Source: a virus | IMG/VR virus record: IMGVR_UViG_3300013093_000028 | Coordinates: 1 to 64,000 of that record | Reading direction: 5' to 3' (one strand) | DNA: 64,000 bases | Part shown: in pieces, positions 1 through 64,000 of the stretch | Layout: each line of letters starts with the position of its first letter | How positions within the stretch are numbered: position 1 is the stretch's first letter | Position numbers and translations under genes: made by a program | Notes under the pieces: model-generated | The model's input: the letters and a program-made list of their open reading frames with translations, nothing else | Told to the model about the DNA's origin: nothing | Databases searched by the model: none

Positions 1-235
1 AGCATATTTAAAATTTGTAGTAGCAACAGAAGACGATATTAAAGATGCTGAGAAAGCAGTTGGCGAATTTCGTAGGGCTGGATTTTTAGGCCATGTATAC
101 TTAATGCCTGTAGGCGGTGTTGAGTCTGTTTACAATCTCAATGCTAAATCCGTTGCCCTTGCCGCAATGAAACGTGGCCTGCGTTATAGTGATCGACTAC
201 AGGTGCCACTATTTAAAAACGAGTGGGGCACTTGA
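1..235 (+). CDS. queE: QueE, 7-carboxy-7-deazaguanine synthase (C-terminal part only)
   Basis: Only the last 77 codons are in the window; the gene begins upstream. The frame starts at base 2 and stops at TGA 233-235. The remnant reads AYLKFVVATEDD, then VYLMPVGG, and ends RYSDRLQVPLFKNEWGT, which matches the end of phage and bacterial QueE, including the final R-L-x-x-x-L-x-K-N-x-W-G-T. QueE is a radical-SAM enzyme that converts carboxytetrahydropterin to carboxydeazaguanine on the way to preQ0. In phages this pathway often feeds deazaguanine modification of DNA. The radical-SAM cysteines lie outside the window and cannot be checked. The stop overlaps the next start (TGATG), so translation is probably coupled. 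Confidence 0.8.
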   Translation, partial: AYLKFVVATEDDIKDAEKAVGEFRRAGFLGHVYLMPVGGVESVYNLNAKSVALAAMKRGLRYSDRLQVPLFKNEWGT

Positions 236-522
236 TGATGGGAGTGGGATATTACGGAAAAAAGGCTATGTCACATGATCGCTGGGATGATGAAGTACAA
301 CAATCACCACCATCTGAAGACTGGGGATTACACAGAGCACAATATTGGAAACTTAAACTATGCTGGCTTCCAAAAAAGTGTTTTCTAACAAATAAGCCTC
401 TTTGGGGTAAACTTGCGTATCACGGTGAAAACTGGATTACTGGTCCAGGCGATCCTGTTATTAATCACTATTGGATTGAAAAAAATGAATTCCTTATTTG
501 GAATTTGAAGGGGAGAAAATGA
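235..522 (+). CDS. Conserved phage protein of unknown function
   Basis: A 95-residue protein. I chose the ATG at 235, which overlaps the queE stop, over the GTG at 223; the ATG at 238 is equally possible. It is rich in Trp, Tyr and Lys (WDDEVQQSPPSEDWGLHRAQ, then KLCWLPKKCF) and has no signal peptide or membrane segment. The C-terminal half contains WITGPGDPVINHYWIEKNEF. I do not recognise a domain. Its end overlaps the next gene by four bases (ATGA), so it sits in a tightly coupled run from queE to the 5' nuclease. Function is unknown. Confidence 0.6.
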   Translation: MMGVGYYGKKAMSHDRWDDEVQQSPPSEDWGLHRAQYWKLKLCWLPKKCFLTNKPLWGKLAYHGENWITGPGDPVINHYWIEKNEFLIWNLKGRK

Positions 523-944
523 AAAATTTATGGAAGAAATTAACTGGCATAGATAAGATTGAAAAAGAACGTGCTGATGCCGAAGCAGTACGGGAAGCCG
601 CAAAACAGGCCGCGGCAGAAGCATTAGAAGCCGCTCGCATTGCCAAATTAACGCCAAAAGAAATCGCCACGGAGAAGAAGGAACCATGGGTTGCTGTATT
701 AGACACGCATGTCAATATGGAGAATCTCAGAAACGGTTTCTTTGAACTTGACTGGAACGAGTATTTTGTAGTACAATTAAGAAGCGCTGGTTACGTAGGT
801 GAAACAGACGAAGCAGTGGTTGATTCCTGGTTTACTGAATTATGTCGTAATTTAGGATCAGAAGAAGGTGTTGATATGAGCCGTAGAGGATCAGGTTATA
901 TCAATGTAAACAATTTGGGTGGCGGAAGATCGGAAATTTCTTAA
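519..944 (+). CDS. Conserved T4-superfamily phage protein of unknown function
   Basis: About 141 residues from the ATG at 519, preferred over the in-frame start at 498 because GGGGAG lies just upstream and the ATG overlaps the previous stop (ATGA). The N-terminal 50 residues form a charged Ala/Glu/Lys helix, probably a coiled coil. The C-terminal domain carries EPWVAVLDTHVN, GFFELDWNEYFV and VVDSWFTELCRNLG, which I recognise as a conserved block in marine T4-like myophages annotated only as hypothetical. It ends in a Gly-rich tail. The stop overlaps the start of the 5' nuclease by one base (TAATG), suggesting coupled translation and perhaps a link to DNA metabolism, but no activity can be assigned. 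Confidence 0.75.
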   Translation: MKNLWKKLTGIDKIEKERADAEAVREAAKQAAAEALEAARIAKLTPKEIATEKKEPWVAVLDTHVNMENLRNGFFELDWNEYFVVQLRSAGYVGETDEAVVDSWFTELCRNLGSEEGVDMSRRGSGYINVNNLGGGRSEIS

Positions 945-1936
945 TGTCAAAAACATATATTCTTGTAGATACAGCTAATACATTTTTTCGTGCTAGGCAC
1001 GTTATCAGAGGAGACCTCAACGATAAAATTGGTATGAGTATTCATACTGTATTGGGCAGTGTTCGAAAAGCATGGCGTGACTTTAAAGGCGATCATGTGG
1101 TATTCTGTTTAGAAGGTCGATCGTGGCGTAAAGACTTTTATGCTCCTTACAAACGGCAACGTGCTGAAGGACGTGCGGCTGCGAGTCCAAAAGAGCAAGA
1201 AGAAGAACGAGTTTTTTGGGAAACGTTTGATCAGTTTAAAGACTTCATTATCAACAAGACAAACACCACCGTACTACAACACCCGCAACTAGAAGCCGAT
1301 GATTTGATTGCTGGTTTTATTCAGGCACACCCAAACGATAACCATGTGATTATTTCAACAGATGGTGATTTCGCACAGCTGATTGCTCCTAACGTCAAAC
1401 AGTATAACGGTGTAATGGAAATTACAACTACACATGAAGGATATTTTGATGCCAAAGGTAAGCGTGTCGTTGATAAGAAAACTAAACAAGACAAGCCCGC
1501 GCCGGATCCGGCCTGGTTACTATTTGAGAAGTGTATGCGTGGCGACACCTCCGACAATGTCTTTAGTGCTTATCCAGGAGTTCGTACTAAAGGGACAAAG
1601 AGTAAAGTTGGTCTCCAGGAGGCCTATGCCGACAGAAATACCAAAGGATTCAATTGGAACAATATGATGTTGCAACGTTGGGTTGATCATGAAGGTGTTG
1701 AACATCGTGTATTGGATGATTACAATCGTAATGTCACATTGTGTGATTTGACAGCACAACCAGAAAATATTAAACTGTTAATTAAAGAAACAATTGATAC
1801 AGCGACCACCGCAGATAAAGATATCCCGCAGGTTGGTGTTCGATTGTTAAAATTCTGCGCTGAATATGATATGCAAAAAATTAGTGAACAAGTTCAGAGT
1901 TACGCAGAACCCCTAAACGCAAGGTACGTACAATAA
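944..1936 (+). CDS. rnh: 5'-3' exonuclease / RNase H of the FEN family
   Basis: A 330-residue PIN/FEN-type nuclease, close to the usual length of T4 RNase H (305). Metal-binding acids are in the expected order: D9 in ILVDTANTFFR, the E117-D119-D120 cluster in LEADDLIAGF, D140 and D142 in STDGDFAQL, and D201 and D204 in GDTSDNV, followed by the Gly-rich helix-hairpin-helix region. The family removes RNA primers and 5' flaps at the lagging strand. It starts on the previous stop codon (TAATG) and its own stop overlaps the next start, so it belongs to a coupled replication cluster. Both metal sites look intact. Symbol follows T4 usage. Confidence 0.88.
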   Translation: MSKTYILVDTANTFFRARHVIRGDLNDKIGMSIHTVLGSVRKAWRDFKGDHVVFCLEGRSWRKDFYAPYKRQRAEGRAAASPKEQEEERVFWETFDQFKDFIINKTNTTVLQHPQLEADDLIAGFIQAHPNDNHVIISTDGDFAQLIAPNVKQYNGVMEITTTHEGYFDAKGKRVVDKKTKQDKPAPDPAWLLFEKCMRGDTSDNVFSAYPGVRTKGTKSKVGLQEAYADRNTKGFNWNNMMLQRWVDHEGVEHRVLDDYNRNVTLCDLTAQPENIKLLIKETIDTATTADKDIPQVGVRLLKFCAEYDMQKISEQVQSYAEPLNARYVQ

Positions 1937-2427
1937 TGACAACAAACGCCAAGATATTAATTCCAGAAAAAGAATGGTTGATTAAAAACGGAAATAAAAA
2001 AGTTGGTAGTATCGCCAAAGTTAAAAAAGGATATTTGGTATTACATCAAGGACAAGCAATTCCTTTTAAAGATCTATCTGAAATAAAAGCTAAACTTGGC
2101 ATAGCATTATTTGAAGAAAGTATTAAAAAAGCTAAAAAAGAATTAGGTGAACCTGTATCATACAGTATCTACGATTTTCCTTGTAAAAGTAAACCCTACG
2201 AACCTGTATACAATGTTCAAAAGAAATTGCCGTTATATACCAAGCGTTCTAAAAGCAAAAGCCAACATTGTGCTGGACACTACATTATTAAATTTCGCAA
2301 AGGCTGGGTCAAAAGTTTCTGTCCTAAGTTGATTACGTTAGAACGATATCCGTATAAAGGTCCTTGGAAAACTGAAGAAGAATCAAAAATAGAACTAAGG
2401 AAAGCCAATCACAATGAAACAACTTAA
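1936..2427 (+). CDS. Conserved phage protein, basic, unknown function
   Basis: A 163-residue basic protein starting on the stop of the nuclease gene (TAATG). The central and C-terminal region is distinctive: YDFPCKSKPYEPVYNVQ, then KLPLYTKRSKSKSQHCAGHY, then GWVKSFCPKLITLERYPY. I recognise this block from T4-like marine phages, where it is annotated as hypothetical. Three cysteines and one histidine (CKSK, QHC, SFCPK) could form a metal site, but no classical zinc-finger spacing is present. High Lys content suggests nucleic-acid contact; this is inference. It overlaps the next gene by 14 bases. Confidence 0.7.
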   Translation: MTTNAKILIPEKEWLIKNGNKKVGSIAKVKKGYLVLHQGQAIPFKDLSEIKAKLGIALFEESIKKAKKELGEPVSYSIYDFPCKSKPYEPVYNVQKKLPLYTKRSKSKSQHCAGHYIIKFRKGWVKSFCPKLITLERYPYKGPWKTEEESKIELRKANHNETT

Positions 2428-2644
2428 TACCCTACCCATTGAAGATTTTTTGGATCGTGCCAGAGTGGCAATTAAGACAAATCAAAAAAATCTAACTTTA
2501 ACTATCAAAGAAGTCACTGATTTACAAAATAGTCTAGCAGTGGTTATGACCAGACTTTCTGGTGAGCTAGATCAAATTGTGGCATCTGCTGGTACAGCAC
2601 AATCGGACACCATTCAAGTAAAAATGGACGGCGGTAGTTTTTAA
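2414..2644 (+). CDS. Small hypothetical phage protein
   Basis: A 76-residue protein with ATG at 2414 inside the end of the previous gene and a good ribosome site (AAGGAAAG) about 12 bases upstream. The sequence is mainly helical with heptad-like hydrophobic spacing (FLDRARVAIKT, then LTLTIKEVTDLQNSLAVVM), so a short coiled coil is likely. No signal peptide, membrane segment or catalytic motif is visible. It closes the coupled run that began with queE. Function unknown. Confidence 0.6.
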   Translation: MKQLNTLPIEDFLDRARVAIKTNQKNLTLTIKEVTDLQNSLAVVMTRLSGELDQIVASAGTAQSDTIQVKMDGGSF

Positions 2645-2651
2645 TATTTTA

Positions 2652-2659
2652 TATAAATA
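2652..2659 (+). promoter_or_regulatory. T4-type late promoter box TATAAATA
   Basis: Exact T4 late consensus TATAAATA, 27 bases before the GTG start at 2687. It would be read by host polymerase carrying the gp55 encoded at 40974. The surrounding sequence is very AT-rich, so chance occurrence is possible. Confidence 0.5.
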
Positions 2660-2686
2660 TATATACGCATATTTGGAGCGTATATA

Positions 2687-2986
2687 GTGAGCAGACCTAA
2701 GCCAACCGTTTTGTTAGAAATAACTAATAAGAAAACTTATAAAACTGAGCAAGTTTTAGAAGCCGAAGCTATTTGGGCTGTTTTTTATCAGGATCGCCCA
2801 ATTAATCTAAAAATTACCAGTTTGGTGGTACAACAATTAGGCCCAAAATATAAAAAAGTTAGTTTTAGTAATGCCGGACATGCCCTTAATCTTGCTAAAA
2901 AACTCAACAAACTATTTGGATGCCAGGACTTCTCTGTTTTTAAATTAACCACAGGTGAGAAGTTAATTGATGATTCAAAAAATTGA
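2687..2986 (+). CDS. Conserved phage protein of unknown function
   Basis: 99 residues from a GTG start with TTTGGAG about eight bases upstream. The opening SRPKPTVLLEITNKKTYKTE and the later GPKYKKVSFSNAGHALNLA form a conserved pattern I associate with T4-like marine phages, always without a known function. The protein is basic and probably a small mixed alpha/beta fold. It lies after a TATAAATA late box and overlaps the next gene by 17 bases, so the two are probably co-translated. Confidence 0.7.
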   Translation: MSRPKPTVLLEITNKKTYKTEQVLEAEAIWAVFYQDRPINLKITSLVVQQLGPKYKKVSFSNAGHALNLAKKLNKLFGCQDFSVFKLTTGEKLIDDSKN

Positions 2987-3362
2987 AATAACCAAATACA
3001 TCGCGGATCAATATAAGCTGGCTAGTGATGAAAAATCACTGAGAAAACTAGTGTCATTATGGTGGGTAAATCCTAGGAAAAAAGCCAAAGGTGGCTTGAG
3101 ATTGACTGATGAAGGATTTGCTCGATTATCAGCACATATCAAATTCCATAAAGTTAAATTTACCGAAGGTCCTATTGAGTATAACAATCAGTTAATACTT
3201 CAATTAGATAATTTTATCAACTGCCCCTGGTATACAACCAAAAAAGAAATATTTGTGACCAACGACAAGATGGCTGTACAGTTGGTGTTGTTTTCTGGTA
3301 ACATTGCTCGATTCAGTCACGCTAAGGCAGAAAGCATTAAAAATCATTTGACAAAAACCTAA
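2970..3362 (+). CDS. Conserved phage protein of unknown function
   Basis: 130 residues. I start it at the ATG at 2970 rather than the TTG directly before it; GGTGAGAAG upstream serves as ribosome site. The C-terminal part, LDNFINCPWYTTKKEIFVTN followed by DKMAVQLVLFSGNIARF, is a recognisable conserved block of marine T4-like phages with no assigned role. It is basic and likely cytosolic. Its end overlaps the -35 region of the promoter for the MoxR gene, marking the end of this transcription unit. Confidence 0.7.
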   Translation: MIQKIEITKYIADQYKLASDEKSLRKLVSLWWVNPRKKAKGGLRLTDEGFARLSAHIKFHKVKFTEGPIEYNNQLILQLDNFINCPWYTTKKEIFVTNDKMAVQLVLFSGNIARFSHAKAESIKNHLTKT

Positions 3363-3376
3363 AATCCCTGTATAAT
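3348..3376 (+). promoter_or_regulatory. Perfect sigma-70 consensus promoter for the MoxR gene
   Basis: TTGACA at 3348-3353 and TATAAT at 3371-3376 with a 17-base spacer: both hexamers and the spacer match the consensus exactly. It points at the MoxR gene at 3438, so that gene is probably transcribed early by unmodified host polymerase. Confidence 0.85.
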
Positions 3377-3382
3377 TATTAC

Positions 3383-3415
3383 ATATTGAAACACTAAGGC
3401 AATTCAATATTTTTT
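3383..3415 (+). promoter_or_regulatory. Leader hairpin with T-run downstream of the MoxR promoter
   Basis: ATATTGAA at 3383-3390 is an exact inverted match to TTCAATAT at 3403-3410, followed by five T. It lies about seven bases past the -10 box, at the expected 5' end of the message. It could be a weak attenuator or a 5' stabilising stem. The stem is AT-rich, so strength is doubtful. Confidence 0.4.
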
Positions 3416-3437
3416 CAACTTTATAGAAAGAAATTTT

Positions 3438-4520
3438 ATGGCAGAGCAAATTAGCACTAATCGCACAGTTACGCCAAACGATGCTAAACGTAGCATCCGT
3501 AAATGTATCAAAATCCAGCGCCCTGTATTCATGTGGGGTCCTCCAGGAATTGGTAAATCCGATATTGTTAAACAAATTGGTGACGAACAAGGTCGTGAAG
3601 TCATCGATGTTCGATTGAGCTTGTGGGAACCTACTGATATTAAAGGTATCCCTTATTACAATAGTAATTCAAATACTATGACATGGGCACCACCTGCTGA
3701 ATTGCCTACAGATCCAGAATCTACTGCTATTTTGTTCTTAGACGAACTTAATTCCGCGGCTCCTGCTACGCAAGCCGCGGCTTTTCAACTAGTTTTGAAT
3801 CGCCGTGTTGGTACATACATTTTGCCAAAAGGTGTTAGCATTGTTGCCGCAGGTAACCGTGAAACTGACAAGGGTGTTACTTATCGTATGCCTGCTCCGT
3901 TGGCTAATCGTTTTGTTCACTTGGAATTGAAGAGCGATTATGATGACTGGTTAGAATGGGCTGTTAACAACAAGATCCATGAACAAGTTGTTGGCTATGT
4001 TGGTTTTGCCAAACAAGATTTGTATGACTTTGATCCTAAGAGCGCAAGCCGTGCGTTTGCTACACCACGTAGTTGGAGTTTTGTTAGCGATTTGCTTAAA
4101 GATGACGACCTGCCAGAAAGCACTTTGACTGATTTGGTTGCTGGTGCTATTGGTGAAGGCCTTGCTGTTAAGTTCATGGCTCATCGCCGTGTTGCTAAAC
4201 AAATGCCAAAGCCAGAAGATATTTTGACAGGCAAAATTACCAAGTGTGATATCAAAGAAATCTCTGCGATGTATTCTTTGACTGTGTCCATGTGCTATGA
4301 GCTCCAATCCGCTGACCAAAAGAAGGTCAAGAATTGGGATAATATGGCAGATAACTTCTTTGCGTTCATGATGGATAATTTCCCAACTGAACTGGTTGTT
4401 ATGGGTGCTAAGGTAGCATTGACCAGCTACAACTTGCCATTTGATGCTAGTAAGTTGAAGCACTTTGACCGTTTCCATGAAAAGTACGGCAAATACATTA
4501 TCCAAGCAATGGAGAATTGA
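3438..4520 (+). CDS. MoxR-type AAA+ ATPase
   Basis: A 360-residue AAA+ ATPase of the MoxR class. Walker A is GPPGIGKS (34-41), Walker B is ILFLDELN (98-105), sensor 1 is AAGN (137-140), and the arginine-finger motif is PLANRF (154-159). The C-terminal half is helical. MoxR ATPases act as chaperones that remodel or insert cofactors into partner proteins, usually with a VWA-domain protein encoded next door, which is the case here (4595-5848). It has its own perfect sigma-70 promoter, a leader hairpin and a terminator, so expression is probably strong and early. What it remodels in infection is unknown. Confidence 0.85.
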   Translation: MAEQISTNRTVTPNDAKRSIRKCIKIQRPVFMWGPPGIGKSDIVKQIGDEQGREVIDVRLSLWEPTDIKGIPYYNSNSNTMTWAPPAELPTDPESTAILFLDELNSAAPATQAAAFQLVLNRRVGTYILPKGVSIVAAGNRETDKGVTYRMPAPLANRFVHLELKSDYDDWLEWAVNNKIHEQVVGYVGFAKQDLYDFDPKSASRAFATPRSWSFVSDLLKDDDLPESTLTDLVAGAIGEGLAVKFMAHRRVAKQMPKPEDILTGKITKCDIKEISAMYSLTVSMCYELQSADQKKVKNWDNMADNFFAFMMDNFPTELVVMGAKVALTSYNLPFDASKLKHFDRFHEKYGKYIIQAMEN

Positions 4521-4521
4521 T

Positions 4522-4543
4522 AAAAAGCCCCTAAGGGCTTTTT
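4522..4543 (+). terminator. Rho-independent terminator after the MoxR gene
   Basis: AAAAAGCCC, loop CTAA, GGGCTTTTT: a nine-base stem with a T-run, starting just after the MoxR stop. It separates the MoxR and VWA units. Confidence 0.85.
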
Positions 4544-4545
4544 AT

Positions 4546-4574
4546 TTGACTTTCAGGATAAATTCATGTATAAT
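4546..4574 (+). promoter_or_regulatory. Sigma-70 promoter for the metallopeptidase-VWA gene
   Basis: TTGACT at 4546-4551 and TATAAT at 4569-4574 with a 17-base spacer, directly after the terminator of the MoxR gene and 20 bases before the next start. Only one base departs from consensus. Confidence 0.8.
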
Positions 4575-4594
4575 AGTATTTTAGAAGGGTAAAA

Positions 4595-5848
4595 ATGTCA
4601 AACACTACAGCAAACAAAAAATTTAAACTTCCTGAAAAGCGGGAATTCACACAATCAGAAAAAAATAAGATTGTTGAAAAACTGATCACTGCCCGTGTGG
4701 GCTTGTTGTTGCGCCATCCATTTTTTGGTAATATGGCCACACGTTTGAAATTGGTTGATGCCAGTGATTGGTGTAGCACATTGGCCACTGATGGCCGTAC
4801 ATTTTATTACAGCAATGATTTTGTAAACATGTTGACTCCAAAACAATGCGAGTTCGGCTTTGCTCACGAAGTATTGCACAACGTGTTTGATCACTTGAGC
4901 CGACGTGAAAATCGAGATAGAAACCTCAGTAACATTGCCGCAGACTATGCTGTTAATCAAATCTTAAAAGATGAGCGCATTGGCGAAGTTCCTAGCATGA
5001 TTCAAATTTTCCAAGATAACAAATATCGAGGAATGAGCTATGAACAAATTTATGACGATTTGGAACAAAAATCTATCAAAATTAATATTGATGATCTAGG
5101 TGAATTACTTGACGATCACTTGGATGGTGACGATGAAGGTGGCGGTGGCGACGGCGAAGAAATTGACGGTAGTGGAAAAGGCCGCCCTAAACTCACCGCA
5201 GAAGAAAAGAAACAGATCCGAGATGAAATCAAAGAAGCTATGGTTGCTGCCGCACAGGCTGCAGGAGCAGAGCGTGTGCCAGCTGGCGTAGCAAGAATGA
5301 TCCAAGTTTTTACAGAACCAAAAATGGATTGGCGCCAAATGTTGCGTATGAATATCCAAAGTATTCTTAAGAGCAATTTTAGTTTTACTCGTCCAAATCG
5401 TAAAAGTCAACATTGCGGTGCTGTACTTCCAGGTATGATGAACGAAGAAACCATTGATGTCAGTGTAGCAATTGACATGTCAGGCAGTATCAGTGATAAA
5501 ATGGCCATGGACTTCTTAAGTGAAGTTAAAGGTATTATGGAAGAATACAAGGACTTTAAATTGGACTTGTTCTGCTTTGATACCGAAGTGTATAACTATG
5601 CTAAATTTACTGGTGATAACGCAGACGATATTATGAGTTATGAATGTAAAGGTGGTGGCGGTACTGACTTTGATGCTTGCTATAACTTTATGAAGGAAGA
5701 AGGCATCGAGCCAAAACGCTTCATTATGTTTACAGACGGCTATCCTTGCGGTAGCTGGGGTGATGAGAACTATTGCGAAAGCCTGTTTATCATTCACGGT
5801 GACTCTAGTATTGAAGCGCCATTTGGGCAAACCGCATATTATAAATAA
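4595..5848 (+). CDS. Metallopeptidase-like protein with C-terminal VWA domain
   Basis: 417 residues in two parts. The N-terminal part has a zinc-peptidase helix HEVLH (91-95) followed by NIAADYAVN (113-121), the pattern of the putative metallopeptidase domain of the DUF2201 type. Residues about 172-200 are an acidic, Gly-rich linker. The C-terminal VWA domain has a complete metal-ion adhesion site: DMSGS (294-298), T357 in GGGGTDF and D381 in FTDGYP. This architecture is the usual partner of MoxR ATPases, and the MoxR gene is directly upstream, although each has its own promoter. The pair may form a chaperone or processing complex. Its target is unknown. Confidence 0.82.
   Translation: MSNTTANKKFKLPEKREFTQSEKNKIVEKLITARVGLLLRHPFFGNMATRLKLVDASDWCSTLATDGRTFYYSNDFVNMLTPKQCEFGFAHEVLHNVFDHLSRRENRDRNLSNIAADYAVNQILKDERIGEVPSMIQIFQDNKYRGMSYEQIYDDLEQKSIKINIDDLGELLDDHLDGDDEGGGGDGEEIDGSGKGRPKLTAEEKKQIRDEIKEAMVAAAQAAGAERVPAGVARMIQVFTEPKMDWRQMLRMNIQSILKSNFSFTRPNRKSQHCGAVLPGMMNEETIDVSVAIDMSGSISDKMAMDFLSEVKGIMEEYKDFKLDLFCFDTEVYNYAKFTGDNADDIMSYECKGGGGTDFDACYNFMKEEGIEPKRFIMFTDGYPCGSWGDENYCESLFIIHGDSSIEAPFGQTAYYK
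5840..5847 (+). promoter_or_regulatory. T4-type late promoter box TATAAATA
   Basis: Exact TATAAATA overlapping the last codons of the VWA gene, 12 bases before the ATG at 5860. It could drive the small genes 5860-7049 and thyA late in infection. Confidence 0.5.
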
Positions 5849-5859
5849 GTGAGTAGTTA

Positions 5860-6144
5860 ATGGCATTAAGTAGAGGTGAACTCAATCCGCTAAGTGTTTT
5901 AAAATTGAGGAAGTTATCCTTTATACCCAATCACTTTGCCCGAATCACTATCAAAATACCAGAAACTGATACCAAGATATTAGATCAGTGGATTAACTAC
6001 AACTTAAATAGTAGGTACGCTATAAAGAAAACGTTCACTTTAGATAACTCAAATAAAATGATTGAGGTATTAGAAGTTGGAATGGAAGATCCCAAAGAGA
6101 TTACCATGTTTTCTTTAGGGTGTCCTTATATACATAAACAATAA
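5860..6144 (+). CDS. Small hypothetical phage protein
   Basis: 94 residues starting at ATG 5860, with a weak ribosome site (GTGAG) upstream. The sequence mixes basic and hydrophobic stretches (LRKLSFIPNHFARITIKIPE, later IEVLEVGMEDPKEITMFSLG), consistent with a small alpha/beta protein. No known motif, signal peptide or membrane segment is seen. It follows a late promoter box and precedes two other small genes in the same direction. Function unknown. Confidence 0.6.
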   Translation: MALSRGELNPLSVLKLRKLSFIPNHFARITIKIPETDTKILDQWINYNLNSRYAIKKTFTLDNSNKMIEVLEVGMEDPKEITMFSLGCPYIHKQ

Positions 6145-6155
6145 AAGGAAATAAA

Positions 6156-6395
6156 ATGAGTGAAGATAACACAGCACAAGTCGCAAGTACAGCAGTTGGC
6201 GGAGATGCTACTGCCGTTCCAGAACAACCACAATTGAGCATCACTGACCTACAAAACCTACGTGCTATTGTAGATGTATCAGTTAAGCGTGGGGCATTTG
6301 GCGCATCAGAAATTAGCGCAGTTGGAGCAACGTTTGATAAGTTGAACGCATTTTTAAATGCTGTTACACCTCAAACTGACGCACCAACAGCTTAA
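6156..6395 (+). CDS. Small hypothetical phage protein
   Basis: 79 residues with a clear ribosome site (AAAGGAAAT) before ATG 6156. The first 25 residues are low-complexity Ala/Thr/Val/Gly; the rest is helical: LSITDLQNLRAIVDVSVKRG, then FGASEISAVGATFDKLNAFL. The helical segment could mediate oligomerisation. No family is recognised. It lies 12 bases before the next gene, which also has a Thr/Ala-rich low-complexity tail. Confidence 0.6.
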   Translation: MSEDNTAQVASTAVGGDATAVPEQPQLSITDLQNLRAIVDVSVKRGAFGASEISAVGATFDKLNAFLNAVTPQTDAPTA

Positions 6396-6407
6396 TAGGA
6401 GAACACA

Positions 6408-7049
6408 ATGAAACATACCGGCAAAATGAGTAATAACGGCGCTAAAGTCGTTATCGCTTACAGAACATTACCTGGAGATTCAAATAGTGCGTTAGTAATT
6501 GGCACCAATAATCTAGGTGACACATATCATGATGCAATTATGAATTTACTACAAGATGTTAGCGGGCAACAAGCCAACGAATTTGCCGATATTCTTGCTG
6601 TTCGTAAATTCCCAGATGGCGCTGGAATGTTAGAATGGTTACACACTCGTGGTCATCTAAAGAAGGTTCCAACCAAAATGGTCATTGTAACACCTAACAA
6701 TCAAACATCTATTCCATTAAATGAACTAAATGAATTGATTGCTCAACAAAAGGGTATCAGTGTAGACGAACTAGCAATCACTGATGGCAAAACTCCAAAC
6801 AAGAAAACTGCGCCCAAAGACGATCCAACTAAGACCACAAGTGCTACTGTAAACGCTGGCGAAGAAGATGTTACTACTGATCCAACTCCAGTGGCAGCAA
6901 AAGCAGTGGTGGAAGATATTAGTGATCTAACACCAACCCAATTGCGTTCACGTGCTGATAAATTATTTAAAGAAGCACAAACATTGCGTAAGCAAGCTGA
7001 CGCAATTGATCCTCCTAAAAAACGAACCAAGACTGTTGAAACTGTTTAA
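6408..7049 (+). CDS. Conserved phage protein with disordered tail
   Basis: 213 residues, ribosome site AGGAGAA before ATG 6408. The N-terminal domain (about 1-125) contains VVIAYRTLPGDSNSALVIGT, ANEFADILAVRKFPDGAGML and EWLHTRGHLKKVP, a pattern I recognise from T4-like marine phages but only as a hypothetical protein. Residues about 128-175 are Thr/Ala/Pro/Asp-rich and probably disordered; the end is a Lys-rich helix (LRSRADKLFKEAQTLRKQAD). Its stop overlaps the thyA start by one base, so the two are translationally coupled. Function unknown. Confidence 0.7.
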   Translation: MKHTGKMSNNGAKVVIAYRTLPGDSNSALVIGTNNLGDTYHDAIMNLLQDVSGQQANEFADILAVRKFPDGAGMLEWLHTRGHLKKVPTKMVIVTPNNQTSIPLNELNELIAQQKGISVDELAITDGKTPNKKTAPKDDPTKTTSATVNAGEEDVTTDPTPVAAKAVVEDISDLTPTQLRSRADKLFKEAQTLRKQADAIDPPKKRTKTVETV

Positions 7050-7933
7050 TGAGTAATTCTGAAAAAGTATATCTAAACGCATTACGAGACATTTTAGAAA
7101 ACGGCGATGACCGACCTGATCGTACAGGGGTAGGTACACGCAGTATCTTTGGTCTCCAAATGCGTTTTGATTTAAGTGAAGGATTCCCTGCCATCACTAC
7201 CAAAAAACTAGCATGGAAGGCCTGTGTTAGTGAATTACTTTGGTTCATTGAAGGTTCAGGTGACGAACGAAGACTTGCTGAAATTTTACATGGTACACGT
7301 AACCCAAATATGAAAACTATTTGGACTGACAATGTTACTGCAGATTATTGGATTAAAAAACGTCACCAACGAAATGCCGCAGATTTAGGCCGTGTTTACG
7401 GGGTACAATGGCGTCGTTGGCGTAAACCACTGATTCGTATCAATAAGGTTGTGCTTCAAAATCACGATCAGTTGCTTGAATTAATTTCAGGAATTAAAGA
7501 TGACCCTTACAGTCGTAGGCATATTATATCTGCTTGGAATCCTGGAGAACTTGATTTAATGGCATTACCACCATGTCATATGATGGCACAGTTCTATGTT
7601 AGCAATGGTAGATTGAGTTGCCATATGTATCAACGTAGTGCTGACCTGTTCTTGGGTGTGCCTTTTAATATTGCGTCATATGCTTTGTTTACACATATGA
7701 TCGCACAAGTTTGTAATTTAGATGTTGGCGATTTGGTCATTAGCTTTGGTGATGCTCACATTTATAACACTCATTTTGAGCAAGTCAAAGAACAGTTGAC
7801 TAGAAACCCCTTGCCGTTACCTGTATTAAAATTAAATCCAGAAGTATCTGTTATTACAGACTTTGAAATGGAAGATATCACACTAGACGGATATCAAAGC
7901 CACGAGGCTATCAAAGCCCCCATGGCTGTTTAA
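7049..7933 (+). CDS. thyA: Thymidylate synthase ThyA
   Basis: 294 residues, slightly longer than the 264 of E. coli ThyA. It converts dUMP to dTMP using methylenetetrahydrofolate. The catalytic cysteine is C176 in LPPCHMM. Also present are the phosphate-binding R25 in DRTGVGT, QRSADLFLGVPFN (195-207) with the substrate-binding Asn, and GDAHIYNTHF (234-243). All key residues are intact. An insertion around 100-130 (WIKKRHQRN and so on) resembles other phage and bacterial long forms. It starts on the previous stop (TAATG). Its end overlaps by four bases the convergent fibre gene on the other strand. Confidence 0.95.
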   Translation: MSNSEKVYLNALRDILENGDDRPDRTGVGTRSIFGLQMRFDLSEGFPAITTKKLAWKACVSELLWFIEGSGDERRLAEILHGTRNPNMKTIWTDNVTADYWIKKRHQRNAADLGRVYGVQWRRWRKPLIRINKVVLQNHDQLLELISGIKDDPYSRRHIISAWNPGELDLMALPPCHMMAQFYVSNGRLSCHMYQRSADLFLGVPFNIASYALFTHMIAQVCNLDVGDLVISFGDAHIYNTHFEQVKEQLTRNPLPLPVLKLNPEVSVITDFEMEDITLDGYQSHEAIKAPMAV

Positions 7934-9141
7934 AGAACTAAAACTTCAATAACCGCAGGGCCATACGCATTAGTGCCTATGGCCTTGGCAAATACTGCGT
8001 TAGGCTCATCACCCCCAGAAATATATGCTTCTGCGTATCCTGGCATCCAGCTAGTAACTAACAAGTCACCTTTATTAATTGGCCCTAAAACCTGGCATGG
8101 AACACGTCCTTTTAACGCAATAGCAGGGTGAGTTTCGTCATTTCCAGCGTCTTTATTCATTAAATAGGCCGGATTTGTAGACACTATACCTATTACTGCG
8201 GTATCAGCATGATTATTAGTAACAGTGACTTCTTTAGATCCACCTAAACATAACACAGTACCTGGAGCATAAACAGCATCTGCCCAATAACGTTCTGCTA
8301 GGTCAGCATACTGTGCCGCTGTGGCTGTTGCGTTTAATACCTGTGTAGATACATTGTAATTAAATGTGCTGGTAGATAATATTGTCTGGGATCCAGTGGC
8401 CTGCACTAATGGAACATTCAGCACACCAGATGAAGTTGTAGACACCGTTACCTGAGATGCTAGATTGGCTGTAAGTGCTTCGGCGGCAGTTCCCCAAAGA
8501 TAAAATCCACTGGCCTGTGTTGATCCAGAACCGTTAGCATCTTTCAAGGTTATACCAGCTACTACGCCATTAACAAAGTTTGAATATAAGTCTGAAGTTG
8601 TTTTTGGTTCAAAGGACGAATTAGATATCACTGCCACTGGGTTTGACCCAATGTAGCCTTTTAAAATATTATAGGTATTTCCATCTGCCCCAATTTCAGC
8701 AACGGGTTGCCATGATGCCACTGATTCAACTGAATTATATGGGCCAATTGTAATCCACCTGCCAAATTCTGAACTCCAAGAATTTAATTGAACTGCCTGA
8801 GTATTCCACCAAAGATCACCGTTTAATGGTGTAGCAGTGATAGCCGGGTCCGTACTTTGGCTGGTGATATTGGCTAGTGGTTTAAAATTTACACCGTCAT
8901 AGCATATATTTAAATTGCGCTCATTTGTATTATTATTAAACCAAAGTTGTCCTTGAACAGGTTTGCTGGGAGCAGTACTATTGGCAAAATTTTCTAATAA
9001 GTATATAAAATTTTGGTTTTGTATTTGGCCATATCCGCTGTAATTACGACCAACAAACGATAGGCTGGTAGATTCGTCGACTGATCCGTCATCAACAGTG
9101 ACTAATTTGCTTCCATTTGAATTGTATAATATGTATGGCAT
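7930..9141 (-). CDS. Tail fibre protein, paralogue 1, with autoprocessing-like C-terminus
   Basis: 403 residues; ribosome site AAGGAT before the ATG at 9141. The N-terminal 70 residues share a module with the next three genes: MPYxI...DGSVD...SLSFVGRN, YGQIQNQNFIYLLENFA, GQLWFNN. A second short copy of the W-N pattern follows (GDLWWNT). The middle is Ser/Thr-rich beta structure. The C-terminal 120 residues (ADLAERYWADAVYAPGTVL, GIVSTNPAYLMN, LKGRVPCQVLGPINKGDLLV) match a domain common in cyanophage-type fibres and similar to G2-type intramolecular chaperone regions. Likely a virion fibre or spike acting in host contact. It is the last gene of the - strand block. Confidence 0.8.
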   Translation of the reverse strand: MPYILYNSNGSKLVTVDDGSVDESTSLSFVGRNYSGYGQIQNQNFIYLLENFANSTAPSKPVQGQLWFNNNTNERNLNICYDGVNFKPLANITSQSTDPAITATPLNGDLWWNTQAVQLNSWSSEFGRWITIGPYNSVESVASWQPVAEIGADGNTYNILKGYIGSNPVAVISNSSFEPKTTSDLYSNFVNGVVAGITLKDANGSGSTQASGFYLWGTAAEALTANLASQVTVSTTSSGVLNVPLVQATGSQTILSTSTFNYNVSTQVLNATATAAQYADLAERYWADAVYAPGTVLCLGGSKEVTVTNNHADTAVIGIVSTNPAYLMNKDAGNDETHPAIALKGRVPCQVLGPINKGDLLVTSWMPGYAEAYISGGDEPNAVFAKAIGTNAYGPAVIEVLVL

Positions 9142-9151
9142 TTCTAAATCC

Positions 9152-10801
9152 TTAAGTTTTAATTATTCCGTAGAGGGCGATATTTTTTGGACGTGTTTCA
9201 CCAACATCCGCAATAGGATTACCCGAAGCATCTTCAGCATTGCCAGTTAACCACATCTGTGCTCCGCCACCGTAACTGGATCTAGCATCATAATTAAATG
9301 GACCAACTGATGTGCCTGGCCAGTTGCTTGATCCAGCGGCACCTGTCAATTGATCATCGCCCGGAAATACATGGTAGTGCGATTTTATAACAGCATTGTC
9401 TGATTGTATAGTTGAGTACAACCTACCAGGATCTCTGCCAGCACCATGATCGGCACCCCGTACAAAATAACCTCGAAGATCTGGTAGAGTAAAACTTGCG
9501 CCGTTGGCCCCGTAAGGGCTGGTAGCACCGCCCAAAGCAATATATAAATTGTAATATTGATCAACGCCTACAGATGAACCGTCTGCTAATAGGAATCCTG
9601 CTGGCACAGTTCCACCAGCAATGTACATGATCGTTCCTGGTGGTATTGGTGTATACCCAGCTGCCAATGATGAAATTTGTAATTGTAAAGTTGCTATAGT
9701 TGCCGACAAGGTTGCCGCGACTGTATCAACATAAGTCTTTGTGGCTTTTTGTGTTGCTAGATTTCCGTCCGAATCTGCTGATAAAGTACCGTCTGTATCA
9801 AATTTACTAATTGTTTGATTGTTACTGGCCGATATTAAATTGGTAAATGTTGCCGATGATAATATGACACCATTAACATTTAAACTATTTGAAGAAATAT
9901 TTTGTGAATGAACGCTGTTGGTCCAAACTGTGCCCCATGTTAGACTTTGGGATCCTAAATTTACAGCATTAGTAGTTGATGGAGTAATTGAAGTATCAGC
10001 GAACCAAGATCCAGCCAAAATACCAGCATTATTAAAACTAGTTAGTTTAGATGCGGTCAAACCGTTGACCGAAGTATTTCCTGATGAATTTCTTTGTACA
10101 ATTGATGCGCCTGCCGATATAGATGATGATGCTGTGAGATAGGTCGACTGAGTTTCATCTAATAAAGCGTTTGAAGACCCGCTAGTTTGAGAGTATCCAA
10201 AAAGTTCCACATCACTGCTGGCATAATTTTTAAATGTAATGCCTCTATTCAATGAAGGGAATCCGTCCACAGCATTTACATAGGAAATGTTAAAAGCATC
10301 TCGGCTTATAATGGCAATTACTTCGCCGTTTATTACACATTCAATAACAGCATGGGCAACATTGTTAGTGTCCATTAATTCCACTGAACTAAACTTTGTT
10401 GTACTAAATCCAGAAACACCTTCTGGACCAATATTGATAAACCCGGTGCCTGTATTAATTTTTAAAATTTGATTGCTAGTATCAAACCAAAGATTGCCTT
10501 GTATTGATACAATAGGCGGAATTGCGTCATAGGTAATAACACCCAAAGTTTGCCAACCATTATTATAAACATTTAAAGAATTATTAGTAGTATCAAACCA
10601 TAATTGCCCAACTAATGGACTAACTGGTGGCACTCCGTAGGCAAAATTTTCCAACATATGGATAAAATCAGAATTTTGAACTTGACCAAAACCAACAACA
10701 TTTTTACCAATCAGCGAGATACTAGACGATAAACTGTCAATTGTGCCGTCGGCTATTTCAGTTAGTGTTGTTCCGTCAGATTTTAAAATTTGATATGGCA
10801 T
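9152..10801 (-). CDS. Tail fibre protein, paralogue 2, with tail-collar domain
   Basis: 549 residues. It begins with the shared fibre module (MPYQILKSDGTTLTEIADGT, then ISLIGKNVVGFGQVQNSDF, then GQLWFDT). From about residue 380 it carries a phage tail-collar domain: PPGTIMYIAGGTVPAGFLLA, TLPDLRGYFVRGADHG, and near the end HYH and GETRPKNIALYGIIK. This C-terminal type is typical of short and long tail fibres and forms the receptor-facing tip. The central region (about 180-375) is repetitive beta-rich sequence. It lies 10 bases from its neighbour and is probably co-transcribed with the other fibre genes. Confidence 0.85.
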   Translation of the reverse strand: MPYQILKSDGTTLTEIADGTIDSLSSSISLIGKNVVGFGQVQNSDFIHMLENFAYGVPPVSPLVGQLWFDTTNNSLNVYNNGWQTLGVITYDAIPPIVSIQGNLWFDTSNQILKINTGTGFINIGPEGVSGFSTTKFSSVELMDTNNVAHAVIECVINGEVIAIISRDAFNISYVNAVDGFPSLNRGITFKNYASSDVELFGYSQTSGSSNALLDETQSTYLTASSSISAGASIVQRNSSGNTSVNGLTASKLTSFNNAGILAGSWFADTSITPSTTNAVNLGSQSLTWGTVWTNSVHSQNISSNSLNVNGVILSSATFTNLISASNNQTISKFDTDGTLSADSDGNLATQKATKTYVDTVAATLSATIATLQLQISSLAAGYTPIPPGTIMYIAGGTVPAGFLLADGSSVGVDQYYNLYIALGGATSPYGANGASFTLPDLRGYFVRGADHGAGRDPGRLYSTIQSDNAVIKSHYHVFPGDDQLTGAAGSSNWPGTSVGPFNYDARSSYGGGAQMWLTGNAEDASGNPIADVGETRPKNIALYGIIKT

Positions 10802-10810
10802 TAATTTTCC

Positions 10811-11824
10811 TTACATTACCACATTGACTGCGGCAGCTGTTATTACACTGTAATATTTTGTTCCTGTAGAGTATACTTCAACTGGTTGCCAACTAACACC
10901 TTGTAGAGCATTATTTTGGATTTGGAATCTACGAACCTGGGTTCCCACACCGCTATTACCAGTTGATCCTGATTTACTAAATGAGCAAATTACTCTGGCT
11001 TCAGAACCCAATGGAACTCCAATTTCATTTGTAGATGTTGAAGCAGATACTGGATACATTAATCCTAAAACACTGGCAATCGCTTGATTTTGTAATTGAT
11101 ATGAAGCATACAACGATACATTATGAGAATCGCTAGTTGTTAGCACAGATGGATCCAAGGAATCAATATTAACTGATGCTGAAAGATATCTATTAAACAC
11201 CTGTCCTGATACTTTTAAGTCACCGTTAATTGTTAAACCAGCAACTACTGTAGCAGTACTGGTGCTGAAATATGTTTGGGCTGCCGCCGAAGTCAATGAA
11301 AATGCTGAATTACTGATCATGCCAACAGTAGTTCCGTAATTGTTTATCAACGTAACTTGTTGAGTTGCCAATGTAGTGGCATCAACTAATGTGGTAGTAG
11401 GTAATACCCATCCATTACTGCCTACCGATTGTGGGAAGATGGGGCCAACAGTATACAATGTATTATTGTTGAACAATTTTAATTGACTATTTGTACTATC
11501 CCACCAAAAAGCTCCAGAGTTTAAAATACCAGGTTGTGTTCCAGAAACAATGGCACCGCTAACTGGATTGAATCCGTTATCATAAACATACAGACGTTGC
11601 GCAGTAGTATTGTACCATAGTTGTCCAGTTACTGGATTTACTGGGGGATTTCCGTATGTGCTAGAAAAACTTTCTAATAATTTTACAAAGTTATTGTTGA
11701 TATACTGTCCATAATTACTGACATTTTTACCAACTAATGAAAGGCTAGTTGTAACATTGTCTACTGAATTATCTGACAATAATAGTAGTGTGGTTCCGTC
11801 TGAATTTAAAATTGTATATGCCAT
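10811..11824 (-). CDS. Tail fibre protein, paralogue 3
   Basis: 337 residues starting with the shared module MAYTILNSDGTTLLLLSDNS, TSLSLVGKNVSNYGQYINNNF and GQLWYNTTAQRL. A second copy of the W-pattern follows (GAFWWDSTNSQLKLF). It lacks the collar domain of its neighbours and ends in a beta-rich segment (VRRFQIQNNALQGVSWQPVE). The shared N-terminus suggests all four fibres dock to the same baseplate site or to each other. The 3' genes of the block are spaced by only 2-10 bases. Confidence 0.78.
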   Translation of the reverse strand: MAYTILNSDGTTLLLLSDNSVDNVTTSLSLVGKNVSNYGQYINNNFVKLLESFSSTYGNPPVNPVTGQLWYNTTAQRLYVYDNGFNPVSGAIVSGTQPGILNSGAFWWDSTNSQLKLFNNNTLYTVGPIFPQSVGSNGWVLPTTTLVDATTLATQQVTLINNYGTTVGMISNSAFSLTSAAAQTYFSTSTATVVAGLTINGDLKVSGQVFNRYLSASVNIDSLDPSVLTTSDSHNVSLYASYQLQNQAIASVLGLMYPVSASTSTNEIGVPLGSEARVICSFSKSGSTGNSGVGTQVRRFQIQNNALQGVSWQPVEVYSTGTKYYSVITAAAVNVVM

Positions 11825-11825
11825 T

Positions 11826-13637
11826 TTAGTACTTTATTATATAGTTAGCGTAGCCGGTCTCAGTACCGGGTACTTTGTATACTGCTGTTGCTGTTCTCAA
11901 ATCAGGAACATTAAAATTAGGAACAACTCCTCCATAGATAAAATTACCAGCACCTTGATATTGTAGCGCGGCAGCCAAATTAGGATATGATGCTATGGCA
12001 TAGCTGGATCCATCACACAATAGCCATCCTGCTGGAGGAATATTACTACCATGCATAATTATCATGCCTGGGCCATAAAAACCTTGAGTCAATTGATTAA
12101 TACTAATTTGCTGTGGACCAGTATAACTGGCATTAGTTGATGTATCAACTACCATCAATGTCATGTTACCTGATGTATATGTTGCTGTATGTTGAGCTGT
12201 AATTGCGCTGGATGTTAGTGTTGTATTAAATGTTGCGGTTGATCCATTACCATAAAATATAACATTAGTAGCTGTTACCTGTCCTTGTAATTTAAAATTA
12301 GTACCATAGGTCAATCCTGTGGCTGGGCCGTTAAACACACCAAATACCTGTGTACTTGTAGTGCCAATTGCGCTGGCATAAATTCTGTTGAACTGTGCTG
12401 TTGGCGATCCTATGTCATAGGTACCAGTTACTGAAGGTAAAATCCCAGCACCTGCTTTTGGATTGCCGCTATTATCTAGCCAGTTTACATAGATTTGGCC
12501 ATCAACAGTAATATCATCCCCAAATACAGACGTGCCACCAACACTTAATGTACCAGATGTGGCAACATTGCCAGTTATTGTAGTAGAACCGCCTACACTA
12601 AGGCCAAGGGATACACTAGCGGCACCATTAACTACCAAGCTAGGATTATTAATGGATGTTGTTGTATTGATTGTAACGACTCCATCAGCAACTACCACTG
12701 TGTTGTTTGGCAAACTACTGATGCCATTGGTTGTTTTAATGACAATGTTACCACCAGCAGTGTTGTTTAGCAACACAGCATCGTTAATGTATTTGTATAA
12801 TTGTATATAGTCACTGCTATTAGACCCAGCTATACTGATAACCACACCGTCACGTCCCTGGGATCCAGATTGGTTATTGGCGTTGGGTGTAGAAAATAAT
12901 AGTCTGCCAGTTATTACTTGACCGTTTACTGAATTATCATTTTTTCTTAGGAAACTGCCAGCACTATACAGAGCATTGTTAACTGTCAAATTGGCTGCAC
13001 TAGCAGAAATACCGTTGAAAAATGACCCCGAGATCGCATTGACTCCAGGATAAATTGCAGTAAATCCAGCAAGTATTGGGTTTGGAATAAAAGTTTCATT
13101 TGCTAGGACTGTTACTCTATTACCGTTAACATAGGTAGATGTAATTTGATGATAAGTGCCTGTGGTATCTACCACTGTTTCGACAACCGGACCATTTAAT
13201 TCTCCAGTACCTGCGTTACCAACAGCTATCCAACTACCAGCATTATAAATGTTAAGCTGGCTTAGTTGAGTGTTAACCCAAATATCTCCAGATTTTAATG
13301 CGGTAGTTAAAGATGGATCAGTGGCCTGTTGATAAATTCCGTTTGCGCTAGCCCAATTAATAGCGCCAGCTGTGCCATCCATTATGCGTAATACCTTATT
13401 ACCAGGATTGCTAGTGTCGTACCATAATTGACCTTCAATAGGATTAGTAGGAGGTAACGAACTAGAAAAGTTTTCTAAAAGACTTAGGAAATTTTGATCA
13501 ATTGCTTGTCCAAAATTTGGGTATCCTTTTCCAACCAAAGTTAGACTAGTGTCAACAGTATTAACGCCTGGAGGCATATCTGGAACTGTAACAGCAGTAA
13601 TTTTACTTGGATCTGAAAAATTAAGTGTATATGGCAT
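11826..13637 (-). CDS. Tail fibre protein, paralogue 4, with tail-collar domain
   Basis: 603 residues, the largest of the four paralogues. It opens with the shared module (TSLTLVGKGYPNFGQAIDQNF, then LLENFSSSLPPTNPIEGQLW) and a second W-pattern (SGDIWVNTQLSQLNIYN). The middle has repeated beta motifs such as VVNGAASVSLGLSVGGSTT and VGGTSVFGDDITVDGQIYV, typical of phage fibre shafts. Residues about 520-590 form a tail-collar domain: GPGMIIMHGSNIPPAGWLLC and NFNVPDLRTATAV. It is probably a trimeric fibre. It follows the 215-residue virion protein by two bases. Confidence 0.85.
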   Translation of the reverse strand: MPYTLNFSDPSKITAVTVPDMPPGVNTVDTSLTLVGKGYPNFGQAIDQNFLSLLENFSSSLPPTNPIEGQLWYDTSNPGNKVLRIMDGTAGAINWASANGIYQQATDPSLTTALKSGDIWVNTQLSQLNIYNAGSWIAVGNAGTGELNGPVVETVVDTTGTYHQITSTYVNGNRVTVLANETFIPNPILAGFTAIYPGVNAISGSFFNGISASAANLTVNNALYSAGSFLRKNDNSVNGQVITGRLLFSTPNANNQSGSQGRDGVVISIAGSNSSDYIQLYKYINDAVLLNNTAGGNIVIKTTNGISSLPNNTVVVADGVVTINTTTSINNPSLVVNGAASVSLGLSVGGSTTITGNVATSGTLSVGGTSVFGDDITVDGQIYVNWLDNSGNPKAGAGILPSVTGTYDIGSPTAQFNRIYASAIGTTSTQVFGVFNGPATGLTYGTNFKLQGQVTATNVIFYGNGSTATFNTTLTSSAITAQHTATYTSGNMTLMVVDTSTNASYTGPQQISINQLTQGFYGPGMIIMHGSNIPPAGWLLCDGSSYAIASYPNLAAALQYQGAGNFIYGGVVPNFNVPDLRTATAVYKVPGTETGYANYIIKY

Positions 13638-13639
13638 GA

Positions 13640-14269
13640 TTAATTCCCGCTGTTGCTAAGACTTTGAACCCTAACTGTATAATCAATTTGAATCATTCTG
13701 TTCAATGATTTTTGTACTGGATGGAATATGACATGTGTTAATAACATTCCTGTGCCTGGTCCATTTGGACTATAACTTAATAAACCTAATTCATCAAATA
13801 CGTAAGTTCCATTAGAATTGGTAGCATTGTCAAATGCTGTTTGACCATTGGGTTCGCCAAAATCTAATAAACAGCTTACTAAGATATCGCTATAAGCAGT
13901 GCCAGTAATATGACGCACTTGCATGTAGTTATTTGTAGGATTTAAATCAGTAGTTTGCTGTGCGTCTACGGTTTTATAATAAGTTTGATTATATAAACTA
14001 GCACTAGTACCAATTGTATTTGGAGTTAGATATGTAATAATGCCAGTATCATCAACTCGTGTGCCGCCATTGCCAAACGCCATTTCATAGATAGTACCAT
14101 ATCCCTGATTACTCAAACTCTGCGCCATAGCAAGACTAAAATTTTCGTAATGGATTGCATTCTTTTTATCAATAAAAACTTCTTTAGTATTAGGGTCAAA
14201 TATCTTAATATGTCCCTGTACTCGCATATTGCCCTGTTCATTGGGCTGTTGTTGTGGGTAGTTTGTCAT
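13640..14269 (-). CDS. Conserved virion-associated protein of the fibre cluster
   Basis: About 209 residues from the ATG at 14269. A longer start at 14287 exists, but it lies right at the predicted start of a transcript from the late box at 14292-14299 and has no ribosome site, so I prefer the inner Met. The protein contains VQGHIKIFDPNTKEVFIDKK, AIHYENFSLAMAQSL, IYEMAFGNGGTRVDDTGIIT and MIQIDYTVRV, a pattern seen in structural regions of T4-like marine phages. No enzyme motif is visible. Its place between a protease and the fibres suggests a small tail or fibre-attachment part; this is inference. Confidence 0.7.
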   Translation of the reverse strand: MTNYPQQQPNEQGNMRVQGHIKIFDPNTKEVFIDKKNAIHYENFSLAMAQSLSNQGYGTIYEMAFGNGGTRVDDTGIITYLTPNTIGTSASLYNQTYYKTVDAQQTTDLNPTNNYMQVRHITGTAYSDILVSCLLDFGEPNGQTAFDNATNSNGTYVFDELGLLSYSPNGPGTGMLLTHVIFHPVQKSLNRMIQIDYTVRVQSLSNSGN

Positions 14270-14291
14270 TGTTGAGCTCTGTTTCATATGA

Positions 14292-14299
14292 TATTTATC
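14292..14299 (-). promoter_or_regulatory. Late promoter box GATAAATA
   Basis: GATAAATA on the - strand matches the NATAAATA late promoter form described for T4-like cyanophages. It lies directly upstream of the 209-residue virion protein and could drive it and the four fibre genes. Confidence 0.45.
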
Positions 14300-14310
14300 T
14301 AAGTATTTTC

Positions 14311-15588
14311 TTAGTGTTTAAATCGTATAGTTGTTCTTGGAAATGTTTGCCCTTGAATGGGTCGAATACTAGCCTGTCTTGGGAATGTCATACCTTGGTT
14401 TGATCGAAGACTTTGAATAAGACTTAATAAAGAATATCCATTTGGTGCTCCCATACCTGTAACAGGATCCCAACCAACTCGTGATGCGTATCCTTGGGCT
14501 ATGGCTGTGGCATTGGTACCTGTAGTGATATCGTAAAATGCAGTTGGATTGGCATAAAACAGTTGATTGTATGCTACTGATCCCAATGCTTTACCAGTTA
14601 ATGCCTTGATTCTAGCTATCATACCTGCCATAACGGGAGTAGATGCGCTGGTACCACCAACACCGCTTAGAGTTCCACCGGTATAAAACGCATAGGCATT
14701 GGCCATTGGACCAGAAATGTCTGGAATACCCCTCGCAGTCACAGATGTTAATGCTCCAGTAACGTGAGTCGAGCTATTATATGTTTGATATTGTAAACCA
14801 CTTTGCCAGCTAGGAGCTGAAAATATTGAACTAAATCCGCCGCCACTACCAAAAGTACTACCAAAAGTAGAATCGTCTTGTTCAGTTGTTTCTGTTAAAC
14901 GAGCATTGGTTGCTGTGTTTATGGTAAGATGTGTTCCCCCAACAGCAATCATATAAGGGCTGGATGGCGGGTAATTGACTGCCTCAGACCCGCTTAAAGA
15001 AGACCCAGAATCCCCAGAACTATTTACAAACGCAATATTATTGGAATTAGCCAATTGTAGTTGTGATGATAAAAAATCTCCACCAGATTCACTGAATGTC
15101 CAACTTAGTGAGATTACATCACAACCATCAGAAATAGCCCTGGCAATGGTACTTTGAACATTGGCCACTGTAGTAGAACTGGTGTTTATGTAAATGGTAA
15201 TATTAGCCTGAGGGACTAATGTAGCAATACATGTGATATCCAGTATATTTTCCCCGTCAGCATTGCTGTCACTGGTGCCAGTTGCGCCATTTAACAATAC
15301 CTGCGTTATAGTTGGTGCTGATACTGATGCTGGAAGAATTCCTTTGGTTTTGTAAGATGAAAACGTTGAGTTAAGATCACTTTGAAGGAAAGTTCCACCA
15401 AAACTAATAATTCCAACCTTAATACCTGCTCCAGAATGATAAGGCATATTATACGCTGTGGCAATTTGAGGAGGTGTAAGATATATATAATTACCACTAG
15501 AATAATAACCAGTATTTGTGTGTACTGATTCATCAATTGGCGTTACAGTTAAATCCGCAAGCTGGGCGACTATTTGTTCATCAGACAT
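14311..15588 (-). CDS. Sedolisin-type serine-carboxyl peptidase (S53) in the tail cluster
   Basis: 425 residues with the full sedolisin active site: E113 and D117 in DGENILD, the oxyanion D193 in SGDSGS, and the nucleophile S314 in GGTSASTPV. The spacing (E to S, 201) is close to that of sedolisin (207). A C-terminal calcium site is indicated by DITTG (353-357) and GWDPVTGMGAPNG (372-384). Secreted sedolisins carry a long inhibitory propeptide of about 170-190 residues; here only about 50 residues precede the fold and no signal peptide is seen. The last 28 residues contain QGMTFPR and QGQTFPR, a doubled motif. It lies between the collagen-like and fibre genes, so a virion-borne protease is likely. 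Confidence 0.85.
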   Translation of the reverse strand: MSDEQIVAQLADLTVTPIDESVHTNTGYYSSGNYIYLTPPQIATAYNMPYHSGAGIKVGIISFGGTFLQSDLNSTFSSYKTKGILPASVSAPTITQVLLNGATGTSDSNADGENILDITCIATLVPQANITIYINTSSTTVANVQSTIARAISDGCDVISLSWTFSESGGDFLSSQLQLANSNNIAFVNSSGDSGSSLSGSEAVNYPPSSPYMIAVGGTHLTINTATNARLTETTEQDDSTFGSTFGSGGGFSSIFSAPSWQSGLQYQTYNSSTHVTGALTSVTARGIPDISGPMANAYAFYTGGTLSGVGGTSASTPVMAGMIARIKALTGKALGSVAYNQLFYANPTAFYDITTGTNATAIAQGYASRVGWDPVTGMGAPNGYSLLSLIQSLRSNQGMTFPRQASIRPIQGQTFPRTTIRFKH

Positions 15589-18500
15589 TATTGTTCTAAT
15601 CCTAATAGTGTTAATGTTACATTAACTGCTGACGAACTTCCAGAGTTATTTGTAACCGCTAGATAGACTGTACTATTTGTTATGGTATCATTGTTAAAAC
15701 CAACAACTCCTGGGGTAATTAATTGTGTTAACGATCCAGAAGTTGTAATAACATCTGCTATCACTCCAGATCCTGCTGTAGGATCAGTACTTTGATTTCT
15801 AGAACTGTCATTGGATAAACTAGTTGCGTCAGTATAGATTCTAACCCATGCTGGCTGATCAGTTACAACTTTTGACAACACATAAGATTTGTATCCTAAT
15901 ACGATAGTTGTAGCAGTAGTTCCTGCCGCTAAAACGCTGGTTGCTGTTGTAACTGTTACTCTAGTACCTGCTCCTGCTGATCCAGAATAACCTACTGGTC
16001 CAACACTACCAGCATAGCCTATTGGACCACTGACTGTGCTTGCTGATCCAGTATAACCTGTTGCTCCAGCGCTGCCAGCGTAGCCTAAGCCACTTGATCC
16101 AGTATAACCTGTAGTCCCAATGCTTCCAGTGTATCCACCTGGGTCACCTTTGCTACCTGTAAATCCAATAGAAGCATAAGCACCCTGAGATCCAGAATAA
16201 CCACGTGGTCCTTGTACCGTACTTGCTGATCCAGTATATCCACCAGCATCGCCTTTACTTCCAGCAAACCCCTGTGTACCGAAACTACCAGTAAATCCTG
16301 TTATACCTTGACTACCAGCATAACCAACTGATCCCCAATAGCCAACGCTGCCAGCGTAACCTTGACTACCAGAATACCCCAATCCGCCAATTGATCCTGA
16401 ATAGCCCTGTGGTCCAATACTTCCAGCATAGCCAGTACTGCCAGCATAGCCATTTTTGCCAACTACCCCGCTTAATATAAATTGCCAACTTGTAAATGTT
16501 CCAGATCCGTAGACTGAATAAACTTGAGTAGTTACTGTTGTTCCAGTAATACTGGTAATGATACTTGAAATATAATTAGCAGGATTAACTACTCCGCCTG
16601 GAGCGGACAATAATACTATAGATTGACTTGTGGTATACGCTGATAATGCAATGTTGGTAGCAGTAAAGCTGAATGTGGTTCCAGGAGAAACAAGAGCAAT
16701 ATTAGTTGCCGTACTTGTTGCTGTGGTAACAAGGAATCCTAATCCTATACTGCCAGTATATCCCACTGATCCAGAATATCCTTGGCTACCAGTAAAACCA
16801 GTAACGCCAAAGCTGCCAGTAAAACCGGTAATGCCTTGGCTACCTGTGTAGCCAACACTTCCCCAATAACCAGCACTTCCCCAATAGCCAACGCTACCAG
16901 TGTAACCTTGACTACCAGTATATCCACCTGGATTACCTTGAGCACCAACACTACCAGTATACCCGATTTGGCTTGCCGCACCAATTGACCCAGAGAATCC
17001 TCTACTACCCGTAAATCCATTAGGACCCTGTGGGCCACTTACGTTACTAGCAGAGCCAGTATAACCAACACTACCAGTATACCCTAAGCTACCGCTATAT
17101 CCTAATGGACCGCTTACGCTACTAGCGGATCCAGTGTAACCTTGTGGGCCTTGCGGACCAAAACTACCTGTAAAGCCAGTTGATCCCGAATAACCTGTTG
17201 GACCAATTACATTACTAGCAGAGCCGGTATAGCCTTGTGGGCCTGCACTACCAGTAAAACCAATTGATCCAGTATACCCCAGCGGACCACTCACACTACT
17301 AGCAGACCCAGTATAACCTTGTGGACCAAGACTACCTGTATAGCCCAAGCTACCAGCATAACCTTGACTACCAGCATAACCCTGTGGTCCTTGCGGGCCT
17401 ACAGAACCAGTATATCCGCCAGCGTCACCTTTACTTCCACTAAACCCTTGGAAGCCCTGTGGTCCAGATATAGTACTTGCTGATCCAGTATAGCCAATAC
17501 TTCCACTGTAGCCTAAACTACCTGTATAGCCCTGTGGTCCTTGAGCTCCAACTGAACCAGTATAACCTCCTGGTGGTCCTTGTGGGCCAGTTGGTCCAGG
17601 TACTTCACTGACACTACCTGTAAATCCAGTTTTACCAATATTACCAAGACTGCCTGTATATCCTCTAGGGCCCTGCGGACCGCTTACATTACTGGCTGAA
17701 CCAGTATAGCCACCTGGAGGCCCTTGTGGACCTGGAACAGAACTTACTGATCCAGTAAAACCAATAGATCCAACACTGCCTGTATACCCTAAATTTCCAA
17801 TACTACCACTGTAGCCAATACGACCAACACTACCAGTATATCCAGAGGCACCTATACTGCCTGTATAACCGCCCGGAGTTCCTGGAGCACCAGCACTGCC
17901 TGTATAGCCGCCTGGGTCACCTTTACTACCTGTGTATCCAATTCCAACATTAGAAATATTGATCACACCGTTCATACTAGGTAAATTACTAGTTTGATAT
18001 GCTAGAGTATCAGGAGCGTTCATTGGCACACTAAATGTTACTGTACCAACCGTTGCTCCATTATTTGTTACTCCAGTAGTGTATGGGGCACTATTATTGT
18101 CAGTATAATGGTCAACTATGTAAAAACCATGACTTGGGCTATTAACAGTAAAATAATAAGTGAATCCACGGGCTAGATTAATAATGTTGGTATTAAGGCC
18201 ATTGATTAAAAAACTGCCCAATCCACTGTCCACTACCGTAATATAAAGACCTGCTAATTGTCCAGCACTACCTGTATAGCCCTTACTGCCTGTGAATCCA
18301 AAACTACCGTTATATCCGATGGTCCCTTGGCTACCGGCATATCCTGTGCTACCGGCATATCCTGTGCTACCAGCATATCCGTTTGATCCAGCACTACCAG
18401 CATACCCTGCGCTACCAAAATAACCAATTGCCCCGCTACTTCCAGTATATCCAATAGGTCCTTGTGGTCCAACGCTGCCTGTAAATCCAACGCTGGCGCT

Positions 18501-18650
18501 ACCAGCATAACCTTGAGATCCTGCGTAGCCAGTAAAACTATTTGGTAAATTACTAAAATTAAATCGTTTGGTAATTTGATTATCAACCACTACAAAATAT
18601 GTCTCATTTGTAGCAGTTGTTAGTAATGGTAATGTGGTAATTTGTGGCAT
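15588..18650 (-). CDS. Collagen-like virion fibre protein
   Basis: 1020 residues from the ATG at 18650, chosen because AAGGA sits about eight bases upstream; the upstream TTG at 18665 has no such site. Most of the protein is Gly-X-Y triplets built from units such as GYTGS, GYAGS, GFTGS and GPQGPQ, which should form a collagen triple helix. Three non-collagen blocks interrupt it: about 133-235 (FTYYFTVNSPSHGFYIVDHY, MNAPDTLAYQTSNLPSMNGV, cupredoxin-like), about 637-727, and the C-terminal 130 residues (beta-rich). Probably a long trimeric fibre. It is coupled to the upstream giant gene and overlaps the protease gene by one base. Confidence 0.85.
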   Translation of the reverse strand: MPQITTLPLLTTATNETYFVVVDNQITKRFNFSNLPNSFTGYAGSQGYAGSASVGFTGSVGPQGPIGYTGSSGAIGYFGSAGYAGSAGSNGYAGSTGYAGSTGYAGSQGTIGYNGSFGFTGSKGYTGSAGQLAGLYITVVDSGLGSFLINGLNTNIINLARGFTYYFTVNSPSHGFYIVDHYTDNNSAPYTTGVTNNGATVGTVTFSVPMNAPDTLAYQTSNLPSMNGVINISNVGIGYTGSKGDPGGYTGSAGAPGTPGGYTGSIGASGYTGSVGRIGYSGSIGNLGYTGSVGSIGFTGSVSSVPGPQGPPGGYTGSASNVSGPQGPRGYTGSLGNIGKTGFTGSVSEVPGPTGPQGPPGGYTGSVGAQGPQGYTGSLGYSGSIGYTGSASTISGPQGFQGFSGSKGDAGGYTGSVGPQGPQGYAGSQGYAGSLGYTGSLGPQGYTGSASSVSGPLGYTGSIGFTGSAGPQGYTGSASNVIGPTGYSGSTGFTGSFGPQGPQGYTGSASSVSGPLGYSGSLGYTGSVGYTGSASNVSGPQGPNGFTGSRGFSGSIGAASQIGYTGSVGAQGNPGGYTGSQGYTGSVGYWGSAGYWGSVGYTGSQGITGFTGSFGVTGFTGSQGYSGSVGYTGSIGLGFLVTTATSTATNIALVSPGTTFSFTATNIALSAYTTSQSIVLLSAPGGVVNPANYISSIITSITGTTVTTQVYSVYGSGTFTSWQFILSGVVGKNGYAGSTGYAGSIGPQGYSGSIGGLGYSGSQGYAGSVGYWGSVGYAGSQGITGFTGSFGTQGFAGSKGDAGGYTGSASTVQGPRGYSGSQGAYASIGFTGSKGDPGGYTGSIGTTGYTGSSGLGYAGSAGATGYTGSASTVSGPIGYAGSVGPVGYSGSAGAGTRVTVTTATSVLAAGTTATTIVLGYKSYVLSKVVTDQPAWVRIYTDATSLSNDSSRNQSTDPTAGSGVIADVITTSGSLTQLITPGVVGFNNDTITNSTVYLAVTNNSGSSSAVNVTLTLLGLEQ

Positions 18651-18651
18651 T

Positions 18652-21600
18652 TTATAATCCTTCAATCGGGTTATTATTTTGATCTGTTAAGACAAATCCT
18701 GTTTCAGTTGTTATATCAGGATCTCCACCGCTGTAGTAGCTATTTGGCAATACAGCTGGTCGAGCTTGTATAAATTTAGCCTGTTCAGTAGTACTATCCA
18801 ATAATGAAACGCCATTGTTCCATAATGTGGTATCCGAGAATTCTTTCTTAATAATAACCAATTTAATGTTGTCCCCTACTCCTTGTAGTGTATTTAACGT
18901 AATTTGCTGAGTAGCGGTATTGATGGTAAACTCAGGCGGCAAATAGTTTAAACCAGTATAGGTATACCCGTTTACCGCATCAGCCGCTATTGAATTTGTG
19001 TAAATCCAAACTTTATTAGTAGATGTAACAATATATGCTGTGTTTATTACGGTAGTTGAAGGCAACAATGATTCTGTAGAAACAGATCCAGAGATGTTGA
19101 ACACTGGACTATCATATGACAATGTTGTGTCTTGATAATATGTACCAACTTTATTCAACATGTAACCGCCATAGTAAACCTGTACTTGATCCATGGCTGG
19201 TATTCCGGAAGATATAACAATACCGTCACCAGTGGCTGTAGTAGCAGTGGTCAAAATAGTATATGTGGCAGTTGTACTGGTTGTATACAATGTTTGTGTA
19301 TAAATGTGTTCACTAAATGGTATTGTCTGACTAGGACTTTGATCAATAACCGTAGTATAAATGTCTGAGTAAGATTTAGGACTTGTACCCAATGTTGCTC
19401 TACGCAACTGACTTAACACATTACCAGTAATAACAAAGAATTCAATACGTTCCCCAGCAATCATTACAACACCTGGAATTTTCTTAGATGGCACCGCAGG
19501 TGTTAATACACTAGCGTCATTAACGTGAATTTCTGTATCTGTTAGATGTAACGGCTGTGTTAGATATGTGGAATTTTGAGCAGATATACGTTTGAATGAA
19601 GTTCTATTGAATATATCATTGAAAATCCTATAACCCAATACTGTGGATGCTAATGTGTGATTAGCAATGTATGTTATCACAATCGTATTCCCCACACCAA
19701 TCAAATACTTGTCGCTAATTTGTATTGTAACACCATCACTCAAAATTTGGTAATCCACATTGTCGACTAATGGCACACCATTTATAACTAACCACAAATA
19801 ATTTGTGTTCAATGGCGGGGCAGTAATTTTAAATTGATTAGAGATCGTTCCTTTGAATCGTTCTGTTCTTAATAACATTCCGTCTTGGTCGGTATATGTT
19901 ATAATTCTAATAGTAGCATTAGCAGTGGGACTTGATAATATTAAGTTAGATCCTTCAATATTAAAATCATATCCGTCGCCAGGCTGTTGATATAAATCAA
20001 CCACAGCAACAACATCGCCATTTCTTACACCACTATAGCTAATGGTAATCGTATTGGCCATATTATCAACAGTAAAATCAAATCCACCACTTAGTTTAAT
20101 TCCATTGACATAGACCTCAACACTGTTGTTTGCTATGGCATATACACCAGTTGGTCTTGGTCTACTATTGTTAACACTAAATGTTAAGTTATCATTAGTA
20201 ACTGTGTAATAACTTACATACGGTCCTACTAATTGTTTGGAATTTTGTTGGACTATGACATTTGCCACTGCTGGTCCAACATTTCCCGGAGCAGGATTTA
20301 ACGCATAAGTGTTTACTGTGTCATCAGTAATTGTGATAAATTGATCCGTTATTTCATTGAAATAACTATGCGCAGATGTAAAGAACCAGGCTTGTATAGT
20401 GTTTGTTCCTGGAGGTAAATTATAAACAGTCACTGCCGCACGAGTATCAGCCCCGTCAACAACTGGCCCTAATACATAACCATAACCTGTAGAAGTAGTT
20501 TGTAGGGACACTGATGATCCATTAACTGTGACAAATGCGCTGTTGATAGATCCAAATTCAAAATTACAATAAACTTGAGCATTGGATGCATCTGTCACTG
20601 TATTAGAATTGTACCCAACAACGCCTGCGTCATTGCCGCTGCCACCACCAACACTGATAATTGTGTATCCAATTACTGCGCTGTAATTGGCATATACACT
20701 CAATTGACTGGTTGCCCAATCAATACTAAATTGTCCAGGCACTAAATTAGTGGATGTTGTATATGTGTATATCTCTTGGAATCCATCAGTAATTGTTATA
20801 CTTGCGGTTGTAGTTGGTAATATTGGCAATGTAATTGTCCCAGTAGTACCGCCTACAATGTTAAAATTTCCAGAAACAACTATCGGAGCACCTGACGGTG
20901 TTTTGGTATAAACATTAATCCCAAGACTGTCACTTGACCCACCTGCTACCAATTCTTCCGGAGCATAGCTATCATCAGGATTTAAAAAGCCGCTACCGAC
21001 TCTTGCAGTGCTGGTAGATCCGCCATCAATAATAATGTCACTTGGATTGACACCTAATGCGCCAGTTAGTATAGCCGCGTTTGTCCCAGTCCAAGTTCCT
21101 CCATCAATTGATGTATCAAGTAGGGCAGAATTAGACCCCACATTCCAAAATTCAATAACTGTTCCAGGTGGGATTGCCGAAGTTAATGTACTACTAAATG
21201 TCACCACTGTGCCTGTGACTGCTGTCACTGTTACATCAGTTGAATAAAACACATTAGTAATTGTACTAATAATATTTGCGTATTGCCCAACTAGTGTAGC
21301 CGATGCTGAGTACAATGAAATATTATTTGTTCCTGCAGTTGCTGTGGAAGTTGATGTAGTCTTGCTATAGTATTCAATGTCGTTACCCCATGGTGTTGTA
21401 CCAAAAGGCACATTGCTTTCATCCCATCCTGTTGTGGCATTAAACGCCAATGTTTGAAGTTGTGTTCTGGGATAGTCAACACCCAACATTAGTTGCCCTA
21501 GATCTAATCCAGGCATACCCGAAGTAGCTGTATAATAATTTAAAATTCTATCTGCAGCAGATTGGATACTGACATCTTTAACATAGGTAATTTTTAATAA

Positions 21601-24600
21601 CTGCCCAATACCAGGAACAGCATTTAAAAATTTAATCTGACAATATTTTTTTGAATATCCATTGTATTCTTCTGTGAAGTATTCAATAGTGTAGTCTGAC
21701 CAAAGTACACGCAAGCCACCCAATGTCATAGTGATCAAAGACTTATTGGGTACAGCGGGCCAGCTTAACACAAAAGAAGTTGCTGACCCATTACATATAA
21801 ATTGATCAGTGGTAGTTGTATTCCCAATTTGACCACTGGCTGAAATTCTATCAAATTTCATTGTAATGTCAAAATTACGTATTGGATCTAGAGCAGATGT
21901 TGAATCTTCAAAATCTGAGGTATAAGTCGCAGTTGGTTCTACAACAGAATATTGTTCTGTAAAATTCCTAATTTGTGTATGATAAGGTTTTACTTCTTCA
22001 ATATAGTTTTCAAAGTTTGTGCTACTGGTTACCAAATATACTGAAGGCTGTGCCAGCACGCCGGCTTCATTAGTAATACTGATAAATGATGTTTTAAATG
22101 CCCAGTCTAATAATTTTTGTTCTGTGAACGCATACTTAACTGCCTTAAAGAAGAATAAATTCCAATTTACTCGTAATTCGTTGATAAAAATATTATCACG
22201 TAATGCCGTTAAAATATAATTCAACTCTAAATCAGGAGTTTGATCATATAGTGTTTGATCATACGCACTGATTTCATCATAGGCTAGGCTATTATTTTGT
22301 GTATTCCAGATATTGTCAGAAATTTGTATTGTGCCGTTCTGTGAATAAACAATGTTAAAGTGATTGCTGAATGTTCCTACATTACTGTCAGTATACTCTA
22401 AAATAATATAGTTGCCTAATCCGTTATTTTTAACCTTAACATAATCATCGTTGTTTAAAACTAAAGAATCAATTTGATAGACATAGTTTACAGTTGTGGT
22501 GTAGTCCTTGTGTTTATTAAAGTCGCTACTTGACCAGTCAGTATAATTCCAATATAATGTAGTATTATACGATTGAGTACGAGCTCTTACCCACGTTTTA
22601 TTTTCAATATCACGTACAAATATTGCCCACTTGCCATTGTAAGTGCTGTCTGATACCACTACTACTGAATAGGGTCGAACTGTTAATATAGGTGTTGCTA
22701 CATATCCTTGACCTGCGTTAGATATCACGGCGCTTATAACTCTACCATTTGAGTCAATTTCTGTCTTGATTACTGCTCCAGTACCTATACCATCAACAGT
22801 CACTGTTGGCGCAGTTAGATATCCACGACCAGGGTTAGTTATAGATACTGATCTTACTTTCCCATCATATACTGTACAGGTTAGTTCAGCGGTTACAAAT
22901 AACGATGTGTCAATTGTATCAAGTTCATTAGTATCCTCGAGTGTATAATCGTATAGGTTAGAAGATACAGGCGGTATTTCTTCCTGAGCATTTAAATTAA
23001 TAAAATTATAACTACCTGTAATAATATTGTTAATTAAGATGTCATTAGCAAATTCAATTAAATTTCGTAAGGCGTTTAATCTGTTGATAAACATTGTTTG
23101 TCTTGGTCTAATACCTATGCCATATCGTGTTCTAGAAGTTAATGCTGGATCGGGAACTAAATTGCCTACACTATCATGACCTAATAAGCTATCAAATAAT
23201 TTCTTTTCAAGTAGAGCATTAGGTAATGACGTCTCATTACCTTCCTGTAGCAACAACCATTCTGTGTGTTTAGGAATAATGTTATCGGTAGTATCAATAG
23301 AAATATTTAAATCAATATTACTCTTTATTAGTTCTCCACCAACATTAGCAACTATCACGGCATGTGGAGAAATTATGGACGCATATTGTAAGCCATACCC
23401 TGTTGGGTCTTTTATAACTTGTGCCACATCATATGCGCTGACTCGTCTATTTGGAACATTAGGTACTATAACTGAATTTTTAACCCAATAATAATATCTG
23501 TAGTTATTAAACGTTTGTGTTACTGTGTCATAGGACTGTACTAGAGAATAAACGGTATTATCTGGATTTTTTGGTTGTCCACTAACACCCAAAGTTAAAC
23601 CAGCAGGAGTATCGGCCAACGCACTCCACTCAGTAGGTGATAGATTAGACCCGACCCACTCATAAACATCTATACTTGAACCTGGAAATACTTGTCCCCA
23701 AGTATTTTTTCTAAATGTATCTTCGCCCTGTTCGTACCATTGGTATTTTACAGTACTCAAATCCCACCACAATTCGCCAACATGATTGTCAGCCCAATTT
23801 GTCAATGTATTAATGGCATTGGCAGTAGTGCCAATAGAATAAGTAGCAGGATCTGAAATCATTTTGTACGTCAATTCTTGATCTGCCATACCTGCGATAC
23901 GACCTTTTAGCGGATCAATTACATCAAGGTAATTTACAATTTCTTCAGTTGATGTATTAATCAATCTTACTCGTTGAATAGTGTCAGTAGCAACAAGATC
24001 ATTTTGACTTCTTAGCAATTTCCATCCATTGGTACTAGTATCAATCTTACTAAACAGATACACAGAACTTGCTATGGTTGAATTATCAATTGCTGGAGCA
24101 CCAACTAGCGCAGTATCAGAATCAATAGTAACAGCCTTGCCATAATTAGTACCGTCTGCTGTTGATACTGGTGAAAGTTCTTCAGAGAATACAAATCTAC
24201 TTGCCAATCTAGTATAGATATATGCTGTGCCAGAATTATTAATTACATCATAAAATTTTGTAGAATCTGCGTCAAATGTAGTATTCCCGCCAAATTTTGA
24301 TGTAGCATCAAAAGTTGTTGCCCCATGTACACCCGATCCGACACTGGAAATTATCAACGAATCGTTTGTTGAATTGATATCTATATCAGTACCAAAATGT
24401 ACTCCAATAACTCCAGATGGATTTGTTAATACCTGCGACTCATAGAATGTGCCATTAATATTTTCAAAAACATACACACTACCATAACTTCGATCAAAGT
24501 TTTCACAATAAGGAGCGCTAACAAACAAATAAGTTCCATCTGGTGATAATAGAACTTTTTGTCCAAATCCAGAACCAGCAGGCAAAGATACAGTAACCTC

Positions 24601-27600
24601 CTGATTAGCAACAGCGTAGCCATTAGAATTTGAAAAAATACTAACAAATGCTGGTGTGTTGGTATTACCCAAAACACTGACAGCTATCAACGATGCGTCA
24701 TCTGTACCACTAATACTGTAGCCAAGTTGACTACCAACGCTAAGGGAAGCTGTAGTACGGTGGAAAAGAGTAGCAGATACTGTGCCGCCACTTGTTGACA
24801 AATTATAAAAATTTAATGCGCCAGTGCCTGTGTTAACTGTGCCCGGGGCAGTCACAACCATTACTTTATTAGTTGTTGTAGAAATTCTTTGTACATATAT
24901 TCCTGAACCAAACAAATCGTAGTTTGAAGGGGAAGGATTATTAATGACCAGTTGCTGAACTTCTTCAAGACTTACAGAATTTATACTGCTGATCTTTACT
25001 AGCCCAGAATCAACAACACCATTGGTAGTCTGTGCGGTTGGAGCTCCAGCAAATACCAATCCATAGATTGATGATCCAAAAGCATTATCATCATAGACTA
25101 CAGTTTGTCCAAACCCCGTGTCATTGTTTAATGAGTTGGCTGCGCCGCTTAATTCATTTAGGTAATAGTCTAATTTTCTAGTTAGTCCGCCATTATTATT
25201 TGTTGTATATACTGTGACACGCCCGTAATTTCCGTTTTGTACAAATCCAGGAGCGCCAACAACCACAACATTAGATCCCTTACGTTTACTGATGCTATAG
25301 CCCAATTGTTGATTATAAACATTACCAAGACTGTTTGCTGAAGACACTGAGTAGTTGTTTATTTTTTCATAAACACCCCACTGCCCGTTGTTGGCATTGT
25401 CAATCCATACTTTGGTGCCTTCAGGTAATTTTAATAATTTTTTATCATTTGGTAAATTATCAAATGTGTTAAATCTAAAACTATCAAATTTAAATAAAAG
25501 CCCCACAGTGGTTGTAGAGGCAGAATTAGCAACATACGTAGCAGTCGATGCTATCAAGAATGAGGTTGGATTAGGCACCGCAGTTACCAAATATACACCA
25601 TTCACAGTAGGATCAAATTCAGTAATGGAAACTAGTTCTCCTGAATTTAATCCATGATATCCATTGGTAGTAACTAATACATCAACCCCTGGAACATTGA
25701 TTCCAACTGAAGCAATTTGACCATCTGATTCAGTATAACGTAATACGTCCCAATCATTATCCTGTTTGAATCCCAACCAAACAATATCGCCTTCTTTGAA
25801 TACACTAGTGCTACTAGAAACAACAGCGCTCAAAGTATCTAAATTTAAAGTTGTGTAGGATACATCATCAGCTCGCACATACCCAGCAGTGGTTAATTCA
25901 AAAGCATTATTAGTTAACGTTCCAGAATTTACCGCAAAGGTCATGGAACTTACATAATTTGGTGGAGTAATTTGCCAGTCAGTGGCAGTACTGTAGACTT
26001 TTAAGTCATATGCTGACACGGGTGGATTAGTTGCTGTGAACACAATCACTTGTGGATTGTCGATAAATGTTCCTTCAACCAAAGGCACTTCTAATTCATT
26101 ATATGAAGAATATGATCCGTATTGTCCAACTCTAAATGCCCATTCTTCGTTATAGGTAAAATTACCTTGAAGATTTTGTATACTGGCCTTGGCCAATTTA
26201 GCAATGGCATTGTACGTACCTTTCTCTTTAATGTATCCTTGATAAAATTTGTATTGAGCAATCGGATCAATGATAATATTTGTCAGATAAGGTCTAGGTG
26301 TATAACCAGTTAGATACTGAGCGGATTTTTGTTGACCAGAATCAAAATTATCTATATCTAAACTGTAGAAGTCTTGGAACTGACTAATTTTATAATCAAG
26401 ATTAGGTAATAATCCTGCTGTAGGTTTTTTAGGTAGTACTTGCCATTTAGTAAAATCAAACTTTTGAGCACCGTCAATATTGTTAATTGCCGAATAATAA
26501 TTTCCAGAATAGTAAACAGCATCGCCCGCATTATAATCTTTGTATTGTGTCCAGTCGCCTACCTTGGCAGTATCGTAAACAAAGCCTGGACTGAAATAAT
26601 CACCGTTCCAATTAGCAGTTCTAAAACCACTTAATTTCATACGCTGTTGATAAAATCCAGTTTCAATACTATATGCTGTATTATCAAAAATTGTGGTATT
26701 GTTAAACACCATACCGTGTTCTTTTTGTACATTTCTAAATATAGCAAAATATATGCCATCATTAGAGTTTAGGGTAGTTATTGTACAAACACCATCCTGT
26801 CGAGTAATGTTTATTCTATTTTTTGGTATCAATGTACCATTCGCAGACATCACATTGTAGGAATAAAAAGGATCAAAAATATCATCAACTACAGAATTAG
26901 CAGAAGTAAATTGTACTTTTTCAGCAAATGGGCTTAATGCTATTACACTATTATCTGCCCAATTTTGCGTCGACCAATATAAAAATTCCTTTGCTGTAAA
27001 ATTCCAATCAATATTAGTTCCAAAATCTGAACTGTATAAATCAAAAACAAATCCTTGATCAGTTAGCCATGCGCCATAGCCAATAATAAAGTCGTAAACT
27101 TCTTGTATTGTATTGAACGTAGTACCATAAGAAATCTGTTTAATAGTTTTATTAAAGGTTGTAGCAATTTGAACAGTTGCGCCACCAGTCACTGGCAATG
27201 CTGAAATTTCTTGATATAATGATGGATTAAATGTACTTTCTGATTGATGTGATACAGTTACAATGTAAAAATTACTACCGTATTGTACATATTGACCTTT
27301 CTGATAAAACTTTCCAGTTGGAGAAGTATTAGCTGTAGTTGTTTGGTCAGCAGTAAGTCCTGTTTCACCGTAACTAACAGTATTAGACCAAGTAACAAAT
27401 GGCGCTGTTACACCACCAACATTTATTGTAGGTGTTGAAGAGTTCCGAATTGGTCCATATACGTTGAAATAAGGATTAGTTTGATCATACCCCTTGACCA
27501 CAAAAGATCCATTAACTTTTTGTAAAATAATTCCAGAAATACTAGAATAACTAATCGGGTCACTAACATTCAAAATTAAAGAGTAATCTTGAGGAGCCAA

Positions 27601-30600
27601 TAATACGCCAGGACTAGTAGCTGTTGGGTCAATAGCGTTTATAGTTACCTGTAATGTATTTTGACTTACAAATCCACCAACTTTGTGGAATAAATTATAG
27701 TCCAAATAATCAATATCAGATTGTACTTCTGAATTATAATTTTGTGTGCGTTGGCGCCCCGTCTCACTAACATAAACACTATAACCGGCAGTCAGCGCAT
27801 TATTAACCCCTTGTAGCGTAATATTTTTAAGGCTCAAGAATGAATAATCTAAGTTTACTCCATAAACCCATTGGCCAGCAATATTTTTTTGAATACGACT
27901 TGTGTCATACATTAAAGATGAATAAGCGGCAGGATATGTCAATGCCAGTAATTTTTGAACCGCAAACGGAAAATAACTGCTTCTACGCCACGTGGCTTCT
28001 GCTGGGCCTTGATCTCCAAATACCCAATTTTTTTGTTCACCTTCTGGAGTATAATTCACCAGCAAATTAACTGTAGGGTCTAATAAATTGCCATACTCAT
28101 CTACAGGCAATATATTTGACAACCCAGGACGGGCATATAAACTATCAATGGTATCGGTATAGGCATTACGGCCGTATTCTAAATCTTGCCATAACAAAGT
28201 GTTTCCAGATGTATAAGGTGCCGGTCCGTACTGAGCAGTCCACCAAGATGGCTGTTCACTAAACCCCAACATCTCCCATGGGCATGTGTGAGGACGATCA
28301 GTGCCGTAAAAATATTTGTAAATTCCTCTCCAATTGCCATTTACCGGAATTCCTAATAGTTCATTATAAGATCCTAAATAGTTCCAAGTAAATTTTTCAT
28401 CTTGATTAAAACTCACATTCTCAGTATAATCAACACCATATGCTCCCGCCCATTTAATAAAATCTCGAGATAATATAGTATTAACTTCATTTAAAGAATA
28501 ATCGTTGGTATTGAAGGCTCCAGGAATTACTGTGTTAATATCAAATAGATCTGATCTATATTGAGTCTTGATATTATTATAAATTCGTTTTTCAAATTCT
28601 AAAACAATGGCATCTCGATAATCATTATATGCCACCATGATGCTGCCATCATGACCTTGAATAACTTTTACTGGCTCATCGGCATAGGTGTCATCTAAAT
28701 AAATTGAAGGAGTAAATTTAGGATATAATCCTAATTTCGTAGGAGTCGGTGGCACATAGCTACCTGATGTATCTGGATATTGATTTACTGTTAAAACATC
28801 TCCAGGAGTTAATTTTGTTAATAATGTAATACTTGAGTCAGCAACATCAAATTCATAATCTACATTCAGTAATAACTGTTCGCTGTTCAAGTAAACTAAC
28901 ATGGCTGTTAGACTTAGTGCCGAAGGATCAAAATCAAAACTTAATGGATAAGTTACATTTCTCGAATCTGTCACTGTCCAGGTTCTAGAATTTACATCAG
29001 TGCCGTAAGGAACCATGTCAGATAGATAATACGGACTTAGAATATTCATAGAACTATTCATAGCAGCCAAGGCCTGATCAACAGCCAATATTGGATTTGA
29101 TTGATTACCTAATATTAAAATCTGTTTTAAAAATCCTAATTTATATTGATTGTACTGATCAGCGGCTTTAGTAAGAGCATTGATAACACTGTGTTCCTTT
29201 TTCCCAATAAACATTTGAGCAAAAGGTATTGGGTTGACATTAGAAATTAAACGACGGCCATATTGTTCAATGCCAGCGATGTCTCGCAAATTACCAAGTC
29301 CTGGAAATTTTCCTAAGAAGTCGGGAGATCCTTCTGCCATTGTTTGTACATGATCCTGTAGATCAGTTAATGTTATGGAAGTAAGTAAACCATTTAATGG
29401 ATTATTTGTAAGCCCAAGAGGAGGTTCATAATATCCCGTATCGTTAGACAGGGGAGTCTTTGAATATAGTTTAAACAATACATTTGTACCAGTAGCTAAT
29501 GGCTCGGCAAATGAAACAACAGTTTTTTCTAAAGATTTTAATAAAGTAAATTCGTTACTATGTAATTTTGAAAAATTAACATATACTTCAATATCATCAT
29601 TGTTTGAAAAATTATCTAAGGCAGTTATAGCAATAGTTGACGTAGTCGATGTTGTTGCTTGAAATTGTAGTATAGGTATCTTATATCCGTTAGATAAGGA
29701 CCACACATTTGTGTAAACATTGCCAGTACTTTCTGAAAATTTACAATAGGTAACAGCAGTCGACACTGCTAGGCTAGTTTGTCCTTGAGAAACATTGATA
29801 ACATCAGAATTAAAATAGTTGGTAAACAAATAACTACCAACACTAATACTATTTTGATATTTTATTGAAAATCCTAGCACTGAATCATATACGTCGCCAG
29901 GAGTGTAGCCAAAAATTTGATTACCTTTGAAATCTGATATGTAATGATTGGTATCACTATAACTATTTCCAACATCGTCAAATAAATCAAATAGTGGTGG
30001 CTGATTTAATTTAGTATGTTGTTGAGCATAGACCCAGTCTGTACCATTATACCACCAACTTGATCCAGCATATTTTGAACCGTTTACAATACTAACACAG
30101 TTGCCAGTTACCGGAGTGTGATCTGGTGCTGGGATAAGTGCCAATTGTCGTGTATTACCAACTCCTGGAATATTATAAGTAACTATCCATATTTTATCTT
30201 TTACCAAAGGATCTGGGTCGTTGGTAAAAATAACACGATCACCTTGTCCCAATAATCTTGGATTGGTATTGTCATAATCAACAAAATATCCCCACGAACC
30301 TTCAACTGATTTAAAAACATTTGTTGTTTCGGTGTCAATCCAATCAACGTTGGCAATAGCTGAATCACCAAAATTATAAAGTTGTAGATTGGCTTTAAAT
30401 TCAATAATAGGGCGAGTTGCTCTTTGTTGCGCAGGGTATACTGCCTGTACTCCATTTGCTAGAGCGCTGGCCGCAATCACATCTTGATGTACCCAACGAT
30501 TATAACGTGTCCAAGCATTTAAATCTTTACTGGCTCGATTAATTGTTATATAGTCAGGACTAATAGGTAAAGATTTATTTCCATCAAAAGGAAAATCATC

Positions 30601-31299
30601 AAATCCATCACCATCAAAACTTTCATTGTAGATTGTGGAAATTTTTCCGGCAGTTACTAATGAATTGTAGTCAATTAATACTATGGAAGAGCCTACGCCC
30701 TCAACAAAGAATTTCTTATTCAGATAATCAGAAGTTATATTTTTACCAACAAACTCAATCAGCATACCATTAGATAATGCGATAGTGGCAGTGCCTATCA
30801 ATGTAGTAAATCCAGATTTGCCTACAATATCTGCATCCACATCTAGTACATCATTTGTAATAGTTATGATCTCTGGACCAGTTACTAGCCAATAATATTC
30901 TTGATAGTTAACTAGTTTGTCCCAATCGATATGCGGATTATATGAATAAAATTCACTTCTAAATAAACGGTCAAGATTGTTAGTAATGCCACCATTGACA
31001 TTTACTTGGTTAATCAAATCATCGTAGGCTATAACTTCTTTAATGTTTGAATTGATATCATTAATAACTAGAGCTGGCTCTAAATTATATGCCGCACGTA
31101 TCGGCGAAAAGTTTGAAATATAATTATCAGTGGTTGAAACATAGTTAGGAGTAACTTTACTACCAATATACCCATCAATGCGTTCTAATTGAGCAGGACG
31201 AATTAATTGATCAATAGTACTAGATAAAAATTTTGCGTTTTTATCTGTTTGAAAGTATGAGGGAAGTAAATTAACTGATTGAAAAGTCGATGTACTCAT
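18652..31299 (-). CDS. Giant 4215-residue tail/baseplate structural protein
   Basis: A single uninterrupted 12.6 kb frame starting three bases after gene 6. The N-terminus (NLLPSYFQTDKNAKFLSSTI, then QLERIDGYIGSKVTPNY, then YYWLVTG) resembles giant tail proteins of marine T4-like phages. Residues about 1995-2415 contain repeated blade motifs such as GYSISKRKGSNVVVVGAPG, FGQTVVYDDNAFG and YGKAVTIDSDTALVGAPA, with the look of FG-GAP (integrin-type) beta-propeller repeats. Two GxGYxxxPxxTV motifs occur at about 2826 and 2866. The C-terminal third is many beta domains. It takes the place where T4 has gp7 to gp10, so a wedge or peripheral baseplate role is likely; this is inference from position. 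Confidence 0.8.
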   Translation of the reverse strand: MSTSTFQSVNLLPSYFQTDKNAKFLSSTIDQLIRPAQLERIDGYIGSKVTPNYVSTTDNYISNFSPIRAAYNLEPALVINDINSNIKEVIAYDDLINQVNVNGGITNNLDRLFRSEFYSYNPHIDWDKLVNYQEYYWLVTGPEIITITNDVLDVDADIVGKSGFTTLIGTATIALSNGMLIEFVGKNITSDYLNKKFFVEGVGSSIVLIDYNSLVTAGKISTIYNESFDGDGFDDFPFDGNKSLPISPDYITINRASKDLNAWTRYNRWVHQDVIAASALANGVQAVYPAQQRATRPIIEFKANLQLYNFGDSAIANVDWIDTETTNVFKSVEGSWGYFVDYDNTNPRLLGQGDRVIFTNDPDPLVKDKIWIVTYNIPGVGNTRQLALIPAPDHTPVTGNCVSIVNGSKYAGSSWWYNGTDWVYAQQHTKLNQPPLFDLFDDVGNSYSDTNHYISDFKGNQIFGYTPGDVYDSVLGFSIKYQNSISVGSYLFTNYFNSDVINVSQGQTSLAVSTAVTYCKFSESTGNVYTNVWSLSNGYKIPILQFQATTSTTSTIAITALDNFSNNDDIEVYVNFSKLHSNEFTLLKSLEKTVVSFAEPLATGTNVLFKLYSKTPLSNDTGYYEPPLGLTNNPLNGLLTSITLTDLQDHVQTMAEGSPDFLGKFPGLGNLRDIAGIEQYGRRLISNVNPIPFAQMFIGKKEHSVINALTKAADQYNQYKLGFLKQILILGNQSNPILAVDQALAAMNSSMNILSPYYLSDMVPYGTDVNSRTWTVTDSRNVTYPLSFDFDPSALSLTAMLVYLNSEQLLLNVDYEFDVADSSITLLTKLTPGDVLTVNQYPDTSGSYVPPTPTKLGLYPKFTPSIYLDDTYADEPVKVIQGHDGSIMVAYNDYRDAIVLEFEKRIYNNIKTQYRSDLFDINTVIPGAFNTNDYSLNEVNTILSRDFIKWAGAYGVDYTENVSFNQDEKFTWNYLGSYNELLGIPVNGNWRGIYKYFYGTDRPHTCPWEMLGFSEQPSWWTAQYGPAPYTSGNTLLWQDLEYGRNAYTDTIDSLYARPGLSNILPVDEYGNLLDPTVNLLVNYTPEGEQKNWVFGDQGPAEATWRRSSYFPFAVQKLLALTYPAAYSSLMYDTSRIQKNIAGQWVYGVNLDYSFLSLKNITLQGVNNALTAGYSVYVSETGRQRTQNYNSEVQSDIDYLDYNLFHKVGGFVSQNTLQVTINAIDPTATSPGVLLAPQDYSLILNVSDPISYSSISGIILQKVNGSFVVKGYDQTNPYFNVYGPIRNSSTPTINVGGVTAPFVTWSNTVSYGETGLTADQTTTANTSPTGKFYQKGQYVQYGSNFYIVTVSHQSESTFNPSLYQEISALPVTGGATVQIATTFNKTIKQISYGTTFNTIQEVYDFIIGYGAWLTDQGFVFDLYSSDFGTNIDWNFTAKEFLYWSTQNWADNSVIALSPFAEKVQFTSANSVVDDIFDPFYSYNVMSANGTLIPKNRINITRQDGVCTITTLNSNDGIYFAIFRNVQKEHGMVFNNTTIFDNTAYSIETGFYQQRMKLSGFRTANWNGDYFSPGFVYDTAKVGDWTQYKDYNAGDAVYYSGNYYSAINNIDGAQKFDFTKWQVLPKKPTAGLLPNLDYKISQFQDFYSLDIDNFDSGQQKSAQYLTGYTPRPYLTNIIIDPIAQYKFYQGYIKEKGTYNAIAKLAKASIQNLQGNFTYNEEWAFRVGQYGSYSSYNELEVPLVEGTFIDNPQVIVFTATNPPVSAYDLKVYSTATDWQITPPNYVSSMTFAVNSGTLTNNAFELTTAGYVRADDVSYTTLNLDTLSAVVSSSTSVFKEGDIVWLGFKQDNDWDVLRYTESDGQIASVGINVPGVDVLVTTNGYHGLNSGELVSITEFDPTVNGVYLVTAVPNPTSFLIASTATYVANSASTTTVGLLFKFDSFRFNTFDNLPNDKKLLKLPEGTKVWIDNANNGQWGVYEKINNYSVSSANSLGNVYNQQLGYSISKRKGSNVVVVGAPGFVQNGNYGRVTVYTTNNNGGLTRKLDYYLNELSGAANSLNNDTGFGQTVVYDDNAFGSSIYGLVFAGAPTAQTTNGVVDSGLVKISSINSVSLEEVQQLVINNPSPSNYDLFGSGIYVQRISTTTNKVMVVTAPGTVNTGTGALNFYNLSTSGGTVSATLFHRTTASLSVGSQLGYSISGTDDASLIAVSVLGNTNTPAFVSIFSNSNGYAVANQEVTVSLPAGSGFGQKVLLSPDGTYLFVSAPYCENFDRSYGSVYVFENINGTFYESQVLTNPSGVIGVHFGTDIDINSTNDSLIISSVGSGVHGATTFDATSKFGGNTTFDADSTKFYDVINNSGTAYIYTRLASRFVFSEELSPVSTADGTNYGKAVTIDSDTALVGAPAIDNSTIASSVYLFSKIDTSTNGWKLLRSQNDLVATDTIQRVRLINTSTEEIVNYLDVIDPLKGRIAGMADQELTYKMISDPATYSIGTTANAINTLTNWADNHVGELWWDLSTVKYQWYEQGEDTFRKNTWGQVFPGSSIDVYEWVGSNLSPTEWSALADTPAGLTLGVSGQPKNPDNTVYSLVQSYDTVTQTFNNYRYYYWVKNSVIVPNVPNRRVSAYDVAQVIKDPTGYGLQYASIISPHAVIVANVGGELIKSNIDLNISIDTTDNIIPKHTEWLLLQEGNETSLPNALLEKKLFDSLLGHDSVGNLVPDPALTSRTRYGIGIRPRQTMFINRLNALRNLIEFANDILINNIITGSYNFINLNAQEEIPPVSSNLYDYTLEDTNELDTIDTSLFVTAELTCTVYDGKVRSVSITNPGRGYLTAPTVTVDGIGTGAVIKTEIDSNGRVISAVISNAGQGYVATPILTVRPYSVVVVSDSTYNGKWAIFVRDIENKTWVRARTQSYNTTLYWNYTDWSSSDFNKHKDYTTTVNYVYQIDSLVLNNDDYVKVKNNGLGNYIILEYTDSNVGTFSNHFNIVYSQNGTIQISDNIWNTQNNSLAYDEISAYDQTLYDQTPDLELNYILTALRDNIFINELRVNWNLFFFKAVKYAFTEQKLLDWAFKTSFISITNEAGVLAQPSVYLVTSSTNFENYIEEVKPYHTQIRNFTEQYSVVEPTATYTSDFEDSTSALDPIRNFDITMKFDRISASGQIGNTTTTDQFICNGSATSFVLSWPAVPNKSLITMTLGGLRVLWSDYTIEYFTEEYNGYSKKYCQIKFLNAVPGIGQLLKITYVKDVSIQSAADRILNYYTATSGMPGLDLGQLMLGVDYPRTQLQTLAFNATTGWDESNVPFGTTPWGNDIEYYSKTTSTSTATAGTNNISLYSASATLVGQYANIISTITNVFYSTDVTVTAVTGTVVTFSSTLTSAIPPGTVIEFWNVGSNSALLDTSIDGGTWTGTNAAILTGALGVNPSDIIIDGGSTSTARVGSGFLNPDDSYAPEELVAGGSSDSLGINVYTKTPSGAPIVVSGNFNIVGGTTGTITLPILPTTTASITITDGFQEIYTYTTSTNLVPGQFSIDWATSQLSVYANYSAVIGYTIISVGGGSGNDAGVVGYNSNTVTDASNAQVYCNFEFGSINSAFVTVNGSSVSLQTTSTGYGYVLGPVVDGADTRAAVTVYNLPPGTNTIQAWFFTSAHSYFNEITDQFITITDDTVNTYALNPAPGNVGPAVANVIVQQNSKQLVGPYVSYYTVTNDNLTFSVNNSRPRPTGVYAIANNSVEVYVNGIKLSGGFDFTVDNMANTITISYSGVRNGDVVAVVDLYQQPGDGYDFNIEGSNLILSSPTANATIRIITYTDQDGMLLRTERFKGTISNQFKITAPPLNTNYLWLVINGVPLVDNVDYQILSDGVTIQISDKYLIGVGNTIVITYIANHTLASTVLGYRIFNDIFNRTSFKRISAQNSTYLTQPLHLTDTEIHVNDASVLTPAVPSKKIPGVVMIAGERIEFFVITGNVLSQLRRATLGTSPKSYSDIYTTVIDQSPSQTIPFSEHIYTQTLYTTSTTATYTILTTATTATGDGIVISSGIPAMDQVQVYYGGYMLNKVGTYYQDTTLSYDSPVFNISGSVSTESLLPSTTVINTAYIVTSTNKVWIYTNSIAADAVNGYTYTGLNYLPPEFTINTATQQITLNTLQGVGDNIKLVIIKKEFSDTTLWNNGVSLLDSTTEQAKFIQARPAVLPNSYYSGGDPDITTETGFVLTDQNNNPIEGL

Positions 31300-31301
31300 A
31301 G

Positions 31302-34300
31302 TTAATTCCCAGCACTAGTTATAATTGATTTTGTATCTAATTGACTCGCCGTGATAGCTGATATCACTTGAATATTTGCCGCAGTTGCCCCGCTTACAAA
31401 AATTTCATTATTTTGACATGCTACCTCATATAGGCTACCAAAGTTATTATTTGGATTTACAGGAACAATAACAAAGTTTGTTATGTCTGGTGTTAATAAA
31501 TTCATCACGTATGTACTCAATTCACTGAAGTGGAAACTCTGACCAAAATCCCAATTTTCTAAGGCAAAGAATTTATTGATTGCTGCCAATATTTGTGATT
31601 TAATATTATTAACACTCAATGTGCTAGTTGGACTTTGTACTGCTTTAAATGTTGCTTGTAGATTTAGATCAGCAAATGCTCCAAACAATACCTTGTATTT
31701 TACAGGCTGATATATGATCTGATCACTAATTGTTTTAATAGGTTCTAAACTAGAAGAATAATTATTTTCTAATGCCACGCTGGTTGGAGGTAAGGGCTCA
31801 GTGCCGTTACCAGTTAATAACCAATTTCTAAAAGCAATATCATAATCGCTGGTCAACATGTAGATATCAATAATATTACTCTTACTAGGATCAATTCTAG
31901 TATCCTGTCCAGTATTATGAACATATTGGAATTTAATTCCACTGCGACCCGGATAAGCTATGTAGGTTGATGCGGTGGTATCATACAACCAAGGATTATT
32001 AATATTAGCTGTGCTTGTACTATAACTGTTGATTACGTTATAATCTGAATCATAAAAATAAAATAAATCACCTGTGGAAGGTGTAATGGTACCACTGTTG
32101 ATAGCAACTATTGCGGCAGCTGGGTTAGGATAGGCAGTGAACATACTGCTATCAACTAATTCATATGTTAGGCCGTCTGATTGAAGTTTAAAATAGACAA
32201 ATTTATCTTCCCACCCAGTAATTTCATTTGTACTAGTAGTGGCTACTATTTTTTCAAAAGCATCAGGATCAACAATTTGTCCTGAATTGTTATAATCGTA
32301 AAAACTAACAACTACCTGTCTAGGTTCCACATAGCCGTCTGACTGTGTAATTGTACCATCAACCTGCCACAAATAATCTGTGCCCAAAGCCACTGAACTT
32401 GTGGTGTTTAATGTGTTGACTGACAACACTGTAATTTTATCTTTGATAACAGTATTTGTGGTAAAGTCATAGTTAATATTATTTGAATCAATAAAGAATC
32501 CTGTTTGTTGAGCACTTTCAAACACATAGTCAGTTTGTCTGTATTGAACTGTATAACTTGTGCCGTTCCAAGAAAATGCCACTAACCAACTGGAGTCTAA
32601 ATTAGCATTACTAATATTATTTTGATATTCTAAACTAAATGGACTTACTAAATTTAGATTACTGTCAGCAATAATGTTCCAAACTCTATTGATAGAATCA
32701 AAAGATAATCCAAAATTTCTTTGAATTAGACAGAGATTTACAATTTCAGTAATAAACGAATTTGAAAAAGAATTTACAAACACTGGAATTATTTCAACAG
32801 GAGTAGCAGTACTTGGTACCACGTTGTTCATTGTTATCGGGCCAACACCTGTACTTAATGAGCCAGTTCCGTTATTAGAACCATCACCTATAACCTGAGA
32901 TACTAAAGACCAAATATAATCTACAGTGGTAGAAGTTTTTTTGTTGATTAATGTGCCGTTAGGTAAAAAATATTGGCCAGCTGGAGGAACAAATTTAATT
33001 AATGCTCCTGACACGATATAGGCAAGATTACTATTAGAAAATCCGCCAACCGCTGTGGCAACATGAGTTGATGTATTTGTAAAATAACCTGTACTTTGTC
33101 CAGAAGATTTAGTAACCTGTACCCAACTAACTCCAGATTGTGTGAGATCAGGTCTTGGATATTGATCAAGATAAAAAGATCTCATGGTAGAGGAGGCAAT
33201 AATTGGTGTTAATCGATTTTGTATAATTGTGTAGATATCATTTTGACTATTAAATGTAAAGTCAAAACTGTTTTGTGTTAGATTTTTATATAAAATGCCG
33301 TCATCAGCAAATATGTTTGTACTAGAATATTTTCCGCTAACATCACTTAATTCAAAATACTTGCTAACGCCACTGGTTACTCTAGCAACACTTTTAACTT
33401 TAAGTATTTCACTGCTGACATTCAAAGGAGCGATATTGTAATCCTCCCCAGTTACCATACGGTTTTGTGTGTAGTACGTTTGTGGAGCATTAGTTTGTAT
33501 ACTAGCGTTGGATTCAGTTCCTTGACTGTTTGACACAGTATATTCTAAAGAATATGTGATAGTCAATGTTTGACTTTGACCTGCTTGATTTACATAGGGA
33601 ATTCTAACGCTTACACCAGTCATTTGACTAGGACTAATTGTATAAGTTAGGCCATTACTTTGGCGATAAAACAAACCAAAATCACCTGTGGGAAGATTAC
33701 CAAAACTTCCATCTGAAAAGTTTAAATCAATTTGGTCACCGTTTCTAGTACTTACACTATAAAAATTTCTTGTACTGGCATTTAAACTGTTGTATATAAC
33801 ATTGTTACCTGTTAGAGCAGGAACTTGTGTCCACAAAGTCTGGTATTGGCCGTTAAGCCCTTTTTGCCACAACCAAACGTCTGTGTTATTGATGTCTGTG
33901 ATATTAACACCAATGATTTCATTTGGAACAGGAGCAGTTATACTGAAATTACTTGAGCTTAATGACCCTTGTCTAAAATGACTGAAAAATCCTGTATTAG
34001 CACTGGCATTGCCCTGGTTATCATTTTGATAGATAATTGAGAAACTATTTCCTGGCTCAGGCGGTTCTTCATATATGTAGGTCTTACCAGAGAATGTAGT
34101 GCTTACGATTTCAAAAATCATAGGAGTGCCATTGATGTTCTGCGTAAAACTAAACACTGGTACATCTTGATTAGAGCTATTAATTGTATATTGTTGTACT
34201 AAAATTCCGCCAATAGTGCTTTGATCTGAAGGAGTTCCAAACCCATGTGGCGCATTAAAACTACTGTTTAATATTGTTATAAATTGGTTATACCAATTTG

Positions 34301-34748
34301 AATTTGTGGAATCATTCCAGCCTATGGTAATATTGCTGAGATTATTGCCTAGCGCATCAAACACACTATCTGTGGTAGAAATAGCAGACATTTTTAGCAA
34401 ACCATTGGCTGGTGCATTTCTAGTTGGTACGTAGCTGATCAATTGAGCCAGTCTTAAAATACTGTCTCTGCGTGTCGCAGTTTCTAAAAAGTTTTCACGA
34501 GCATTTAGGTCAATACGGAAACTTAGATTTTGACCTAGGTAAGCAATTAAATCCACCAGGGCAATGTATTCACTACTATCAATGAAGTCGTTGAAGTCTT
34601 CAGGAAAATTTTCTTGAAGATACGCAATCATTATTCTACGCAGTGTTTCAAAATCATAGCTTTGGAACTCTGCGTTAGGGAAAGATTGATAGATTTTTTT
34701 CCAATCTTCTGTAACTAGATACTGTGAATTAGTTGCTGGAATTGTCAT
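31302..34748 (-). CDS. gp6: Baseplate wedge protein gp6
   Basis: 1148 residues, longer than T4 gp6 (660). The N-terminal region is diagnostic: QSYDFETLRRIMIAYLQENF, SSEYIALVDLIAYLGQNLSF, RIDLNARENFLETATRRDSI and LAQLISYVPTRNAPANG. gp6 belongs to the baseplate J family and forms the inner wedge ring that rearranges on sheath contraction. A long middle insertion of beta-rich sequence (about 200-900) explains the extra length; the C-terminal part (ILAAINKFFALENWDFGQSF, then YVMNLLTPDITNFVIVP) is again gp6/J-like. It is followed at once by the giant protein and preceded by gp25, the usual baseplate order. Confidence 0.9.
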   Translation of the reverse strand: MTIPATNSQYLVTEDWKKIYQSFPNAEFQSYDFETLRRIMIAYLQENFPEDFNDFIDSSEYIALVDLIAYLGQNLSFRIDLNARENFLETATRRDSILRLAQLISYVPTRNAPANGLLKMSAISTTDSVFDALGNNLSNITIGWNDSTNSNWYNQFITILNSSFNAPHGFGTPSDQSTIGGILVQQYTINSSNQDVPVFSFTQNINGTPMIFEIVSTTFSGKTYIYEEPPEPGNSFSIIYQNDNQGNASANTGFFSHFRQGSLSSSNFSITAPVPNEIIGVNITDINNTDVWLWQKGLNGQYQTLWTQVPALTGNNVIYNSLNASTRNFYSVSTRNGDQIDLNFSDGSFGNLPTGDFGLFYRQSNGLTYTISPSQMTGVSVRIPYVNQAGQSQTLTITYSLEYTVSNSQGTESNASIQTNAPQTYYTQNRMVTGEDYNIAPLNVSSEILKVKSVARVTSGVSKYFELSDVSGKYSSTNIFADDGILYKNLTQNSFDFTFNSQNDIYTIIQNRLTPIIASSTMRSFYLDQYPRPDLTQSGVSWVQVTKSSGQSTGYFTNTSTHVATAVGGFSNSNLAYIVSGALIKFVPPAGQYFLPNGTLINKKTSTTVDYIWSLVSQVIGDGSNNGTGSLSTGVGPITMNNVVPSTATPVEIIPVFVNSFSNSFITEIVNLCLIQRNFGLSFDSINRVWNIIADSNLNLVSPFSLEYQNNISNANLDSSWLVAFSWNGTSYTVQYRQTDYVFESAQQTGFFIDSNNINYDFTTNTVIKDKITVLSVNTLNTTSSVALGTDYLWQVDGTITQSDGYVEPRQVVVSFYDYNNSGQIVDPDAFEKIVATTSTNEITGWEDKFVYFKLQSDGLTYELVDSSMFTAYPNPAAAIVAINSGTITPSTGDLFYFYDSDYNVINSYSTSTANINNPWLYDTTASTYIAYPGRSGIKFQYVHNTGQDTRIDPSKSNIIDIYMLTSDYDIAFRNWLLTGNGTEPLPPTSVALENNYSSSLEPIKTISDQIIYQPVKYKVLFGAFADLNLQATFKAVQSPTSTLSVNNIKSQILAAINKFFALENWDFGQSFHFSELSTYVMNLLTPDITNFVIVPVNPNNNFGSLYEVACQNNEIFVSGATAANIQVISAITASQLDTKSIITSAGN

Positions 34749-34765
34749 ATTTTTTGCCTATACCG

Positions 34766-34773
34766 TATTTATT
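34766..34773 (-). promoter_or_regulatory. Late promoter box AATAAATA
   Basis: AATAAATA on the - strand, 17 bases before the gp6 start at 34748, with no strong ribosome site between. It fits the NATAAATA late form and may add late transcription of gp6 and the giant gene. Confidence 0.4.
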
Positions 34774-34793
34774 GCGGCAATTAACCACATATA

Positions 34794-35237
34794 TTATTGT
34801 TGCTGGGCCACTAGCCCGACCTGCTGATCAAATGCCAATGCCAAATTCACAGATTGATTATTGTAATTCAGTATCAAGGTCATTTCAATCAAATATCCTT
34901 GAGGGTATTCTGAAATATCAATTTGGTTTGGATAGATCCTAGGATCGCTTTCACAGATGCTGATCACATCTTCCTTTATTTGCTCTTGTATGTCTGGAGT
35001 CAATGGTTCAAACAATAAATCCCATATGATACTACCGTATGTAGGGTTCATCACACGTTCACCGCGTCTTGTATTAAAATGATTGATTAAATCTTGTTTA
35101 ATCAAATCATAATCATATAGTTTACTACCAGTGTTAGCATTATCTAATGTGCTAAATCCTACATAGAATTGATTAGATTGCGGAGCCTGACTTTCTATAG
35201 GGTTGGAACTAGGAATTGTAAAATTTTTATATGGCAT
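34794..35237 (-). CDS. gp25: Baseplate wedge protein gp25
   Basis: 147 residues, close to T4 gp25 (132), of the GPW/gp25 family. Diagnostic stretches are YDYDLIKQDLINHFNTRRGE, RVMNPTYGSIIWDLLFEPL and PDIQEQIKEDVISICESDP. The family is a wedge component that contacts the hub and nucleates the sheath; despite an old lysozyme label it is structural. The start at 35237 is only nine bases past a late box at 35246-35253 and has no obvious ribosome site, so its leader may be extremely short, or it is translated from the upstream gp5 message. Confidence 0.93.
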   Translation of the reverse strand: MPYKNFTIPSSNPIESQAPQSNQFYVGFSTLDNANTGSKLYDYDLIKQDLINHFNTRRGERVMNPTYGSIIWDLLFEPLTPDIQEQIKEDVISICESDPRIYPNQIDISEYPQGYLIEMTLILNYNNQSVNLALAFDQQVGLVAQQQ

Positions 35238-35245
35238 AATGTCAA

Positions 35246-35253
35246 TATTTATT
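35246..35253 (-). promoter_or_regulatory. Late promoter box AATAAATA
   Basis: AATAAATA on the - strand overlapping the stop codon of the gp5-like gene and just upstream of gp25. Fits the NATAAATA late form. Confidence 0.4.
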
Positions 35254-37408
35254 ACTGTGTAATCGGGCTAAAATCAGGATTCTTACCTGCCTTACGCAAT
35301 ATTGCTATAGCTTCTGCTTTTTTCTGATTACCAATATTGGACATCATGCCTATGGTTATATAGCCCAAGCCAGATGGATCAAAATATGGAGCATTTGGTG
35401 TATAGTTCCATGGTTCAAAAGTTTTAGAAACTAAAATTGTATTAACATCCAATGTGTGAGCCCTGGCTGGAATGAATAATGTAGAATAAACATGCCCTAT
35501 TGAAGGACTAGGAATCTTTGGATCTGGCCAGTGCCATAAATCATGGAAATATCTATAGACATAGTCCATTTGCTGTACACGACTTAGTTGTGCTAATTGT
35601 CCAGTAGTAGTCCCTAAGCTCGCAGCCGTAGATGATATAAATTGAATTAAACCAGTAGCACTACTACGAGGATTCTTAATTGAAGGATCCATTGTATAAG
35701 CAGTTTCAGAAAGCATACAGGCAATTAAATCAATAGGTTGGAACGTCAATGATCGAGCCACTTGAGTAACCTTTGCAAGGAAGGCATCATCCATGGCCCA
35801 AGGGGTATATGCCCCGCGAACTGTGCCTCGATCTGATGTAGGACCTGCTTTTCCTTGAAACGGTTGACTAGCTGATTGAACACTAGTAGATCCGCTTGAT
35901 GCTGTAATGTTTGAATCAGTATAGTTAAAAGAAAATAACGCAGGGTTATTATTTTCATGACCGTCCCATGGTTCATGACTTGGTACTCGTTGCATAATAG
36001 ATTGAATACCATCAGATTTGTAATGAGACCCAGCCCATGTGCTGGCTGTTGAGTTAGCAGTTACGCTGAATAAATTTAGTAGAGCAGGAGTTGTTGGGTT
36101 AGCTGCAGTAGGCGGTGTGGCTTTTGGCCCATTCTGATTGATTACCCCAGCAGTCATTGTGATTGAAGATTTACCAGTCATAGACAAATCACTGCCTGCC
36201 CCAAGAGCAAGTAGTCCGTTTGATTTTAAACTTAGATTTCCGCTGGCTGTATGATTTGATACACCTCCAACAGATGTATTATAATCTTTGGCCACTGTTA
36301 GATTAAATCCACCAACAGCTTGGATGTACATGTCATTGCCAATTATATTAGAACTACCTTGGGCGCTGAGTGTGACGTTACCGCCAGCTTGTCCAAAAGA
36401 AGATCCCAGAGCCGCTATGTTAACGTTTCTGCCAGCTTCTAAATTTACATCTCGATCAGCTCGGAAATTAAAATCTCCTTGTGAATGAATACTAATACTA
36501 TCAGCGGCATAGATATCAATTTTTCCAGCACTGGTGAATTCCATCCATGCGGTGCCTTTACTGTTGGCTATGTAGATTAGATCTTCTGAATTATGTAATA
36601 ATATTTGATGCCCAGTTCTAGTTCTGATACGAACCAGTTCGTTGTTACCATTTAGGTCACCGTCATCCATAACAAATGTTGTACCGCCTAGTCGACTCAC
36701 CGGAGCCATGACACCTTTACCAAAGGAAATATCTCCTCGCTGTGCGCCATTACTGGTATCTAACGGTCCAGGCGTACTTATACCAAATACTTGACTAGGT
36801 ACTTCTCTACGTGCGCCACTTGATGTAATACCCCTAACAGTATCTGCTAATAATCCTTGTTCTAACAATCTATAGGCAAAGGGGTGAAGTGGTCTTCCTA
36901 CTGAATCTGGGTTAGGTACTTTTCCGTTATAAACTTTTTTATTATATTCTGCTACTGGCAAACTTGTTATATCTGATCCAAATTTACTGCGTTGTGCTGG
37001 CGTAAGTTCAACATGTGAACTGGCTGCAATACCTGGTACCATGTGATTTTCAAACTTATCTTCACTTGGTACACACCCTATCCAATAGCCTTGATCAGTC
37101 TGCCCATTAATGAATATAACCATGACCTTGCTGCCAATATCTGGCGGTATCATCCACATTCCATAGGATTTTTGTGTATGATTGAAATTAGCACTGTCGT
37201 TGCCAAGGAAACGAGCCGATGTCACTCCATAAAAAGGAGACATATATTGAACAGGCAATGCGTTTGATGGATCATTCACAAAACCTGGGACATCGGTTGT
37301 TAATACAACTTTTAATGCTCCCATAAAAGATGTATCTAGGTGATTTACTACCTCGGCAATGTAAGGGCCCGGACTAGGTAAACTTTTCGTCTGTTTATCT
37401 ACTGACAT
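35252..37408 (-). CDS. gp5: Baseplate hub spike gp5-like with C-terminal lytic transglycosylase domain
   Basis: 718 residues. Residues about 10-130 match the gp5/VgrG OB-fold region (PYIAEVVNHLDTSFMGALKV, KSYGMWMIPPDIGSKVMVIF). Residues about 230-420 form the spike beta-prism (VRIRTRTGHQILLHNSEDLI, KIDIYAADSISIHSQGDFNF, DVNLEAGRNVNI). The last 190 residues hold a GH23-like lytic domain: LIACMLSETAYTMD with the probable catalytic Glu, then SSATGLIQFISSTAASLG. In T4 gp5 the lysozyme lies between the OB-fold and the spike; here the lytic part is after the spike and of a different type. It punctures the cell wall during injection. Neighbours are the hub gene and gp25. Confidence 0.85.
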   Translation of the reverse strand: MSVDKQTKSLPSPGPYIAEVVNHLDTSFMGALKVVLTTDVPGFVNDPSNALPVQYMSPFYGVTSARFLGNDSANFNHTQKSYGMWMIPPDIGSKVMVIFINGQTDQGYWIGCVPSEDKFENHMVPGIAASSHVELTPAQRSKFGSDITSLPVAEYNKKVYNGKVPNPDSVGRPLHPFAYRLLEQGLLADTVRGITSSGARREVPSQVFGISTPGPLDTSNGAQRGDISFGKGVMAPVSRLGGTTFVMDDGDLNGNNELVRIRTRTGHQILLHNSEDLIYIANSKGTAWMEFTSAGKIDIYAADSISIHSQGDFNFRADRDVNLEAGRNVNIAALGSSFGQAGGNVTLSAQGSSNIIGNDMYIQAVGGFNLTVAKDYNTSVGGVSNHTASGNLSLKSNGLLALGAGSDLSMTGKSSITMTAGVINQNGPKATPPTAANPTTPALLNLFSVTANSTASTWAGSHYKSDGIQSIMQRVPSHEPWDGHENNNPALFSFNYTDSNITASSGSTSVQSASQPFQGKAGPTSDRGTVRGAYTPWAMDDAFLAKVTQVARSLTFQPIDLIACMLSETAYTMDPSIKNPRSSATGLIQFISSTAASLGTTTGQLAQLSRVQQMDYVYRYFHDLWHWPDPKIPSPSIGHVYSTLFIPARAHTLDVNTILVSKTFEPWNYTPNAPYFDPSGLGYITIGMMSNIGNQKKAEAIAILRKAGKNPDFSPITQ

Positions 37409-37420
37409 GTTAGATCCTTA

Positions 37421-39766
37421 TCATTTGTTTACAATTTTGGTAACCGGCGATTGTGCCTGTTGAGCCAGCTGTTTAGAATATGCTTCAGCATTTGCCCTTA
37501 CCTGATCCAGAATTATCGTTCTGGCATTAGGATCAAGTCCTGGCGTATTTGCCTTTTGAGTAAGGAACCGCTGTGTTTCAGAATATGACTGGGCTGTCTG
37601 TGTCGCAGGCTGTGTAGCAGTTTTATTAGCATCCTGAGATAATTGGGCTTCTGGATTAGGTTTATTAACAAACCCTTCAGGTTCTGTTCCCGATTTGACT
37701 GGATTGACACCTGTAGTATCTGTCTGTGGCGGACGTCTTATACCCATTCTCTGTTTGAAAACCCCATTTTTAAAACTACTTACTAGTATTGTTGGCACAT
37801 ATACTCCACTGAAAGGAACTTGCTCTGGTATAAAAATAGCCATACCACCATCACCAGTTGTGGTTACTGCTTGGAAATCTGTGGGATTCTTAAAATTAAT
37901 CTGTATGTATATGTCACCGTATTCTTTATTTGCTGAGCCGTCGCTATTAGAGATAGTTGGATTATTAGGATCAGGTGGCGAATAATAATTTCCCATACCG
38001 TTGGCAGATAGATAAAACGGATCCCCTATAATTTCAATTTCACCAACCCATAGTGATCCTGATCTTGAATTAATGACAGCATGATGCATGGCTTTGGCCA
38101 AAACCCAGTAGGGATCATCCTGGCGCAGGCCTGCTTGTACTCCAGAATCTCCATTAGTATACTTGGCATCGCCGCGCTGACCTGTTTGAGGGATACTACT
38201 TGATTTTCCAGAATTGATATCTTTAGTCGGCGCTTGTGGGTTAACAGCATTGTCCTGTGATCCAGTAACTGCTGCCGGAACCTTGTCATTATTGCCCATG
38301 GCATTGGGCACACCTTCAAAATACAAAACATTTATTGTAAGTTTGAAACTTAATAAATGAGAATTATTCCCCATATACAAATAGTCATAGATCCTAGATA
38401 ATCTAGATTCTAATCCAGTTACATCTATATTTTCGTCAGTGTGTCCAGGCAATTTTGTAATAGATATTTTTCGTGGTGTAATAATGTACTTAAAATTTCT
38501 ATAGGGCAATTTTGTTTGATCATTTATTTTATCTTGATTGGTTATTTGAACACTCAAATAAAAATAATCAACTTCGCCTGCTGAATCTGGTTTTGGTGAT
38601 TTTAACAAGTCTCTAGTATAATTGCTGTCCCGTATTACTGATGTGATAATATCGGTGATGTTAGTCCCAGCACCAAAAGACGCAACTGCGGTACCACTGG
38701 GATTTAATCTAATAACTGAATCTGAAGATGATTCCCCCGGTGGGGTGGCGCCATCAACGTGGTAAGCATTGGGCACTGAGTTAGAACCAGGCTCAGCAAA
38801 TCCAAAAGTTTTATTGTCTTTTAAATTAGTGGCAAAATCTTTATTTGCTATTGCATTATTAGAAGCCGCAGTAGTACCACTTAATGTTTGACCACCCAAA
38901 GATTTTGGAAACTCTATAGTATAAGTGTCATGCCCTTCAACAGTTTGTTTACCAGCTGCATCCGCAGAAGCACGTTGTTGCTGTATCTTTGTCATGATAT
39001 CATTTAGTATCTCGCCAACAGTTGTACCTTCACCTTGAATTGGTTGACGTAGTTTATTATCAGTATCAGCATAGGCCATCTCATTGGACGGCATTGCGGC
39101 ACATTTGTACATGGTACCACGCTCAGTTAATTCAACATCAATAAGAGTAAATCGTATTGTAAAATATCTTGTGGCTCCAGGTATCAACTCTGGTGCCGGA
39201 GGAGTGGAATCTTTTGATTTTAATGTATCAGGATATCCAAAAAATTGTAATTTTAAAATATAAGTAGCATTTGAATAAGCAACATAGCCAGCACCCACAG
39301 CGGCTACCTGAAGTGCTTCTAGAAAACCGTTAAGGCTATATGGTTCAATAACATCAAATCTAAAACCACTAGGTAGAGTTGTTTGATGTTTTTCATCGTA
39401 GGATAGAAAACTGTCTATTTCAACATTTTCTATATACATGTCAAACCTACCAGGGCTATTTTTATTGAAACTATCAATCATCTGTTGACCTGTTGCGTCA
39501 GTTGATGCTGACGGGGCCATGCCCTTATTGCCTTTTCCACCAGACTTTAATACTGTAAAGTTTCTTATCGAAGCTTCAAAATTTTGAATTGTTGGATTGG
39601 AAGGTACTGTTTTATCAAGCCCTGCTAGAGTCCAATTATAGGTATATGATTTATAGGAGTCTAAAATATTCGTGGGAACTTTTGGTAGTTTTTTGCCTGT
39701 TATTGTTACTGTTGGAGTAGTAGCGACATTGGCAGTGTTTCGGGTTATATTATTACCGTCTGCCAT
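37421..39766 (-). CDS. Baseplate hub protein, gp27-like by position
   Basis: 781 residues. The start YKSYTYNWTLAGLDKTVP and the block IDSFLSYDEKHQTTLPSGFR, FDVIEPYSLNGFLEAL, TYILKLQFFGYPDTL are typical of large hub proteins of T4-like marine phages. Later ITPRKISITKLPGHTDENID and YIQINFKNPTDFQAVT continue the pattern; the last 100 residues are Gln/Thr/Pro-rich and probably disordered. It sits directly upstream of the gp5-like spike, the position of a gp27-type hub adaptor. No enzyme motif is seen. The role as hub adaptor is inferred from position and resemblance, not from a clear gp27 fold signature. Confidence 0.7.
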   Translation of the reverse strand: MADGNNITRNTANVATTPTVTITGKKLPKVPTNILDSYKSYTYNWTLAGLDKTVPSNPTIQNFEASIRNFTVLKSGGKGNKGMAPSASTDATGQQMIDSFNKNSPGRFDMYIENVEIDSFLSYDEKHQTTLPSGFRFDVIEPYSLNGFLEALQVAAVGAGYVAYSNATYILKLQFFGYPDTLKSKDSTPPAPELIPGATRYFTIRFTLIDVELTERGTMYKCAAMPSNEMAYADTDNKLRQPIQGEGTTVGEILNDIMTKIQQQRASADAAGKQTVEGHDTYTIEFPKSLGGQTLSGTTAASNNAIANKDFATNLKDNKTFGFAEPGSNSVPNAYHVDGATPPGESSSDSVIRLNPSGTAVASFGAGTNITDIITSVIRDSNYTRDLLKSPKPDSAGEVDYFYLSVQITNQDKINDQTKLPYRNFKYIITPRKISITKLPGHTDENIDVTGLESRLSRIYDYLYMGNNSHLLSFKLTINVLYFEGVPNAMGNNDKVPAAVTGSQDNAVNPQAPTKDINSGKSSSIPQTGQRGDAKYTNGDSGVQAGLRQDDPYWVLAKAMHHAVINSRSGSLWVGEIEIIGDPFYLSANGMGNYYSPPDPNNPTISNSDGSANKEYGDIYIQINFKNPTDFQAVTTTGDGGMAIFIPEQVPFSGVYVPTILVSSFKNGVFKQRMGIRRPPQTDTTGVNPVKSGTEPEGFVNKPNPEAQLSQDANKTATQPATQTAQSYSETQRFLTQKANTPGLDPNARTIILDQVRANAEAYSKQLAQQAQSPVTKIVNK

Positions 39767-39767
39767 A

Positions 39768-40070
39768 TTAGAATCCTAACGATTGTTTGAGTACTTTTAA
39801 TTTAGGCAAATAAATTCGTATTCCTGTTACCATATCAAATACCGGATCTTCTATGATTGCTGGGTTACGCACAGCAAACACCCACCAAAGACTAACTGTA
39901 TTATAGAGATCATAAGATAGTAAATCGGGTCTATTTTGATATTTGCTCTCCAGCTCATACAATATGTCATCAGTCTCGAAAGGGAATGCCGTAGGTGTCC
40001 AAACATCAAGGTACCCTTTGGTTTGATCAGAATTATAATACGGACTTAGATTAGAATATGTTGTGCTCAT
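39768..40070 (-). CDS. gp53: Baseplate wedge protein gp53-like
   Basis: 100 residues; T4 gp53 is 196, so this is a short form. The pattern YQNRPDLLSYDLYNTVSLWW, VFAVRNPAIIEDPVFDMVTG and IRIYLPKL is the conserved core of gp53, a small wedge component joining gp6 and gp25 in the inner baseplate; the end also resembles a LysM-type fold. The stop is one base before the hub gene, and the start overlaps the stop of the tube-junction gene by one base. Confidence 0.82.
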   Translation of the reverse strand: MSTTYSNLSPYYNSDQTKGYLDVWTPTAFPFETDDILYELESKYQNRPDLLSYDLYNTVSLWWVFAVRNPAIIEDPVFDMVTGIRIYLPKLKVLKQSLGF

Positions 40071-40858
40071 TAAATAAATCCACTATTTTTGCTAAGGCTA
40101 CTACCAGGAACTAGCCATTTATCAATACTAAAAGATGATATTTCTTGTCTACTATACATTGGAATACAAGTTATAGCTATGGTTGAAAGTATAGGAACAC
40201 TAGTTGGGTTCTTTCCAAAAGAAGAACCAGCATAAGCACCGTTGGGATTAGCCCCTGCTGTAAAGTAATCAACACTCTCAGGTAATTCCAATCTAAAACT
40301 GGTAATTGTTATTGGAACATTAGGGAACATATAAGCCCCGTAAGCATTAAGTCTACAAACTGGTGGCGGTGATCCCGCAAACGGATCATTTCCCCATTGC
40401 ATTTTTGTCAATGCTCGTAATAACTGTACTGTGGAAATATATGCGGCAGCATCTGATTCATTCTGAACTGTGAATTTTCCCTGTATGCTAATTGTGCCAA
40501 CTGAACTATGTTTATAAAAATATTGATTAAAATTAGAATGTGTGGGGTTTATTGTTTCGTAGTCTGCTTTATTTTCAACTGAAATTGTTGGAGTATATGG
40601 AAAAATTATACCCTTAATGGATTTGTCTGACCCCAGTTCACCATTTAATCCTGTGTAACTGGTTAGGTATGCTTTAGGAACTTTAATTATAACCCGTGTG
40701 TCAACAGCCGTGGAGTTTCCTTGAAGATTATAAAAATTTACCTCTGGGCCTGCTGGAGATGGAGGCTGTGCCCCGCCACCTTTCTTAAATGCTTTGGTCA
40801 GCACTGAAGCGGCTACTCCTGTGGCCGCTATTCCAGCTAGATCTCCAAGTAAACTCAT
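40070..40858 (-). CDS. Baseplate tail-tube junction protein (gp48/gp54-like)
   Basis: 262 residues with ribosome site AAAGGAAAC before the ATG at 40858. The first 25 residues include a short hydrophobic, Ala/Gly-rich segment. The C-terminal half contains NVPITITSFRLELPESVDYF, VPILSTIAITCIPMYSRQEI and SIDKWLVPGS, the pattern of T4-type tube-initiating baseplate proteins gp48 and gp54, which cap the hub and start tail-tube polymerisation. It is the first gene of the - strand tail block. Which of the two T4 proteins it corresponds to cannot be decided here. Confidence 0.65.
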   Translation of the reverse strand: MSLLGDLAGIAATGVAASVLTKAFKKGGGAQPPSPAGPEVNFYNLQGNSTAVDTRVIIKVPKAYLTSYTGLNGELGSDKSIKGIIFPYTPTISVENKADYETINPTHSNFNQYFYKHSSVGTISIQGKFTVQNESDAAAYISTVQLLRALTKMQWGNDPFAGSPPPVCRLNAYGAYMFPNVPITITSFRLELPESVDYFTAGANPNGAYAGSSFGKNPTSVPILSTIAITCIPMYSRQEISSFSIDKWLVPGSSLSKNSGFI

Positions 40859-40915
40859 AGTTGTTTCCTTTTATACTATTTAACCTTAAATAATGTGCTA
40901 ATATAATTAGTTTGG

Positions 40916-40943
40916 TTGACAACCAAAAAATATGTGCTATACT
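40916..40943 (+). promoter_or_regulatory. Sigma-70 promoter for gene 55
   Basis: TTGACA at 40916-40921 and TATACT at 40938-40943, 16-base spacer, 31 bases before the gp55 start. Lies in the divergent region between the - strand tail block and the + strand replication genes. Confidence 0.75.
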
Positions 40944-40947
40944 TTGT

Positions 40948-40955
40948 GATAAATA
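40948..40955 (+). promoter_or_regulatory. Late promoter box GATAAATA upstream of gene 55
   Basis: GATAAATA directly after the sigma-70 promoter and 19 bases before the ATG. It would allow gp55 to act on its own gene late in infection. Confidence 0.4.
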
Positions 40956-40973
40956 AAGGATAATAACAATAAC

Positions 40974-41888
40974 ATGACTACAACTTTTTCTCCTAGAAAG
41001 GTAAAATACCTTAATAATAAAGATTTATTAGCAGAAATCCATCGTAGCAAATGCTCGTTCTCAAGTTTTACTCAACCAGAATATCAACAGTATGATATTA
41101 TTTTGCCTAGTCTTAGCAAAGTAAACATACGGACTATTGCTGAAGCTAAAAGAGCACAGGCCAAGAGAATTGGCATTGCCGCATTTGCCGCCGCTAGAGC
41201 TTCAGGCGATAAAAAAGTAAAACTAGCAGACTGTACGCCCGACTATACCACTATCGCAAAAACAGATGTCATTATTAGAATCATGACATTTGATCATATC
41301 CCGTTGGCACCTGGACGTAAAAAGACTGTTAAAAACACTTCAGATGGACATGATAAGGTAAATTTTCCACCATTTCAGCACTGGAAATTCAATGATCAAG
41401 GCGAATTAATATGCGTAGGCAAAAGTCATTGGAAAGGACCTGTTGATAGTGGACACTTTAGCAAAGATCACGGACGTATCACAGAAAATTTAGGCAAGAT
41501 GTTTATCAAACTAAGTGAACGCTATGCCCAACGCAGTAATTGGCGCGGTTACACTTATGTTGATGAGATGAAGGGCCAAGCTATCCTACAGTTAAGTCAC
41601 ATTGGACTACAGTTTGACGAATCCAAATCAGAGAATCCATTTGCCTATTATACTGCGGCAGTCACTAATTCCTTTACTCGCATCTTGAATATTGAGAAGA
41701 AGAGCCAAAATATTCGCGATGACTTGCTGGAAGAAGCAGGGTTAACACCTAGTATGACCAGACAAAACAGTCAAGAGTACGCAAGTGAAATTGCTCGACA
41801 GGCAGAACTATACAAAAATATGCGTATGCCCAAGAGCGAGGATGATATTCCAGAAGAAGATACAGAAAACGAAGATATTGCTCCTTGA
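40974..41888 (+). CDS. gp55: Late transcription sigma factor gp55
   Basis: 304 residues, longer than T4 gp55 (185). The core about 165-250 is diagnostic: FIKLSERYAQRSNWRGYTYV, DEMKGQAILQLSHIGLQFDE, NPFAYYTAAVTNSFTRILNI and EKKSQNIRDDLLEEAGLTPS, which corresponds to the sigma region 2 of phage late sigma factors. gp55 binds host core polymerase and directs it to TATAAATA-type late promoters, several of which occur in this window. The extra N-terminal 60 residues are basic; the end is acidic (EDDIPEEDTENEDIAP). It is expressed from a host-type promoter, with a possible late box adding self-activation. Confidence 0.9.
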   Translation: MTTTFSPRKVKYLNNKDLLAEIHRSKCSFSSFTQPEYQQYDIILPSLSKVNIRTIAEAKRAQAKRIGIAAFAAARASGDKKVKLADCTPDYTTIAKTDVIIRIMTFDHIPLAPGRKKTVKNTSDGHDKVNFPPFQHWKFNDQGELICVGKSHWKGPVDSGHFSKDHGRITENLGKMFIKLSERYAQRSNWRGYTYVDEMKGQAILQLSHIGLQFDESKSENPFAYYTAAVTNSFTRILNIEKKSQNIRDDLLEEAGLTPSMTRQNSQEYASEIARQAELYKNMRMPKSEDDIPEEDTENEDIAP

Positions 41889-41913
41889 TCTATAATAGCA
41901 TACCTGCTATACT
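41885..41913 (+). promoter_or_regulatory. Sigma-70 promoter for gene 47
   Basis: TTGATC at 41885-41890 and TATACT at 41908-41913 with a 17-base spacer. The -35 overlaps the end of gene 55. GAGGAGAA follows as ribosome site for the start at 41936. Confidence 0.6.
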
Positions 41914-41935
41914 TTATTGAGGAGAACTATACTTT

Positions 41936-42949
41936 ATGAACCTATTTAAAAAGGTTGCGTGTTTTACTGATATACATTTTGGATTGAAATCTAATTCGAT
42001 AACACATTTAAATGATTGTGAAGAATTTGTAGATTGGTTTATTACCAACGCCAAGGAACAAGGGTGTGAAACTTGTATTTTCCTTGGCGATTGGAGTCAC
42101 AATCGAAACAGTTTGAACCTGTACACATTGAATTCCAGTTTAAGATGCTTGGAGAAACTGGGTGCGGCATTTGAAAAGTTTTACTGGTTTCCTGGCAACC
42201 ACGATTTGTTTTACAAAGACAAGCGTGACATCCATTCCTCGGCGTTTGGTCGCCATATTCCAGGTGTCACTGTCGTAGACAGTGTTACAACACTTGATGG
42301 TGTCACCCTAGTCCCGTGGCTTGTTGGGGAAGAGTGGAAGACTATTAGTCAGGTCAAGAGCCGTTACATGTTTGGTCATTTTGAATTACCCTTGTTCTAT
42401 ATGAATGCCATGGTACAGATGCCCGATCATGGCGAGCTACAGGCCAATCACTTTGTACATCAGGAGTATGTGTTTAGTGGTCATTTCCATAAACGACAGG
42501 CAAGAGACAAGATTCATTACATTGGTAACGCATTTCCTCACAACTTTGCTGACTCATGGGACGATGAACGTGGCATGATGATTCTGGAATGGGACGGAGA
42601 ACCACAATATATCAATTGGCCTAGCTGTCCCAAGTATAGAGCATTGAATTTGAGCACCTTATTAAACGATACCGAAAATATAATGAAGTCTAAAATGCAC
42701 TTGAAGGTGAATTTAGACATCAATATTAGTTTTGAAGAGGCTAATTTCTTAAAAGAAGAATTTTCAAAGACCTACGATATTAGAGAAATTGGGCTAGTAC
42801 AAGATAAAACTAATCTAGAAGGTGTGGTAGAAGAAAATCCTGAAGGAAAGTTTGAAAGCGTTGATCAAATTGTAACAGACGGTTTGGTCAATATTGAAAG
42901 CGAACAATTTGATAAGAATACATTACTACAAATCTACAACGATCTATGA
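41936..42949 (+). CDS. gp47: Recombination nuclease subunit gp47 (SbcD/Mre11 type)
   Basis: 337 residues, the same size as T4 gp47 (339). Calcineurin-like phosphoesterase motifs appear in order: CFTDIHFG (D12, H14), FLGDWSHN (D52), FPGNHDLF (N88, H89), MFGHFELP and FSGHFHKRQ, giving a complete two-metal site. With gp46 it forms the Mre11/Rad50-type complex that resects DNA ends to start recombination-dependent replication and degrades host DNA. It has its own promoter and overlaps gene 46 by four bases (ATGA), as expected for an equimolar complex. Confidence 0.95.
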   Translation: MNLFKKVACFTDIHFGLKSNSITHLNDCEEFVDWFITNAKEQGCETCIFLGDWSHNRNSLNLYTLNSSLRCLEKLGAAFEKFYWFPGNHDLFYKDKRDIHSSAFGRHIPGVTVVDSVTTLDGVTLVPWLVGEEWKTISQVKSRYMFGHFELPLFYMNAMVQMPDHGELQANHFVHQEYVFSGHFHKRQARDKIHYIGNAFPHNFADSWDDERGMMILEWDGEPQYINWPSCPKYRALNLSTLLNDTENIMKSKMHLKVNLDINISFEEANFLKEEFSKTYDIREIGLVQDKTNLEGVVEENPEGKFESVDQIVTDGLVNIESEQFDKNTLLQIYNDL

Positions 42950-44730
42950 CATTTAAAATAAACAGCCTAACAGTAAAAAACTTCATGAGTGTGGGTAGTC
43001 AAACCCAAGCAGTGGATTTTACTGATCAAAATCTAACATTGGTATTAGGTTCAAATCTAGACCTTGGCGGAGATGATACTGGGTCACGTAATGGCACAGG
43101 TAAAACTACCATCATCAATGCCTTGAGCTATGCTTTATATGGGCAGGCACTTACCAATATCAAAAAAGAAAACTTAATCAACAAGATCAACGGCAAAAAC
43201 ATGTTGGTCACTGTTGAATTTGAAAAAGCAGGCAACAAATACCGCATTGAGCGTGGCAGAAAGCCCAATGTACTCAGACTCTATGTCAACGATGATCAAA
43301 TAAAAACAGAAGATGTTGACGATGATGCTCAGGGTGACAGTAGAGATACCCAGCGATCTATTGAACAAATGCTGGAAATGTCGCACACCATGTTCAAACA
43401 TTTGCTGGCGTTGAACACATATACTGAACCATTCCTAAGTATGAGAGCGGCAGATCAGCGAGAAGTCATTGAACAGTTGCTAGGTATCACACTATTAAGT
43501 GAAAAGGCAGAACTACTCAAAGCCGCAATCAAGGATACCAAGGATGCTGTCCTAGAAGAAACTGCTAGGATTGAAGCAATTAAGATTGCCAATGAGAATG
43601 TTCAAAAAAGTATCAGTTCATTAGAACTAAAAAGCCAAGCATGGGAAAATAAAAAAGAACAAGACCTCACATCCTTGGTCAAGAACATACATGACTTAAC
43701 TGAAGTCAACATTGATGAAGAATTAGACCTACATGCTCAATTAAAGGTATGGGAAGATAACAACAGCAAGATTTCCAGCCTACAAAAACAAAGAGCAACA
43801 TTAGAAAATGCTGTAACACAGGCCGACAAAACTTTATCTAAGTATAATAAAGAATTAGAAAAGTTAGATAGCAAACAATGTCCAGCATGTGAACAGGACC
43901 TTCATGATCATAAACATGAAGAAATGACTGCGCTCGTCAATAAGAATATAGTAGATGCCTATAGCTATCTAGAAAAAGTTTCAGCTGACTATGAAAAGAT
44001 TGTATCTGAAATTAAAGATATTGGTGAACAGCCCAAACGTCCAAACACATTCTATGACACAGAAGCAGAAGCGCTGGGACATAAAAATAATTTAGATAGT
44101 TTGGAGCGACGATTGACCGAGCGAGCAGATGAAATCAACCCTTATGCCGAACAGGTAGACGAGTTGAAGAAAAGTGCCTTACAGGAAATCAATTGGGATA
44201 TTGTTAATGAACTCAATAAACACAAAGAACATCAAGAGTTCTTGTTAAAATTGCTGACCAGTAAGGACAGTTTCATTCGTAAGAAGATCATCGATCAAAA
44301 TTTAAGTTACCTAAACAAGAGGTTGAGTCATTACATTGACAAATTAGGGTTACCGCATCAGGTAATATTCCAAAACGACCTAAATGTTGAAATTACACAG
44401 CTGGGTCAAGATTTAGATTTTGATAACCTAAGTCGAGGTGAACGTAATCGACTTATTTTATCGATGAGTTTTGCCTTTAGAGATGTTTGGGAAGGACTGT
44501 ATCAAAGTGTTAATTTATTATTCATTGACGAATTAATTGATGCTGGTATGGATAGTGCCGGGGTTGAAAGTGCGTTGGCTGTGCTTAAAAAGATGGCAAG
44601 GGAGAGAGATAAGAACATTTATCTTATATCTCACAAGGATGAATTAATGGGACGTGTAAATAACGTGCTACGGGTGGTTAAGGAAAATGGATTCACAAGT
44701 TACTCAAACAGCGCAGACATTGTTGGATAA
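42946..44730 (+). CDS. gp46: Recombination nuclease ATPase gp46 (SbcC/Rad50 type)
   Basis: 594 residues, close to T4 gp46 (560). Walker A is GSRNGTGKTT (46-55), followed by long coiled-coil arms on each side of a zinc-hook motif QCPAC (about 311-315). The ABC signature is NLSRGERNRLIL (about 493) and Walker B is LLFIDELIDAGMD (about 523). All ATPase motifs are intact. It partners with gp47. The next gene starts inside its last 44 bases. Confidence 0.95.
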   Translation: MTFKINSLTVKNFMSVGSQTQAVDFTDQNLTLVLGSNLDLGGDDTGSRNGTGKTTIINALSYALYGQALTNIKKENLINKINGKNMLVTVEFEKAGNKYRIERGRKPNVLRLYVNDDQIKTEDVDDDAQGDSRDTQRSIEQMLEMSHTMFKHLLALNTYTEPFLSMRAADQREVIEQLLGITLLSEKAELLKAAIKDTKDAVLEETARIEAIKIANENVQKSISSLELKSQAWENKKEQDLTSLVKNIHDLTEVNIDEELDLHAQLKVWEDNNSKISSLQKQRATLENAVTQADKTLSKYNKELEKLDSKQCPACEQDLHDHKHEEMTALVNKNIVDAYSYLEKVSADYEKIVSEIKDIGEQPKRPNTFYDTEAEALGHKNNLDSLERRLTERADEINPYAEQVDELKKSALQEINWDIVNELNKHKEHQEFLLKLLTSKDSFIRKKIIDQNLSYLNKRLSHYIDKLGLPHQVIFQNDLNVEITQLGQDLDFDNLSRGERNRLILSMSFAFRDVWEGLYQSVNLLFIDELIDAGMDSAGVESALAVLKKMARERDKNIYLISHKDELMGRVNNVLRVVKENGFTSYSNSADIVG

Positions 44731-45061
44731 TATGGTGGCCGAATATAGGGCCCTGTACTCAGAATATGTGTCGCATTTGGCCAATGTGCATAACTACCAT
44801 TATGATTTCCTAGAAAAGAATTATACTTTGGATACTGGGCGGCAAGTTCGTGTCAGTCTCCAAAAAATGATGAATTATGAACGGCGACTCATACAACTGT
44901 CGTTACACATATATAGGATGAATAATCAAAACCTAAAAGAGATTCGTAGAGCTAATAAAAAAGGGTTTACTAAAACAGTCAAGGCTGGGCCAGGAAGACC
45001 TAAAAAAATAAAAACAAACAATGTGGACATACCAGGATCAAATAGTGGCGGAGTTACCTGA
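44687..45061 (+). CDS. Small protein with C-terminal AT-hook, unknown function
   Basis: 124 residues. The ATG at 44687 lies inside the end of gene 46 and is preceded by a good ribosome site (AAGGA); an inner ATG at 44732, just past the gene 46 stop, is an alternative. The first 85 residues are helical with many Tyr and His residues (EYRALYSEYVSHLANVHNYH). Residues about 95-110 hold GPGRPKKIKT, an AT-hook core that binds the minor groove of AT-rich DNA, well suited to this genome. It may be a DNA-binding accessory of the recombination complex; this is inference. It overlaps the GIY-YIG gene by 41 bases. Confidence 0.65.
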   Translation: MDSQVTQTAQTLLDNMVAEYRALYSEYVSHLANVHNYHYDFLEKNYTLDTGRQVRVSLQKMMNYERRLIQLSLHIYRMNNQNLKEIRRANKKGFTKTVKAGPGRPKKIKTNNVDIPGSNSGGVT

Positions 45062-45446
45062 AGACTGTATAGGCTTCGTGTACCTTATCACTAATTTAAC
45101 TACTGGTAGAAAATATATAGGCAAAAAATTAGCAAAATTTAGTAAAACGACCTACAAGACTGTAAAGTTAAAGAACGGCACAAAGAAAAAGAAAAAGATC
45201 AGAAGCAAAATAGATAGCGACTGGCAAACATATTATGGATCAAGCGATGAACTTAGTAAGGACATTGCGCTCTTAGGCACAGAAAATTTTAAACGCGAAA
45301 TACTCTACTATTGTCGATCAAAAGCAGAGTGTACTTATATTGAAGCCCGTGAACAGTTTTCTAGACGAGTTCTAGAATCTGATGAATATTATAACGGACA
45401 GATAAGTGCTCGCATACATGGCTCCCACATAAAAAATAAACTATAA
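45021..45446 (+). CDS. GIY-YIG family endonuclease
   Basis: 141 residues. The family motif appears as GFVYLITNLTTGRKYIGKK (about 18-36), followed after a Lys-rich insertion (KNGTKKKKKIRSK) by WQTYYGSSDEL, ENFKREILYYC and YIEAREQFSRRVL, which carries the expected catalytic Glu. GIY-YIG proteins in T4-like phages include Seg-type free-standing homing endonucleases; some have other nuclease roles. No separate DNA-recognition domain is visible, so the specificity is unclear. It overlaps the AT-hook gene by 41 bases and is followed by the structured non-coding region, which raises the question of a linked mobile unit. Confidence 0.75.
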   Translation: MWTYQDQIVAELPEDCIGFVYLITNLTTGRKYIGKKLAKFSKTTYKTVKLKNGTKKKKKIRSKIDSDWQTYYGSSDELSKDIALLGTENFKREILYYCRSKAECTYIEAREQFSRRVLESDEYYNGQISARIHGSHIKNKL

Positions 45447-45870
45447 TTCAGATAGGGCTCGCACCGGCCTAACTCGGGTGCCTAATGACAACTCTATAAA
45501 ATGAGGGACGGAAGTCTTGCCGCTGAAGCAAGCACTCATCTACTATCCTTAACAGGACGAAGATCGTAAAATTGCTTACGGTTTAGATGTTTGAAGATAA
45601 AGAATAAGCAAAAAGAAGGGAGAAAAACCCTACGTTTATGTATATGTTAGTGTATATACATAAGCCGCCGTTGAATGAAGACGGAGCTCGTGGTACCGGT
45701 CAACCGCCACTGTAATGCTCTAACACTAAGTGACTGAGGTAACTCGGATGATGCTCCTTCGCCCGCCAGGGCGAAGTGTGACCAAACAATCTGGATGATA
45801 CTAAACTTCTACGAAGTAAAAAATGCTTCAAGCGAAGCGTAGAAGCAATTGAGCTTTAGCTCAATTCCGT
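45447..45870 (+). ncRNA. Candidate structured non-coding RNA of unknown class
   Basis: About 430 bases with no plausible reading frame but a dense set of exact inverted repeats. Nested stem: ATGAG 45501-45505 with CTCAT 45535-45539, enclosing CTTGC 45516-45520 with GCAAG 45528-45532. CGTAA 45565-45569 with TTACG 45576-45580. Ten-base stem 45636-45645 with 45654-45663. CTGAG-GTAA-CTCGG 45734-45747 with a GNRA-type loop. CTTCGCCC-GCCA-GGGCGAAG 45757-45776. CTTCTACG 45806-45813 with CGTAGAAG 45838-45845, enclosing GCTTC-AAGC-GAAGC 45825-45838. Final hairpin 45847-45866. The region is richer in G and C than its neighbours. Strand is assigned from flanking genes. I could not match it to a known RNA family. 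Confidence 0.6.
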
Positions 45871-45871
45871 A

Positions 45872-45879
45872 TATAAATA
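45872..45879 (+). promoter_or_regulatory. T4-type late promoter box TATAAATA
   Basis: Exact TATAAATA right after the last hairpin of the structured region and 26 bases before the next gene, which also has a good ribosome site (AAAGGAAA). The final hairpin therefore may end an upstream transcript before this promoter starts a new one. Confidence 0.65.
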
Positions 45880-45904
45880 AATCATAACATTAAAGGAAAT
45901 CAAA

Positions 45905-46762
45905 ATGCGTTTGTCAGATGTCATTTTAGAAAGTGAAAAATTATCAGAATTAGATATCAATGCGGCAAGCGCAAGTACTCCTAGTGATACCCCACAGGGT
46001 GTTGTATCTAAAATAAAAACAGGGCTAAGTAGAATATCTCCATTTAACCCTAATCAACGAGCAAGAGCTAAGGGTATTTCAGAAATAGGTAAAGAAGCAA
46101 ATGCCTTGATGAAGGATTTTCAAACTTATGTGGGAAGAACAGGCAGTCAACAGCCCACTCTAAATGGCTTACTTGATTGGATGAAATCTAAACAGTTGCC
46201 ATTAACTGGCGGAGTAGACAAGTTAGTCCAAGACGTAAAGACCAAGGCCAGTCAGCCAGCTAATCAGAGAAAAGATCCTACACTGGATCCACAAAATACA
46301 CCTAGTGCTCATGCAGCATCTTTAAATGATCCCAACGCACACCCAGCTGATGATAATCCAAATATCCATTTATCAACCAATGAAGATGACGCTAACGGAC
46401 AGCAGGATATTCCTTTAGATAATAAGACGGTCAGTCAAATTATTTCAGCATCAATTGCTGAAAAAAATAAGGTTGCCGCAACACAACAAGCCAGTCAACC
46501 CCAAGCAAATACTGCCAATCAAGGCGCCGACGACGCAGGCACAGGCAACATAGTGGGTGGCAGTGCCCCTGCTCAAAAAACAATTGATCAGAATTCTATA
46601 GTTAACTACTACAAAAATTTACAAACTGACAATGATCGTAAGAAGCTAAGAGCTCAATTGGATCAAGCTGATGCGGAACTTGCCAAGGCACGTCAAACAC
46701 AGTCAGTGGATCCTGTGAATGAACATGTGGGATATAGTCGTTTCTTGGGAATGAGTCTTTAA
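45905..46762 (+). CDS. Hypothetical protein, low-complexity, late-expressed
   Basis: 285 residues with ribosome site AAAGGAAA. The N-terminal MRLSDVILESEKLSELDINA looks like the conserved opening of some T4-like phage virion or capsid-associated proteins; residues 50-110 are a compact helical part (GISEIGKEANALMKDFQTYV). The middle (about 115-225) is rich in Gln, Asn, Asp, Pro and Ala and probably disordered. The end is a charged helix (DRKKLRAQLDQADAELAKAR) and a short conserved-looking tail SRFLGMSL. No catalytic motif. It is under a late promoter, so a virion or assembly role is plausible. Its stop overlaps the convergent small gene by four bases. Confidence 0.6.
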   Translation: MRLSDVILESEKLSELDINAASASTPSDTPQGVVSKIKTGLSRISPFNPNQRARAKGISEIGKEANALMKDFQTYVGRTGSQQPTLNGLLDWMKSKQLPLTGGVDKLVQDVKTKASQPANQRKDPTLDPQNTPSAHAASLNDPNAHPADDNPNIHLSTNEDDANGQQDIPLDNKTVSQIISASIAEKNKVAATQQASQPQANTANQGADDAGTGNIVGGSAPAQKTIDQNSIVNYYKNLQTDNDRKKLRAQLDQADAELAKARQTQSVDPVNEHVGYSRFLGMSL

Positions 46763-46977
46763 AAGAACGGCATCTGCGTTTCTTTAGCCGTTTTTAAATT
46801 ATCTTCAATTATCTTAGTGGCAATTTTTCTTTCATCAGGAGTCATCATATGACTCTCTGTGTAACTTAGGCCGCCTCGCATATACCAACAAATTCTTAAA
46901 AGTTCTTCTTTTAAGGCTTCTGTATCTTGTTCTAACCCCTTGACTAGTTTGTTGAGGCCGTCAAGGTCTAGATACAA
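46759..46977 (-). CDS. Small protein downstream of gp26, possible hub-assembly partner
   Basis: 72 residues. The sequence LLRICWYMRGGLSYTESHMM, TPDERKIATKIIEDNLKTAK is a pattern I associate with a small conserved protein next to hub genes in T4-like marine phages. In T4 the gene after 26 is 51, whose product is needed for hub assembly, but T4 gp51 is far longer, so the equivalence is only positional. The gene is five bases from the gp26-like gene and ends against the convergent 285-residue gene. Confidence 0.55.
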   Translation of the reverse strand: MYLDLDGLNKLVKGLEQDTEALKEELLRICWYMRGGLSYTESHMMTPDERKIATKIIEDNLKTAKETQMPFF

Positions 46978-46982
46978 AAGCC

Positions 46983-47846
46983 TTACCCGAAAAAAGTTGA
47001 AGCGTCGAATGTCAGTGGTACTTCAACAGTGTCACCAGTAACACCCTTTTCTCTCATTTCATCCGTAACTTCAACAATCATTGGTTTTAATGAATTGTTT
47101 ACTCTAAGTTCGTTGAGATGATCCTGTATCTTGTTGAATGTGTTCTTATCTATGTTGTCGATAAACTCTTTGATAGTTTCAGGATCGCTAACACTGCCAT
47201 GTGGTGAATCAATCCTATACACACTCTTGGACACAACACCTATGGTAGATTCAGTTAATTTCTTAAAACTTTCTTTAAACATCTTGATCTTATCGTCTTC
47301 AGAGATCGAATCGTTATTGGCCAGTTGAATTATTTTTTGTGTTTCAAAAGTCTGTAGAGCAGTTTCTGTCATCTGACGATAGATCAAGGGTTTAACAAAC
47401 ACTGTTAGTTCATCGCTAACTGCTATGGCACTATCCCATTTAATCTGTCTACGTAGGTCGTCTAGTATTACTCTTAGATCCGCTTGATACTCCATTTCAA
47501 CGTCGCCGCCAAATGTAACTGGCGTGTTCATGAACTCACCATAGGTAGACAATCTTATGGCAATTAGTATGACATCCATGTCAATGCTAGGTACCTCCCA
47601 GGCATTTTTAATATTTGGAATACAACTTTCCACAACATCCACAATGGCCTGCCCATTCATTAAAGCATCTGGCACATTGAGCAATAACTCATCTTTGGCA
47701 GTCATGGAATAAACTGCCAATTCTCCATTGTCAGGCATTTCCAAAGCTCCGGGTGCCCAGTATTCCCCGTTACTGGGCAATTTAATGTAGATCTTAGGCT
47801 GTCTCATATACATTGCCAAGGGGTTGAATGTGGTGCTACGGTCCAT
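46983..47846 (-). CDS. gp26: Baseplate hub protein gp26-like
   Basis: 287 residues; T4 gp26 is 208. The opening FNPLAMYMRQPKIYIKLPSN and GEYWAPGALEMPDNGELAVY is characteristic of the T4 baseplate gp26 family, followed by MTAKDELLLNVPDALMNGQA and the repeated acidic, helical C-terminal half. gp26 takes part in assembling the central hub. It is isolated from the main tail block, on the - strand between two + strand groups, with a TATAAATA box 52 bases upstream of its start. Confidence 0.75.
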   Translation of the reverse strand: MDRSTTFNPLAMYMRQPKIYIKLPSNGEYWAPGALEMPDNGELAVYSMTAKDELLLNVPDALMNGQAIVDVVESCIPNIKNAWEVPSIDMDVILIAIRLSTYGEFMNTPVTFGGDVEMEYQADLRVILDDLRRQIKWDSAIAVSDELTVFVKPLIYRQMTETALQTFETQKIIQLANNDSISEDDKIKMFKESFKKLTESTIGVVSKSVYRIDSPHGSVSDPETIKEFIDNIDKNTFNKIQDHLNELRVNNSLKPMIVEVTDEMREKGVTGDTVEVPLTFDASTFFG

Positions 47847-47858
47847 GGTTTTTCTCCG

Positions 47859-47866
47859 AATAAATA
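47859..47866 (+). promoter_or_regulatory. Late promoter box AATAAATA before the tape measure gene
   Basis: AATAAATA on the + strand, 63 bases before the tape measure start. It faces the - strand box at 47898-47905, so the two late units overlap at their promoters. Confidence 0.35.
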
Positions 47867-47897
47867 AGTTTAAGATAAAAGGTTATCTTCTTTTTAG

Positions 47898-47905
47898 TAT
47901 TTATA
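47898..47905 (-). promoter_or_regulatory. T4-type late promoter box TATAAATA for the gp26 gene
   Basis: Exact TATAAATA on the - strand, 52 bases upstream of the gp26-like start at 47846. Confidence 0.6.
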
Positions 47906-47929
47906 TACGCAGAAAACCCTGGATAAACA

Positions 47930-50320
47930 ATGGCAGACGTGTACGGCCGAATAGGCAATGAAGAAGTAGAATTAAACAATGCCGCTACCGAGGCCACGCT
48001 GAAGGCTCTGTTGGCAGCCACAGCCACATCAAACATAGAACAGCTGGCAACTTTAAGAACGCTGGCAAACAAGTCCGGAGTAGCAAAATCTACCACTGAC
48101 GAAGCTCTTGGGCAAATTAAAAATGTAGGCAGTGCTTCAAGTCAAACCACTGTGGGTATGAAGCTCTTGGGCGATGCGGTGGATAACGCATGGCAAGCAA
48201 CTAAACAAACATATAGACAAGTGGAAGCGCTGGGTGCCAAGATGGCTGATGGTACTGCTAAGACTTCTGATGTATTTGATGCCCTTGCCAAATTGCCTGG
48301 ACCATTAGGCGCGGTAGCTGAGTTGTTTGGAAAAATAGCCGGTTTTCAAGAAACTAATTTAGACACATATCAAAAAATATCTGCCTCAGGTGTTAATTTC
48401 AGTGGCAGCTTAGATGCCATGCGAATAGCACAGGCTAAATCCTATCTAACACTTGAACAATTTACCTCTACTATTCAAAATAATCAGGAAGCGTTTGCTA
48501 GGATTGGCGGTAATGTCAATGATGGTGCTACGGCGTTTTTTAATTTTAGTAATAGTTTTATCAAAAGTGATTTTGGACAAAATCTAAGAGCCCTAGGTTA
48601 TACATTTCAAGAATTAACTGACAACGAATTAACATACATGCAGATTCGAGGCGGCGTAAGTAAAGCTGAATTAGCCAGCAAGGATGCCATGTATGCTGTT
48701 GCTGAAGGTACACACGCTTATATCCAAGAGCAAACTATGCTCACTGAACTAACAGGCAAAAATAGAAAGCAGTTAGAAGATGAACAGAAAAAAATTGCTC
48801 AGCAACAAGCGTTCCAAACACATTTGGCCCAGTTAAGATTAACTGATGCCGCCCGAGCCGCTAAGGAAGAGGCATTAGTGACTTCACAACAGAGTCAATA
48901 TGGTCAAGAAGCTGGGTTGAACATGATGGCATTGACCATGAACCTAGCACCAGTGACAAAAGGTCTTCAACTTTTTGCTGGTGTAAATGCCAGTTTCTAC
49001 GCAGAGCAACGTAGACAAGCGGCGCTAGCCAGAGATAGAAATATCAGCGAAGCAGAACTGCTAAAACAATCGCATGCTGCAGGCTACTATCTAGCTGAAA
49101 CTGCTAAAAATATGGGGGAAAATGCCTTTTATCAATCATTGGCTAATACAGAGTTGGCACCAGCTGTCAATGCAGGTCTTAAACAACAAGTAATAGCACT
49201 AAACAACAACCTAACTGCTCATGAACATTGGTTAGATCGAGGTAGTGAGATTGCTGATAAGAACGATAAAGCCGCCAGCAGTCAAGCAGCCGCGGCCGCA
49301 AAAACTCAACAAAAAATGAACGAGGCCAACCAAGAGGTTGTAAAATCCCTAGTTTTACTTAATGAAAAAATAGAGCCAACATTCAATAGTTTATTTCAAG
49401 CCATACAAGAAAGATTTGTCAAAGCACTAGATGACGCTACACCAAAAATAGCCGCAGCCATTGATTGGGTATTTCAGCATGGACAAGCATTAAAGCATCT
49501 AACAGAGGAAGTGGGATTGGCCTACCTAGCATGGAAAGCATTTAACATAGCCAGTGCTGTAAAATCAGCAGGTGGCGGATTAGGTGGACTAGCCAATGCC
49601 GCATTAGAACGCGGTACTTTTGCCAATCCCATGTGGGTGGCAATTAGGGAAGGGTTTAAACCTGGGGGTGGTGTTCCAACACCAGAAGGTGGTGGAGGTG
49701 GCAGTTCTGAAAACAAACCTAAGAGTAGACTTAATAAAGGCAGACTAGGTGGTGTAGGGATTGGCTCAGCCTTAGGACTATACGGCGGATATGAAGAAAG
49801 TAATGCTATCGAGGAAGCAAGAAAACAAAAACAAATTGATGATGCTGAAGCAGCCAGACAACAAAATCGTAATAGAGTAGGAACTGGATTAGAAGTAGGA
49901 TTAGGCGCCGCCGCTGCTCTTCTAGCTCCTGAAACTTTTGGATTATCCTTGTTATTACCCTTATTAGCAGGACCGTTGGGTAGAATAATTGGTGAAACTG
50001 CTTATGATCAGTTTGATCCAGCAAAGGTCAAAACACCAGAAGGTAAAGCATCGGGCGGTCCAATAAATCCCGGATCTTATCTAGTTGGTGAAAAAGGCCC
50101 AGAAATTATATCTACTAACAGCAGTGGTAACGTGATTACCAACGAAAATTTAACAGCAATGATAGAATCGAGCATAGGCCAGAAAGCTATTGGAGAATCA
50201 CTAAAACAGTTAAATATCATTATGAATGATATTCGGTCTCTTATGAGAGAAACTGTAGACAATACTGATAGACAGATATCTGAATTAAAAAATCTAAGTG
50301 GCAATCAAATGCCACATTAA
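47930..50320 (+). CDS. Tail tape measure protein
   Basis: 796 residues, largely helical, Ala/Gln-rich. Residues about 15-470 are long amphipathic helices; about 535-560 and 640-680 are Gly/Ala-rich and hydrophobic (GVGIGSALGLYGGYEES; LEVGLGAAAALLAPETFGLS, then LLLPLLAGPLGRIIG), typical of the membrane-active parts of tape measure proteins. Near the end SGGPINPGSYLVGEKGPEII is the hallmark C-terminal motif of many tape measures. It sets tail length; by the usual 1.5 angstroms per residue, about 120 nm. It is the functional counterpart of T4 gp29, here placed upstream of the head genes. Confidence 0.85.
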   Translation: MADVYGRIGNEEVELNNAATEATLKALLAATATSNIEQLATLRTLANKSGVAKSTTDEALGQIKNVGSASSQTTVGMKLLGDAVDNAWQATKQTYRQVEALGAKMADGTAKTSDVFDALAKLPGPLGAVAELFGKIAGFQETNLDTYQKISASGVNFSGSLDAMRIAQAKSYLTLEQFTSTIQNNQEAFARIGGNVNDGATAFFNFSNSFIKSDFGQNLRALGYTFQELTDNELTYMQIRGGVSKAELASKDAMYAVAEGTHAYIQEQTMLTELTGKNRKQLEDEQKKIAQQQAFQTHLAQLRLTDAARAAKEEALVTSQQSQYGQEAGLNMMALTMNLAPVTKGLQLFAGVNASFYAEQRRQAALARDRNISEAELLKQSHAAGYYLAETAKNMGENAFYQSLANTELAPAVNAGLKQQVIALNNNLTAHEHWLDRGSEIADKNDKAASSQAAAAAKTQQKMNEANQEVVKSLVLLNEKIEPTFNSLFQAIQERFVKALDDATPKIAAAIDWVFQHGQALKHLTEEVGLAYLAWKAFNIASAVKSAGGGLGGLANAALERGTFANPMWVAIREGFKPGGGVPTPEGGGGGSSENKPKSRLNKGRLGGVGIGSALGLYGGYEESNAIEEARKQKQIDDAEAARQQNRNRVGTGLEVGLGAAAALLAPETFGLSLLLPLLAGPLGRIIGETAYDQFDPAKVKTPEGKASGGPINPGSYLVGEKGPEIISTNSSGNVITNENLTAMIESSIGQKAIGESLKQLNIIMNDIRSLMRETVDNTDRQISELKNLSGNQMPH

Positions 50321-50352
50321 GTAGGCCTACATATTATTAAAGGAGCGTTGAT

Positions 50353-52092
50353 TTGAGCTGGAAAAAATACTTTACCCCTGTAAATCTTTCAGGCAAACTT
50401 AGCCCTGTGAGTGGTAGCATGAGTACAGCGGGTAGCAGTAACCCTAGCCGTACCAATTACAGCAGTTATCTTCCTGATGTGTATGCTGGACATCCTAATC
50501 GTTTAGAGCGTTACGGACAGTATGATACAATGGACAGCGACAGTGAAGTCAATGCCGCCTTTGATATTTTGGCTGAATTCTGTAGTCAAACCAACGAAGA
50601 AAACGGTACACCATTCCAGATCTACTTTAAAGATCAAGCAACAAATACTGAAGTTAAGATTATTAAAAAATACCTACAACAGTGGTGTAAGTTAAACAAA
50701 TTTCCTGTTCGTATTTTTAAAATTGTACGCAATGCCTTCAAGTATGGCGATAGTTTCTTTGTTCGTGACCCAGAAACACAGGCTTGGATGTATGTGGATC
50801 CTGCCAAGGTAGACAAGATTATTGTTAATGAAAGTGAAGGTAAGAAGCCTGAGCAATATCACATCCGTGACTTCAATCCTAACTTTGAAACACTGGCCAC
50901 AACTGCTATTCAACCCAGCAATGTCAACGGCGGTGGCAGTCAATTTGGCGGTTCTTATGGCACTGGACAGGGAGGCGCCGGGGGTAGTAGGGGTATGGTA
51001 GGTTCCTATCCAACCACCGCAAATAGTAGTCGATTTAGCCAAAATCAAAACCAATATGCCATAGATGCTCGTCATGTAATTCACATTTCAATGAGTGAAG
51101 GCTTGGACAGTAACTTCCCATTTGGCAACAGTTTAATGGAAAGTATCTTTAAAGTGTTCAAACAAAAAGAACTGCTAGAAGATGCTATTCTAATCTATCG
51201 TATACAACGTGCTCCAGAGCGTCGTGTGTTTTATATTGACGTGGGTAACATGCCCAGTCACTTGGCCATGAGCTTTGTTGAACGTGTTAAAAATGAAGTA
51301 AACCAACGTAGAATCCCCAGTACTACTGGCGGAAGTCAAAGTGTTATTGACGCAAGTTACAATCCACTAAGCGTCAACGAAGATTATTTCTTCCCAACCA
51401 CAGCAGAAGGTCGTGGTAGTAAAGTTGAAATTCTTCCTGGTGGTACTAATTTAGGAGAAATTGATGACCTTAAGTACTTTACTAATAAACTGTTTAGAGC
51501 TTTGCGTATTCCAAGTTCTTACCTACCAACTGGTAGTGATGATGGAGGGAGCAACTTCAATGACGGACGAGTCGGGACAGCCTATATACAAGAATTACGA
51601 TTCAACAAATACTGCGAACGACTACAATCGTTGATGAATGAACCGTTTGATCTTGAGTTCAAACTGTATCTACATAACAAAGGCATCAACATAGACAGCA
51701 ATATTTTTGATCTTAAATTTAATCCTCCACAAAACTTTGCGAGTTATCGTCAAGCAGAAATGGATACCGCCCGTGTTAACACATTCAATACCATGGTGGC
51801 AATTCCCATGATATCCAAGAGATTTGCCTTAAAACGATTCTTGGGATTGACCACTGAGGAAGTCACAGAAAATGAAACACTGTGGAAAGAAGAAAACATT
51901 GACGATGACACACAATTAAGTGCCAGCGCAGAACTTCGTACAGCAGGTATTACTGCTAATGGCATGTCTGGAGATTTAAGCAGTTTAAGTGATAACACTC
52001 CTCCCCCTGAACTAGGCGATGAAAATGCTCCTACTGATGGATCGGTAAGTCCTTCTCCTGGTGGTGATGCTGGCGAAGCTCCACCGCAGTAA
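50353..52092 (+). CDS. gp20: Portal protein gp20
   Basis: 579 residues (T4 gp20 is 524), starting at a TTG with a strong AAGGAG site seven bases upstream. Hallmark stretches are YGQYDTMDSDSEVNAAFDIL, KIVRNAFKYGDSFFVRD, LLEDAILIYRIQRAPERRVF and YIDVGNMPSHLAMSFVERVK. The dodecameric portal is the DNA entry point, nucleates the prohead and joins head to tail. A Gly-rich insertion lies at about 190-225 (GGGSQFGGSYGTGQGGAGGS) and the C-terminus is a Pro/Gly/Asp-rich tail. It starts the canonical head gene order. Confidence 0.95.
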   Translation: MSWKKYFTPVNLSGKLSPVSGSMSTAGSSNPSRTNYSSYLPDVYAGHPNRLERYGQYDTMDSDSEVNAAFDILAEFCSQTNEENGTPFQIYFKDQATNTEVKIIKKYLQQWCKLNKFPVRIFKIVRNAFKYGDSFFVRDPETQAWMYVDPAKVDKIIVNESEGKKPEQYHIRDFNPNFETLATTAIQPSNVNGGGSQFGGSYGTGQGGAGGSRGMVGSYPTTANSSRFSQNQNQYAIDARHVIHISMSEGLDSNFPFGNSLMESIFKVFKQKELLEDAILIYRIQRAPERRVFYIDVGNMPSHLAMSFVERVKNEVNQRRIPSTTGGSQSVIDASYNPLSVNEDYFFPTTAEGRGSKVEILPGGTNLGEIDDLKYFTNKLFRALRIPSSYLPTGSDDGGSNFNDGRVGTAYIQELRFNKYCERLQSLMNEPFDLEFKLYLHNKGINIDSNIFDLKFNPPQNFASYRQAEMDTARVNTFNTMVAIPMISKRFALKRFLGLTTEEVTENETLWKEENIDDDTQLSASAELRTAGITANGMSGDLSSLSDNTPPPELGDENAPTDGSVSPSPGGDAGEAPPQ

Positions 52093-52094
52093 TT

Positions 52095-52102
52095 GATAAA
52101 TA
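52095..52102 (+). promoter_or_regulatory. Late promoter box GATAAATA
   Basis: GATAAATA three bases after the portal stop. A transcript from it would begin close to the ATG at 52110, leaving almost no leader for that start. Confidence 0.4.
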
Positions 52103-52109
52103 CTTGACT

Positions 52110-52355
52110 ATGATACTACGAGAATTTATGTATTTTGACAAAGAACACGAGGCTCCACAGGAGGATGATCGCTATCTAAGTCAAAATGATACCAGCATTT
52201 TAAAAGACAAAGAACTAAGAAAGACTAGATTAACACTAGGAATGCTTAACGATTTACGCAAAGCTGGCGATGCTCGTGAGAAAGAAAAGAAGCAAGAATT
52301 GGGTTTGACTAGAAAAATGTACGCGGCTCCTCCGCCAGAAGCGGCTGCTACATAA
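52110..52355 (+). CDS. Small conserved head-cluster protein (gp67/gp68 position)
   Basis: About 81 residues from ATG 52110 (MILREFMYFDKEHEAP); the preceding TTG is unlikely, and an inner ATG at 52128 with GAG upstream is another option. It contains TSILKDKELRKTRLTLGMLN, DLRKAGDAREKEKKQELGLT, a charged helical pattern seen in small proteins between genes 20 and 21 of T4-like phages. In T4 this slot holds prohead core proteins gp67 and gp68. Very charged, no membrane segment. Core role is inferred from position. Confidence 0.6.
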   Translation: MILREFMYFDKEHEAPQEDDRYLSQNDTSILKDKELRKTRLTLGMLNDLRKAGDAREKEKKQELGLTRKMYAAPPPEAAAT

Positions 52356-52540
52356 ACGTATACTATAACTTTTTCTGTCAGAAACTAAATATTTTTGACA
52401 AAAAGATATCAAAAACAGAGTCAACTCTGTCACAAAAAGGCCAAAACGACTGATTTTAGGCCTATTTCACACATCTATTTTAATCTACCTGTAAATAAAG
52501 CTATAGCAATGCCGCTAACCTAACAGGAGAATTAAAAATT
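52356..52540. other. Intergenic leader with two small inverted repeats
   Basis: 185 bases without a gene. CAGAG-TCAA-CTCTG at 52416-52429 is a short hairpin. AGGCC at 52438-52442 pairs with GGCCT at 52459-52463, with partly complementary sequence between, and could be a weak terminator. CAGGAGAA near the end is the ribosome site for 52541. No consensus late box is seen. Confidence 0.45.
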
Positions 52541-53536
52541 ATGTCTACAAAATTTGAACAACTATTAGACTATCTTGTAAACGAGGATCACGAAAAGGCT
52601 AACGAGCTTTTCCATGAAATCGTTGTTGAGAAGTCAAGAGAAATTTACGAAAACCTAATCGCAGAAGAAGAAGACGAGTCTAAAGAAATGGACGAAGCAG
52701 AAGATGATCAAGAAGAATCTGTTGAAGAAGGAATGGATGACGATACTGAAGAATCTATGGATCTAGAAGATTCCTATATGATGGACAGTGATGAAACTGG
52801 TGACGAAACAGACGACTTTGGTGGAGAAATTTCCGCTGACGGCGACAACTTTGATGCACCAGAAGATGACGGACACGGTCATGAAGAACAAGAAGACAGC
52901 GCAATCATGGATATCAAGAACGCCATTGCTGAACTAGAAGCCGCTTTTGCTGAACTAGAACAAGCTCAAGGTGAAGAAGAACACGAAATGGGCATGGACG
53001 GTGATGACGACATGGACATGGACAGTGATGACAAAGAAGATGCTGACGAAGACATGATGGGTATGATGGAAAACCGTCGTATGACACGTGAATACGTTGA
53101 GAAAGTCGGTAACGACTGGGAAAAGTCTGGTACACAAAAAGCTCAAGGTAAGAACGTTGGTTCTGGATCTGGCGATACAGAAGGTGCCCCAGTAGAAGGC
53201 CGTAGCCCAGTAAGTTCTGGTAAAGGCAAGCCAACAACAGGCGCTGATGCTAAGAACATTGGTCAAGGCGGCGACGAAGGTCAAAGCAACACAGGTACAA
53301 GTCCAGGCAAAGTAAACCGTGGTATCACTCCAGAAAGTGGTGACAAGTTTGCTAAAGAAGCTGGTAATGTTCCAGGTGGAAAAATGGGTGTTAAGAATCT
53401 AAAGAAAGTTGGTTCTGGATATCCTAACAACAACAAGAATCCAGGTCCAGTAGGTTCTGGCTCAGGCGACAAAGCAGGTCAAACAAGTATTGATCCAGCT
53501 ACAAAACGTCAATTCTTGCCACAGCATACAAAATAA
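52541..53536 (+). CDS. Acidic prohead core protein
   Basis: 331 residues. The N-terminal 45 residues (FEQLLDYLVNEDHEKANELF, HEIVVEKSREIYENLI) match the conserved opening of prohead core proteins of T4-like marine phages. Residues about 45-190 are extremely acidic with Asp/Glu/Met runs (GMDGDDDMDMDSDDKEDADE). Residues 200-331 are Gly/Lys/Ser/Pro-rich with repeated GSGSGD and GSGYPNN units, a basic, disordered tail. The strong charge split fits an internal scaffold that is later cut by gp21. It precedes the protease gene. Confidence 0.75.
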   Translation: MSTKFEQLLDYLVNEDHEKANELFHEIVVEKSREIYENLIAEEEDESKEMDEAEDDQEESVEEGMDDDTEESMDLEDSYMMDSDETGDETDDFGGEISADGDNFDAPEDDGHGHEEQEDSAIMDIKNAIAELEAAFAELEQAQGEEEHEMGMDGDDDMDMDSDDKEDADEDMMGMMENRRMTREYVEKVGNDWEKSGTQKAQGKNVGSGSGDTEGAPVEGRSPVSSGKGKPTTGADAKNIGQGGDEGQSNTGTSPGKVNRGITPESGDKFAKEAGNVPGGKMGVKNLKKVGSGYPNNNKNPGPVGSGSGDKAGQTSIDPATKRQFLPQHTK

Positions 53537-53549
53537 TTAGAGAGACAGG

Positions 53550-54179
53550 ATGCAATATTCTTACTTACGCGAACATCTAAGTTATGATCAGGCTCAAGTA
53601 ATTCTTGAGTCTGATGATAAGGACGGCAAAAATCTTTATCTAAAAGGTATTGCCATCCAAGGTGGCATTCGTAACGCAAATCAACGTGTTTACCCAGTAG
53701 ACGAAATTGATCGTGCGGTTAGTACTCTTATGGATCAGATTAAAAATGGCTATAGTGTACTAGGTGAAGTTGATCATCCTGACGATTTAAAAGTAAATTT
53801 GGATCGTGTGTCCCATATGATAACTCAAATGTGGATGGAAGGTCCTAATGGTTATGGTAAGATGAAAATTTTACCTACACCGATGGGTAACTTAGTTCGT
53901 ACTATGCTTGAAAGTGGAGTAAAACTTGGTGTTAGTTCTCGTGGTAGCGGCAATGTTAACGACATGAACGGCCATGTATCTGATTTCGAGATTATCACAG
54001 TAGACGTAGTTGCTCAACCAAGTGCGCCTGGAGCGTACCCTACTCCTGTTTATGAGCATTTGATGAATGCTCGTGGTGGGAATAGAGCGTTTAGAGTAGC
54101 GCAAGAAGTAAAAGAAGATCCAAAGGCCCAGAAATATTTGAAGGAATCATTACTTCAAATTATTAAAGGTCTAAAATAA
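53550..54179 (+). CDS. gp21: Prohead core protease gp21
   Basis: 209 residues, the same length as T4 gp21 (212). The fold and catalytic positions of the herpes/phage prohead protease class are visible: H76 in GEVDHPDD, Ser 129/130 in GVSSRGSGNV, and DFEIITVDVVAQPSAPGA (145-162). It cleaves the scaffold, core proteins and capsid protein after L/I-x-E or L/I-x-x-E sites during head maturation and then degrades itself. It lies between the core and scaffold genes, as in T4. Confidence 0.93.
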   Translation: MQYSYLREHLSYDQAQVILESDDKDGKNLYLKGIAIQGGIRNANQRVYPVDEIDRAVSTLMDQIKNGYSVLGEVDHPDDLKVNLDRVSHMITQMWMEGPNGYGKMKILPTPMGNLVRTMLESGVKLGVSSRGSGNVNDMNGHVSDFEIITVDVVAQPSAPGAYPTPVYEHLMNARGGNRAFRVAQEVKEDPKAQKYLKESLLQIIKGLK

Positions 54180-54195
54180 GCCCGAGGAGAAATAT

Positions 54196-55293
54196 ATGTT
54201 GGACGCATTCAAACAATTAGTAGAGTCAGGAGTAATGACAGAAGACACACGTACTGTCATTGAGTCTGCCTTTGCTGAAAAAATTAAAGAGAATCGCGAA
54301 CAAGTAACCGCAGAACTTCGTGAAGAGTTTGCTCAAAAATATAACCAAGATAAAGGTGCTATTGTTGAAGCAGTCGACAAGATGTTAAGCGAGAGATTGC
54401 TCGCAGAGATGAGTGAATTGCATGAAGACAAAAAAGCTCTAGATGAAGCAAAACAAGCATATCGTACAAAGATTGCTGAAGATGCTAAAAAGCTAGAAGG
54501 ATTTGTAATCAAACAATTAGGAAAAGAATTGGTTGAATTCCAAGGTGATCGTAAAAAAGTTGCTGAGAATTTTTCCAAGCTAGAAGGTTTTGTAGTACAT
54601 GCCCTAGCAAAAGAGATTAGTGAATTTGCAGCAGATAAGAAAGATTTAGCTGAAACAAAAGTTAAGTTAGTTCGTGAAGCTAAAAACAAATTTGCTGAAA
54701 TTAAACAAAACTTCATTCAACGTGCTAGTAAGGTCGTTGAAGGGACTGTTACAACCAAGTTGACATCTGAAATCAAGCAATTGAAAGAAGACATTGACAG
54801 TGCTCGTAACAATGACTTTGGTCGTAAGATCTATGAAGCATTTGCGCAGGAGTTTGCTGGTTCCTATTTAAATGAGAAATCTGAAACAAGTAAATTGTTA
54901 AAGATCATTGAAAAGAAAGAACAACAAATTGCTGAAGCCAAACAAGCCGTAGCAGAAAAAACACAACTAGTAGAATCTACACAACGCGATCTTCGTGTTA
55001 CTAAAGATCTAATGGAACGTAAAGCTGTTATGGGTGAGTTGTTAGCACCATTAGGTGCTGATAAGAGAGATATCATGAAAGAGTTGTTGGAATCCGTTCC
55101 AACAAAGAAACTAAATGAGTCTTTCGACAAATACCTACCAGCAGTAATGGAAGGACAATCACGTAAAACAGCTCCTAAGAAAGCTATTTTAAGTGAAGGT
55201 GCTGAAGTAACTGGAAATCGTGAAGTAAAAGCCGAGGTAGGCTTAGACAATATTGTTGATATCCGCAAGTTGGCGGGATTAGCAAAAATATAA
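54196..55293 (+). CDS. gp22: Major scaffold (prohead core) protein gp22
   Basis: 365 residues, with a strong site GAGGAG before ATG 54196. Almost entirely charged helix and coiled coil, rich in Lys, Glu, Ala and Gln (VTAELREEFAQKYNQ, KKDLAETKVKLVREAKNKFA, IIEKKEQQIAEAKQAVAEKT), with no enzymatic motif. T4 gp22 is 269 residues. Two similar segments, KLEGFVIKQLGKELVEFQGD and KLEGFVVHALAKEISEFAAD, are tandem internal repeats. It forms the inner core on which gp23 assembles and is digested by gp21. Located between gp21 and gp23. Confidence 0.9.
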   Translation: MLDAFKQLVESGVMTEDTRTVIESAFAEKIKENREQVTAELREEFAQKYNQDKGAIVEAVDKMLSERLLAEMSELHEDKKALDEAKQAYRTKIAEDAKKLEGFVIKQLGKELVEFQGDRKKVAENFSKLEGFVVHALAKEISEFAADKKDLAETKVKLVREAKNKFAEIKQNFIQRASKVVEGTVTTKLTSEIKQLKEDIDSARNNDFGRKIYEAFAQEFAGSYLNEKSETSKLLKIIEKKEQQIAEAKQAVAEKTQLVESTQRDLRVTKDLMERKAVMGELLAPLGADKRDIMKELLESVPTKKLNESFDKYLPAVMEGQSRKTAPKKAILSEGAEVTGNREVKAEVGLDNIVDIRKLAGLAKI

Positions 55294-55309
55294 TTCAAGG
55301 AGACACAAA

Positions 55310-56488
55310 ATGTCACAACTATTAAATGAAAGATGGTCAGAGACCAAAGAAGCTCTGCTTGAAGGCCTATCTGGTACACGCCGTGCTTCTATGCAAGTTT
55401 GCTTAGAAAACACACGTAAGTATTTGGCTGAAAGCGCAACAGCAGGCGCGACAAGCGCAGGTAACGTAGCAACTCTTAACCGCGTAATTCTACCGGTCAT
55501 CCGTCGTGTTATGCCAACAGTTATTGCCAACGAAATCATCGGTGTACAACCAATGACTGGTCCAGTTGGTCAAATTCACACATTGCGTGTTCGTTACGCT
55601 GATTCTGGCGACAACGTACAAGCTGGTGAAGAGGCATTAAGCCCATTCAAGATTGCTAGTGCTTACAGTGGTAACAACACTGACACTACTCCAGGTGCCG
55701 CTCAAACATCATTGCTTGAAGGTCAACCAGGTAAGCGTATGAGCATTCAAATCTTGAAGAGCCCAGTTGAAGCTAAGTCACGTAAACTAAGCGCTCGCTG
55801 GACTTTTGAAGCTGCACAAGATGCACAAAGCCAACAAGGCATTGACATCGAAGCAGAAATCATGGCTGCTCTAGCACAAGAAATCACAACTGAAATTGAT
55901 CAAGAAATCCTAGCTTCTCTACGTAGCTTGGCAAGTGTTGAACAAACATACGATCAAAGTTTAGTTTCTGGTACAGCAACATTCGTTGGTGACGAACATG
56001 CTGCCTTAGCTATCCAAATCAACCGTGTTGCTAACTTAATTGCTCAGCGTACACGTCGTGGTGCTGGTAACTGGGCTGTTGTTTCTAACCAAGCATTGAC
56101 AATTCTACAATCTGCTACTACTAGCGCATTTGCTCGTACAACAGAAGGTACATTCGAAGCTCCTACAAACACTAAGTTTGTTGGTACATTGAATGGCGCT
56201 ATGCGTGTTTATGTTGACGCATACATGACAGACACTGGTAACGATAACAACCAAGTTCTAATTGGATACAAAGGTTCTAGCGAAGCAGATGCTGCAGCGT
56301 TCTATTGCCCATATATTCCTCTAATGAGCTCTGGTGTTGTTCTAGATCCAGCAACATTTGAGCCAGTAGTTGGCTTCCTAACACGTTACGGTTACGTAGA
56401 ACTAAGCAACACTGCTTCTTCTCTAGGTAATGCAGCTGACTACTTAGGTAAAGTTGCTATCACTAGCGCAAACGTTTCATTCCAGTAA
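55310..56488 (+). CDS. gp23: Major capsid protein gp23
   Basis: 392 residues, shorter than T4 gp23 (521). Recognisable stretches are RVILPVIRRVMPTVIANEII, GVQPMTGPVGQIHTLRVRY, KSRKLSARWTFEAAQDAQSQ, GIDIEAEIMAALAQEITTEI and the end GKVAITSANVSFQ. An HK97-type fold is expected. The segment KYLAE|SATAG at residue 41 fits the L-x-E cleavage rule of gp21, so the mature protein would start at S42. Codon choice is more regular than in neighbours, as expected for the most abundant protein. A strong terminator follows. Confidence 0.95.
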   Translation: MSQLLNERWSETKEALLEGLSGTRRASMQVCLENTRKYLAESATAGATSAGNVATLNRVILPVIRRVMPTVIANEIIGVQPMTGPVGQIHTLRVRYADSGDNVQAGEEALSPFKIASAYSGNNTDTTPGAAQTSLLEGQPGKRMSIQILKSPVEAKSRKLSARWTFEAAQDAQSQQGIDIEAEIMAALAQEITTEIDQEILASLRSLASVEQTYDQSLVSGTATFVGDEHAALAIQINRVANLIAQRTRRGAGNWAVVSNQALTILQSATTSAFARTTEGTFEAPTNTKFVGTLNGAMRVYVDAYMTDTGNDNNQVLIGYKGSSEADAAAFYCPYIPLMSSGVVLDPATFEPVVGFLTRYGYVELSNTASSLGNAADYLGKVAITSANVSFQ

Positions 56489-56512
56489 TTCGTTACTGTT
56501 ATTAAAACAAAC

Positions 56513-56537
56513 AAAAGCCCACTTAGGTGGGCTTTTT
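56513..56537 (+). terminator. Rho-independent terminator after gp23
   Basis: AAAAGCCCAC, loop TTAG, GTGGGCTTTT plus one more T: a ten-base perfect stem with T-run, 24 bases after the capsid stop. Confidence 0.9.
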
Positions 56538-56637
56538 GTTGACTATGGGTAAATAATACTGTTCGCTCTTAATCGAGAGTTTATGCGGTCCCCGCCGCGT
56601 AGGCAATAGAACTGTCTATATTCAAGGAGAAAATAAA
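56538..56637 (+). promoter_or_regulatory. Leader region with two hairpins before the next virion gene
   Basis: After the gp23 terminator come GGTAAATAATAC (a loose late-box resemblance), CTCT 56566-56569 with AGAG 56576-56579, and GCGG 56585-56588 with CCGC 56595-56598, then CAAGGAGAA as ribosome site. The GC-rich second stem stands out in this AT-rich genome. Role unproven. Confidence 0.4.
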
Positions 56638-57540
56638 ATGGGACGTCCAATTAAAAAGAGATTTTTTGTAAGAGGTGGTGGCGCTACACCCACTGATGTA
56701 GTTCAATATGAGGGTGTTACAGTCAGTATTAATAATACTGGATCACACTATTCTTTAGGTGCTACAGCCAGTGTTTCAGCACCACAAGATGCAGCAGGGG
56801 TAACAGCCACTGTAGTTTTAACAGTTACAACTACAACAAACGTAGGTGGCGGTTATGGTGGTTTTATCAGTGCCGCAACAATTGCAAATCCAGGTTCTGG
56901 ATATAACGCAAACCCAACTGTTACAGTTGTTGCTCCAGCAACTCAAACTGCCACAGTAACAACAAGTTCAACTGCCACTATTACACTAAACGGTGTAAAT
57001 GGTATCTATGTAGGTATGCAGGCATCAGGAACAGGTATTAATGCCTCCACTACTTATGTTACAGCAGTTAATGTAGGTACAAATACAGTTACATTATCAA
57101 GAAACAATCAAGCAGGTAGTTTGATTGGTAATGTTATCACATTTAGTGATGTTGGTGCTAGTGCTACATTCACAGTTGGTTTAACTCACGTTGAAACAGA
57201 TACAAATACAATCGCTTGTACAGCTTATCTAACAACTGGTTCTAGTGCTGTAAGTTCTGCTATTATCAAACAAGAAGCTGCACATCGTTATCTAGTTGAA
57301 AACAACCAAGGTCGTGGTACATGTAAATTATCAACCGCCACTGTGTTAACAGCTGGTTTAATGACAATTACTGCTAAAGATACAAGTAATAATGTTTATT
57401 TTGTTACAAAATTGACTTCTAAGAAAGCACGTTTGTGGCAAAAATCTGGTAGCGGCTATTTGTTCAATAACGGACAAACTGTTCACTGGGTAACTGGAAC
57501 AAACGTAGTTTCAACATTAGTTTCTATTGTACTAAACTAA
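56638..57540 (+). CDS. Conserved virion protein downstream of gp23
   Basis: 300 residues with ribosome site AAGGAGAA. The opening MGRPIKKRFFVRGG and the end VENNQGRGTCKLSTATVLTA, GLMTITAKDTSNNVYFVTKL, NNGQTVHWV match small proteins found near head genes in T4-like marine phages. Between them is a beta-rich, Thr-rich region with NPGSGYNANPTVTVVAP (about 86-102), the same GxGYxxxPxVTV motif found in the 4215-residue protein. Flanked by terminators on both sides, so it is its own unit, probably highly expressed. Likely a head or decoration protein, but not proven. Confidence 0.65.
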   Translation: MGRPIKKRFFVRGGGATPTDVVQYEGVTVSINNTGSHYSLGATASVSAPQDAAGVTATVVLTVTTTTNVGGGYGGFISAATIANPGSGYNANPTVTVVAPATQTATVTTSSTATITLNGVNGIYVGMQASGTGINASTTYVTAVNVGTNTVTLSRNNQAGSLIGNVITFSDVGASATFTVGLTHVETDTNTIACTAYLTTGSSAVSSAIIKQEAAHRYLVENNQGRGTCKLSTATVLTAGLMTITAKDTSNNVYFVTKLTSKKARLWQKSGSGYLFNNGQTVHWVTGTNVVSTLVSIVLN

Positions 57541-57557
57541 TATTTGATACTAATATG

Positions 57558-57581
57558 AAAAGGGCTCTTGTAGCCCTTTTT
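57558..57581 (+). terminator. Rho-independent terminator
   Basis: AAAAGGGCT, loop CTTGT, AGCCCTTTTT, just after the stop at 57540. Confidence 0.88.
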
Positions 57582-57620
57582 CATTTTGTGCGTACACAAA
57601 CAGATTAGGTAAATATTGGT

Positions 57621-58154
57621 ATGAGTACACTTTGGACATCGCCAACAATTATTACGCAGTATGATGAACCTGGCGCTGAACAAGGTTTAGAATTATCAAA
57701 TGTTGCTTGGGACGATTCTCAAAATTTTGGTCAACTGATTTCTAATAGCGGATCATTGACTACTAAAGGACAGCTACAGCATATAGCTCGTGCGCCCAAG
57801 GTAGATTTAACAACAAAAACTTTTTATCTACGACTTTCTGGATTCAATTTTGTTAATTTACCTGAAGTTCTTTCTGGAATACAACTAAGGCTAACTGCTA
57901 ATAGGGGAGGACGAGTAACAGATGAAACAATTCAACTCTGCCTAAACAATGCTGGCATCGGCGATAATTATGGCACACTTAATCTGGACCCAATAAAATT
58001 TTATGGTGGTCCCACAGATTTATGGAAAACGGAATTGAGTATACAAGATATAGTAGATCCAACATTTGGAGTAATTTTAAGATTCCAAGCACATCCAAGA
58101 TATCCGCACCGAGACGGTGTTTATATCAACCATGTTGAATTACAGATATCCTAA
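57621..58154 (+). CDS. Hypothetical virion protein
   Basis: 177 residues from ATG 57621. There is no clear ribosome site; GGTAAATATTGG directly precedes the start and may be a degenerate late box, so the leader could be very short. The protein is beta-rich with a jelly-roll look: FYLRLSGFNFVNLPEVLSGI, QLRLTANRGGRVTDETIQLC and GVYINHVELQI. No catalytic motif or membrane segment. It sits between two virion genes and ends 28 bases before the last giant gene. Possibly an adaptor or head-neck part; I do not recognise the family. Confidence 0.6.
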   Translation: MSTLWTSPTIITQYDEPGAEQGLELSNVAWDDSQNFGQLISNSGSLTTKGQLQHIARAPKVDLTTKTFYLRLSGFNFVNLPEVLSGIQLRLTANRGGRVTDETIQLCLNNAGIGDNYGTLNLDPIKFYGGPTDLWKTELSIQDIVDPTFGVILRFQAHPRYPHRDGVYINHVELQIS

Positions 58155-58157
58155 AAC

Positions 58158-58165
58158 AATAAATA
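58158..58165 (+). promoter_or_regulatory. Late promoter box AATAAATA
   Basis: AATAAATA four bases after the previous stop and 18 bases before the start at 58183, followed by an AAAGGAA ribosome site. Confidence 0.45.
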
Positions 58166-58182
58166 CTCTAAAGGAATAAGAA

Positions 58183-61100
58183 ATGACCACTGTAACGGTA
58201 TCCGGAACTCGAGTACAAACCCCGCAAGGGATAACAAATTTATCCGCACCTAATGGCGGAGTTACCATCAGTTCTACTAACACGAACATTACAGGTAACA
58301 CCAATATAGGCGGAAATACATTTATTTCCAACACGCTGACGGTGGCATTACAGAGTACCTTAACTGGACAGGTAAGTATTCTATCTCCCTTGGCTTCTAC
58401 CGGTACACAATCTGGCGGATTAACAGTTGTTGGTGGTGTGGGTATTGGCGGTGTAGTGTTTATTGGTAGTACCACAAACGTTGAAGCTAACTTAAATGTA
58501 TTAAGTGCCACAACAATTACTGGAACTTTGGAAGTTATGGGGTTGCTAAACACAGCCACAACTGCCACAACTGGTATTGTTATTAAGCCTAATTCAGACA
58601 ACGTTGGTAATCCAATAAATCTTCTTTACACAAATACTAACATTTATGACACTGCAGCTCATAGACAGCTAGGTGCTGTATATGTTAATGGTGGTGTTGG
58701 CATTGAAAAAGATCTAAACGTAGGCGGATTCATTTACGGTCGTATTCAGCAAGCCACTACCTCACAAAGTTTCCAAGTTACTGCTACTAACGTTAATCAA
58801 ATATTCTATCCAACATTTGCTCAATTTAGTGCTACGACAACTGGATCTGTTTACAGTCCAAATTACATTGATGATGTATCTAGTGGTACTAACACCAGCA
58901 CAGGTGGATTAACTTATAATCCATTCTTGGGTCAATTAACATCTGATCAAGTACAAGTAGCCGCTAACTACAATTCAACAAGCACAACCACCGGTGCTCT
59001 ACAAGTTACTGGCGGTGCTGGTATTGGACAAGATGTTCACATTGGCGGTAAAGCCTACGCAGAAGCAGTTTATACAAATTTATTGGCCAGTACACAAGGT
59101 GACATTGCTGTTAAACCAGCAGGTCAACTAACTGACATTTTTGGTGACATTCGTGTTCGTGGTGTTAATCCTTTGGGTACAGGCCCGGTAGTTACTAACA
59201 CATTGTATGTAACAATGGACGGTGATGATACCAATGATGGTCGTGCTATGGACGCAAGTCGTGCTTGCCGTACCATTGGTGGCGCTATGAAGAGCCCATA
59301 CTATCAACCAGGTACACAGATTCGAGTTAGTGCTGGACACTACTTTGAAAATAATCCATTGCCAATGAAGCCATATACCAGCGTTATGGGCAGTGACATT
59401 CGTACAACAGAAATTGAACCAATTAATAAGACACAGGATTTGTTCCATGTAAATTCTGGTTGCTATTTGGCATTCATGCAGTTCTGTCAAGGACGTAGCG
59501 GATTGTTGCCAGGCAACTACTATACCAATGGCTATAATCGTGGTGCTTATGCCACTGCTTTCCCACCACAAACTGGTGCCAATAGAATTGATCTATTCCA
59601 CTCACCATATATTCAGAACTGTACAAATCTTTCTGGACCATGGTTACAAGATGCTAGTCTATTCCAGCCTGATGGCACTGTTCAAGTTCCCATTGCTGTA
59701 GGTACTGCTACATGGGTAGCAAACACAACCAGTATGATAGTCACATTAGATCATTCAATATCTACAGGTACTATAGTACAAGGTATGTCTATGAATCAAG
59801 GTCCGCAACACAAGGGGTTCTTTGATGCTAGAACATTGTTATTAGCTAATATACCATTTTTACAATCTCAAGTTGTTAGCTTTGTTGATCAAACATTTAA
59901 TAGTGGTAGTTTTTCATATGATAAATCACAGTGCTACCGAGATACTGGGTTAATTATTGATGCTATTGGTCTTGATATGTTATATCAAGGTCAAACAGAA
60001 ACCACATTTGCTGGACTTCAATATTGGAGTCAAGATGTTGGATACACAGGCCTAATTGCTGAAGAAATTGCTACAACAACCAACGCAATTAGTTATTTTA
60101 GCACACTAACATTTGCTATTGCTGATGCGATTGATGTAAGCGGAAATTCTTCTAACACACTAAGTAATTTGTTTGGCGATATTTTAGAAATTTTGAATGT
60201 GGGTCCTGCTGATGCTTTTGGAACTGGAGTTTCAAATGCGTTCATTACCCCCAGTTTGCCATCAACTGACGTAACCACTGTTGCTGTATATAATGCCTTG
60301 ATTGCGGCTATACCTACTATTGCTTTGGAAACTGTTAATTGGATCAATGCCAATAATCCAGGATTTGTTTATAGTACATCCACATGTTATCGAGATGTAG
60401 GCTACATGATTCAAAGTGTGGCCTTTGACTTGTTGACTAATAGCAACTGGCAAAGTATTAAATCTGGAGTTTACTACTACGGGTACGATTCAAGTCTCAC
60501 AGCTATTCCAAACGAGATATCTCAAACCACAGTAGCATACGATTATATTAAAGCAATTATACCAAATATTGTACAAGGACAACAACTAAGTACACAATTT
60601 AGTACAGCTACTCAGATTATCAACGGGTATCTGCCTGCTACTTCTTACGAATCAGCAACGCTTCAAAACAGTATTGATTATCTTACAAGCATTATTACCA
60701 ACGGCCCAAGTGTGGCCGGAGCACAAGCACCTATCAATTATAACGAGTCAGGAAATATTGAAGTAATAAATGCCTGGAAGTTATTAGAAGCCAATAGAAG
60801 TTTTATTCAAGCAGAAGTAGTTGCCTATGTTGACAGTCAATTCAATACATTCTCATACAATAGAGAATTGTGCTACAGAGATACCGGTATTTTAATTGAA
60901 AATGTATCTTATGATGCCACATTTGGCGGCAACGCTAAATCTATTGAATCTGGCCTAGCATACTGGAACGGAGCAGTTAGTGTAATTGCTGGTCAACAAC
61001 CACAAACAGCGGCAGCCATTAACTATCTAAATTCATTGTGCCAACAAGTTATTACTAACACTACATGTACCATACTTGCCCCAGTATATGGAATATCATC

Positions 61101-64000
61101 TGGAACTCAAGTTATCAATACAGTATTGAACAACGGTTCAGTAGCTAGTTCTAGTATTGCTTCATGTTTTAATATCATTACTAATATTATACAAAATGGC
61201 CCATCTGCCGCACCTGAATCATTCAGTAGCAGTGCTGCCGATGCCGCATATCTAAGTGCTGAAGTATTGATGCAGTTGAATAGAAAATTCATCCAAGAAG
61301 ATACAATTAACTGGATCAACAACACCTTCCAAGCCTTCCCATATAATAAAGTAAAATGTGAAAGAGATATTGGAGTTGTTCTAAATTCTGTAATAGAAGA
61401 TGTTTTATTCCCAACTAGTTCTTTCAGTCAAAGCACATTTGCTGGGCTACAATACTACAGTCAAAGCACAAGTACACAGTCGATTATACCTAACGAAATT
61501 AATCAAACAATAGAGGCTGTGGCGTACCTAAGCGATCTAAGTGCTAAAATTGTACAAAATATTACACCAGCAGATGATTTAGTGGCACGTTATCAAACAG
61601 CGGTTCCACAAGTCACTAATTTAACTCCAGCCAATGCTGCCGAAGCAGCCATTGTACAGGCAAACTACAATAATATTTTAAAAATATTAAATGGTCAAAC
61701 CACTGGTTGGACTGATCAATTAGAATTTGGATTCACAGCCAGCAGATTTTTAAGTGTCAAAAATGCCTATGCCTTATTACAGGCCAATAAAGCATATTTA
61801 GAAGCTGAAGTTGTGGCCTATATTAACGCAACCAATCCTGGATTTAGTACTACATATAATCAAGCAACTTGTAAGAGAGACATTGGTTATATGACAGACT
61901 GTGTAAGTTTTGATTTGCTATATGGTGGTAACAAACAAAGTATCCAAGCAGGTTTATACTACTATGGTTTCATAAGCACAGTGTCTAACATTGCGAATGA
62001 ATCCACACAAACAGTAGCGGCATTTACATACATGTCAAACTTGGTTGGCGAAGTTATACAAAATATTCCTGTTATAGCATTGTCTACAGCTACACAAAAT
62101 TTAGTGGCAGCGCCAGCAGTTACAAACACAGCAACGATTAATTTGTTTGCTCAGGCATTTAGTACCATAACAAATATTATTACTAATGGACCAAGTGTTG
62201 CCGCTGACGCAAGTCCTATTAGTCTAGTTGAAACAACATCAACTGATGCGCTAAATGCCCTAACAATTCTACAAGCTAACCTTAGCTTTATTCAAGCTGA
62301 AGTTTTACAATATATTGATAATGCTTATCAATCAGTGCCTTATACCTACAACACCACAACATGTTATAGAGATACTGGGTTAATTATTGACAGCATTGCC
62401 ACAGACATGTTGTACGATAGCATAAGCGAAAGTACATTTGCTGGCCTACAATATTGGAATCAAGGCGGTCTGACTGGATTAATTGGTGTTGAATTGACAA
62501 CAACCACAGCGGCAATTAACTTTGCTAGCTCATTGACAGTGGCATTAATATCAGATACTGATGCGCAAGCAACTGTAACTGGATTGTTTAATCAAATTAC
62601 ATCCATATTAAATGGCGGAACAGCTGGAATTACGGATCAAATAACTAGTAATGGCTTACCAAGCACAACTGGTACTATTGTCACGGCCTATAACACAATT
62701 CAAAACAATATTGCGTCAATACAGCAACAGACTATAAATTGGATCAATTATACATATCCGTCATTTGTTTATAGTACATCAACTTGCTATAGAGACCTTG
62801 GTTATATTTTAAACAGTGTGAGTTTTGACCTATTACACGGCGGTAACAAGCAAAGCATTAAATCTGGTGCTTACTACTATTCTTATATTTCCACAAGTAG
62901 TCAGGTATCTACAGAAATGCCTGAAGTTATTGCGGCTTATGATTTTGTTTCTGATCTAGTTCGTTATGTAGTACTGGCTGAGCCAGCACCTAGAGTATTC
63001 CAAACTGGCACTGTTCAGGTAACTACCTTGCCGGCAGCTACTAATGATGAAGTAGGCACCTTACAGGGTAATTTAACTATTATCACTGATATTATCAGTA
63101 ATGGACCGTCGGCAGCAGGGCCAAAATTACCAATTGGACAAACAATAGATTCAAATCCAAATGTTCTAAATGCCTACAATCTATTGGAAGCCAACAGATC
63201 ATTTATACAAGAAGAAACAATAGCATTTATAAATGGCACATTTGTAAGGCCTGGTCCATCATTTAGTTATAATGAAGATCTATGCTACAGAGATACAGGA
63301 TTAATTGTTGATGCTGTTTCGCAAGATGTATTATTAGGTGGTAATCAGAAGTCTATCGAAGCTGGACTAGCATATTGGAATCAAGGTTACAATTATGTAA
63401 CTGGACAAGAAACTACTACCACTTTAGCGATTAGCCATGCTAGGGATTTAGCACTGAAAATTATTTCTAATGAACCAATAGTTGCTCAACCACAGACTGA
63501 AACTAAACAAATAATAAATCCGTTTTATAGTTATGGAAGCGCCTATATGCCTAAACAGGCAGTGGCTAGAAGTTTTAATATTGTAACAGATATTATTAAT
63601 CGTGGGCCACTGTATGCTCCTATTTTATATCCAGGTAGCGGGTTAGTTAATACAACTGGATTAAATGCTTTAGATGTACAGATTGCTCCTAAGGTAACTA
63701 GTGTACAACAATTGACATCAAATACTTACTTGATAGGTATGAGTACATCAACAGTGGGATTTGGTGATTATGCTACACTATATTTTGGTGACACTTACAT
63801 ATGGCCTCTACAGGATCCTCAGGTTGAAGCACTAGCACTTCAGTACACAGGTCATACTGGTACATGGGATCTACGTAAATTTGACCCAATTGGTGGTATG
63901 GGTGGATCCTTAGTTGACGGTGCCGTTATTAGTGATCGTAGTCCAATTCAATCTTTTGTTTATGATGCGTTTACACAATTAACACAAGGTGGTCGTGGGG
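58183..64000 (+). CDS. Giant virion protein with beta-helix and repeated CxRD modules (3' end outside window)
   Basis: Open from ATG 58183 (AAAGGAA upstream) to the window end, at least 1939 residues. Residues about 1-300 carry fibre-type repeats such as GGLTVVGGVGIGG and GALQVTGGAGIGQDVHIGG. About 335-440 resembles a parallel beta-helix start: TLYVTMDGDDTNDGRAMDAS, CRTIGGAMKSPYYQPGTQIR, VSAGHYFENNPLPMKPYTSV. From about 570 to 1740 come eight modules of about 140-170 residues, each with a CxRDxG core. Then another beta-rich region follows to the edge. Patterns like CYRDxG...LLYGGNxQSI occur in large structural proteins of marine myophages. Probably a tail or fibre protein. Confidence 0.8.
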   Translation, partial: MTTVTVSGTRVQTPQGITNLSAPNGGVTISSTNTNITGNTNIGGNTFISNTLTVALQSTLTGQVSILSPLASTGTQSGGLTVVGGVGIGGVVFIGSTTNVEANLNVLSATTITGTLEVMGLLNTATTATTGIVIKPNSDNVGNPINLLYTNTNIYDTAAHRQLGAVYVNGGVGIEKDLNVGGFIYGRIQQATTSQSFQVTATNVNQIFYPTFAQFSATTTGSVYSPNYIDDVSSGTNTSTGGLTYNPFLGQLTSDQVQVAANYNSTSTTTGALQVTGGAGIGQDVHIGGKAYAEAVYTNLLASTQGDIAVKPAGQLTDIFGDIRVRGVNPLGTGPVVTNTLYVTMDGDDTNDGRAMDASRACRTIGGAMKSPYYQPGTQIRVSAGHYFENNPLPMKPYTSVMGSDIRTTEIEPINKTQDLFHVNSGCYLAFMQFCQGRSGLLPGNYYTNGYNRGAYATAFPPQTGANRIDLFHSPYIQNCTNLSGPWLQDASLFQPDGTVQVPIAVGTATWVANTTSMIVTLDHSISTGTIVQGMSMNQGPQHKGFFDARTLLLANIPFLQSQVVSFVDQTFNSGSFSYDKSQCYRDTGLIIDAIGLDMLYQGQTETTFAGLQYWSQDVGYTGLIAEEIATTTNAISYFSTLTFAIADAIDVSGNSSNTLSNLFGDILEILNVGPADAFGTGVSNAFITPSLPSTDVTTVAVYNALIAAIPTIALETVNWINANNPGFVYSTSTCYRDVGYMIQSVAFDLLTNSNWQSIKSGVYYYGYDSSLTAIPNEISQTTVAYDYIKAIIPNIVQGQQLSTQFSTATQIINGYLPATSYESATLQNSIDYLTSIITNGPSVAGAQAPINYNESGNIEVINAWKLLEANRSFIQAEVVAYVDSQFNTFSYNRELCYRDTGILIENVSYDATFGGNAKSIESGLAYWNGAVSVIAGQQPQTAAAINYLNSLCQQVITNTTCTILAPVYGISSGTQVINTVLNNGSVASSSIASCFNIITNIIQNGPSAAPESFSSSAADAAYLSAEVLMQLNRKFIQEDTINWINNTFQAFPYNKVKCERDIGVVLNSVIEDVLFPTSSFSQSTFAGLQYYSQSTSTQSIIPNEINQTIEAVAYLSDLSAKIVQNITPADDLVARYQTAVPQVTNLTPANAAEAAIVQANYNNILKILNGQTTGWTDQLEFGFTASRFLSVKNAYALLQANKAYLEAEVVAYINATNPGFSTTYNQATCKRDIGYMTDCVSFDLLYGGNKQSIQAGLYYYGFISTVSNIANESTQTVAAFTYMSNLVGEVIQNIPVIALSTATQNLVAAPAVTNTATINLFAQAFSTITNIITNGPSVAADASPISLVETTSTDALNALTILQANLSFIQAEVLQYIDNAYQSVPYTYNTTTCYRDTGLIIDSIATDMLYDSISESTFAGLQYWNQGGLTGLIGVELTTTTAAINFASSLTVALISDTDAQATVTGLFNQITSILNGGTAGITDQITSNGLPSTTGTIVTAYNTIQNNIASIQQQTINWINYTYPSFVYSTSTCYRDLGYILNSVSFDLLHGGNKQSIKSGAYYYSYISTSSQVSTEMPEVIAAYDFVSDLVRYVVLAEPAPRVFQTGTVQVTTLPAATNDEVGTLQGNLTIITDIISNGPSAAGPKLPIGQTIDSNPNVLNAYNLLEANRSFIQEETIAFINGTFVRPGPSFSYNEDLCYRDTGLIVDAVSQDVLLGGNQKSIEAGLAYWNQGYNYVTGQETTTTLAISHARDLALKIISNEPIVAQPQTETKQIINPFYSYGSAYMPKQAVARSFNIVTDIINRGPLYAPILYPGSGLVNTTGLNALDVQIAPKVTSVQQLTSNTYLIGMSTSTVGFGDYATLYFGDTYIWPLQDPQVEALALQYTGHTGTWDLRKFDPIGGMGGSLVDGAVISDRSPIQSFVYDAFTQLTQGGRG
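59920..63400 (+). repeat. Eight tandem CxRD modules inside the giant virion gene
   Basis: Cores start near 59932, 60384, 60870, 61356, 61869, 62361, 62784 and 63282, a spacing of about 423-513 bases. Each core reads C-x-R-D-x-G followed by D and then an SI/F-x-x-GL-x-Y-Y/W motif. Three subtypes recur: A (TFAGLQYW or Y), B (FDLLxGGNxQSIxxGxYYY), C (GGNxKSIExGLAYWN), in order A-B-C-A-B-A-B-C. Divergence between copies is high at DNA level, so this is an old duplication, not a recent one. Confidence 0.8.

Follow-up and report, generated by a model that had tools for sequence, protein, structure and literature searches.

A MoxR-type ATPase gene and its zincin-like/VWA partner gene with conserved private promoters in a T4-like relative of jumbo phages

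Two adjacent genes of a viral genome, here called A and B, probably encode a single ATP-driven MoxR−VWA remodelling machine that would be made in the early or middle phase of infection with its two components separately tuned. The DNA analysed (the window) is the initial 64 kb of an IMG/VR virus record of 96,343 bases, whose portal protein has its closest counterparts in Xanthomonas phage XaC1, PA5oct-type Pseudomonas phages and Sinorhizobium phage Phosso. Genes for a tail sheath and for a late sigma factor of the T4 type are also present so that, with the affinity of the portal protein, the record is identified as a T4-like relative of jumbo phages. The window adds one member to a known pair, the added detail being the conserved private promoters of the two genes. 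The locus contains the following features, listed with the evidence for each:

2967..3362, plus strand: small gene directly upstream of the pair, 131 amino acids (syntenic cluster in 7 of 21 compared phage loci, all jumbo-type relatives)
3348..3376, plus strand: sigma-70 promoter of gene A, TTGACA-17-TATAAT, 12/12 (window scan; conservation in relatives)
3438..4520, plus strand: gene A, MoxR-type AAA+ ATPase, 360 amino acids, phrog_1297, N4 gp24 family (Pfam, PHROG, AlphaFold2, Foldseek)
4519..4546, plus strand: intrinsic terminator between A and B (fold −14.9 kcal/mol, z −4.1; hairpin in relatives)
4546..4574, plus strand: sigma-70 promoter of gene B, TTGACT-17-TATAAT, 11/12 (window scan; conservation in relatives)
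4595..5848, plus strand: gene B, zincin-like domain (DUF2201_N, HEVLH-x4-H) plus VWA domain (DUF2201, complete MIDAS), 417 amino acids, phrog_1314, N4 gp25 family (Pfam, PHROG, invariant residues)

Domains and active sites of the two proteins

The gene A product scores above the cut-off for Pfam AAA_3/AAA_5 and matches phrog_1297 at 3.2e-104. When it was aligned with its counterparts from 15 very different phages (25−53% identity to the window protein), G37 and K40 of Walker A, D102 and E103 of Walker B, N140 of sensor 1, the arginine finger R158 and a sensor-2-like R211 were all found to be invariant. Open reading frame, Pfam assignment and invariance thus agree with the original prediction of a MoxR AAA+ ATPase with intact Walker A, Walker B, sensor 1 and arginine finger. 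The AlphaFold2 model is good (pLDDT 88) and, among the 50 Foldseek matches listed, the top ones are the solved structures of NorQ, the NorQ−NorD complex and CbbQ2, with TM values of approximately 0.5 to the query, which support the family level and are not proof of the subfamily. By comparison of sequence profiles, the best match is Midasin.

For the gene B product, Pfam detects DUF2201_N (2.9e-40) and the DUF2201 VWA-like domain (2.5e-15), and the match to phrog_1314 reaches 7.3e-106. In the corresponding alignment of 15 very different phages (20−51% identity to the window protein), the invariant positions include H91, H95, H100, D117 and N121 in the zincin-like domain, together with the full set of five MIDAS residues (D294-x-S-x-S, T357 and D381). 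The Glu residue of HEVLH is conserved in 160 of 161 distinct B proteins, so that the fusion of a zinc-peptidase-like domain to a VWA domain whose MIDAS is complete, as initially read, is confirmed by both Pfam and the conserved residues. The one exception is the B protein of Agrobacterium phage Atu_ph07 (L156:7295-8584), where Gln replaces Glu and the zinc motif is HQILH instead of HExxH; the peptidase is, therefore, probably inactive there and its chemistry would be dispensable in at least one relative.

The AlphaFold2 model of the gene B product is of moderate quality (pLDDT 77, pTM 0.54). A fold search returned VWA domains and many phage metallopeptidase/VWA proteins, with ORF892 of the archaeal virus ATV among the matches. 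The same search with the zincin-like domain, as given by this moderate model, matched no solved zincin, and sequence profiles gave a weak match of this part to MJ1213. The label ‘HNH endonuclease’ carried by phrog_1314 and by many GenBank/RefSeq records looks like a propagated error: Pfam gives no HNH match at E values up to 1, this identity was rejected, and the common label of the gene B family is unsupported by the present survey.

Linkage, history and previously described relatives

Both genes are present in 201 of the 209 relative loci, and in the remaining eight the contig ends near the gene that was found, in two of them (L020 and L190) beyond a segment at which an insertion is found in relatives; the outcome considered fatal to a partnership, namely either gene occurring alone as often as both, was looked for and not found. 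In L020, a radical-SAM-like open reading frame (recognized by eye; L020:2938-4004) follows the MoxR gene at the usual start of B, and a promoter-like sequence lies at the contig end. Among annotated phages, 835 records contain a relative of A and 758 a relative of B, with near-equal counts by host genus. In bacterial genomes, a MoxR gene was detected at 68 of 80 gene B-type loci, upstream and on the same strand in 64, and the four best bacterial-genome matches of B are probably phage DNA binned with bacteria.

The trees of A and B correlate (r = 0.86, a value that includes shared descent; permutations did not exceed 0.21). In both, the pair of the cyanophage S-TIM5 falls inside the same mainly bacterial clade and that of the window in a jumbo-phage clade. 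On the basis of the agreement between the trees and of the position of S-TIM5 in both, the two genes seem to be transferred together. It is common to N4-like podoviruses, rV5-like phages, jumbo phages, cyanophages and many bacteria and, from the trees, was likely acquired by phages several times, with a number that is uncertain given the long branches. A comparison of 21 phage loci revealed no third partner common to all groups. The 131-residue upstream gene was rejected as such a partner, being limited to jumbo-type relatives; its counterpart in Atu_ph07 (L156:5477-5869) carries no annotation.

The proposal that the locus represents an undescribed phage system does not hold. For group 2.2 jumbo phages, including Atu_ph07, Iyer et al. 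2021 (PMC7824862) name a MoxR plus metallopeptidase−VWA pair with the same domain fusion, and gp24/gp25 of N4 belong to the core gene set of N4-like phages. The proteins cited for Atu_ph07 (ASV44729.1/ASV44728.2) are those of locus L156, and were recovered in the homology searches at 4e-64 and 5e-85. They share with the window the two-protein composition, the domain fusion, the gene order and the strand, with approximately 38% and 45% identity, and differ in the catalytic Glu discussed above; private promoters and a terminator are not mentioned in the passages of PMC7824862 consulted. N4 gp24/gp25 form a homologous pair of AAA ATPase and vWFA protein in matching order, but they belong to a podovirus, B is more diverged and the genes are of the middle class. 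A MoxR pair was also noted in Bacillus phage 0305phi8-36 (2007). A literature search for the essentiality of N4 gp24/gp25 found none, and one for interaction, ATPase or protease assays on any member of a phage pair had the same outcome.

Better characterized systems share part of this architecture. NorQ−NorD and CbbQ−CbbO, which provide the best fold match for A, combine a MoxR AAA+ ring and a VWA partner with a DxSxS-T-D MIDAS, but their target is a known metalloenzyme or rubisco. RavA−ViaA of E. coli is likewise a MoxR ATPase with a VWA partner, but RavA is absent among the 50 fold matches listed for gene A. NorD is not known to have the DUF2201 zincin-like domain, nor ViaA a zincin-like domain. 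In the viral MoxR−VWA pair p618/p892 of ATV the two proteins interact physically: p618, which is part of the virion, binds the VWA protein p892 (PMC4124505). This pair, however, belongs to an archaeal virus and has no peptidase domain. A known anti-phage defence system was considered and rejected, as PADLOC gives weak P-loop matches for A (best 0.003) and none for B.

Promoters, terminator and expression timing

The gene A promoter is the sole 12/12 match within the 64-kb window, where 0.17 would be expected from shuffled sequences. The gene B promoter is one of six 11/12 matches, against 3.6 expected, and on the evidence of the window alone it is approximately at chance level; conservation makes the case. 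Among 111 distinct relative A−B loci, a promoter matching at least 10/12 positions is found upstream of A in 106 and in the A−B gap in 57, and both hexamers rank with the most conserved segments when the upstream regions are aligned. A count of perfect promoters over 89 loci (1.55 Mb) gave 83, of which 45 precede A and 22 are in the A−B gap (67 together), such promoters hardly occurring elsewhere. Such conservation across relatives led us to reject a chance origin, and the view that each gene has its own near-perfect sigma-70 promoter stands.

The same is true of the strong terminator described between the genes, which was missed by a generic terminator scan and found by folding: a comparable hairpin is present in the A−B gap of 82 of the 111 distinct relatives, often with different stem letters. 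A late T4-type promoter was also considered, and rejected: upstream of A there is a 7/8 match to TATAAATA, but it shares bases with the −10 region and does not stand out. The comparison of sequences thus gives good support to selection, in this lineage, for transcription of the two genes that is separate, strong and of host type. The layout with private promoters is not universal, since the S-TIM5 genes have a 4-base overlap. In six loci (L014, L058, L063, L064, L067 and L133), the A−B gap extends to approximately 480−570 bases and a perfect promoter is retained immediately ahead of B, and in L014 small open reading frames are found inside the long gap.

N4 middle genes are transcribed by N4's own RNA polymerase II. 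That strong sigma-70 promoters are conserved for the pair in one phage lineage bears on its timing and, with N4 gp24/25 being middle transcripts (PMC4193335), argues for early or middle expression, as read from the promoter sequences and by analogy with N4. Early, strong and separately tuned expression, as initially proposed, is consistent with these promoters, but not the accompanying argument that separate promoters are unusual for partners that should be equimolar. The stoichiometry of NorQ−NorD is six NorQ to one NorD, and RavA and ViaA of E. coli are present at approximately 350 and 90 copies per cell, respectively (PMC3893208), so that the equimolar premise fails for MoxR−VWA pairs. Elsewhere in the window, the gene of the T4-type late sigma factor (40916-41888, gene at 40974) is preceded by an 11/12 sigma-70 promoter, which fits an early class.

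Proposed mechanism and possible targets

The reading of the two genes as a MoxR/VWA partner pair, probably a chaperone, is supported by the domains, the linkage and the fold matches. In NorQ−NorD, a finger of the VWA protein enters the pore of the ring and ATP turnover twists the adaptor, by which the target opens (PMC13036017). By analogy, the gene A product would form a hexameric AAA+ ring, and the gene B product would be the adaptor, with the VWA domain docking on the ring and, through the MIDAS metal, on the target. The N-terminal zincin-like domain would contact the target, and might clip or hold it, while ATP turnover would twist or pull the adaptor, leading to remodelling of a protein complex. 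The phage would make the pair in the early or middle phase from strong host-type promoters, with the two genes separately tuned plausibly because the ring needs several A subunits per B.

What the machine acts upon may be considered separately. The proposal of Iyer et al. that the pair acts as a virion assembly chaperone, which would remodel and proteolytically mature structural proteins by analogy with ATV p618/p892, concerns the target rather than the machine, and is regarded as a tentative but serious possibility. Besides its publication (PMC7824862), it draws on the presence of ATV p618 in the virion, with its binding to p892 and the appearance of ORF892 among the fold matches of B, on an ESI-MS/MS note in the record of the PA5oct ATPase, on the virion genes that adjoin the pair in RaK2 and S-TIM5 and on the structural module near the pair in roseophage RPP1. 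Against it, the pair is carried by phages of the myo and podo types, whose virions differ, and also by bacteria, the promoters are of host type, and N4 gp24/25 are middle genes. Moreover, among the 14 proteins identified by virion proteomics of S-CREM1, four are structural, nine have no known function and one lacks a match, a make-up from which the annotated MoxR seems to be absent.

The host-type promoters and the middle class of N4 gp24/25 are the reasons why virion assembly is rated close to an early replication- or host-directed role, in which the machine would remodel a host complex such as RNA polymerase or a defence complex, the phage replisome or enzymes of nucleotide metabolism. This role, likewise a tentative possibility, is favoured by the conserved strong sigma-70 promoters and by neighbours that in several groups include 5'-3' exonuclease, thymidylate synthase, dCTP deaminase, RNase H, helicase and DNA polymerase. 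Such genes sit in early regions anyway, however, which makes the neighbourhood weak evidence; the PADLOC comparison gave no meaningful match to known defence proteins, and the N4-like phages that have the pair among their core genes infect very different hosts. That the machine is a metal-cofactor insertase for a phage or host metalloenzyme, in the way NorQD puts iron into nitric oxide reductase, is improbable by a wide measure in spite of NorQ being the closest solved fold to A, of the aid commonly given by MoxR−VWA pairs to metal insertion (PMC13036017) and of the radical-SAM-like frame after A in one relative, as no metalloenzyme was consistently linked to the pair in the comparison of 21 phage loci.

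A bolder form of the proposed remodelling machine may be formulated, although we regard it as unlikely: taken from bacteria several times by large phages, it would act early, during takeover, on a defined host or phage complex that it would both remodel and clip, as a proteolytic MoxR−VWA system without characterized precedent, with the separate promoters setting the ring-to-adaptor ratio. The question of the target is directly testable in N4, which infects E. coli K-12.

Two further genes of the record were observed, both on the minus strand: among the tail genes, a single open reading frame that encodes 4215 amino acids (window 18652-31299), and a gene for a tryptophan halogenase family protein (phrog_2928; L211:4229-5416, corresponding to record 88229-89416).

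What the first reader, a model, noticed from the sequence alone, without database searches (positions are those of the whole stretch)
45447..45879. About 430 bases of dense hairpins between the GIY-YIG gene and a late promoter: possible new structured RNA
In a genome that otherwise packs genes with almost no gaps, this stretch has no reading frame but at least eight exact inverted repeats, including an 8-base CTTCGCCC stem with a four-base loop, a nested CTTCTACG stem enclosing a second hairpin, and a CTGAG-GTAA-CTCGG hairpin with a GNRA-type loop. It is richer in G and C than its surroundings and ends in a perfect hairpin directly before a TATAAATA late promoter. This looks like a phage-encoded structured RNA or long regulatory leader. 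I could not match it to tmRNA, RNase P, a group I intron or a riboswitch.
Basis: partly seen in the sequence, partly recalled or inferred. Interest (0 to 1): 0.72.

Follow-up and report, generated by a model that had tools for sequence, protein, structure and literature searches.

The report
Phage RNA with two matched addresses
A group of lake and river viruses that infect bacteria carry a large, knotted RNA, of which only the first third was catalogued before; it shows the same short sequence twice, and across hundreds of viruses the two copies almost always change together, which suggests a matched "address" that binds something still unknown.

Summary
In detail: 45447-45866 is a conserved structured RNA, not chance hairpins. 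Its first 137 nt (45456-45592) are a member of Rfam Polynucleobacter-1 (RF01718, 88.8 bits). That model covers only the 5' third. The conserved element in 207 full-length copies from uncultivated T4-like freshwater phages runs on to about 45805, and two further hairpins follow. It has several covariation-supported pseudoknots: 70 of 103 tested pairs show two-sided changes.

The surprise is in the unmodelled 3' part. Two 7-nt direct repeats (GGATGAT, 45746-45752 and 45793-45799) covary by identity, not complementarity. At their first position G/G or A/A occurs in 163 of 163 aligned sequences, with 34-39 inferred joint switches and no mixed state. The pattern recurs in two other RNA types, unknown to Rfam, found behind the same GIY-YIG gene in relatives. 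No conserved complementary partner was found in the RNA, in its flanks, or (for the extended repeat) in whole phage contigs.

Most likely this is a trans-acting phage RNA showing one short single-stranded address twice to capture one partner, probably a host factor. The RNA is near certain; the partner is inference. It is not a riboswitch, intron or tmRNA.

The parts
45021..45446 (+). SegE-like GIY-YIG endonuclease gene, immediately upstream of the RNA
   Evidence: Pfam PF19835 E 2.8e-34; GIY-YIG gene directly or within 1 kb upstream in 186 of 187 relatives with enough sequence
45447..45866 (+). whole structured RNA including two 3' hairpins (likely transcript about 420 nt; ends inferred)
   Evidence: 217 relatives matched full length by nhmmer; structure counted
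45456..45592 (+). Polynucleobacter-1 domain (RF01718), the only part known to Rfam
   Evidence: cmscan 88.8 bits, gathering score 37
45448..45526 (+). pseudoknot A: 45448-45451 with 45523-45526 (outside/loop of the Rfam model)
   Evidence: 4 of 4 pairs with two-sided changes, 92% cells paired
45456..45481 (+). small H-type pseudoknot 45456-45458 with 45467-45469, crossing stem 45461-45465 with 45477-45481
   Evidence: helices 2 and 3
45537..45589 (+). stem 45537-45542 with 45584-45589 enclosing hairpins 45546-45557 and 45562-45583
   Evidence: 100% of cells paired in the outer stem, double changes
45634..45665 (+). 12-bp hairpin, not in Rfam
   Evidence: 11 of 12 pairs with two-sided changes, 96.5% paired
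45647..45729 (+). pseudoknot B: loop 45647-45653 with 45723-45729
   Evidence: 7 of 7 pairs with two-sided changes, 98% paired
45670..45720 (+). pseudoknot C: 45670-45674 with 45700-45704, crossing 45684-45687:45717-45720 and 45690-45694:45706-45710; invariant GGUAC..GG..ACCGCC core
45742..45754 (+). repeat R1 (ACUC-GGAUGAU-GC); address core 45746-45752
   Evidence: identity covariation with R2: 163/163 at 45746/45793, 199/199 at three positions
45757..45776 (+). spacer hairpin CTTCGCCC/GGGCGAAG between the repeats, followed by conserved GUGUGAC
45789..45801 (+). repeat R2 (AUCU-GGAUGAU-AC); address core 45793-45799, at the 3' end of the conserved region
45805..45847 (+). two variable hairpins after R2 (45805-45817; 45824-45829 with 45842-45847 around a GAGC..GCGA-like loop)
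   Evidence: double changes in most pairs, poorer alignment
45848..45865 (+). terminal hairpin, probable end or terminator
   Evidence: present in relatives; 6 of 7 pairs with two-sided changes but only 59% of cells paired
45872..45879 (+). TATAAATA late-promoter-like box of the next gene
   Evidence: sequence

Best explanation
This is a trans-acting structured phage RNA of roughly 360-420 nt, made behind or with the GIY-YIG gene. A pseudoknotted scaffold, whose 5' part is Polynucleobacter-1, holds a 3' module that shows the same 7-nt unpaired address twice, on either side of a hairpin. Both copies bind one kind of partner in trans, most likely a nucleic acid of the host, as a sponge, decoy or clamp. 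Because both copies must match the partner, they change together when the partner differs between hosts. Shown: the RNA, its structure, the paired change of the addresses, the exchange of scaffolds. Inferred: transcription, action in trans, that the partner is a host nucleic acid, and the outcome for the host or phage.
For: RNA and fold. Identity covariation: 199/199 identical at three core positions; 34-39 joint switches and no single ones at the first position; eleven address sequences in type I; wholly different but again matching cores in distant copies L094, L112, L114, L132, L170 (read by eye). Repeated in type II (87 of 93 parsed copies identical at all 7 positions) and type III (13 of 19, five more differing only at the last base). 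The fixed differences between the repeats (CUC versus UCU, G versus A) are all transitions, so both repeats could pair with one sequence using G-U pairs. No hairpin forms at either repeat beyond shuffled flanks, so they are probably unpaired. The same addresses (GGAUAAU, ACAUGAA) occur on different scaffolds, so the address does not depend on the 5' domain. No partner in cis: no covarying complementary column, 97 reverse-complement hits within 6 kb versus 87 in controls. For the extended repeat, four of eight phage contigs hold no complementary site except the repeats' own antisense strand.
Against: No expression data. No host genome could be tested for the partner. A partner recognised by only the 7-nt core in phage mRNAs is not excluded (one search was too permissive to decide). 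The number of switches is as high as for ordinary Watson-Crick pairs in the same RNA, which also fits a direct two-body constraint. Phage recombination makes tree-based counts of switches too high.
Confidence: 0.42

Rival explanations
1. The repeats must be identical to each other, not to a third partner: strand exchange, template switching, R-loop formation (RNA of one repeat on the DNA of the other), or a direct parallel contact between the two RNA segments.
For: Joint switches are as frequent as in Watson-Crick pairs of the same RNA (34 of 34 against 38 of 41), as expected for a two-body constraint; no partner found.
Against: Gene conversion would also erase the fixed CUC/UCU and G/A differences flanking the core, and these are stable. 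No copy missing one repeat by a clean R1-R2 deletion was seen (L177 has a different deletion). A 7-nt parallel RNA duplex of mixed sequence has no precedent known to me.
Confidence: 0.22
2. The repeats are two binding sites for one sequence-specific RNA-binding protein, for example a phage protein, the GIY-YIG enzyme, or a host nuclease for which the RNA is a decoy substrate.
For: Tandem sites for one protein also vary in parallel; the GIY-YIG gene is next door in 186 of 187 cases; phages with GIY-YIG but no RNA form one clade.
Against: A protein tolerant of G and A should also tolerate G in one site and A in the other, never seen. Nearly identical GIY-YIG proteins accompany different RNA types with different addresses (L020 type III ACAUGAA, L025 type II AGAUGAU), and L084 keeps matched repeats with no GIY-YIG gene found.
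Confidence: 0.2
3. Cis-acting leader or riboswitch controlling the next gene (the 2010 table marks Polynucleobacter-1 as possibly cis-regulatory).
For: Table entry 'y' for cis-regulation in PMC2864571; in the window the RNA precedes a plus-strand gene.
Against: The next gene differs between phages or lies on the opposite strand directly after the RNA; a terminal hairpin and a separate late-promoter box intervene in the window. It does not explain the repeats.
Confidence: 0.06
4. Remnant of a homing intron or other ribozyme linked to the GIY-YIG gene.
For: GIY-YIG genes often travel with group I introns (general knowledge).
Against: No intron model matches even at E<=1; neighbouring genes are intact; structure kept across 207 copies.
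Confidence: 0.02

Closest known systems
Polynucleobacter-1 RNA (Rfam RF01718; Weinberg et al. 2010, PMC2864571)
   Same: 5' 137 nt match the whole 141-position model well above the gathering score
   Different: The real element is about 2.5 times longer, adds pseudoknots A, B and C, the 12-bp hairpin and the R1/R2 module. Every confirmed copy here came from a viral contig, apart from a partial copy (L209, 3' half only) on a short contig binned as Bacteroidetes; the 2010 table lists Burkholderiales and fresh water/estuary
GOLLD, ROOL and OLE large ornate RNAs (PMC12286853)
   Same: Large, pseudoknot-rich bacterial or phage RNAs of unclear function
   Different: No sequence or model match; those form homo-oligomers by cryo-EM, not testable here; no matched direct repeats tested in them
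RNA-based anti-CRISPRs (Racrs; PMC10651486)
   Same: Phage-encoded RNA carrying short repeats that could match a host partner
   Different: Repeats here are 7-13 nt inside a large fold; resemblance to CRISPR repeats was not tested against host arrays
Antitoxin RNAs of type III toxin-antitoxin systems
   Same: RNA carrying repeated units
   Different: Only the short address is repeated, two copies, no toxin gene recognised next to it
IS110 bridge RNA
   Same: RNA with two short guide-like segments that share a core
   Different: No transposase or recombinase beside it; the whole 7-nt core is shared; present as one fixed copy per genome

Membership tests
Polynucleobacter-1 (RF01718) | covariance-model score above the gathering cut-off over the full model | tested here: met
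   88.8 bits versus 37, positions 1-141; relatives 83-119 bits
Polynucleobacter-1 (RF01718) | the family's stems hold with compensatory changes | tested here: met
Polynucleobacter-1 (RF01718) | presence in Burkholderiales genomes | tested here: inconclusive
   two exact-pattern scans of 84,980 species genomes gave no bacterial copy; the only real match (L209) is a partial copy on a 4.5-kb contig binned as Bacteroidetes; variants would be missed
Group I intron | match to intron model and an interrupted gene | tested here: not met
   no Rfam match at E<=1; flanking ORFs intact
tmRNA / tRNA | ARAGORN or Rfam match | tested here: not met
Riboswitch or cis-regulatory leader | constant downstream gene class on the same strand | tested here: not met
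GOLLD / ROOL / OLE / HEARO | Rfam model match | tested here: not met
RNA-based anti-CRISPR | repeat matches a host CRISPR repeat | not testable with these tools
   host unknown
Type III antitoxin RNA | adjacent ToxN-like toxin gene | tested here: not met
   Pfam and PHROGs on the neighbouring genes: none
Homo-oligomeric RNA cage | self-assembly | not testable with these tools
   needs native gel or cryo-EM

The most novel reading that the evidence does not exclude
A phage RNA whose two unpaired segments must carry the same sequence as each other, so that the RNA (or its DNA) works by identity recognition between two copies, or as an interchangeable two-copy 'address' that sets which host partner the phage engages. 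This would be a kind of RNA constraint, identity covariation, not described for structured RNAs to my knowledge.
Probability: 0.3. Interest if true: 0.88.

Novelty: new variant of a known kind. Interest (0 to 1): 0.72.

Why it matters
It turns a poorly understood 141-position Rfam entry into a well-defined phage RNA with a complete comparative structure, a fixed place in the genome, three exchangeable scaffolds and a testable active part. The parallel evolution of the two repeats points straight at the contact site with the partner, so the long-open question of what Polynucleobacter-1 RNA does becomes directly testable. Covariation tools look mainly for complementary change; this case shows that identity change can mark function too.

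Tried and rejected
Coding region or chance hairpins: rejected by homologues and covariation. Stem between the sequences just before R1 and R2: no significant covariation, dropped. R1 and R2 as two hairpin loops: flank pairing no better than shuffled flanks, rejected. Partner of the repeats in the RNA, 300 nt upstream, 260 nt downstream, within 6 kb, or (extended repeat) in whole phage contigs: none found. A looser whole-genome test allowing G-U pairs was uninformative. Sigma-70 -10 boxes as explanation of GATAAT-like cores: other haplotypes do not fit. The freshwater-2 RNA elsewhere in the window as partner: no complementarity. Named phages: no RNA found by BLAST or by model in three isolates with related GIY-YIG genes.

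Full report
What was checked. The stretch between the GIY-YIG stop codon (45446) and the next ORF (45905) holds no credible gene, folds better than all shuffles and is somewhat richer in G and C. A covariance search found that 45456-45592 is a member of Rfam family Polynucleobacter-1, full model, 88.8 bits against a cut-off of 37. No Rfam family covers the remaining part, 45593-45866. The only text held that names the family is the 2010 discovery paper, which lists it as a likely RNA, possibly cis-regulatory, in Burkholderiales and fresh water or estuary.

The element is much longer than the Rfam model. Relatives of the GIY-YIG protein gave 80 viral loci, and DNA patterns gave more. A profile of the whole region matched 217 loci over nearly its full length; 207 copies were extracted and 163 kept after removing near-copies. 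Nearly all pattern hits to the Rfam part also carried the unmodelled part. In the eight phage records searched with the Rfam model there is one copy per genome. Upstream lies the GIY-YIG gene, directly or within 1 kb, in 186 of 187 loci with enough sequence (40 flagged otherwise by the script are mostly few-base overlaps of the extraction window); downstream, in 113 of 116, lies a T4-type baseplate gene on the opposite strand. No annotated phage isolate matched by BLAST, and three isolates with related GIY-YIG genes lacked the Rfam part, so the family is at present one of uncultivated phages.

Structure. An independent count on an alignment of 36 diverse copies, with a structure that I named, gave 84.7% of cells paired (shuffles 72.5%, slid versions 37.5-42.2%), 70 of 103 pairs with two-sided change, and 515 two-sided cells against 179 in shuffles and at most 132 in slid versions. 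The supported structure includes several crossing helices: 45448-45451 with 45523-45526; 45456-45458 with 45467-45469 crossing the first stem; 45647-45653 with 45723-45729; and 45670-45674 with 45700-45704 crossing 45684-45720. The structure was drawn on the window sequence, so control (b) leans towards it; the two-sided changes do not depend on that. The 3' hairpins are less well aligned and score lower.

The matched repeats. R1 (ACUC-GGAUGAU-GC, 45742-45754) and R2 (AUCU-GGAUGAU-AC, 45789-45801) are unpaired in the supported structure. Across phages their cores change in parallel. In the 163-sequence alignment the first core position is GG 87 or AA 76, with no mixed state and 34 joint changes on the tree; the fifth is AA 104 or GG 58 with one exception; the seventh is UU, AA or GG in 160 of 163. 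In 199 copies parsed without an alignment, three positions agree 199 of 199 and a fourth 196 of 199. Eleven core haplotypes occur. Three bases before the core (CUC against UCU) and one after it (mostly G against A) differ between the repeats in a stable way, which speaks against copying of one repeat onto the other. In distant copies the core is quite different (GACGAA, GUCGAA, AGCGAA, GGUCAAG, GGAAA) yet again shared by both repeats (by eye).

Three scaffolds, one module. Among relatives of the GIY-YIG gene two other RNAs occupy the place. Type II shares only the 3' domain. Type III shares little more than the R1-hairpin-UGAC-R2 layout. Neither type was hit by Rfam in the loci tested (L024, L028, L041, L052 for II; L015, L020, L045 for III). 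Both repeat the identity rule: type II 87 of 93 parsed copies identical at all seven positions (the six others look like mis-parses of R1 and were not each re-read), type III 13 of 19, with five more differing only in the last base. Addresses are shared across types (GGAUAAU in all three, ACAUGAA in II and III), and types interchange between close relatives by GIY-YIG tree, while phages with the GIY-YIG gene but no RNA form one clade.

What the repeats bind. No column of the RNA, of 300 nt upstream or of 260 nt downstream covaries with the cores as a complement. Reverse complements of the core are no more common within 6 kb than those of other haplotypes (97 against 87). Complements of the extended repeat occur in four of eight phage contigs only as the repeats' own antisense strands; the other four hold one to three scattered further sites each, apart from G004, which also shows none. 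A looser search was uninformative. Local hairpins at the repeats are not supported. The simplest account is one partner outside the phage RNA, bound by both copies, with a sequence that differs between hosts. A nucleic acid fits best because single transitions are matched so strictly and because the fixed differences are all transitions. The rival that I cannot exclude is a direct requirement that the two copies be identical, since joint changes are about as frequent as in true base pairs. Tree counts of joint changes are upper estimates, because recombination between phages can move the whole block; the count of haplotypes (eleven in type I alone) is the safer lower guide.

Verdict.

Noticed in passing
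window 56565-56640: A freshwater-2 RNA (RF02980, 56.4 bits) directly before a plus-strand gene starting at 56640; no complementarity to the R repeats was seen.
   Followed up: partly
window 45546 and 45558: A non-Watson-Crick swap: U..C in 124 and C..U in 39 of 163 copies, 17 joint changes and no mixed state.
   Followed up: no
L011, L018, L024, L025, L041, L052 and about 90 more: Type II RNA with a different 5' domain; no Rfam match in the four loci tested.
   Followed up: partly
L015, L020, L037, L045, L064 and the loci: Type III RNA with core GUAGGU-GGGAAAG-UCAGAGCCCAUUAGCA at the same genomic place; no Rfam match in the loci tested.
   Followed up: partly
L073 about 3185-3311: Divergent type III copy whose repeats read GGUGAAU in both places.
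   Followed up: no
L177 11190-11434: Type I copy in which a stretch of about 120 model positions (215-336), including R1, is deleted while R2 remains.
   Followed up: no
L209 1-171: Partial type I copy (3' half) at the end of a 4.5-kb contig binned as an uncultured Bacteroidetes genome, probably a phage contig.
   Followed up: no
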